Virus record (IMG/VR): IMGVR_UViG_3300017743_000177
Location: 1-20,993 of that record
Strand: one strand, 5' to 3'
Source: a virus
DNA length: 20,993 nucleotides
In this document: piece by piece, positions 1 to 20,993 of the stretch
How the letters are laid out: the number at the start of each line of letters is the position of its first letter
Position numbering within the stretch: the first letter of the stretch is position 1
Position numbers and translations under genes: made by a program
The notes under the pieces: generated by a model
Seen by the model: only the letters and a program-made list of their open reading frames with translations
What the model was told of the DNA's origin: nothing
Databases searched by the model: none

Positions 1-778
1 GTCCCCGTTGAGGATTATCTTGCCACCACTGGCCTGACTTGCATCGTCGGAGTCTATCGTCAGTGAGGTTAGACAGACTGATGAGAGCGGACCTGCGTAC
101 ACCGCCGACGACGACGATCTGTGCAATCTTACAGCAGAGATCATGACATTCGATGGAACTAAGTTTACGTCCAGCAGCCTCCCGAAAGACGCTGACTGTG
201 AAGTTGAACAGATCGACAAGAGGCTCTGGACCAGATGCTCTACCTCCGAAGGTTTTAAGGGTTGCCCCTGCAGATCGTACTCCAGACACGTCCCATTTTG
301 GAAGTTGGCCTGAATACAACAAGCTAACAAGTTCCCGGTAAGCTTTAGCCCATCCAATTTTACTATCGGCGACATGTATAACGGTATCGGTATCATGGAA
401 TTCCTCTGCTACTTCTGGTAATTTTGTTACGTACTGACGCTCCACACTAAAGCCCACTCCAGTGCCGCACATAAGGACGTACATCATCTCGTCAAATGCT
501 TTAGGGTGGTCAATAGGCATGTAGGAGCAGTTAAATCCAGCTACATTGTCACGGTCCAGTGCTTCTCCAGCAGTCATCAACGCTCTCATGCTAGGCATAA
601 CACCCATGTCATGAATGTCTGCAAAGATACCGTTAGCCTGCTCTAGTGTTAGCTTACCCTTCTCAATCCAGAAGCTTAAGTAACGGTCAATTGTTTCTTC
701 CCAAGTCTCACGACGTTGCTCCTCTGGTAGGTAACGTGCGTAGCGGGACTTGTGAATGTATTGTTGATATGCGTCCAA
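1..778 (-). CDS. nrdJ: Class II (B12-dependent) ribonucleotide reductase, N-terminal part, cut by window edge
   Basis: This enzyme would reduce ribonucleotides to deoxynucleotides with adenosylcobalamin, supplying dNTPs for phage replication. About 259 codons are visible and the C-terminal part lies beyond position 1. Landmarks match the monomeric Lactobacillus-type RTPR: YARYLPE near residues 13-19, FNCSY with C84 (the likely redox cysteine, equivalent to RTPR C119), CGTGVGFSVE at 104-113, a FGG.ASGPEPL segment and VVGGVRRSA near the cut end. The start is a TTG at 778. No ATG fits the homology, and AAGGAG lies 8 nt upstream. The first 71 nt overlap the DUF1289-like gene. It is the last visible gene of the minus-strand replication block. 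The family call is secure. Activity cannot be judged because the active-site cysteines further on are outside the window. Confidence 0.93.
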   Translation of the reverse strand, partial: MDAYQQYIHKSRYARYLPEEQRRETWEETIDRYLSFWIEKGKLTLEQANGIFADIHDMGVMPSMRALMTAGEALDRDNVAGFNCSYMPIDHPKAFDEMMYVLMCGTGVGFSVERQYVTKLPEVAEEFHDTDTVIHVADSKIGWAKAYRELVSLLYSGQLPKWDVSGVRSAGATLKTFGGRASGPEPLVDLFNFTVSVFREAAGRKLSSIECHDLCCKIAQIVVVGGVRRSALISLSNLTDDRLRRCKSGQWWQDNPQRG

Positions 779-899
779 TTATCTTACTCCTTTGTTCATC
801 TGTATATCTAGTCCAGTTAGTTATCTCTTCCTTGGTACGTTTACAACCTGTACAGATATCGTTAACTAACTTGCACTGCTTAACGCAGGGACTATCCAT
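708..899 (-). CDS. DUF1289-like small cysteine protein
   Basis: This 63-residue protein starts with SPCVKQC (residues 3-9), followed by a C..C pair in DICTGCKRT and then the helical stretch EEITNWTRYTDEQR. That order of four cysteines followed by a W..(M/Y)(S/T)DE(E/Q)R segment is typical of the DUF1289 family of small, probably metal-binding proteins whose function I do not know. The conserved part ends at about residue 41, almost exactly where the nrdJ TTG start lies. The remaining 22 residues are encoded inside nrdJ in another frame and look unconserved. The ATG overlaps the end of the DUF3310-like gene by 8 nt, so translation is probably coupled. Confidence 0.72.
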   Translation of the reverse strand: MDSPCVKQCKLVNDICTGCKRTKEEITNWTRYTDEQRSKIIGRISTIHSQVPLRTLPTRGATS

Positions 900-1188
900 T
901 TACTTCTTTGATTAAGCGTTCGATGTACCAGCGACACTTCCGTAAGTCCTCCACTGGTTTACCTTTGTAGTCATAGCGCCAGAGGTACTTCAGTGCATTT
1001 CCCTTGAGATAACCGTTGAACTCGTTTTTAGGCATGGACGCTTTGATTGCTTCGATGGCTTCAATTGCTCCTTTATTGTAGTGGTCAGGTTGCTCCACAG
1101 GGTCTACCTTCTTTGGTTTCCTGATGGACAAGTTGTTTAGTGCAGTAACTGTGTCCCACTCTTCAGGAGTCGCTTCATCAATACTCAT
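892..1188 (-). CDS. DUF3310-like protein (putative nucleotide kinase family)
   Basis: A 98-residue protein with the core DPVEQPDHY followed by IEAIEAI, a GNALKYLWRY segment and EDLRKCRWYIERLI. This order (P.HY, then G..IKY..R, then DL.KA.WY..R.I) is characteristic of phage DUF3310 / SaV-like proteins. Some database annotations call the family a nucleotide kinase, so I give that function only as family knowledge. Position supports a role in nucleotide or DNA metabolism: it sits between the endonuclease I-like gene and nrdJ. Its ATG overlaps the end of the upstream 58-residue gene by 11 nt, and its own end overlaps the DUF1289-like start. Confidence 0.78.
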   Translation of the reverse strand: MSIDEATPEEWDTVTALNNLSIRKPKKVDPVEQPDHYNKGAIEAIEAIKASMPKNEFNGYLKGNALKYLWRYDYKGKPVEDLRKCRWYIERLIKEVNG

Positions 1189-1354
1189 TCTCTTCTTCCT
1201 CTAGCTCTTGTTCAAACACATCTAGTCTGTTGATTAGCTTGTCCTCAAACCTGTCCAGCATTTCTTCTGAGGTTATCTGTAGGGCCTCCAGCAGGTCGTC
1301 TGGGTCAAAGGTTTTCAAGAGGCGTTCCTTAACTTCCTCTAGTGTTAGTGACAT
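1178..1354 (-). CDS. Small acidic helical protein, 58 aa
   Basis: This short gene begins MSLTLEEVKERLL and ends in a run of glutamates (ELEEEENEY). It is predicted to be mostly helical and strongly acidic, with a DPDDLLEAL segment followed by SEEMLDRFEDKL. I know of similar short proteins next to endonuclease I-like genes in marine podoviruses but no assigned function. The case for a real gene is that it fills the only gap between the endonuclease and DUF3310-like genes and overlaps both (26 nt with the former, 11 nt with the latter), as is usual in this operon. No strong ribosome binding site is seen, so translation may depend on coupling. Confidence 0.72.
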   Translation of the reverse strand: MSLTLEEVKERLLKTFDPDDLLEALQITSEEMLDRFEDKLINRLDVFEQELEEEENEY

Positions 1355-1718
1355 AGTTAATCAACTCCTGTAATGTCTCTATATTATACCATAGTATTCC
1401 TTCTTTGTCACACCATTGTGCCATTGTCATTTTGGCACCTTTTCGTATCTTTTTGTTGGGCGACATCAGAACAAACACTAGCTCTTGTCCTTCGGGGAGA
1501 CTGTCTCTAACACTGGTGTACTTCTTCGTGTCTCCGTCCCGAAAATATCCTTTGCATTCAACAAGAGTACCGGAAGCATTATGTACGAAATCAGGACGGT
1601 AAGACCTACTAATAACGTAAGGGACCGTGAATGGTTCATAATCAAAATCCTTCAGTATCTTGCTGACATCTTCTTCGAACGTGCTTCTAAATGCTGATTT
1701 CTTGGACCTTCGGCTCAT
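1329..1718 (-). CDS. T7 endonuclease I-like Holliday junction resolvase
   Basis: A 129-residue homologue of T7 gp3. The family cuts branched DNA (four-way junctions) during phage replication and packaging, and helps degrade host DNA. Visible catalytic signature: FEE at 14-16 near the N terminus, SYRPDF with D43, and VECKGYF with E54 and K56. These match the E, D, ExK arrangement of T7 (E20, D55, E65, K67), and the length is close to T7's 149. The start ATG has GGAGG 6 nt upstream and overlaps the end of the exonuclease gene by 32 nt, which fits pairing of the two nucleases as in T7. The C-terminal part from residue 75 on is less recognisable. Confidence 0.9.
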   Translation of the reverse strand: MSRRSKKSAFRSTFEEDVSKILKDFDYEPFTVPYVISRSYRPDFVHNASGTLVECKGYFRDGDTKKYTSVRDSLPEGQELVFVLMSPNKKIRKGAKMTMAQWCDKEGILWYNIETLQELINYVTNTRGS

Positions 1719-2553
1719 TGACCACCTCCGTTAAAAACCTTGGACCTGTTGAATAAGAGAAGGCACGTAGACCGGGCCAACAAGCTTTCTTGTACGCACA
1801 GTACGAGCAACCGATGTCCAACTTCATATTACCGCTCTTGCCGTCTGGCTTTGGCTCGTAGCACTGCTTTGGCGGCTCCTGTTCCTCTACCATTAACTGT
1901 ACATGCTCAATGCGGTCTGTGATGTCAAACCCTATCTTCTCGTACACAGGGGCTTGAGTGTCCTCCTGATCGTACATGAGGTACGTTAGGTGTCCATTTT
2001 GTTTGTCCATCGCAAGCCAGCCAAAAGTTGTCTGACCCTCTGCCTCTGCATATCCTTTAATTTGAGCGACGTATCCAAATGGATCATCGTAAGCCAGAGT
2101 ACCGTCTTTGAATTTCTTAAACCCGTACGACGAAACACTCTTAACGTCTGTGACAACACCGTCAATTTTGCAGTCCATAGAACCCGTAATGCCCTTGATT
2201 TCACACTGCTTCTGTTCGGCGGTAACCTCATGTCCTGATGCCCTCGTTAGGAATAGTAATAGTTCTTCAATCAGATGGCCGTAAAGGAACTTAACAAGAG
2301 TATGTCCTTGCATCTCCTCTGACTTCTGAACATTGTTGTAATGGTTCCATAAGAAGCGGTCTCCCTTGCCTATGTTGGACATACGTAACTTACGACCGTC
2401 CCAAGCACGTCTCTGTCCAAACTCCTTACGCATAAGGTCCTTTACGTTTTCACCGAATTGGTCTATGCACTCTTCGATGTCAACGTCTTTGTCTACTCTC
2501 TTGGTCTTAACAAGTTTGTAGATGTCGTCTACTAATGTGTATACATTCTTCAT
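1687..2553 (-). CDS. RecB/Cas4-like PD-(D/E)XK exonuclease
   Basis: A 288-residue nuclease, probably the functional counterpart of the T7 gp6 exonuclease that degrades host DNA. Residues from the chosen start: GHLIEE near 92-97, KIDG with D131, TDVKS with D136 and K138, and QIKGY at 164-168, which matches the QxxxY motif of RecB-family nucleases. Near the C terminus, C249, C252 and C258 form a CxxC-x5-C cluster like that of Cas4/AddB-type Fe-S nucleases; a fourth cysteine would come from further upstream in the chain. I chose the ATG at 2553 over one at 2607 because it forms an ATGA overlap with the preceding gene and has AGGAAG about 7 nt upstream. The longer reading adds 18 unconserved residues. 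Confidence 0.85.
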   Translation of the reverse strand: MKNVYTLVDDIYKLVKTKRVDKDVDIEECIDQFGENVKDLMRKEFGQRRAWDGRKLRMSNIGKGDRFLWNHYNNVQKSEEMQGHTLVKFLYGHLIEELLLFLTRASGHEVTAEQKQCEIKGITGSMDCKIDGVVTDVKSVSSYGFKKFKDGTLAYDDPFGYVAQIKGYAEAEGQTTFGWLAMDKQNGHLTYLMYDQEDTQAPVYEKIGFDITDRIEHVQLMVEEQEPPKQCYEPKPDGKSGNMKLDIGCSYCAYKKACWPGLRAFSYSTGPRFLTEVVNEPKVQEISI

Positions 2554-3095
2554 TGGTAACTTCCTACTATGCCTGAGACAACCTCTTGGGCTTGCTCTGG
2601 TGTGCATTTAAACCACTCACTACGTCTTTCGTACAACTTTTGTAGTTCGCTATGGGCTTCTGACTCTGCAGCACGTCTATCGTTAACGTCCCAACTATAG
2701 TTTAACATATAATCTCTAAAAGGGGAAGACGTTTGGTACCCATTCAGTCTATCTTCTGCCTCCACAGCCATTCCAACCTTAACCCAACTACAAAAGTTAG
2801 GGTTTGTAATAACATAAACCTGACCTTCTGTACTGCTTTCGTACTTCTCAAGACTGCTAAAGGCAGCGTCCTCAAAGGTCTTGTACTTCCCCGGTTTATG
2901 TAAAGGATGAGACTTCGGAACAAACTTACCATTTACAAACATTCTTGTTTTATTCCTATTTTGGTGAGTCCTGTTGTACTCACTTTTGCAGGATTTACAG
3001 TAATCTTGTCTTCCGTCTTTACGTGAAGAGCTTTTGCTAAATTTAGTTACCTCTTTTTCTTCACCACATTTTGAACACTGTTTAGTTAAGATCAT
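2550..3095 (-). CDS. GIY-YIG/T5orf172-like nuclease with N-terminal zinc ribbon, probable homing-type endonuclease
   Basis: A 181-residue two-domain protein. Residues 7-36 hold C7-x2-C10 and C33-x2-C36, the zinc ribbon often found at the front of phage HNH or GIY-YIG endonucleases. A linker follows, then a degenerate GIY-YIG core: VYVI (93-96), VKVG (105-108), R116 in DRLNGYQTSSP, and an E..AH segment (E144/E146, H148), as in T5orf172/MUG113 proteins. The ATG at 3095 shares one base with the polymerase stop (TGATG) and has GGAG 8 nt upstream. Base composition stands out: three sampled 60-nt lines (2881-3060) total about 36% GC, while sampled polymerase and helicase lines are 52-57%. This suggests recent insertion between two replication genes. 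Activity and target are unknown. Confidence 0.75.
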   Translation of the reverse strand: MILTKQCSKCGEEKEVTKFSKSSSRKDGRQDYCKSCKSEYNRTHQNRNKTRMFVNGKFVPKSHPLHKPGKYKTFEDAAFSSLEKYESSTEGQVYVITNPNFCSWVKVGMAVEAEDRLNGYQTSSPFRDYMLNYSWDVNDRRAAESEAHSELQKLYERRSEWFKCTPEQAQEVVSGIVGSYQ

Positions 3096-4729
3096 CAGTG
3101 CGTCTCCGCCCATGTTGTGCCGACTTTGTATTCTCCGTCAAGGGGGCATCTAAGGTTATACTCCACGCCTGCCGCCTTGAGGCACTCCACTGCGAGCCAG
3201 CCATACTTCTCTGCTTGGTCTGCAGCCACCTCCGATTGTACTTCGTCATGAATGTTACCTATGAATTTGTAGTTAAGCTTCCACTGCTGTGCGTAGTCGT
3301 CCAAGATCACCAGTGCTTTTTTCATTACGATTGCACCTGCTGCTTGGAGCAGAGTATTCAATGCAGCATGTTCAGATCTAACTCGTAATCTTCGACCATC
3401 AAGTCCCCTGAGATAGCCTCGCTGAGATGCTCTAGTAACCCGTTCTCGTAGACTTTCAAGAGCAGGTGTATTTCGTAGAAATCGTTGCTTAAGATCTGCG
3501 CCGTCTCTTGCGCTTCCTCCAACGATACTTCCAATTTTTGCATCTCCTGCCCCGTAGAGGAAAGCGTAGATGAAAGTCTTTGCTTGAGGTCTTGTTTCAA
3601 GGCCAGCAGCCATTTGGTTTCTTGTATGAATGTCTTCTGTGAGAAGGACATTGGTAAACTCCTTGTCGTCCATGTAGTGCGCCAACATTCGTAGCTCAAG
3701 GCCACTAGCGTCGAAACCTACTAGCTTCTTCCCTTCAGGTACAGTCCAGCAGGAGCGACACTCGTGTCCGTAAGGACTGTGGCTTGCTGGGACTTGGGCC
3801 ATATTGGGACTCTGGTGGGTCATGCGTCCAGTGACTGCTCCGTTACTGATGACACGACCATGTACTCTGCCGTCCTCCTGAACAGCTTCTAACCATGAAT
3901 GTACTTGCGCATATCGCTTTTGAAGAGTAAGGTACTCCAAAACTTTTCCTGCCTCAGGGACGTGGTTGTTCTCCTTAAGCGTCTTTTCATCGACAACAGG
4001 CTTTCCGCTTGGCGTCTTCTCGTTCCACTTCGCACCCTTAGTTGCAAGTCGTTCTGCAACTTGTTGTCTGGACCCAACATTGAAAACTGTAACTTTGTCC
4101 TTAAGTCGTTTCCCTGTCTTCTCAGAAATCCTTTCTTCGACAATGGGCGGGAACATCTCTTGTAGTTCGGCTTCAATTGCATTCATGCCTTCCTTGAATG
4201 TTGCACATAACTCATTAGCCAATTGCTGATCTAAGACCCAACCATTGCGCTCTTGTTGTTGGACTGCAAACTGAACCTTATGTTCCAATCCGATACACTT
4301 AGGGTCAAAATCTTGCATGTCCTTGACAAGCTGCTGATGTACTGCTTCTGTAACTGCTACGTCCTGTATGCAGTAGTCAATCATAGCAGGAGACAAACAC
4401 GACCAGTCGTCATGGTCACCCTTTGGGAAGCCCAAGGTTTCACCCCAAGCTCTCAACGAGTGTCCACCTTGTCTGCTTGGGTCAAACAAACGTGACAACA
4501 CCAGTGTGTCCACTATGCGCTCAGGAGCCACAGAAAGCCCCCAGAGACGCTTCAGCACTGGGAGGTCATAACCTATCAGGTTGTGCCCACAAACGCTCAC
4601 AGAGCCAGCCAGAGCCTCACAGAGGGTACTACAGTTGGTATGTACCTGTGAAACACCTTTCTCCCGTGTTACAACGCACCAAATGGTGTCAGGAGTTAAA
4701 CCGTTGGCCTCAAGATCAAGGTAGATCAA
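3095..4729 (-). CDS. T7-like family A DNA polymerase with 3'-5' exonuclease
   Basis: The replicative polymerase, 544 residues. Exonuclease motifs: LDLEANGL (D5, E7), GHNLIGYD (D55), and Y119/D123. Polymerase motifs: TGR (300-302), motif A VGFDASGLEL (D340), motif B R380-K384-Y388-Y392 in RPQAKTFIYAFLYGAG, and motif C HDE (494-496). Y388 corresponds to T7 Tyr526 (E. coli Pol I 762), the tyrosine type seen in lytic T7-like phages. T7 gp5 has 704 residues. Most of the difference falls just before VFNVGS (about 216), where T7 carries its thioredoxin-binding insertion, so that domain seems absent. The start is TTG, overlapping the primase-helicase stop as TTGA, with AGGAG 7 nt upstream. Confidence 0.96.
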   Translation of the reverse strand: MIYLDLEANGLTPDTIWCVVTREKGVSQVHTNCSTLCEALAGSVSVCGHNLIGYDLPVLKRLWGLSVAPERIVDTLVLSRLFDPSRQGGHSLRAWGETLGFPKGDHDDWSCLSPAMIDYCIQDVAVTEAVHQQLVKDMQDFDPKCIGLEHKVQFAVQQQERNGWVLDQQLANELCATFKEGMNAIEAELQEMFPPIVEERISEKTGKRLKDKVTVFNVGSRQQVAERLATKGAKWNEKTPSGKPVVDEKTLKENNHVPEAGKVLEYLTLQKRYAQVHSWLEAVQEDGRVHGRVISNGAVTGRMTHQSPNMAQVPASHSPYGHECRSCWTVPEGKKLVGFDASGLELRMLAHYMDDKEFTNVLLTEDIHTRNQMAAGLETRPQAKTFIYAFLYGAGDAKIGSIVGGSARDGADLKQRFLRNTPALESLRERVTRASQRGYLRGLDGRRLRVRSEHAALNTLLQAAGAIVMKKALVILDDYAQQWKLNYKFIGNIHDEVQSEVAADQAEKYGWLAVECLKAAGVEYNLRCPLDGEYKVGTTWAETH

Positions 4730-6345
4730 AAGTCTGCTCCTACTTCAGGGTTAGCTACTTCTGTCATTCTTCCGGTACTTCTGTCGTACTGTAAGTAACA
4801 CGCAGGTCCAGTTTCACCGGTGTAACGATTCTTCAGGACTCGAACAGTAGTCGTGTTCCTGATGTCTTCGTTAGCGTTCTGCTGGTCACGCTCCATACCA
4901 ATCACAATGTCGGACAGTTGTGCAATCGCTTGTGACCCACGTAGTTCACCCAAAGATATCTGAGCACCGTCCTCGTGTGCCTTACCTTGGGATCGACGAA
5001 GGTGTGACACGAGGAACAGACCAATGCCTGTCTCCGCCACAAGCGTACGTAACTTGGTCATGATCTCGTCAATGGCCTTACGCTCGTCTCCGGACTCTTG
5101 GGAAGACACGACGATGGACAAGTGGTCCAGTACGACGTACCTGCAGTCAAGCGCTTTTGCCATGTAGCGAACACGGGCGAGCAAGTTGTCTGCTGAAGTA
5201 GACCCCCAATGGTCGAATAAGTAGTAACGTCCTGTGCCCAATGTGGCCTCCCAAAAAGGTCGAAGTTGGTCCACAGGCGTGTCCTCTTCCAAGTGTAGGG
5301 GCCTGTTTGCCGCCACCGACATGATACCAAGGCTTGTTCGGGCCAGATCTTCCTCAAGCGCCAAGACTCCAATATTGCCTTCGCATCGGCGTAGTAGATC
5401 GTACTCAATTTCTCTGATAAATTGGGACTTTCCCATACCACTGCCGCTTGTGATCGTGACCAACTCATAAGGTCTATGTCCCCTTGTGATGTGGTTTAGA
5501 CCTTCCCAAGGGTACGGGATGGACTTCACCTGTCTTTTCTCTACCAGAGTGTCCCATGTTTCAGTGCCTGCTACAATGCCGTCAGGTCGGTAAACTTTCG
5601 CATTCCACCATGCTTGCGTAAAGTCCTTAACCCTATTAGCCATGAGCATGTCACTGGCGTCCTTCACAGGAAGTTTACAGATTCTTAGCTTGTTAGGACT
5701 AAAGAGGTCCTTAACTTGCTCCAAAGCCGCATCTCCTGCTTTGTCATTGTCGAAACAAATAACTATGTTTTCGTATGACTCAAGCCACTCTAGCTGTTCT
5801 TTAATTTCCTTGGCGGCATTACTAGCACCTGACCGTAGGGAAACCACGTCGTACTGTTTGTTAAACATCTCGTACACACTAAGTGCGTCGAGTTCTCCTT
5901 CGGTGATTGTGATGTACTTATTACCGCTACACTGCTGCTGTCCAAAGAAACCAGCACCGGACATGTCTCCGGTTGCGTGGAATCCTTTGGTTTTTACGTC
6001 ACGCACCTTAGCTGCACACACTTCCCCTGACTCGCCGTTGTAGTAAGGATAGTAGTGCTTTTGAATCTCCCCTGTGCTGGAGTACTCAACGGTAACACCA
6101 AAGCGGCTACAGGTTTCCTGCGATAGTCTACGCTGGGGTATTGCCGCTACTACACCACCCATGTTCAGGGGTTTAGCTTTTGGTAGTTCTTGAGTCGTCA
6201 TTGGTGTTTCACCGTCTCCAAATACATGGTAGTCACAACCGGAAGCAAAACAGTGCTGGCCTCCGTTGTCGTAGATAGCGAGAGCGTCCGAAGAACCACA
6301 CTCCGGACAACTCTCGTGACGTACAAACTTAGAAGTCTGCGGCAT
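4726..6345 (-). CDS. T7 gp4-like DNA primase-helicase
   Basis: A bifunctional replication protein that would unwind the fork and make lagging-strand primers. In the 539-residue form: zinc-binding C13, C16, C32 and C37 for template recognition; TOPRIM residues in TEGELD (E149) and FDND (D199, D201); a linker; then the RecA-like helicase with Walker A SGSGMGKS (K306), Walker B VVLDHLSI (D407), the GKAHEDG and LRGSQAI segments, and NRYTGETG near 506, matching T7 RFTGDTG. T7 gp4 has 566 residues. I prefer the ATG at 6345, as the upstream TTG at 6372 only adds nine residues before the zinc domain. The start lies inside the end of the ssDNA-binding gene, in keeping with coupled expression. Confidence 0.95.
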   Translation of the reverse strand: MPQTSKFVRHESCPECGSSDALAIYDNGGQHCFASGCDYHVFGDGETPMTTQELPKAKPLNMGGVVAAIPQRRLSQETCSRFGVTVEYSSTGEIQKHYYPYYNGESGEVCAAKVRDVKTKGFHATGDMSGAGFFGQQQCSGNKYITITEGELDALSVYEMFNKQYDVVSLRSGASNAAKEIKEQLEWLESYENIVICFDNDKAGDAALEQVKDLFSPNKLRICKLPVKDASDMLMANRVKDFTQAWWNAKVYRPDGIVAGTETWDTLVEKRQVKSIPYPWEGLNHITRGHRPYELVTITSGSGMGKSQFIREIEYDLLRRCEGNIGVLALEEDLARTSLGIMSVAANRPLHLEEDTPVDQLRPFWEATLGTGRYYLFDHWGSTSADNLLARVRYMAKALDCRYVVLDHLSIVVSSQESGDERKAIDEIMTKLRTLVAETGIGLFLVSHLRRSQGKAHEDGAQISLGELRGSQAIAQLSDIVIGMERDQQNANEDIRNTTTVRVLKNRYTGETGPACYLQYDRSTGRMTEVANPEVGADF

Positions 6346-6706
6346 CGCCCACAGCCATCTCAGCTTCCTCAAGGACTTTCACTGCTTCGAGATAGGTTGA
6401 CACACCGTGTACTGGATGTGCTGGCCCAAGCTTGTACTTGAGACGTACCTTAGAATTGTAAGGGATCTCACCACCATAAGGGTTACCGTCTTCGTCAAAG
6501 CTTTTTACGTCGTACTTAGATTTAAACTTACGTTGTTTAGCGCCTTGGTAGTCTTTGATCTTGACCCCCATTGCGGACAACGCCGAGGCGTCATCTTCAG
6601 TCATAGTAATGGTCAAAGAGTACTGACCAGTGTCCTGCCCATTGAATACGTCATGTTGGGTTAGGTTACTAAAGTTAACTACGCCTTCGATTGTTGCTGC
6701 TGTCAT
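6329..6706 (-). CDS. Probable single-stranded DNA-binding protein, gp2.5-like
   Basis: A 125-residue protein, first in the replication block. It would coat single-stranded DNA and organise the polymerase and primase-helicase. Sequence support: a beta-rich body (YSLTITMTEDD, SKVRLKYKLG) with an acidic C-terminal tail ending GDAADF. Acidic tails with a terminal phenylalanine are the docking element of T7 gp2.5 and of bacterial SSB. It is much shorter than T7 gp2.5 (232 residues), so the call rests mainly on the tail and on its position directly before the primase-helicase. GGAG lies 8 nt upstream of the ATG. The promoter at 6759-6787 lies about 50 nt upstream, so this gene is probably made at high level. 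Confidence 0.7.
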   Translation of the reverse strand: MTAATIEGVVNFSNLTQHDVFNGQDTGQYSLTITMTEDDASALSAMGVKIKDYQGAKQRKFKSKYDVKSFDEDGNPYGGEIPYNSKVRLKYKLGPAHPVHGVSTYLEAVKVLEEAEMAVGDAADF

Positions 6707-6750
6707 GGAATAATCTCCGTTATCGTTTCATGATTGCGTTATTGCATATC

Positions 6751-6763
6751 ATACTAATAGTAT
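6751..6763. repeat. Palindrome overlapping the -10 box, possible operator
   Basis: ATACTA-A-TAGTAT is a perfect inverted repeat with 6-bp arms and a single central base. It covers the -10 box and the expected start site of the replication promoter. A protein binding here would block transcription. No repressor is identified, and -10 boxes are AT-rich, so chance is possible. Confidence 0.4.
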
Positions 6764-6787
6764 ACACTAAATGAATTTACCTGTCAA
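6759..6787 (-). promoter_or_regulatory. Strong sigma70-type promoter for the replication block
   Basis: Read on the minus strand, TTGACA (6782-6787) is followed by a 17-nt spacer and TATACT (6759-6764). The -35 is perfect and the -10 differs from consensus at one base. Transcription would start near 6752 and run into the ssDNA-binding gene and the rest of the replication block. The -35 lies in the last codons of the upstream microprotein gene, so the block can also receive read-through. Confidence 0.82.
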
Positions 6788-6919
6788 AAAAGAATCTATG
6801 ATCTGCACACAAGTGTACATAATGAACATCATAAACCCTATACCCCCAGCAGGACAGATCACATTGGCTTTCCACGGGTTGTCCCGTATCCACTGCTCTA
6901 ACTGCTGTTCCGTCATCAT
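6767..6919 (-). CDS. Single-span membrane microprotein, 50 aa
   Basis: The peptide starts MMTEQQLEQWIRDNPW, a charged head, followed by a hydrophobic stretch from about residue 20 to 43 (GGIGFMMFIMYTCVQII) and ending in LTGKFI. It looks like a small inner-membrane protein with one span. The first ATG overlaps the stop of the upstream 92-residue gene (ATGA type), and an AGGAG lies about 15 nt upstream, longer than ideal. It is the last gene before the replication promoter, whose -35 lies inside its final codons. Function unknown. A holin-like or host-takeover role is possible but unsupported. Confidence 0.55.
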   Translation of the reverse strand: MMTEQQLEQWIRDNPWKANVICPAGGIGFMMFIMYTCVQIIDSFLTGKFI

Positions 6920-7194
6920 AGTATGTTTACGTACTCCTGATTAATGATTGTCTGCACATGAACGTACCCGTCGGGCCAGTACGTGTAGGACTCTGCGAGT
7001 GCCTTGGCTGTCCTACGTACTGACGCCTCAAAATTCTCGTACAGCCCTAGTTCGTCCTTACAGTACCAAAAGGGTATACGTAAGACTGGCTCCGCTGGCC
7101 CTCGTTCCTCATAGTACACAATTATTTCAGCGTCATTGCCTATGGGTCCCTCGTTGCCAAAGTGCTTCGTGTGGCCGTTCTCTGGTTGTTTCAC
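6916..7194 (-). CDS. Hypothetical protein, 92 aa
   Basis: I do not recognise this protein. It is soluble in appearance, with IIVYYEERGPAEPVLRIPFW near the front, a helical ASVRRTAKALAESY segment in the middle and the end NQEYVNIL. The start is GTG at 7194, overlapping the stop of the upstream gene (GTGA), with GGAGG 7 nt before it. The good ribosome binding site and exact junctions on both sides make it a convincing gene of the early block. No domain, signal peptide or membrane segment is seen. Confidence 0.68.
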   Translation of the reverse strand: MKQPENGHTKHFGNEGPIGNDAEIIVYYEERGPAEPVLRIPFWYCKDELGLYENFEASVRRTAKALAESYTYWPDGYVHVQTIINQEYVNIL

Positions 7195-7442
7195 TGTTCA
7201 CCCTCCGGTAGGTCGTCACTTGCTAAAAATAGGATCTTGTCAAGTACCACCCTAGGCATGACCACGTTCCCACGGTCGTCCAAAGAAATCTCTAGGTCCT
7301 TACGTAGCACAAAGGGTATACCACCCCAAGGGTCGGCCTTCATGATGTCATTGGTCACTGTACGGGCTTGAGTGTAGCCTAAGCAGTAAATGGAGTAGTC
7401 ACCCCCATCGACCACGTAGATACTCTTTTCGTCAATCAGCAT
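7191..7442 (-). CDS. Hypothetical protein, 83 aa
   Basis: An unrecognised 83-residue protein beginning MLIDEKSIYVVDGGDY, with a middle part NDIMKADPWGGIPFVL and an end DKILFLASDDLPEGEQ. It appears soluble and mixed alpha/beta. AAGGAG lies 11 nt before the ATG. It is the first gene after a 68-nt gap that holds a strong palindrome (7494-7517) and a direct repeat, so its expression may be set separately from the genes upstream. Its stop overlaps the GTG start of the next gene. Confidence 0.68.
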   Translation of the reverse strand: MLIDEKSIYVVDGGDYSIYCLGYTQARTVTNDIMKADPWGGIPFVLRKDLEISLDDRGNVVMPRVVLDKILFLASDDLPEGEQ

Positions 7443-7469
7443 AACTTAAGTTGCTCCTTAGGTTTAACT

Positions 7470-7517
7470 ACTACTGTTTACTTCTTTAGTTTACTTCTTA
7501 GGTATATACCTTAGAAG
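7470..7517 (-). promoter_or_regulatory. Hairpin across a stop codon plus a direct repeat, in an intergenic gap
   Basis: Positions 7494-7517 form a near-perfect 24-bp inverted repeat with a 12-bp perfect centre (AGGTATATACCT) and 5-bp outer arms CTTCT/AGAAG, separated by one mismatch. It spans the stop codon of the zinc-ribbon gene. Next to it, GTTTACTTCTT occurs twice, 13 nt apart, at about 7476-7499. There is no T-run after the hairpin on the minus strand, so a simple terminator is unlikely. An RNA processing site, a stability element or a protein-binding site fits better. Confidence 0.45.
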
Positions 7518-7705
7518 AGGGTATCACAATCTTCGTCATTTGTAAATACCTCATTAGGGTAGTTTGTCACAAAAGTATCGTTATCTACTTCGACAGAACC
7601 AGAAGCATGAATACAATAGTTGCACATATCAATAAAGTCACCGTTTGCGTCCTTCTTTGTTAGTTCAGTATCGTCTAAAATTACATTACAAGCTTTACAA
7701 CGCAT
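7511..7705 (-). CDS. Small zinc-ribbon protein, 64 aa
   Basis: The protein begins MRCKACN and has C3-x2-C6, then C28-x2-C31 in DMCNYC, a standard four-cysteine zinc ribbon. The rest is acidic, ending NDEDCDTLF. I set the start at the ATG at 7705 because the longer reading begins at a TTG and adds nine residues before the ribbon, while GGGGAG lies 10 nt before this ATG. Small zinc ribbons of this type are common in early regions of podoviruses and may bind nucleic acid or host proteins; the exact role is unknown. The start lies inside the end of the upstream gene, and the stop lies inside a hairpin. Confidence 0.68.
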   Translation of the reverse strand: MRCKACNVILDDTELTKKDANGDFIDMCNYCIHASGSVEVDNDTFVTNYPNEVFTNDEDCDTLF

Positions 7706-7913
7706 CTCGCCAGTACTCCCCATGTATCTCAATCATTAGTTTCTCTAGGTGTCTAGTGTTGAGCCTAGAGTATTTGCGTAAGCAGTCCATACGAAACATT
7801 TCTGTTTCAAATTCTACTATGTGTTCTACCATGGCTTGGTCCATGGGGTCCTTTGTTGGACCTGAGTTGTCATCTAAAGCGCCACTGTCAGTAGCGTACT
7901 CGTCAATGGTCAT
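7695..7913 (-). CDS. Hypothetical protein, 72 aa
   Basis: An acidic N-terminal half (MTIDEYATDSGALDD) followed by a helical part: MVEHIVEFETEMFRMDC, then NTRHLEKLMIEIHGEYW. No family recognised. The start is clear: GAGGAG 8 nt before the ATG. It overlaps the upstream membrane microprotein by 11 nt and the downstream zinc-ribbon gene by 11 nt. The same helical region could support dimer formation, but that is only a guess from composition. Confidence 0.68.
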   Translation of the reverse strand: MTIDEYATDSGALDDNSGPTKDPMDQAMVEHIVEFETEMFRMDCLRKYSRLNTRHLEKLMIEIHGEYWRDAL

Positions 7914-8016
7914 TTCTTTTTCTCCTCTTTAAAAGTATATCCACCATAACAAACATAAGCTTGATACCCAAGACACAAACGACAGTCCAGCACAGTATAT
8001 CAATGTACCCCACCAT
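7903..8016 (-). CDS. Single-span membrane microprotein, 37 aa
   Basis: MVGYIDILCWTVVCVLG and the following KLMFVMVDILL form one long hydrophobic stretch with a single lysine in it. The tail KRRKRNDH is strongly basic, which by the positive-inside rule would put the C terminus in the cytoplasm. The gene overlaps the end of the upstream 54-residue gene and the start of the 72-residue gene. The ribosome binding site is weak (AAGGG close to the ATG), so this is the least certain of the four microproteins. Function unknown. Confidence 0.5.
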   Translation of the reverse strand: MVGYIDILCWTVVCVLGIKLMFVMVDILLKRRKRNDH

Positions 8017-8164
8017 AAGCCCTTTGCATCCGTTGTATTAATTCGTCTATTACTTTCTGTTCCTCCTCCTTCCAAGCTTCGGAATCATCAAGACCGTCGT
8101 AATGATCGGCCTCAAGGTCATCATAATAGTTATCGTGTGCAATTTCCCAAGATTCCCTAGGCAT
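8000..8164 (-). CDS. Hypothetical acidic protein, 54 aa
   Basis: A short acidic protein: MPRESWEIAHDNYYDDLEAD, a second acidic patch (LDDSEAWKEEE) and a helical end ELIQRMQRAYGGVH. No domain recognised. AAGGGG lies about 6 nt before the ATG, and the start overlaps the stop of the preceding 28-residue gene by 8 nt, following the packing pattern of the whole block. A small acidic early protein could bind a basic host partner, but nothing in the sequence shows which. Confidence 0.6.
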   Translation of the reverse strand: MPRESWEIAHDNYYDDLEADHYDGLDDSEAWKEEEQKVIDELIQRMQRAYGGVH

Positions 8165-8243
8165 CGTTATCCCCTTTAATTACAATCCAAACTGCTCCAA
8201 GTATACAGCAAAACCAAAGTAAAAACAATACGCTTGTCTCCAT
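8157..8243 (-). CDS. Single-span membrane microprotein, 28 aa
   Basis: METSVLFLLWFCCILGAVW and the next few residues form one hydrophobic span, followed by a short polar tail KGDNDA. It is too short to judge by coding statistics. The support is context: the ATG shares one base with the upstream stop (TGATG) with AGG a few bases before it, its end overlaps the next gene by 8 nt, and three other peptides of the same design lie in this block. Confidence 0.5.
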   Translation of the reverse strand: METSVLFLLWFCCILGAVWIVIKGDNDA

Positions 8244-8572
8244 CAGTCAAACCTCGCTACCTTTTGATTACCTTTGTTATCGGTAAGCCCTACGATTGCA
8301 TAAGGATAAACCCAAAGGGTAAACCCAAGCTTATCAATACGTGCCAAAGGCTCAAGAGGATCGTCTTCATCACTGGACGATATATAAGTACCTTTGTCGT
8401 CTACCGTACCCTCAAAGGGGTACACAAAGCCGCCATAGTGATATAGGTCGTCCATCTTGTCTGCCACCGACTGTATGGATTGCCCTTCAATGTACAGTGA
8501 TCGTTCGAAGAAGTGCGGTAGCAGTCCTAAGGCCTCAATGGATGTCCTATCGTCTAGCATTTCAACTATCAT
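8243..8572 (-). CDS. Hypothetical protein, 109 aa
   Basis: An unrecognised soluble protein. It begins MIVEMLDDRTSIEALGLLPH, has an acidic middle (YISSSDEDDPLEPLARIDK) and an end rich in aromatic and beta-forming residues (FTLWVYPYAIVGLTDN). AAGGAG lies 9 nt before the ATG. It overlaps the upstream gene by 11 nt and meets the next gene in a TGATG junction. No membrane segment or metal motif is seen. Its place among early genes suggests a host-interaction role, but this is position-based only. Confidence 0.68.
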   Translation of the reverse strand: MIVEMLDDRTSIEALGLLPHFFERSLYIEGQSIQSVADKMDDLYHYGGFVYPFEGTVDDKGTYISSSDEDDPLEPLARIDKLGFTLWVYPYAIVGLTDNKGNQKVARFD

Positions 8573-8753
8573 CGTTTAACTCTCCTTTTGCGTGGTCCAC
8601 GTCACAATCGCATAGTATAGCGGCACCGTCGTACGTCTTGTATATGCCCCATGATGGTTCGCTAGGGTAATCTGACACCCTAACCGCTGTCTTAGCAATC
8701 AAGGTGTCCTCGAAATACTTGCCGGTGATCTGGCACATGTAGAATGTTTTCAT
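8562..8753 (-). CDS. Hypothetical protein, 63 aa
   Basis: A 63-residue protein starting MKTFYMCQITGKYFEDTLIA and containing ILCDCDVDHAKGE near the end. The three cysteines (C7, and the CDC pair) do not form a recognisable zinc site. AAGGA lies 9 nt before the ATG, which overlaps the stop of the upstream membrane microprotein (ATGA). Its end overlaps the next gene by 11 nt. No family recognised. Confidence 0.66.
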   Translation of the reverse strand: MKTFYMCQITGKYFEDTLIAKTAVRVSDYPSEPSWGIYKTYDGAAILCDCDVDHAKGELNDDS

Positions 8754-8857
8754 TTGTCACGTTCCTTTTTATCAATGTAAATAAACAAGGGCGTGAGTAT
8801 ACCACAAACCCCAAGTAATAACACTACGTCGAACCATGGTTGCCATTGTTCTATCAT
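8750..8857 (-). CDS. Single-span membrane microprotein, 35 aa
   Basis: MIEQWQPWFD is followed by one hydrophobic span (VVLLLGVCGILTPLFIYI) and a basic tail KKERDK, which suggests the C terminus lies in the cytoplasm. This is the best supported of the microproteins. GAGGG lies 7 nt before the ATG, the ATG shares a base with the stop of the GP88 gene (TGATG), and the stop overlaps the next start (ATGA). Function unknown. Its size and topology would fit a small regulator of a membrane protein. Confidence 0.6.
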   Translation of the reverse strand: MIEQWQPWFDVVLLLGVCGILTPLFIYIDKKERDK

Positions 8858-9504
8858 CACGCCACCCTCGCTATTATATCCCGTTGATTCTTTTCCATGC
8901 TCTTACCGTGCCCAATGTAACACACAAGTGCGACATCCTTTGACCAGCATGCCCGACAAGGCCCACATTTGCCCTCTCGTGAATAAGCTTCACAAACTAG
9001 GGCATCCCCTGGCACATTGTCCAACGTCGCTATGGTGGACGTTTGAGGGCCTTCTACGGTGTCCCCTGTAATGCTGTCGGACGATAGGCGCACTACTACG
9101 TTCGGCAATGCTGACATTTCTGCCAACACTGAACCAAACTTTGAAAACTTATGCATCCGTGTCGGTAGCCAATGATTGCACCATGGTGTGCGCTTCATCA
9201 CTTCCAAGATCTTAAACGCAAGGCGTACGTCGTATACGTCACCACTGTCGAACCATCGGAAATAGCGGTCGTTATCCAATTCTGCCACCATGTCATCGAC
9301 CCATTGGTCTCGCTTCCAGTCCTCACGATTGTGTTCTCTAGGGGCTTTGACGTTCTTGAATCGGTAGTTGCCCTGTGTGGCATAGCATCCCGAACAAGCG
9401 TCCACTAGTGACCCGTCACGTTTCTTTGAACCGGGACAAGTGTCGAGCGCTTGTAGTGACCATGAGCGACCCGGCATTTTTGAGGCCTTCGATAGTTTGA
9501 CCAC
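8857..9504 (-). CDS. GP88-family phage protein (cysteine-rich, function unknown)
   Basis: A 215-residue protein that I recognise as the 'gene product 88' family found in many phages; its role is not known to me. Landmarks from the chosen start: C23, C37 and C40 (ACSGCYA), REHN..DWKRD.WVDDMV, the RWFDSGDVYDV block (84-93), TRMHKF (115-120), VVVRLSSDS (137-144), and C171, C180, C183, C186 (CGPCRACW). The alternating conserved strands and the CxxCYA cluster remind me of radical-SAM-like folds such as the Gp37/Gp68 family, but this is inference. The start is GTG at 9504, with AAGGAG 6 nt upstream. A longer TTG reading would translate through a hairpin. It is the second gene left of the putative origin. 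Confidence 0.82.
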   Translation of the reverse strand: MVKLSKASKMPGRSWSLQALDTCPGSKKRDGSLVDACSGCYATQGNYRFKNVKAPREHNREDWKRDQWVDDMVAELDNDRYFRWFDSGDVYDVRLAFKILEVMKRTPWCNHWLPTRMHKFSKFGSVLAEMSALPNVVVRLSSDSITGDTVEGPQTSTIATLDNVPGDALVCEAYSREGKCGPCRACWSKDVALVCYIGHGKSMEKNQRDIIARVA

Positions 9505-9536
9505 GATGAACTCCTTTTGTTTCTGGTACGCCGAAA

Positions 9537-9554
9537 GCCCCGCATAAGCGAGGC
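9537..9554 (-). terminator. Hairpin in the GP88 leader, weak terminator or attenuator
   Basis: On the minus strand GCCTCGC-TTAT-GCGGGGC forms a 7-bp stem (one T-G pair) with a 4-nt loop, followed by only three T residues. The short T-run makes efficient termination doubtful. It lies 33 nt upstream of the GP88 start and could reduce read-through or protect the mRNA. Confidence 0.4.
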
Positions 9555-9563
9555 CCAAGGGTT

Positions 9564-9581
9564 GACCGTCGTTTAACGGTC
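9564..9581 (-). repeat. Second hairpin at the end of the 61-aa gene
   Basis: GACCGT and ACGGTC form a 6-bp perfect stem with a 6-nt loop containing the stop codon of the 61-residue gene. Together with the hairpin 10 nt further on, it gives two stem-loops in a 68-nt gap. Confidence 0.4.
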
Positions 9582-9758
9582 GTCGATGGATACGTTCACT
9601 GGTCGTCCCTTCTTGTGCTCAATGTAGAGCGACCAAAGCCCACCGGTCAAATTGTGGTAGCACTCGCCTTGGTTATAGCTGAAGGGCTTGCTTAAAATCT
9701 TACGCTTGCGAAGGATTACTGACCGACCTAGGATTTTTGATGTGGTTACGTTTTCCAT
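9573..9758 (-). CDS. Hypothetical protein, 61 aa; first gene of the left arm
   Basis: The protein starts MENVTTSKILGRSVILRKRK and has a basic first half, then YNQGECYHNLTGGLWSLYIE and a short polar end. It appears beta-rich and soluble; I recognise no family. The start is strong: AGGAGG 8 nt before the ATG. As the gene nearest to the putative origin on the left, it is probably the first one transcribed leftward. A small basic first protein could bind nucleic acid, but no motif shows it. Confidence 0.66.
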   Translation of the reverse strand: MENVTTSKILGRSVILRKRKILSKPFSYNQGECYHNLTGGLWSLYIEHKKGRPVNVSIDDR

Positions 9759-9785
9759 GATGTTGCCCTCCTTGGGCTTTTGTAG

Positions 9786-9811
9786 GCCTTGGCTTGATTG
9801 CCTTGGCTTGA
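9786..9811. repeat. Direct repeat GCCTTGGCTTGA x2
   Basis: The 12-mer occurs at 9786-9797 and 9800-9811, a 14-nt period. It lies in the leader of the leftward transcript, shortly before the 61-residue gene. No function is evident. Confidence 0.6.
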
Positions 9812-9815
9812 GTTC

Positions 9816-9843
9816 ATAATGCCACAGCGAGACTTGAGTGCAA
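9816..9843 (-). promoter_or_regulatory. Weak leftward promoter candidate for the early block
   Basis: On the minus strand TTGCAC (9838-9843), a 16-nt spacer and CATTAT (9816-9821) give a poor sigma70 match, three of six and four of six bases. It is the best candidate I found for driving the leftward early genes, well below the three strong promoters in this window. The true promoter may need an activator or may lie in the AT-rich patch just upstream. Confidence 0.25.
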
Positions 9844-9929
9844 CATTTATTTTGTGTGAATATTTACATTAATTATTTGTTGACTGCTTTTGGTGTCCTG
9901 TGTTACTCGCACGTGCACACGTTATGAAA

Positions 9930-10064
9930 GGCCCTGAGGGTTCAACATAAGTCCTCACACTTGTCAACCCCAAATATGCAAAAACTCGAATAAACTTTTG
10001 TTGATGCCCTAGCATACCCCAAGGTTAAAACCCCGTGAGCGGCTTCTGAGGGCGCCTCAGGGCC
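9930..10064. repeat. Inverted repeat GGCCCTGAGG / CCTCAGGGCC, with a local hairpin
   Basis: The 10-bp perfect arms lie at 9930-9939 and 10055-10064, 115 bp apart. The right arm takes part in a second structure, CTGAGG-GCG-CCTCAG at 10046-10060, and sits directly beside the first DnaA box. It could mark the left edge of the origin core. Confidence 0.45.
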
Positions 10065-10065
10065 A

Positions 10066-10237
10066 TGTGGATAAACCTGTGGATAACTTAGGTTGACCCT
10101 GTGGAAAACCTGTGGATAACCTGTGCATAACTTTATCCACAGCCCAAGAGTTATCCACAGGATGTCCACAGGATAAACACAAGTTGTCCACAACCTGTGG
10201 ATAAACTGTTGATAACCTGTGGAAAACCTGTGGATAA
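10066..10237. repeat. Array of 12 DnaA-box-like 9-mers
   Basis: Exact TTATNCACA boxes: on the minus strand at 10066, 10078, 10111, 10122 (N=G), 10196 and 10229 (leftmost bases given), and on the plus strand at 10133 and 10151. Near matches: TTTTCCACA at 10100 and 10218 (these fit TTWTNCACA) and TTATCAACA at 10207 on the minus strand, and TTGTCCACA at 10184 on the plus strand. The unit is often an 11-mer, CCTGTGGATAA or CCTGTGGAAAA. Starts at 10100, 10111, 10122 and 10133, and again at 10196, 10207, 10218 and 10229, are exactly 11 bp apart, about one helical turn. Roughly 0.6 exact boxes would be expected by chance on both strands of a uniform 21-kb sequence; eight occur in 172 bp. DnaA binding itself is not shown. 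Confidence 0.9.
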
Positions 10238-10263
10238 CTTGCCCAAAGGTGGACTAAAGTTTG

Positions 10264-10400
10264 ACCGGGGGAGGGGTATTTGTAGTTGTTATTGTTGTTG
10301 TAGCCACTTAGGCACAAAATAAGGTAAAATTAGAAAAATTAAGTAAAAATAAAAGCAGTATAACCTCTTGTTTTTACTCAAGTTTCAATAGTCCCAGGAA
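10264..10400. other. Candidate DNA unwinding element
   Basis: Directly after the box array comes a G-rich block (CCGGGGGAGGGG, about 10264-10275), then a tract of mostly TTG/TAG/TTA triplets (about 10277-10302), then an AT-rich stretch (10315 to about 10400) with several A-runs. A DnaA-box, GC-rich, triplet, AT-rich order resembles the unwinding region of some bacterial origins. The triplets match the DnaA-trio consensus only in part, since most have T rather than A in the middle. Confidence 0.42.
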
Positions 10401-10416
10401 TTAACCTAAAAATGGC

Positions 10417-10445
10417 TTGACTTTCGTGTTAACTTATGTTATACT
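10417..10445 (+). promoter_or_regulatory. Strong sigma70-type promoter for the right arm
   Basis: TTGACT (10417-10422), a 17-nt spacer and TATACT (10440-10445) differ from consensus at one base each. Transcription would start near 10452 and enter the small terminase gene. The palindrome ACTATAGT (10442-10449) overlaps the -10 and the stretch just after it. Confidence 0.82.
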
Positions 10446-10473
10446 ATAGTCATATTAAGGGATAATTTTTTTC

Positions 10474-10857
10474 ATGACCACAGAAGTTAAAAAAAGAGGT
10501 CGTGGCAGACCCCGGAAGTCCGAAGTAGCCGCTGTAAAGCCCGGTAACAAGGGTGTAGTAGGCCGACCAAAGGGTGACGCAGCGATAATTAATGAGTACA
10601 AGGCTAGGATGTTGGCTAGTCCTAAGTCTCGTAAGGTCCTAGAGACTATTTTTGATGCTGCTTTGGACCATGACCATAAGAATCAGGCTGCTGCTTGGAA
10701 ACTTGTGATGGACCGTATACTACCAGTGGGTGCCTTTGAGAAGGACGTAGTAAAAGACAATGGTAGAAACGCTATACAGATCAACATTAGTGGTGTAGGT
10801 ACTGCAGAGGTATCAACACCAGAGATAATCGAAGGAGAAGTAGTAGATGAGTCTTAA
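10474..10857 (+). CDS. Putative terminase small subunit with AT-hook-like segments
   Basis: A 127-residue protein. The N terminus has two AT-hook-like basic patches, KKRGRGRPRKS (6-16) and GVVGRPKGD (27-35), which would bind the DNA minor groove. The middle part is helical (LASPKSRKVLETIFDAALD, then KNQAAAWKLVMDRILP), similar to proteins annotated as small terminase in marine podoviruses. The C terminus is acidic. In the family, the small subunit selects the packaging site and stimulates TerL. It is the first gene of the right arm, but separated from TerL by two genes, which is less usual. AAGG lies about 13 nt before the ATG, so the ribosome binding site is weak. A general DNA-binding regulator is the alternative. 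Confidence 0.6.
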   Translation: MTTEVKKRGRGRPRKSEVAAVKPGNKGVVGRPKGDAAIINEYKARMLASPKSRKVLETIFDAALDHDHKNQAAAWKLVMDRILPVGAFEKDVVKDNGRNAIQINISGVGTAEVSTPEIIEGEVVDES

Positions 10858-11197
10858 GCATTTTACTAGAGAAGAATTCGATTGTCAGGTCTCCGGAACC
10901 AACAACATGGAACAAGAGTTCCTAGAGAAGTTAGACGAGTTAAGGGCGTACTGTGGATTTCCTTTTGTGATTACTAGTGGATATAGACACCCGACACTAC
11001 ATCCAATAGAGTCAAAAAAAGATGTTCCCGGAACGCACGCCCAAGGGATCGCAGCGGACATAAAAATAACAAACGCTGCTGATCGCCTTAAGCTTGTACA
11101 CTCTGCTTTGGCTCTAGGATTTACAGGTATCGGTGTTGCTTCTGACTTTATCCACGTTGACACCCGTGGTACAACACCTGTTATGTGGACATACTAA
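10847..11197 (+). CDS. Peptidase M15-family endolysin
   Basis: A 116-residue zinc peptidase of the M15A type, which cuts the peptide cross-links of peptidoglycan and would release progeny. It begins LKHFTREEF, typical of this family. Zinc ligands are H64 and D71 in THAQGIAADI and H103 in FIHVDTR, and SGYRHP (44-49) is also conserved. Length is normal for phage M15 enzymes. No signal peptide is present, so a holin would be needed; none is identified with confidence in this window. It overlaps the upstream gene by 11 nt and shares the TAATG junction with the next. Placement between small terminase and TerL means lysis and packaging genes share one transcript. Confidence 0.88.
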   Translation: MSLKHFTREEFDCQVSGTNNMEQEFLEKLDELRAYCGFPFVITSGYRHPTLHPIESKKDVPGTHAQGIAADIKITNAADRLKLVHSALALGFTGIGVASDFIHVDTRGTTPVMWTY

Positions 11198-11550
11198 TGT
11201 TATATACAAAGAACAAGAACCTGACAGATACCAGTACGCAAGAGATTGTTACTATTCCTAACGGTTACGTTGCACATTGGAACATGGCGTTTATTGCTAA
11301 CTTACACAACTCAACTAATGACATTACGTTGTTTGTAGACAAGCCTAGTCCTACTCCAGATGTATATATTTATAACGGTACTAACATATCGTCAAAAGAA
11401 AACTTACTGATTGATGGCAGTGCAACCTTTGTTTTACAACCGGGAGACGTTATTAAAGCAGCAGCAGGTAGTTCAGGTAACATCGAAGTAGTCGTTACAT
11501 TTGATCTGTTAGAAGCACCAGCGGTATTTAATAATTTCAATGGATCTTAA
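11197..11550 (+). CDS. Hypothetical beta-rich structural-type protein, 117 aa
   Basis: It starts MLYTKNKNLTDTSTQEIVTI and continues as alternating short strands with many Asn, Thr and Val, including YVAHWNMAFIANLHNSTND and a VLQPGDVIKA segment near residue 88. I recall similar proteins next to terminase genes in marine podoviruses, without assigned function. Beta-rich composition and position suggest a minor virion or decoration protein. I start at the ATG at 11197, which overlaps the endolysin stop (TAATG), rather than the ATG four codons upstream. It overlaps the TerL start by 11 nt. Confidence 0.66.
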   Translation: MLYTKNKNLTDTSTQEIVTIPNGYVAHWNMAFIANLHNSTNDITLFVDKPSPTPDVYIYNGTNISSKENLLIDGSATFVLQPGDVIKAAAGSSGNIEVVVTFDLLEAPAVFNNFNGS

Positions 11551-12790
11551 TATAGAACTACTGCCTTGGCAACAAGATGTCTGGGCAGACGACACAAGAT
11601 TTAAAATAGTAGCTGCTGGGCGACGTACAGGCAAGTCTAGGTTAGCAGCATGGTTATTAATAGTTAACGCACTTCAGGCAGACAGAGGCCATGTATTTTA
11701 CGTCGCACCTACTCAGGGACAAGCCAGAGACATCATGTGGCAAACCTTGCTTGAACTGGGACACCCTGTTATCGCTGGTAGTCACATTAATAATCTGCAA
11801 ATTAAGCTTATCAACGGTGCTACCATCAGCCTTAAAGGTGCCGACAGACCAGAAACAATGCGAGGTGTCAGCCTCAAGTTTCTAGTCATGGACGAATACG
11901 CTGACATGAAGCCAGAGGTCTTTGAGCAGATCTTGAGACCTGCCTTGGCTGACCAAAAGGGATGTGCAATGTTTATAGGCACACCTATGGGAAGGAACCA
12001 CTTTTACGAACTATACAAGTATGCGGAACTGGATGATGACCCTACGTACAAAGCTTGGCATTTTACATCTTACGATAATCCTTTACTTGACCCGTCAGAA
12101 ATTGATATTGCTAAACGCAGTATGTCGAGTTATGCGTTCCGTCAAGAATTTATGGCGTCGTTTGAAGCTCGTGGGTCGGAAATGTTTAAAGAGGACTGGG
12201 TATCTTTTAGCGAAGACGAACCTGAAATAGGAGACTACTACATTGCCGTTGACTTGGCAGGCTTTGAAGAAGTCAACAAAAAGAAAACTAAGAACTCCAA
12301 GCTTGACGACACAGCCATCGCCGTGGCTAAGGTCAATGAGCATGGTTGGTATGTTGACAATATCATATACGGTAGATGGTCACTTGACGAAACAGCAGCT
12401 AAGATATTTCAGGCCGTTAGAGATTACCGTCCCGTGTCGGTTGGAATCGAAAGAGGTATTGCTAAACAGGCTGTAATGTCTCCTCTGTTAGATATGCAAA
12501 AGAGACACGGTATGTTCTTTAGAGTAGAAGAGCTTACCCACGGTAACAAAAAGAAGACCGACAGAGTAATGTGGGCACTACAAGGTCGTTTCGAGAACGG
12601 CTACATTACATTAAACAAAGGTGAATGGAACAGTAGATTTTTGGATCAACTCTTTCAGTTTCCTGATCCTTTGACGCACGATGACTTGATTGACGCTTTG
12701 GCGTACATTGACCAACTGGCAAATGTAGCGTACGACTACGACTACGAAATTGAGGACCACGAAATCTTAGACGTGGTAGCAGGATACTAA
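11540..12790 (+). CDS. Terminase large subunit (packaging ATPase and nuclease)
   Basis: A 416-residue packaging motor. ATPase: Walker A AGRRTGKSR (K32), Walker B FLVMDEYAD (D118, E119) and the coupling motif FIGTP (145-149). Nuclease: AVDLAG with D238, VGIERG with E304, and THDDLIDALAY with D381/D382. All expected catalytic positions are present, so both activities should be intact. In the head assembly pathway it docks on the portal, cuts concatemeric DNA and pumps it into the procapsid. No clear Shine-Dalgarno sequence precedes the ATG; it overlaps the upstream gene by 11 nt, so coupling is likely. The portal gene begins two bases after its stop. Confidence 0.96.
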   Translation: MDLNIELLPWQQDVWADDTRFKIVAAGRRTGKSRLAAWLLIVNALQADRGHVFYVAPTQGQARDIMWQTLLELGHPVIAGSHINNLQIKLINGATISLKGADRPETMRGVSLKFLVMDEYADMKPEVFEQILRPALADQKGCAMFIGTPMGRNHFYELYKYAELDDDPTYKAWHFTSYDNPLLDPSEIDIAKRSMSSYAFRQEFMASFEARGSEMFKEDWVSFSEDEPEIGDYYIAVDLAGFEEVNKKKTKNSKLDDTAIAVAKVNEHGWYVDNIIYGRWSLDETAAKIFQAVRDYRPVSVGIERGIAKQAVMSPLLDMQKRHGMFFRVEELTHGNKKKTDRVMWALQGRFENGYITLNKGEWNSRFLDQLFQFPDPLTHDDLIDALAYIDQLANVAYDYDYEIEDHEILDVVAGY

Positions 12791-12791
12791 T

Positions 12792-14795
12792 ATGGCAGAA
12801 CTATACGAAGCAGACCCGTTGATGATTGAAGAATCTCTTGAAGACTGGGTTATTACTAAATGTGAAGATTGGAGGGATTACTACGAAAGCAATTATGAAG
12901 AAAGGTTTGAAGAATATTATAGATTATGGCGTGGTCAATGGGATCCTGCTGACAGCCAGCGTGGGTCTGAGCGTTCCCGTATTATTTCTCCTGCACTTCA
13001 ACAGGCAGTTGAGTCTAATGTAGCAGAGCTAGAAGAAGCCACGTTTGGTCGTGGTAAGTGGTTTGACGTTAGTGACAACTTAGGAGACACTGAAAAGCAA
13101 GACGTGTTGTTCCTTCGTAACAAACTGACGGAAGACTTTGAAGACTGTATGGTACGTAAGGCTGTAGCAGAGTGCCTTATTAACTCAGCAGTCTTTGGTG
13201 TAGGCATTGGCGAAATTGTAATTGAAGAAATGAAGGAGATGGCTCCTGCTACTCAGCCTGTAATGGGTGGGGATCTTCAGGCAGTTGGTGTAAACATTAC
13301 TGAACGAGTAAAAGTTAAGCTTAAGCCTGTACTGCCTCAGAACTTCCTGATTGACCCTGTAGCAACGTCTGTAGAAGACGCTATGGGCGTAGCAGTAGAC
13401 GAGTTTGTTAGTCGTCACCAAGTAGAACTCCTGCAGGAACAAGGCGTCTATCGTGACACTTATGTTGGTTCTGCTGCTCCTAATACTGATCTTGAGCCAG
13501 ACCAAGACCTTACAATTTACAATGACGACAAAGTAAGACTTACTAAGTATTATGGTTTAGTGCCACGAGAGCTTCTAGATGACGCTGTAAGCGACGATGA
13601 AGAAAAGCTAGTAGAAGAAGAAGGGCCGGACTCAAAGTACGTAGAAGCTGTTGTAGTGATTGCTAATGGCGGTATCCTACTTAAAGCTGAAGCTAACCCT
13701 TACATGATGCAGGACCGACCAGTAGTTGCGTTTCCTTGGGACGTAGTACCCGGACGTTTCTGGGGTCGTGGCGTATGTGAAAAAGGGTACAACAGTCAGA
13801 AAGCACTTGACACTGAGTTAAGAGCACGTATCGACGCTTTAAGCCTAACTATTCATCCTATGATGGCTATGGACGCTACACGTTTACCAAGAGGCGCTAA
13901 ACCTGAAGTACGTCCCGGTAAGATAATTTTAACGAGCGGAGATCCCCGTGAAGTTCTTCAACCCTTTAACTTTGGTCAAGTCAATCAAATTACTTTTGCT
14001 CAAGCTGGAGCCTTGCAACAGATGGTACAGCAAGCAACAGGAGCCGTTGACTCAGCAGGAATCGCTGGTAGTGTTAACGGCGAGGCTACTGCCGCTGGCA
14101 TTAGTATGTCTCTTGGCGCTATTATTAAACGTCATAAACGGACACTGATTAACTTCCAGCAGTCTTTCTTGATTCCTTTTGTTAAGAAAGCAGCTTATCG
14201 TTACATGCAGTTTGATCCTGAGAACTACCCTGTAGCTGACTACAAGTTCAACGCAAGTTCTACTTTGGGTATTATTGCTCGTGAATACGAAGTAACACAG
14301 CTTGTACAGTTGTTACAGACTATGGATCGACAGTCACCATTGTACAACACACTAATTCAAAGTATCATTGACAACATGAACTTGTCTAACCGTGAAGAAC
14401 TTATTGCGGCCATGCAACAAGCCATGCAGCCTAATCCTCAAGCACAACAGATGCAACAACAAACACAACAGTTGCAAATGCAGTTCCAGCAGTCACAAAC
14501 TGCAGCACTGTCTGCTCAGGCTCAAGAGTCGCAAGCTAGGGCTACTAAGCTGGCAGCAGAAGCAGCAGTTGTTCCTCAAGAACTTGAGATTGACAAAATC
14601 AACGCTATTACACGTAACCTAAAAGAAGGTGACCAAGACGACAGAGAGTTTGAGCGTCGTATGCGTGTAGCAGAAACACTGCTTAAAGAACGTGAAGTAA
14701 AAGCTAGGGAGCAAGGTAACCAACAGGTAGAAAAACGTGGCGAAGAAACACGTCAGGCTGAACAAATGTTGATGCAACGTCTTAATCAAGAATGA
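12792..14795 (+). CDS. Portal protein
   Basis: A 667-residue head-tail portal, recognised by its position after TerL, its length and segments such as DWRDYYESNYEERFEEYYRL, the WDVVPGRFWGRG block (near 317), and a long helical C-terminal half typical of podovirus portals. In the virion it forms the twelve-subunit ring through which DNA enters and leaves. The region around 540-570 is very glutamine- and methionine-rich (runs of MQQQTQQLQM type), followed by a charged helical tail likely to be coiled coil, perhaps the barrel end inside the head. AGGA lies 7 nt before the ATG. The stop overlaps the next start (ATGA). Confidence 0.9.
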   Translation: MAELYEADPLMIEESLEDWVITKCEDWRDYYESNYEERFEEYYRLWRGQWDPADSQRGSERSRIISPALQQAVESNVAELEEATFGRGKWFDVSDNLGDTEKQDVLFLRNKLTEDFEDCMVRKAVAECLINSAVFGVGIGEIVIEEMKEMAPATQPVMGGDLQAVGVNITERVKVKLKPVLPQNFLIDPVATSVEDAMGVAVDEFVSRHQVELLQEQGVYRDTYVGSAAPNTDLEPDQDLTIYNDDKVRLTKYYGLVPRELLDDAVSDDEEKLVEEEGPDSKYVEAVVVIANGGILLKAEANPYMMQDRPVVAFPWDVVPGRFWGRGVCEKGYNSQKALDTELRARIDALSLTIHPMMAMDATRLPRGAKPEVRPGKIILTSGDPREVLQPFNFGQVNQITFAQAGALQQMVQQATGAVDSAGIAGSVNGEATAAGISMSLGAIIKRHKRTLINFQQSFLIPFVKKAAYRYMQFDPENYPVADYKFNASSTLGIIAREYEVTQLVQLLQTMDRQSPLYNTLIQSIIDNMNLSNREELIAAMQQAMQPNPQAQQMQQQTQQLQMQFQQSQTAALSAQAQESQARATKLAAEAAVVPQELEIDKINAITRNLKEGDQDDREFERRMRVAETLLKEREVKAREQGNQQVEKRGEETRQAEQMLMQRLNQE

Positions 14796-15481
14796 ACGTG
14801 GACCTAAAACTTACAGCCCTCTACGATAAACTACTGTCTAAGATACAGGCAGTAGAAGCTATTCGTGGTGAAAAGGGAGATAAGGGTGATCCCGGACCTA
14901 CAGGTGAAAAAGGACCTAAAGGTGACAAGGGTGATACAGGTGTAGGTAAAGACGGTAAGGACGGTGTTGCTGGTAAGGACGGAGCAAACGGCTCTGATGG
15001 GGAAGACGGAGTAGGCGTTCAGGACGCCACAGTGGACTTTGACGGGCATTTAGTGTTGACCCTTACCAACGGTGAGGAAGTAGACGCAGGCTCCGTGAAG
15101 GACCTTAACGAGGCTCAGGCACCCAATGTGTACAACATCTCTATGGGTAGCATGGCCAGTCGTGCCGATCTTAAGAATGCTAACGCTAGAATTATCACTG
15201 CTAACCATACAACAGGTGGATCTGAGATCCTAAAGGTTACCTCTGGTGTTGTTATCAACCTTAGAGAACATCCGCAGGATCGTGAGACAGTTATTGTCAA
15301 CTGCCGTACAGACGATAGGATAGACATTGTAGGTGAAATTAACATTGTCAACATGTCTTACTACGACGTAGCTAAGTACAACATTAACGAGTATGGCGCT
15401 CGTAGTATTATTGTTGAACAAGACGACACAACATTGCACTTGGTGTACATCCAAGAATTCAAAGAGTGGTTGGCAATCTAA
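14792..15481 (+). CDS. Collagen-like protein with C-terminal beta domain
   Basis: A 229-residue protein in three parts. Residues 1-25 are helical. Residues 26-75 are Gly-X-Y repeats, mostly GEK, GDK, GPK and GKD, with one break at G50-V-G52 that splits two runs of about eight triplets. Such repeats form trimeric stalks. Residues from about 110 form a beta-rich domain that is repeated as a separate protein in the next gene. A virion surface fibre or head decoration fits best; it lies between portal and scaffold, so it may be made early in head assembly. The ATG overlaps the portal stop (ATGA). I recognise no named family for the terminal domain. Confidence 0.8.
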   Translation: MNVDLKLTALYDKLLSKIQAVEAIRGEKGDKGDPGPTGEKGPKGDKGDTGVGKDGKDGVAGKDGANGSDGEDGVGVQDATVDFDGHLVLTLTNGEEVDAGSVKDLNEAQAPNVYNISMGSMASRADLKNANARIITANHTTGGSEILKVTSGVVINLREHPQDRETVIVNCRTDDRIDIVGEINIVNMSYYDVAKYNINEYGARSIIVEQDDTTLHLVYIQEFKEWLAI

Positions 15482-15828
15482 TGAGTTACATACCACAATC
15501 CAGAGCAGACTTAGGTATAGCGCAGGCGTATGAGGTTTCAGGAAGTCATACTACTTCTGGTACTGAGATACTACGGTGCAGTGCTGACGTAGACATCGTG
15601 TTAAACCCAACACCTAAAGATCGTGAAACGGTAATGGTAAAGCTGACTACAGCCAACACCGTAAAGATCATAGGTGACATTAACATTACGTCTTCTTCTT
15701 CTTTCTTTAACATCGCCCAGTACAACATAGATGAGTACGGCGAAACAACGGTAACAATCAACACACCAGACACTACGGTTATACTGATATATGTCCGTAA
15801 GTTTGGAGAATGGTTCCCTTATAACTAA
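15481..15828 (+). CDS. Stand-alone paralogue of the collagen-like protein's C-terminal domain
   Basis: This 115-residue protein aligns along its length with the last part of the previous gene's product. Shared landmarks in order: SRADL, HTT.G.EIL, P.DRETV.V, I.G(D/E)INI, (A/V)..YNI.EYG and a final F.EW. It lacks the collagen stalk. Tandem duplication with stalk gain or loss is the simple explanation. It starts at the ATG at 15481 in a TAATG junction; the upstream in-frame GTG would add only five residues. Probably a virion protein that may assemble with its longer neighbour, but no function is known to me. Confidence 0.78.
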   Translation: MSYIPQSRADLGIAQAYEVSGSHTTSGTEILRCSADVDIVLNPTPKDRETVMVKLTTANTVKIIGDINITSSSSFFNIAQYNIDEYGETTVTINTPDTTVILIYVRKFGEWFPYN

Positions 15829-15837
15829 GGATAAAAC

Positions 15838-16020
15838 ATGTTAACAAACACTGAGTTTCAAATGTTTCTAGACAGGATGCAACAAATGGTAAGTCCTTTG
15901 GAAGCGCAAGTACAAGAGCTAACAAAGCAAGTAGAGGAATTACAAAATGCCAAAGTCCAAGGACCCAAAACTAGCACGAGCGGGCGTAAGCGGGTACAAC
16001 AAACCAAAAAGGACGCCTAG
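15838..16020 (+). CDS. Small coiled-coil protein, 60 aa
   Basis: The middle part, MVSPLEAQVQELTKQVEELQ, has a clear heptad pattern of Leu and Val, so the protein should form a short coiled coil. The last 20 residues are basic and polar (SGRKRVQQTKKDA). AAGGA lies 6 nt before the ATG. Its last 74 nt also encode the start of the next gene in another frame. Similar short coiled-coil proteins occur near portal genes in marine phages. The role is unknown. Confidence 0.68.
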   Translation: MLTNTEFQMFLDRMQQMVSPLEAQVQELTKQVEELQNAKVQGPKTSTSGRKRVQQTKKDA

Positions 16021-16213
16021 TCACCCTACGAAAAAGTTTGTAGTAGTAGCAAAAGAAGGCGACAAGACTAAGACTATTCGTTTTGGTGACGCCAAGATGA
16101 CTATTAAGAAAGACCAACCTGCACGTCGTAAGTCGTTCAGGGCACGTCACAAGTGTGACACAAACCCACCTAGTAAACTAACGGCACGATACTGGTCGTG
16201 TAAGAAGTGGTGA
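15947..16213 (+). CDS. Basic protein, 88 aa, DUF6321-like
   Basis: The start MPKSKDPKLARAGVSGYNKP followed by KRTPSHPTKK, a VVVAKEGDKTKTIRFGD strand pair and an end YWSCKKW matches a family I believe is DUF6321, found in many marine phages. It is very rich in Lys and Arg. AGAGG lies about 9 nt before the ATG, inside the coiled-coil gene, with which it overlaps by 74 nt in another frame. Charge suggests nucleic-acid contact, perhaps inside the head, but no function is established. Confidence 0.74.
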   Translation: MPKSKDPKLARAGVSGYNKPKRTPSHPTKKFVVVAKEGDKTKTIRFGDAKMTIKKDQPARRKSFRARHKCDTNPPSKLTARYWSCKKW

Positions 16214-16217
16214 TAAT

Positions 16218-16364
16218 ATGAAAGTCAATGCACCTAAAGGCCATCACTGGATGAAAAGTGGTAAAGGTTACAAGCTGATGAAAGACCCTGCAGACGGCTA
16301 CAAGCCACACAAGGGTGCTTCTAAGTCAGCTAACTTTGAAGTCCAAAAAGTCCACAAAAAGTAA
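16218..16364 (+). CDS. Basic miniprotein, 48 aa
   Basis: MKVNAPKGHHWMKSGKGYKL is followed by KPHKGASKSANFEVQKVHKK. I recall near-identical layouts (APKG.HWMKSGKG, then HKGAS..A.FEVQ) in other marine phage genomes, always near portal and capsid genes and without known function. Strongly basic, no cysteines, no membrane segment. The gene begins five bases after the previous stop. No clear Shine-Dalgarno, so translation is probably re-initiation. Confidence 0.68.
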   Translation: MKVNAPKGHHWMKSGKGYKLMKDPADGYKPHKGASKSANFEVQKVHKK

Positions 16365-16374
16365 GGAGGCTACC

Positions 16375-16434
16375 ATGCCAAACTGTTCAGGTAAGCGAAA
16401 GAAGAAAGGCAAGAGCAAACCCAAGGGGTACTAA
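16375..16434 (+). CDS. Possible 19-aa basic peptide
   Basis: MPNCSGKRKKKGKSKPKGY has 8 Lys/Arg in 19 residues. The case for translation is an excellent ribosome binding site, AAGGAGG 5 nt before the ATG, and exact fit between two other basic miniprotein genes, with only two bases between its stop and the next ATG. It may be a real peptide or a leader that keeps ribosomes on the message for the next gene. Confidence 0.48.
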   Translation: MPNCSGKRKKKGKSKPKGY

Positions 16435-16436
16435 AA

Positions 16437-16598
16437 ATGCCTAAAGCTAAAACTAAGAAAGCTAACGACGCTTGTGCAAAGAAGGTCAAGTCCAGATACA
16501 AGGTCTGGCCTTCTGCATACGCCTCTGGTGCTGTAGCTAAATGCCGTAAAGTCGGCGCTAAGAACTGGGGGAACAAAAGTGGCCGTAAGAAAAAGTAA
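16437..16598 (+). CDS. Basic miniprotein, 53 aa, DUF5872-like
   Basis: The core SRYKVWPSAYASGAVAKCRK, followed by VGAKNWG, is a motif I recognise from small proteins of marine and other phages, annotated I believe as DUF5872. Lys/Arg content is very high. Two cysteines (C13, C36) could form a disulfide or bind metal. AAGGGG lies 8 nt before the ATG. Its last 20 nt overlap the next gene. Function unknown; high-copy virion or DNA-associated protein is a guess from charge and position. Confidence 0.74.
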   Translation: MPKAKTKKANDACAKKVKSRYKVWPSAYASGAVAKCRKVGAKNWGNKSGRKKK

Positions 16599-16851
16599 AA
16601 AAGGTGCTGCCCTCAAGAAGTGGTTTAAGGAGGAGTGGGTAGACGTTAAGACAGGTAAACCCTGTGGACGCAAGTCTGCTAAGAAGGGTGAGTCTAAGCG
16701 TCCCTACCCCTCTTGTAGACCTAAAGCAGTCGCAGCTAAGATGACAAAAGCTGAGAAGGCTTCTTCTGCTAGACGCAAAACAGGGCCTGCTAAAATCAAA
16801 CATGCAGTTACAGCTTCAGGCAAACGTAGGAAATCTACAAGAAAAGCTTGA
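16579..16851 (+). CDS. Basic protein, 90 aa, DUF5872-like
   Basis: It reads KKGAALKKWFKEEWVDVKTG, then KPCGRKSAKKGESKRPYPSC, then RPKAVAAKMTKAEK and a very basic tail (ASGKRRKSTRKA). The W.D..TGKPCGR...R.YP.CRP layout is a recognisable conserved block in phage proteins of unknown role and shares features with the preceding protein. The start is GTG at 16579, inside the previous gene, with GGGGGA 6-7 nt upstream. The 3' end contains the -35 box of the capsid promoter. Confidence 0.74.
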   Translation: MAVRKSKKGAALKKWFKEEWVDVKTGKPCGRKSAKKGESKRPYPSCRPKAVAAKMTKAEKASSARRKTGPAKIKHAVTASGKRRKSTRKA

Positions 16852-16876
16852 CATCTGTATAAAAGTGTGCTATAAT
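16848..16876 (+). promoter_or_regulatory. Perfect consensus sigma70 promoter for the capsid unit
   Basis: TTGACA (16848-16853), a 17-nt spacer and TATAAT (16871-16876) match the bacterial consensus at all twelve bases. Transcription should start near 16883, inside the palindrome AACTATAGTT. The -35 overlaps the stop region of the preceding gene. It gives scaffold and capsid genes their own strong promoter. Confidence 0.9.
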
Positions 16877-16878
16877 AA

Positions 16879-16888
16879 AACTATAGTT
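16879..16888. repeat. Palindrome AACTATAGTT at the expected start site
   Basis: A perfect 10-bp palindrome just after the -10 box. Its core ACTATAGT recurs at the right-arm promoter (10442-10449), and a one-base-longer version ACTATTAGT lies at the replication promoter. It may be a shared operator or a favoured start context. Confidence 0.45.
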
Positions 16889-16908
16889 AAACAACTTTAG
16901 AGAAACTT

Positions 16909-17163
16909 ATGACACCTGAGCTTGAAACCTACTTCGACAACTACAACGAACTCTTCAATCACGAAGGTTTCAAACAACTCCTACAAGAGTTATCTAACAA
17001 TGCACAACAGTTAGCAGACATACAGACTGTAAAAGACGTAGAAGAACTCTTCTATCGTAAAGGTCAAGTTGCTGCTCTAGCCACTGTAATTAATCTTCAG
17101 GGTACTATAGAAGCTGCCAGAGAGCAAGCTGAAGTAGAAGAAGAAGGCCCTGTAGATGTATAA
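16909..17163 (+). CDS. Hypothetical acidic helical protein, 84 aa
   Basis: First gene after the consensus promoter. It begins MTPELETYFDNYNELFNHEG and is helical throughout, with ELSNNAQQLADIQTVKDVEE in the middle and an acidic end (QAEVEEEGPVDV). I know similar proteins before scaffold genes of marine podoviruses but no function. It may act in head assembly, given where it lies. The ribosome binding site is poor (GAGA-type), so translation may be modest despite strong transcription. Its end overlaps the next gene by 8 nt. Confidence 0.68.
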   Translation: MTPELETYFDNYNELFNHEGFKQLLQELSNNAQQLADIQTVKDVEELFYRKGQVAALATVINLQGTIEAAREQAEVEEEGPVDV

Positions 17164-17365
17164 AATTTATGACTTCCGTTGTACTAACGGACATGTCTTT
17201 GAAGCATTTGTAAAGGACGGTACTACAACCAGTAGGTGCGGTTGTGGTGCTAACGCTACAAAAATGGTATCTGCCCCGTCTTTCCACCTTAATGGTTCCG
17301 ATGGTTCATTCCCCGGAGCGCACATGAAATGGGTTAGGGAACACGAAAAAGCAGGTAGAAAATAA
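17156..17365 (+). CDS. FmdB-like putative zinc-ribbon protein, 69 aa
   Basis: MYKIYDFRCTNGHVFEAFV followed by SRCGCGANATKMVSAPSF resembles FmdB-type zinc ribbons, which open with Y.Y.C..GH.FE and follow with a second cysteine pair. Here the ligands would be C9, H13, C28 and C30, so the first CxxC is replaced by C-x3-H. The last third (HMKWVREHEKAGRK) is basic and helical. Family members are thought to bind metal or nucleic acid. In this place it may serve head assembly, but that is only position. Confidence 0.65.
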   Translation: MYKIYDFRCTNGHVFEAFVKDGTTTSRCGCGANATKMVSAPSFHLNGSDGSFPGAHMKWVREHEKAGRK

Positions 17366-17369
17366 ACAT

Positions 17370-17394
17370 CTCCACAATGATTATAATCACGGAG
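17370..17394 (+). promoter_or_regulatory. Possible hairpin covering the scaffold ribosome binding site
   Basis: TGATTATAATCA (17378-17389) is a perfect 12-bp palindrome, flanked by CTCC (17370-17373) and GGAG (17391-17394). In RNA, a TGAT/ATCA stem and CTCC/GGAG pairing would hide the scaffold Shine-Dalgarno sequence. The stem is short and has an internal loop, so it may be weak. Confidence 0.4.
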
Positions 17395-17401
17395 TTTAAT
17401 A

Positions 17402-18205
17402 ATGTCAAGAGCAATGATTGTAGATCCACAACCTGAAGAGGAAAATGTGGACGAGATCGAAACCAACGAAGTTAACGAGATTCAACAAGAAGCGGAAGTA
17501 GAAGTTGAGCAACCTCAAGAAGAAACAAGCTTACCAGATAAGTACCAAGGTAAGTCTTTAGAAGATATAGTTAAGATGCACCAAGAAGCTGAAAAGCTAC
17601 TGGGTCGTCAGTCTTCTGAAGTAGGTGAACTTCGTAAAGTCGTGGATGATTACATTAGTACTCAAACACAATCAGCACCTCAACCACAACATGTTGAGCC
17701 TGAAGACGATATAGACTATTTTACAGATCCTCAAGGTGCCGTAAATCGTGCAATTGAGAATCATCCTAAGATACGTGAAGCAGAACAGTACACGGCAGAC
17801 TATAAGAAACAGTCTACTTTGGCTGCTCTAAACAACAAGCATCCAGATATGCAGCAAATTCTTAGTGATCCTAAGTTTGCTGAATGGATCAAAGCTTCCA
17901 AGATTAGGACTCAATTATTTGTAGCAGCTGACCAACAGTACGACGCTGACTCTGCTGACGAACTGTTTACACTCTGGAAAGAACGTAAAACAGTAGCACA
18001 GCAAACTGCCAAGGTTGAAAAACAGGCACGTAAGCAGACACTTAAGGCAGCTAACACAGGTAATGCACGAGGCAGTGCCGAAGGGACACGTAAGAAAGTA
18101 TATCGCAGGGCCGACATTATTAAACTAATGAGAACTGACCCCGAGCGTTACCAATCCTTGTCAGAAGAGATACTGACAGCATACGCAGAGGGTCGTGTAA
18201 AATAA
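17402..18205 (+). CDS. Capsid scaffolding protein
   Basis: A 267-residue, highly charged helical protein directly before the major capsid gene, the usual place of the scaffold. It opens with a very acidic disordered stretch (rich in Glu, residues 8-45), then DKYQGKSLEDIVKMHQEAEK and LGRQSSEVGELRKVVDDYI, a pattern I know from podovirus scaffolds, and ends with a basic helix-turn segment (KKVYRRADIIKLM, then EEILTAYAEGRVK) that would contact the coat protein. It should shape the procapsid and leave before or during packaging. GGAG lies 7 nt before the ATG, within a possible hairpin. The capsid gene starts 14 nt after its stop. Confidence 0.82.
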   Translation: MSRAMIVDPQPEEENVDEIETNEVNEIQQEAEVEVEQPQEETSLPDKYQGKSLEDIVKMHQEAEKLLGRQSSEVGELRKVVDDYISTQTQSAPQPQHVEPEDDIDYFTDPQGAVNRAIENHPKIREAEQYTADYKKQSTLAALNNKHPDMQQILSDPKFAEWIKASKIRTQLFVAADQQYDADSADELFTLWKERKTVAQQTAKVEKQARKQTLKAANTGNARGSAEGTRKKVYRRADIIKLMRTDPERYQSLSEEILTAYAEGRVK

Positions 18206-18219
18206 TCTAGGAGATTATC

Positions 18220-19164
18220 ATGGCTACTGTACCATATCCCGGCCCCACCGGAATTACCGGCAAAACTGAAGCAGGAACTTTCATCCCAGAAATCTGGAGC
18301 GATGAGATCATTGCTGCTTACCAGAAGAACCTCAAGATGGTTCCTCTTGTAAAGAAGCTTGGCATGACAGGCAAGAAGGGCGACAAGCTCCACATCCCTA
18401 AGCCTACTCGTGCAGACGCAAGCGTCAAGGCTGAGAATGCTGCTGTTAACATCATTGCTAACACAGAGAGCGAAATCCAAGTAGACGTTAACCGTCACTT
18501 TGAATACTCACGTCTGATCGAAGACATCGTCGAAGTACAAGCACTTAACAGCCTCCGTCAGTTCTACACTGAAGATGCTGGTTACGCTCTTGCTACTAAG
18601 ATCGACACTGACCTTCACGCTGTTGCTACTGGCTTCGGTGACGGAACAATGACTCTGTCTCCAACTGCTACTAGCTACCAGACCAGTGCTGCTTTTTTCA
18701 ACAACAACGGCACTACTGCTGCGTTTACTGGACAATCGCTTCCAGCTAACACTGAGTTCAGCGACGGATTCTTCCGTGACATGATCCAGAAGCTTGATGA
18801 CAACAACGTACCTATGGAAGATCGTTGCCTTGTTATTCCTCCTTCTGCTCGTAACTCAATCATGGGTATCGACCGTTACGTGTCTTCTGACTTCGTATCT
18901 GGTCAAGGCGTTCAGTCTGGCCTCATCGGTAACCTCTACGGTGTAGACGTATACGTGTCTAACAACTGTGCAACTATTGCTTCAGGTAAGCGTGCTGCTT
19001 TGTTGTTCCACCGTGACGCTGTAGTCCTTGCAGAGCAAATGTCTGTACGTTCACAGACTCAGTACAAGCAGGAGTACCTCTCAACTCTGTACACTGCTGA
19101 CTGCCTCTACGGTGTCCAAGCATACCGTCCAGAAGCTGGTTTCATTCTGGCTGTCCCAGCCTAA
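18220..19164 (+). CDS. Major capsid protein
   Basis: A 314-residue coat protein. Evidence: it follows the scaffold gene, has a strong start (AGGAG 6 nt before the ATG), sits just before a terminator, and contains segments typical of podovirus HK97-fold coat proteins: FIPEIWSDEIIAAYQKNLKM near the N terminus, a KKGDKLHIPKPTRADA strand pair, the helix ALATKIDTDLHA, and a C-terminal YLSTLYTADCLYGVQAYRPE block. Codon choice looks more C-ending (AAC, ATC, TAC) than in nearby genes, which suits very high expression. Around 415 copies would be needed for a T=7 head, if it follows P22 and T7; that number is family knowledge. Confidence 0.92.
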   Translation: MATVPYPGPTGITGKTEAGTFIPEIWSDEIIAAYQKNLKMVPLVKKLGMTGKKGDKLHIPKPTRADASVKAENAAVNIIANTESEIQVDVNRHFEYSRLIEDIVEVQALNSLRQFYTEDAGYALATKIDTDLHAVATGFGDGTMTLSPTATSYQTSAAFFNNNGTTAAFTGQSLPANTEFSDGFFRDMIQKLDDNNVPMEDRCLVIPPSARNSIMGIDRYVSSDFVSGQGVQSGLIGNLYGVDVYVSNNCATIASGKRAALLFHRDAVVLAEQMSVRSQTQYKQEYLSTLYTADCLYGVQAYRPEAGFILAVPA

Positions 19165-19170
19165 GAAACT

Positions 19171-19204
19171 CTTGGGGGTCTTTATGGCCCCCTTCTTCTT
19201 TTTT
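19171..19204 (+). terminator. Rho-independent terminator after the capsid gene
   Basis: GGGGGTC (19174-19180) pairs with GGCCCCC (19186-19192) through a 7-bp stem (one T-G pair) with a 5-nt TTTAT loop, followed by TTCTTCTTTTTT. It starts a few bases after the capsid stop codon and lies 30 nt before the tail fibre gene. Some read-through is needed for the fibre, as no promoter is seen in the gap. Confidence 0.88.
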
Positions 19205-19233
19205 GATTTAGCTAGGCAAGAGGAAACTTAGCC

Positions 19234-20993
19234 ATGTCCAACTACACAAAGACCACTGACTTTGAAGCAAAGGATTCCTTGCCGTCTGGTGACTCAGGTA
19301 AGATCATCCGTGGCTCAGAGTTTGAAACAGAATTTGACAACATCGCAACAGCGATTGCCTCTAAGTCAGACGCAAATAACCCAACATTCACAGGCACCGT
19401 TACTATTGACGGGCTTACTGTCAACGGCAATACAGTTCTGGGCAACGCCGCTTCAGACACTGTAACCGTTACGGCAGACATTGCTTCTAACCTTCTCCCT
19501 TCTGCTGACGACACCTATAACTTAGGCGCAGTCGGCGCAGAGTGGAATGACCTGCACGTAGACGGTGTTGCTTACATTGACACTATCAACGGCTTTGCCG
19601 CTACAGGTAACGTTAACTTTGGTGACAACAATAAAGCAGTCTTCGGCGCTGGCTCTGACCTAGAGATTTACCACTCAAGCAACCAAAGTATTATCAAAGA
19701 ATCCGGTGCAGGAAGCCTTTTGCTTCAAGGCGATAATATTCGTTTACAGAAGGTAGACGGTACTGAAAACATGATTACTGCCGTTAATGATGCGGAAGTT
19801 TCCTTGTTTTATAACGGAGCAGAAAAACTAGCCACAACCCTCACAGGCATCGACGTAACTGGCAAGGTAACTTCTGACGAACTAGCTGTTGAGGGAACTA
19901 ACGGAACTTTCTCAGTAAGCAGTCAAGGTTTTACTGTCGGAATGTCTCGACCGTCTCAGAATATTATTCAAGCTTCCAATGCGGCTGGCTCTTTAGTTTT
20001 TCAAACAGGCGGCTCTAACACTAGACTAGCTTTAAATTCCAACGGCGATGTGTCTCTGTATGAGGATACGGGGACGACTGCAAAGTTCTTCTGGGATGCC
20101 TCAACAGAACGCCTCGGTATTGGCAACTCAGCGCCCACTACAGCACTCGACGTAACCGGCACAGTGACTGCTGATGGTTTGAATGCCAGCACAGGCGACA
20201 TTACAACTACGTCGATTGGTTTTAATGGCGCACGTACAACAACACCAGATGACTTAAGTTATCCCATTATATGGAGATCGGCGGGTTCTCATCCAGACTT
20301 TAATTCTGGAGATTTAGTTATACAGGCAAGAAGCGATGCAGACCGTGACATTCATTTTGTTACAGGCAATACGCCTACAGAGCGAATGAACATTAATGGT
20401 CAAACAGGCGACATCAGCTTCTATGAGGATACTGGCACGACTCCGAAGTTCTTCTGGGATAGTTCTGCGGAGCGGTTACAGATTGGTAGTGGTGTCCAGA
20501 CGATCAATAACGGAGCCAATGGAGCTTTTAGTCCTAATTTGGCGCATATTGATGATGGTGCGGCTCAAGCAGGTATTGTTGTCGGTACAGGCGGAGCCAA
20601 AAACTTACGTGTAGGTTTGTTTGCTGACGACACTAATAACGTTTGCGGAATCTCGACACGTTTTAGCTCGGGTAGTAATCCCGCATTTGTGTTTAGAGAC
20701 GCAGTATCTGGTGGTAACGAGCGCATGCGCATCGACTCCAACGGCAAGGTAGGTATCGGTACGGATTCTCCTTCTGGCGACTTAGATGTTTCTGGAGGAA
20801 CTTCTAGCTCTGCATTTACGTTATCAGGTCGTAGTGACTCAAGCGGTCTTGTTAATGTAGGTAATATCTACGGTAGAAACCAGAATGCAGGTTTCAACGG
20901 CGCTCGGATTAAAATGGACGTCAGTAATACTGCGGGCAACATTCAGTTTCAGACGGCCACAGGTGGCTCTCTTTCTGAAGCCATGCGCCTCGA
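19234..20993 (+). CDS. Tail fibre or fibre-like protein, N-terminal part, cut by window edge
   Basis: About 586 codons are visible with no stop. After MSNYTKTTDFEAKD it has FETEFDNIATAIASKSDANNP, a typical N-terminal segment of marine phage fibres, then PTFTGTVTIDGLTVNG and many short beta repeats rich in Gly, Thr, Asn and Asp. Two copies of S.YEDTGTT.KFFWD.S.ERL.IG lie at about 20053-20127 and 20414-20488. Related RMRIDSNGKVGIGT and TERMNINGQTG units recur between and after them. Such repeats form trimeric beta shafts; the receptor-binding end would be past the window. GAGGA lies 9 nt before the ATG. It is the gene most likely to set host range. Confidence 0.86.
   Translation, partial: MSNYTKTTDFEAKDSLPSGDSGKIIRGSEFETEFDNIATAIASKSDANNPTFTGTVTIDGLTVNGNTVLGNAASDTVTVTADIASNLLPSADDTYNLGAVGAEWNDLHVDGVAYIDTINGFAATGNVNFGDNNKAVFGAGSDLEIYHSSNQSIIKESGAGSLLLQGDNIRLQKVDGTENMITAVNDAEVSLFYNGAEKLATTLTGIDVTGKVTSDELAVEGTNGTFSVSSQGFTVGMSRPSQNIIQASNAAGSLVFQTGGSNTRLALNSNGDVSLYEDTGTTAKFFWDASTERLGIGNSAPTTALDVTGTVTADGLNASTGDITTTSIGFNGARTTTPDDLSYPIIWRSAGSHPDFNSGDLVIQARSDADRDIHFVTGNTPTERMNINGQTGDISFYEDTGTTPKFFWDSSAERLQIGSGVQTINNGANGAFSPNLAHIDDGAAQAGIVVGTGGAKNLRVGLFADDTNNVCGISTRFSSGSNPAFVFRDAVSGGNERMRIDSNGKVGIGTDSPSGDLDVSGGTSSSAFTLSGRSDSSGLVNVGNIYGRNQNAGFNGARIKMDVSNTAGNIQFQTATGGSLSEAMRL

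Follow-up and report, generated by a model that had tools for sequence, protein, structure and literature searches.

The DnaA-box array at positions 10066 to 10237 of the window, the 20,993-base stretch of DNA that was analyzed and that makes up the whole of its IMG/VR record, is one version of a fast-evolving cassette located directly on the left side of a conserved core, ahead of a gene resembling that of the terminase small subunit (terS). In other versions of the cassette, the clusters match sites of the sigma54, Fur, Zur-like, or LexA-like kind or consist of repeats of no recognized type. Capture of a host DNA-binding protein is most likely what the recognized versions would have in common, and we tentatively interpret the array as a decoy for such a protein, a switchable version of the cassette, with confidence slightly short of even. 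A DnaA-dependent origin of replication, which the original prediction had put forward, is not supported as the general function of the locus.

The Window and Its Phage Family

The window is a partial genome from an uncultured phage family whose genomes are approximately 33–38 kb long. One related record of 37,662 bases has a 2,141-base overlap of its ends, giving a 35.5-kb unit with two gene arms that point away from each other at the array and meet about 24.6 kb from it. On the leftward arm are genes for ribonucleotide reductase, a Cas4-type exonuclease, an endonuclease, PolA, a gp4-type primase-helicase, and a gp2.5-like single-strand binding protein (SSB), and the rightward arm encodes an AT-hook protein, an endolysin-type peptidase, the terminase large subunit (TerL), the portal, tail proteins, and the major head protein. 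The main features are as follows.

3095–6706, minus strand: T7-type replisome (PolA, 3095–4729; primase-helicase, 4726–6372; gp2.5-like SSB, 6329–6706)
8857–9558, left arm: GP88 gene (PF17338)
9573–9758, minus strand: 61-aa open reading frame, first of the left arm
10066–10237: DnaA-box array of eight exact TTATNCACA boxes and four one-mismatch boxes, the window phage's version of the variable cassette
10266–10276, plus strand: G-rich box CGGGGGAGGGG, left half of the core common to 164 related loci
10301–10333, plus strand: AT-rich element TAGCCACTTAGGCACAAAATAAGGTAAAATTAG, right half of the core, 32–35 bp from the G-rich box in most loci
10417–10445, plus strand: sigma70-like promoter of the right arm (TTGACT-17-TATACT, 10/12), kept in near relatives as judged by eye
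10474–10857, plus strand: AT-hook protein of 127 aa, a likely terminase small subunit by position only, with no named PHROG family
11540–12790, plus strand: terminase large subunit (phrog_2), which served for finding relatives and for the tree

The description of this phage as T7-like holds for PolA, the gp4-type primase-helicase, and the gp2.5-type SSB, but not for the structural genes (MCP phrog_267, portal phrog_1216, and TerL phrog_2). T7 itself initiates replication by transcription with its own RNA polymerase. The expectation that no such polymerase is encoded was borne out in 45 family records, as PF00940 was absent from the window, 26 related records, and 18 further records (27–38 kb), while two T7-like positive controls were both detected; a T7 primary origin, which relies on the phage RNA polymerase and its promoters, does not fit these 45 records. 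Cultured phages are far off (TerL < 60% identity, PolA 49% at best). A search for proviruses in genome contigs pointed to three metagenome bins of three different phyla and was uninformative as to the host.

The DnaA-Box Array and the Conserved Core

All eight exact and four near boxes that had been predicted within 172 bp were found. The exact TTATNCACA boxes start at 10066, 10078, 10111, 10122, 10133, 10151, 10196, and 10229 and occur nowhere else in the window, and those at 10100, 10184, 10207, and 10218 are one base off. Dinucleotide shuffles of the window contain a mean of 1.0 exact boxes (maximum 4; none of 100 reached 8), close to the approximately 0.6 that had been estimated by chance. 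All 12 boxes are within one base of TTATCCACA, of which seven are identical to it, and many are spaced by 11 or 12 bp. By the direction of TTATCCACA, they fall into three groups.

10066–10130, minus strand (leftward): boxes at 10066, 10078, 10100 (TTTTCCACA, one mismatch), 10111, and 10122 (TTATGCACA)
10133–10192, plus strand (rightward): boxes at 10133, 10151, and 10184 (TTGTCCACA, one mismatch)
10196–10237, minus strand (leftward): boxes at 10196, 10207 (TTATCAACA, one mismatch), 10218 (TTTTCCACA, one mismatch), and 10229

One match to the IHF consensus overlaps the boxes at about 10202 on the minus strand. The array lies, as had been proposed, where the arms diverge, in the gap between the likely flanking genes (the last leftward gene, 9573–9758, and the first rightward gene, starting at 10474).

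The core to the right of the array was found at 164 distinct loci by two pattern scans. Its consensus, which is partly fixed by the search pattern itself, is CGGGGGAGGGG, then 32–35 bp in most loci, then CAGAYACAAAAAAGAG(T)NAAATT. A homolog of the terS-like gene adjoins the core in all 153 loci that are not cut short, which suggests that these loci form one family. Among cultured phages, no match to the core was found. The core of the window (10266–10333; G-rich box, 32–35 bp, CAGACACAAAAAAGAG) is a candidate for an origin, a packaging start, or another role, and its G-rich box may resemble the G-run of mitochondrial CSB II. The sequence of the G box and its position by terS made it tempting as a cosN, a candidate that was rejected as sampled contig starts fall elsewhere. 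Near-complete contigs begin at scattered positions, and the circular map is compatible with fixed direct repeats.

Array Types at the Same Locus in Relatives

The original prediction had proposed a search for the array at the same place in related phages, where its absence from all close relatives would count against it; the array recurs there. Among the 80 TerL relatives kept, about a dozen have 5–11 exact DnaA boxes at a similar distance upstream of TerL, whereas others, with up to 98% TerL identity, have zero exact boxes and different repeats in the gap. The conserved element to the right was present in nearly all gaps inspected.

The segment to the left of the core was compared among 151 loci with at least 150 bases available, many of which are near copies of each other so that the percentages below are not independent, and 1282 windows of the same contigs served as controls. 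The best 12-mer recurs 3.5 times on average in these segments versus 1.7 times in shuffles, and 71.5% of the segments have more repeats than every one of six shuffles. By array type, 17% have clustered DnaA boxes, 22% have sigma54 -24/-12 sites, 5% have Fur sites, and a few percent have Zur-like or LexA-like sites. The remaining 80 of the 151 segments received no type call by consensus matching, on which all of these calls are based.

These motifs are rare or absent in the controls. At least two DnaA sites occur in 16.6% of the segments versus none of the 1282 controls, in which no window has two or more DnaA boxes per 200 bp. Exact sigma54 sites (TGGCAYGN4TTGC, at least one) occur in 24.5% and Fur 19-mers (up to 4 mismatches, at least two) in 4.6%, both versus none of 1282 controls, while one or more Zur-like sites occur in 5.3% versus 0.1% and one or more LexA-like sites in 8.6% versus 0.2%. 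Motifs of CRP, FNR, PurR, MetJ, and alpha-type LexA were found in none of the 151 segments. Moreover, none of 300 column-permuted motifs attained any observed site count, with maxima of 11 versus 107 observed sites for DnaA, 3 versus 106 for sigma54, 11 versus 18 for Fur, 5 versus 12 for Zur, and 9 versus 15 for LexA. The putative Zur-like and LexA-like calls are the weakest.

Several other sequences were noted at these loci. In several relatives of the sigma54 type (L132, L134, and L144), the start of the first left-arm gene is overlapped by a Fur-type box (GATAATGATTCTCATT or similar), approximately 1.6–1.7 kb upstream of TerL. The palindromes GATGACAGCATGYTGTCATC, GTCTTATATAAGAC, and ATAAAGATATCTTTAT occur in arrays without a type call at nine loci (L263, L273, L284; L319, L376, L391; L164, L396, L414) and are candidate sites of further host regulators. 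A search of Rfam gave nothing above threshold, and the sub-threshold matches were caused by repeats. For the sigma54 array, cultured phages gave single short matches only.

Switching and Turnover of the Cassette

On a TerL tree of 100 loci, the DnaA type changes 15 times (shuffled mean 16.8), with at least 7 changes forced by well-supported branches, and all types together change at least 26 times; these counts are approximate because the tree is a quick one and TerL may recombine. Sequence turnover is also rapid, as the array is 51–74% identical between the window and its nearest relatives versus 99% for the terS region and about 91% for the core. The 61-aa open reading frame and the GP88 gene go with the array in G001, G011, and G013.

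The replisome genes do not switch together with the array type. Relatives whose PolA and gp4 are 82–87% identical carry arrays of sigma54 sites at the same spot, with DnaA boxes few or absent, and G010 and G014 have a different replisome (PolA 59%, gp4 45%) yet have DnaA boxes. The whole replisome is replaced in G010, G014, and G017 (L234, L216/L217, and L218/L219, respectively), with PolA at 59%, gp4 at 44–45%, and no similar SSB, and despite this replacement TerL, the portal, and the terS-like gene remain about 80–96% identical. The array as a binding site of the terS-like protein was also considered and rejected, since a switch of array type leaves this protein and TerL highly similar.

Comparison With Known Systems and Other Phages

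DnaA boxes in the signal of phage T5 and titration by datA are already known. The injection stop region of T5 contains DnaA boxes and may interact with host components (PMC13250531). In the T5 genome (AY543070, L425), this region (9140–10149) has a LexA-type box at 9411, DnaA boxes, and several Fur-type boxes. The signal itself (9411–9720) combines a near-perfect LexA-type box, DnaA boxes, and a Fur-type run (AATGAGAATCATT repeats at approximately 9560–9720), and a similar LexA/DnaA/Fur-type combination occurs in the T5 relatives SPLA5b, HdH2, and MM-1. The window resembles this signal of the Tequintavirus left terminal repeat in its non-coding DnaA-box cluster and, by consensus match, in having host-protein sites in non-coding DNA. 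However, the T5 signal is a fixed boundary of two-step DNA entry within a fixed terminal repeat and mixes site types, whereas each array of the window family is dominated by one site type, exchange of types occurs among close relatives, and no fixed end was seen.

The datA locus of E. coli, with two consensus and four one-misfit DnaA boxes, is likewise a cluster able to withhold DnaA, and excess datA sites are cited as delaying initiation (PMC5835720). Unlike datA, which depends on a defined IHF site and stimulates hydrolysis of DnaA-ATP, the window array has more boxes and a single IHF-like match and is phage-borne. Synthetic transcription-factor decoy arrays, in which multicopy binding sites titrate a regulator, are described in PMC7826281; the arrays of the window family differ from them in being natural and phage-borne and in that the target protein would switch between relatives.

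Arrays of DnaA boxes were also found in other phages. The T7-like phage phiEap-1, which encodes its own RNA polymerase, has five exact boxes in one orientation in each of its 195-bp terminal repeats (L208, 1–195; L465, 540–734), and similar clusters occur in P483 (L209), nasanit (L210), FBKp16 (L214), Vibrio phage BD5 (L466), and Klebsiella phage S16a (L467). The arrays of phiEap-1, P483, nasanit, and FBKp16 are like that of the window in having five or more exact boxes in non-coding DNA, mostly in one orientation, but phiEap-1-type arrays lie at genome ends by T7-type early genes in phages with their own RNA polymerase. A location at the genome end that enters first fits phiEap-1 and T5 and was set aside for the window family. 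Intergenic DNA of Microvirus mar31 (L211, approximately 1950–2090) repeats CCTGTGGAAAA about eleven times head to tail, with TTTTCCACA boxes spaced by 11 bp. The RaK2-like jumbo phage Muenster of Klebsiella (L428, MT708547) has a non-coding run of Fur-type boxes (approximately 786–1110) in its 20-kb terminal repeat.

In the open-access literature, the only phage arrays of this kind that were found are the DnaA boxes of the T5 signal and an Ori-Finder prediction for one Pseudomonas phage, and no description was found of the phiEap-1-type terminal-repeat arrays. Nor did this literature, in which subscription journals are little covered, yield an account of a phage locus where arrays for different host regulators replace one another.

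The Array as a Possible Decoy for Host Proteins

Judging from the consensus matches, the matching host protein would bind its sites in the cassette, and each phage genome would offer about a dozen likely high-affinity sites. As phage copies accumulate, the array may act as a decoy, or sponge, that retains the host protein on phage DNA. With the DnaA version, less of the initiator would be left for oriC and DnaA-regulated genes would be perturbed, and the other versions would relieve or disturb the corresponding regulon. Cassettes may be rapidly exchanged or rebuilt, perhaps since hosts differ in which protein is most worth capturing. The original prediction had named a DnaA trap like datA as its alternative to an origin; such a trap does fit better than an origin, but it would be only one case of a broader host-protein cassette.

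Several observations argue for the decoy. Motifs of several host regulators occur at one locus and are enriched relative to both controls and permuted motifs, and repeats exceed those of every shuffle in 71.5% of segments. The type changes at least 26 times on the TerL tree (15 times for DnaA alone) while the replisome does not switch with it, and the arrays turn over faster than their neighbors, as expected if the number of sites outweighs their layout. In addition, the boxes are mostly consensus and dense, with eight exact and four near boxes exceeding the count in datA, and DnaA arrays occur in phages such as phiEap-1 that have their own T7-type RNA polymerase. On the other side, binding is inferred from consensus matches, 80 of the 151 segments have no type call, and phage copy number may not suffice to titrate abundant proteins such as Fur. 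A pure decoy predicts no orientation preference, but a leftward orientation is seen for the core-proximal DnaA boxes of 23 of 25 arrays and, mostly in one clade, for 96 of 102 sigma54 sites. The array also abuts the core, often at a distance of 5–17 bp, which suggests a local role.

Alternative Explanations

Such a local role would be that of an accessory nucleoprotein site, in which the core is an origin, a packaging start, or a DNA-entry signal, and the array draws in whichever strong DNA-binding protein of the host is available so that the DNA there is bent, anchored, or blocked, a role also proposed for the T5 injection stop signal. The two-part core that the array abuts has near-fixed internal spacing and is always closely followed by the terS-like gene, and the GC-skew minimum falls within 1 kb of this core in all 21 near-complete genomes. 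The orientation bias of the nearest DnaA boxes (23 of 25), the combination of a LexA box, DnaA boxes, and several Fur boxes in the T5 injection stop region, and the DnaA or Fur arrays that other phages carry in terminal repeats or at the genome junction also fit this role. However, array layout and distance to the core vary (5–80 bp), no fixed genome end was found at the core (near-complete contig starts are scattered and sampled starts miss the G box), and DnaA, sigma54, and Fur have no shared DNA-remodeling activity. We therefore consider an accessory site somewhat unlikely, if the strongest of the alternatives.

A DnaA-dependent origin would require host DnaA to open the adjacent AT-rich core, with the gp4-type helicase loading itself on the single strand. 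Dense consensus boxes lie by an AT-rich conserved element at the divergence of the arms, at the skew minimum, in a phage that has no T7-type RNA polymerase to prime replication, and the cluster of eight exact and four near boxes beside AT-rich DNA is like origins of the oriC type. Nevertheless, with E. coli oriC as the yardstick, in which the AT-rich unwinding region is on the TGTG side of R1, the polarity is reversed, as the AT-rich core of the window is on the ATAA side of the proximal box and 23 of 25 arrays in relatives show the same opposite polarity. A DnaA-trio search modeled on PMC8287927 gave a best score of 5 for trios within 16 bp of a box, compared to a null mean of 5.21 with all 200 nulls as high, by a simplified implementation that scores E. 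coli weakly too; a DnaA-trio/BUS architecture was thus rejected as giving no signal above chance. Unlike oriC, the array is consensus-rich and interchangeable with non-DnaA arrays. It is not conserved with the replisome, being replaced by sigma54 arrays in near relatives with 82–87% identical PolA and gp4, and arrays of the DnaA type are dispersed across the TerL tree. Similar DnaA arrays are also borne by T7-like phages with their own RNA polymerase. The skew minimum was set aside as proof of an origin because the skew maximum tracks the convergence of the arms (0.53–0.78 of the genome), so that the skew reflects gene direction and is explained by transcription. An origin that depends on DnaA is thus quite unlikely, while DnaA could aid initiation in phages of the DnaA type.

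The array may instead be a regulatory region whose sites tune leftward or divergent transcription by host state, with the sigma54 sites as leftward promoters. Its location between divergent arms is consistent with this, as are the 96 of 102 sigma54 sites directed toward the left arm and the fact that all of the named proteins regulate or direct transcription. However, the sigma54 sites of L412, an independent lineage, run in both directions as judged by eye, the arrays have more sites than a promoter needs, and Fur, Zur, and LexA are mostly repressors, which would be odd beside the early genes of a lytic phage; we regard this explanation as improbable. Rapid turnover and tandem spacing might also be expected of functionless repeats, taken from host DNA or expanded by slippage, but this is very improbable as specific regulator motifs recur independently, permuted motifs never reproduce them, and the array is found exclusively next to the core.

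Significance for the Phage Family

The decoy interpretation can be placed in a wider proposal, to which we give about even weight: that an uncultured, widespread family has an exchangeable site cassette with which each phage would capture a different host protein (DnaA, sigma54 polymerase, Fur, Zur, LexA, or others), the sites acting as decoys or as recruiters to the core, and that the T5 injection stop signal and the terminal-repeat arrays of other phages are the same phenomenon. One caution for genome annotation is that a cluster of DnaA boxes alone is insufficient for calling a phage origin. If the proposal is true, the unexplained DnaA boxes of the T5 injection stop and the arrays in T7-like and other phages would have a common frame, the decoy would multiply with the phage and its target would be switchable by recombination, and host regulators would become readable from phage non-coding DNA. 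Provided that the arrays bind the matching proteins, these phages would control their hosts with bare DNA.
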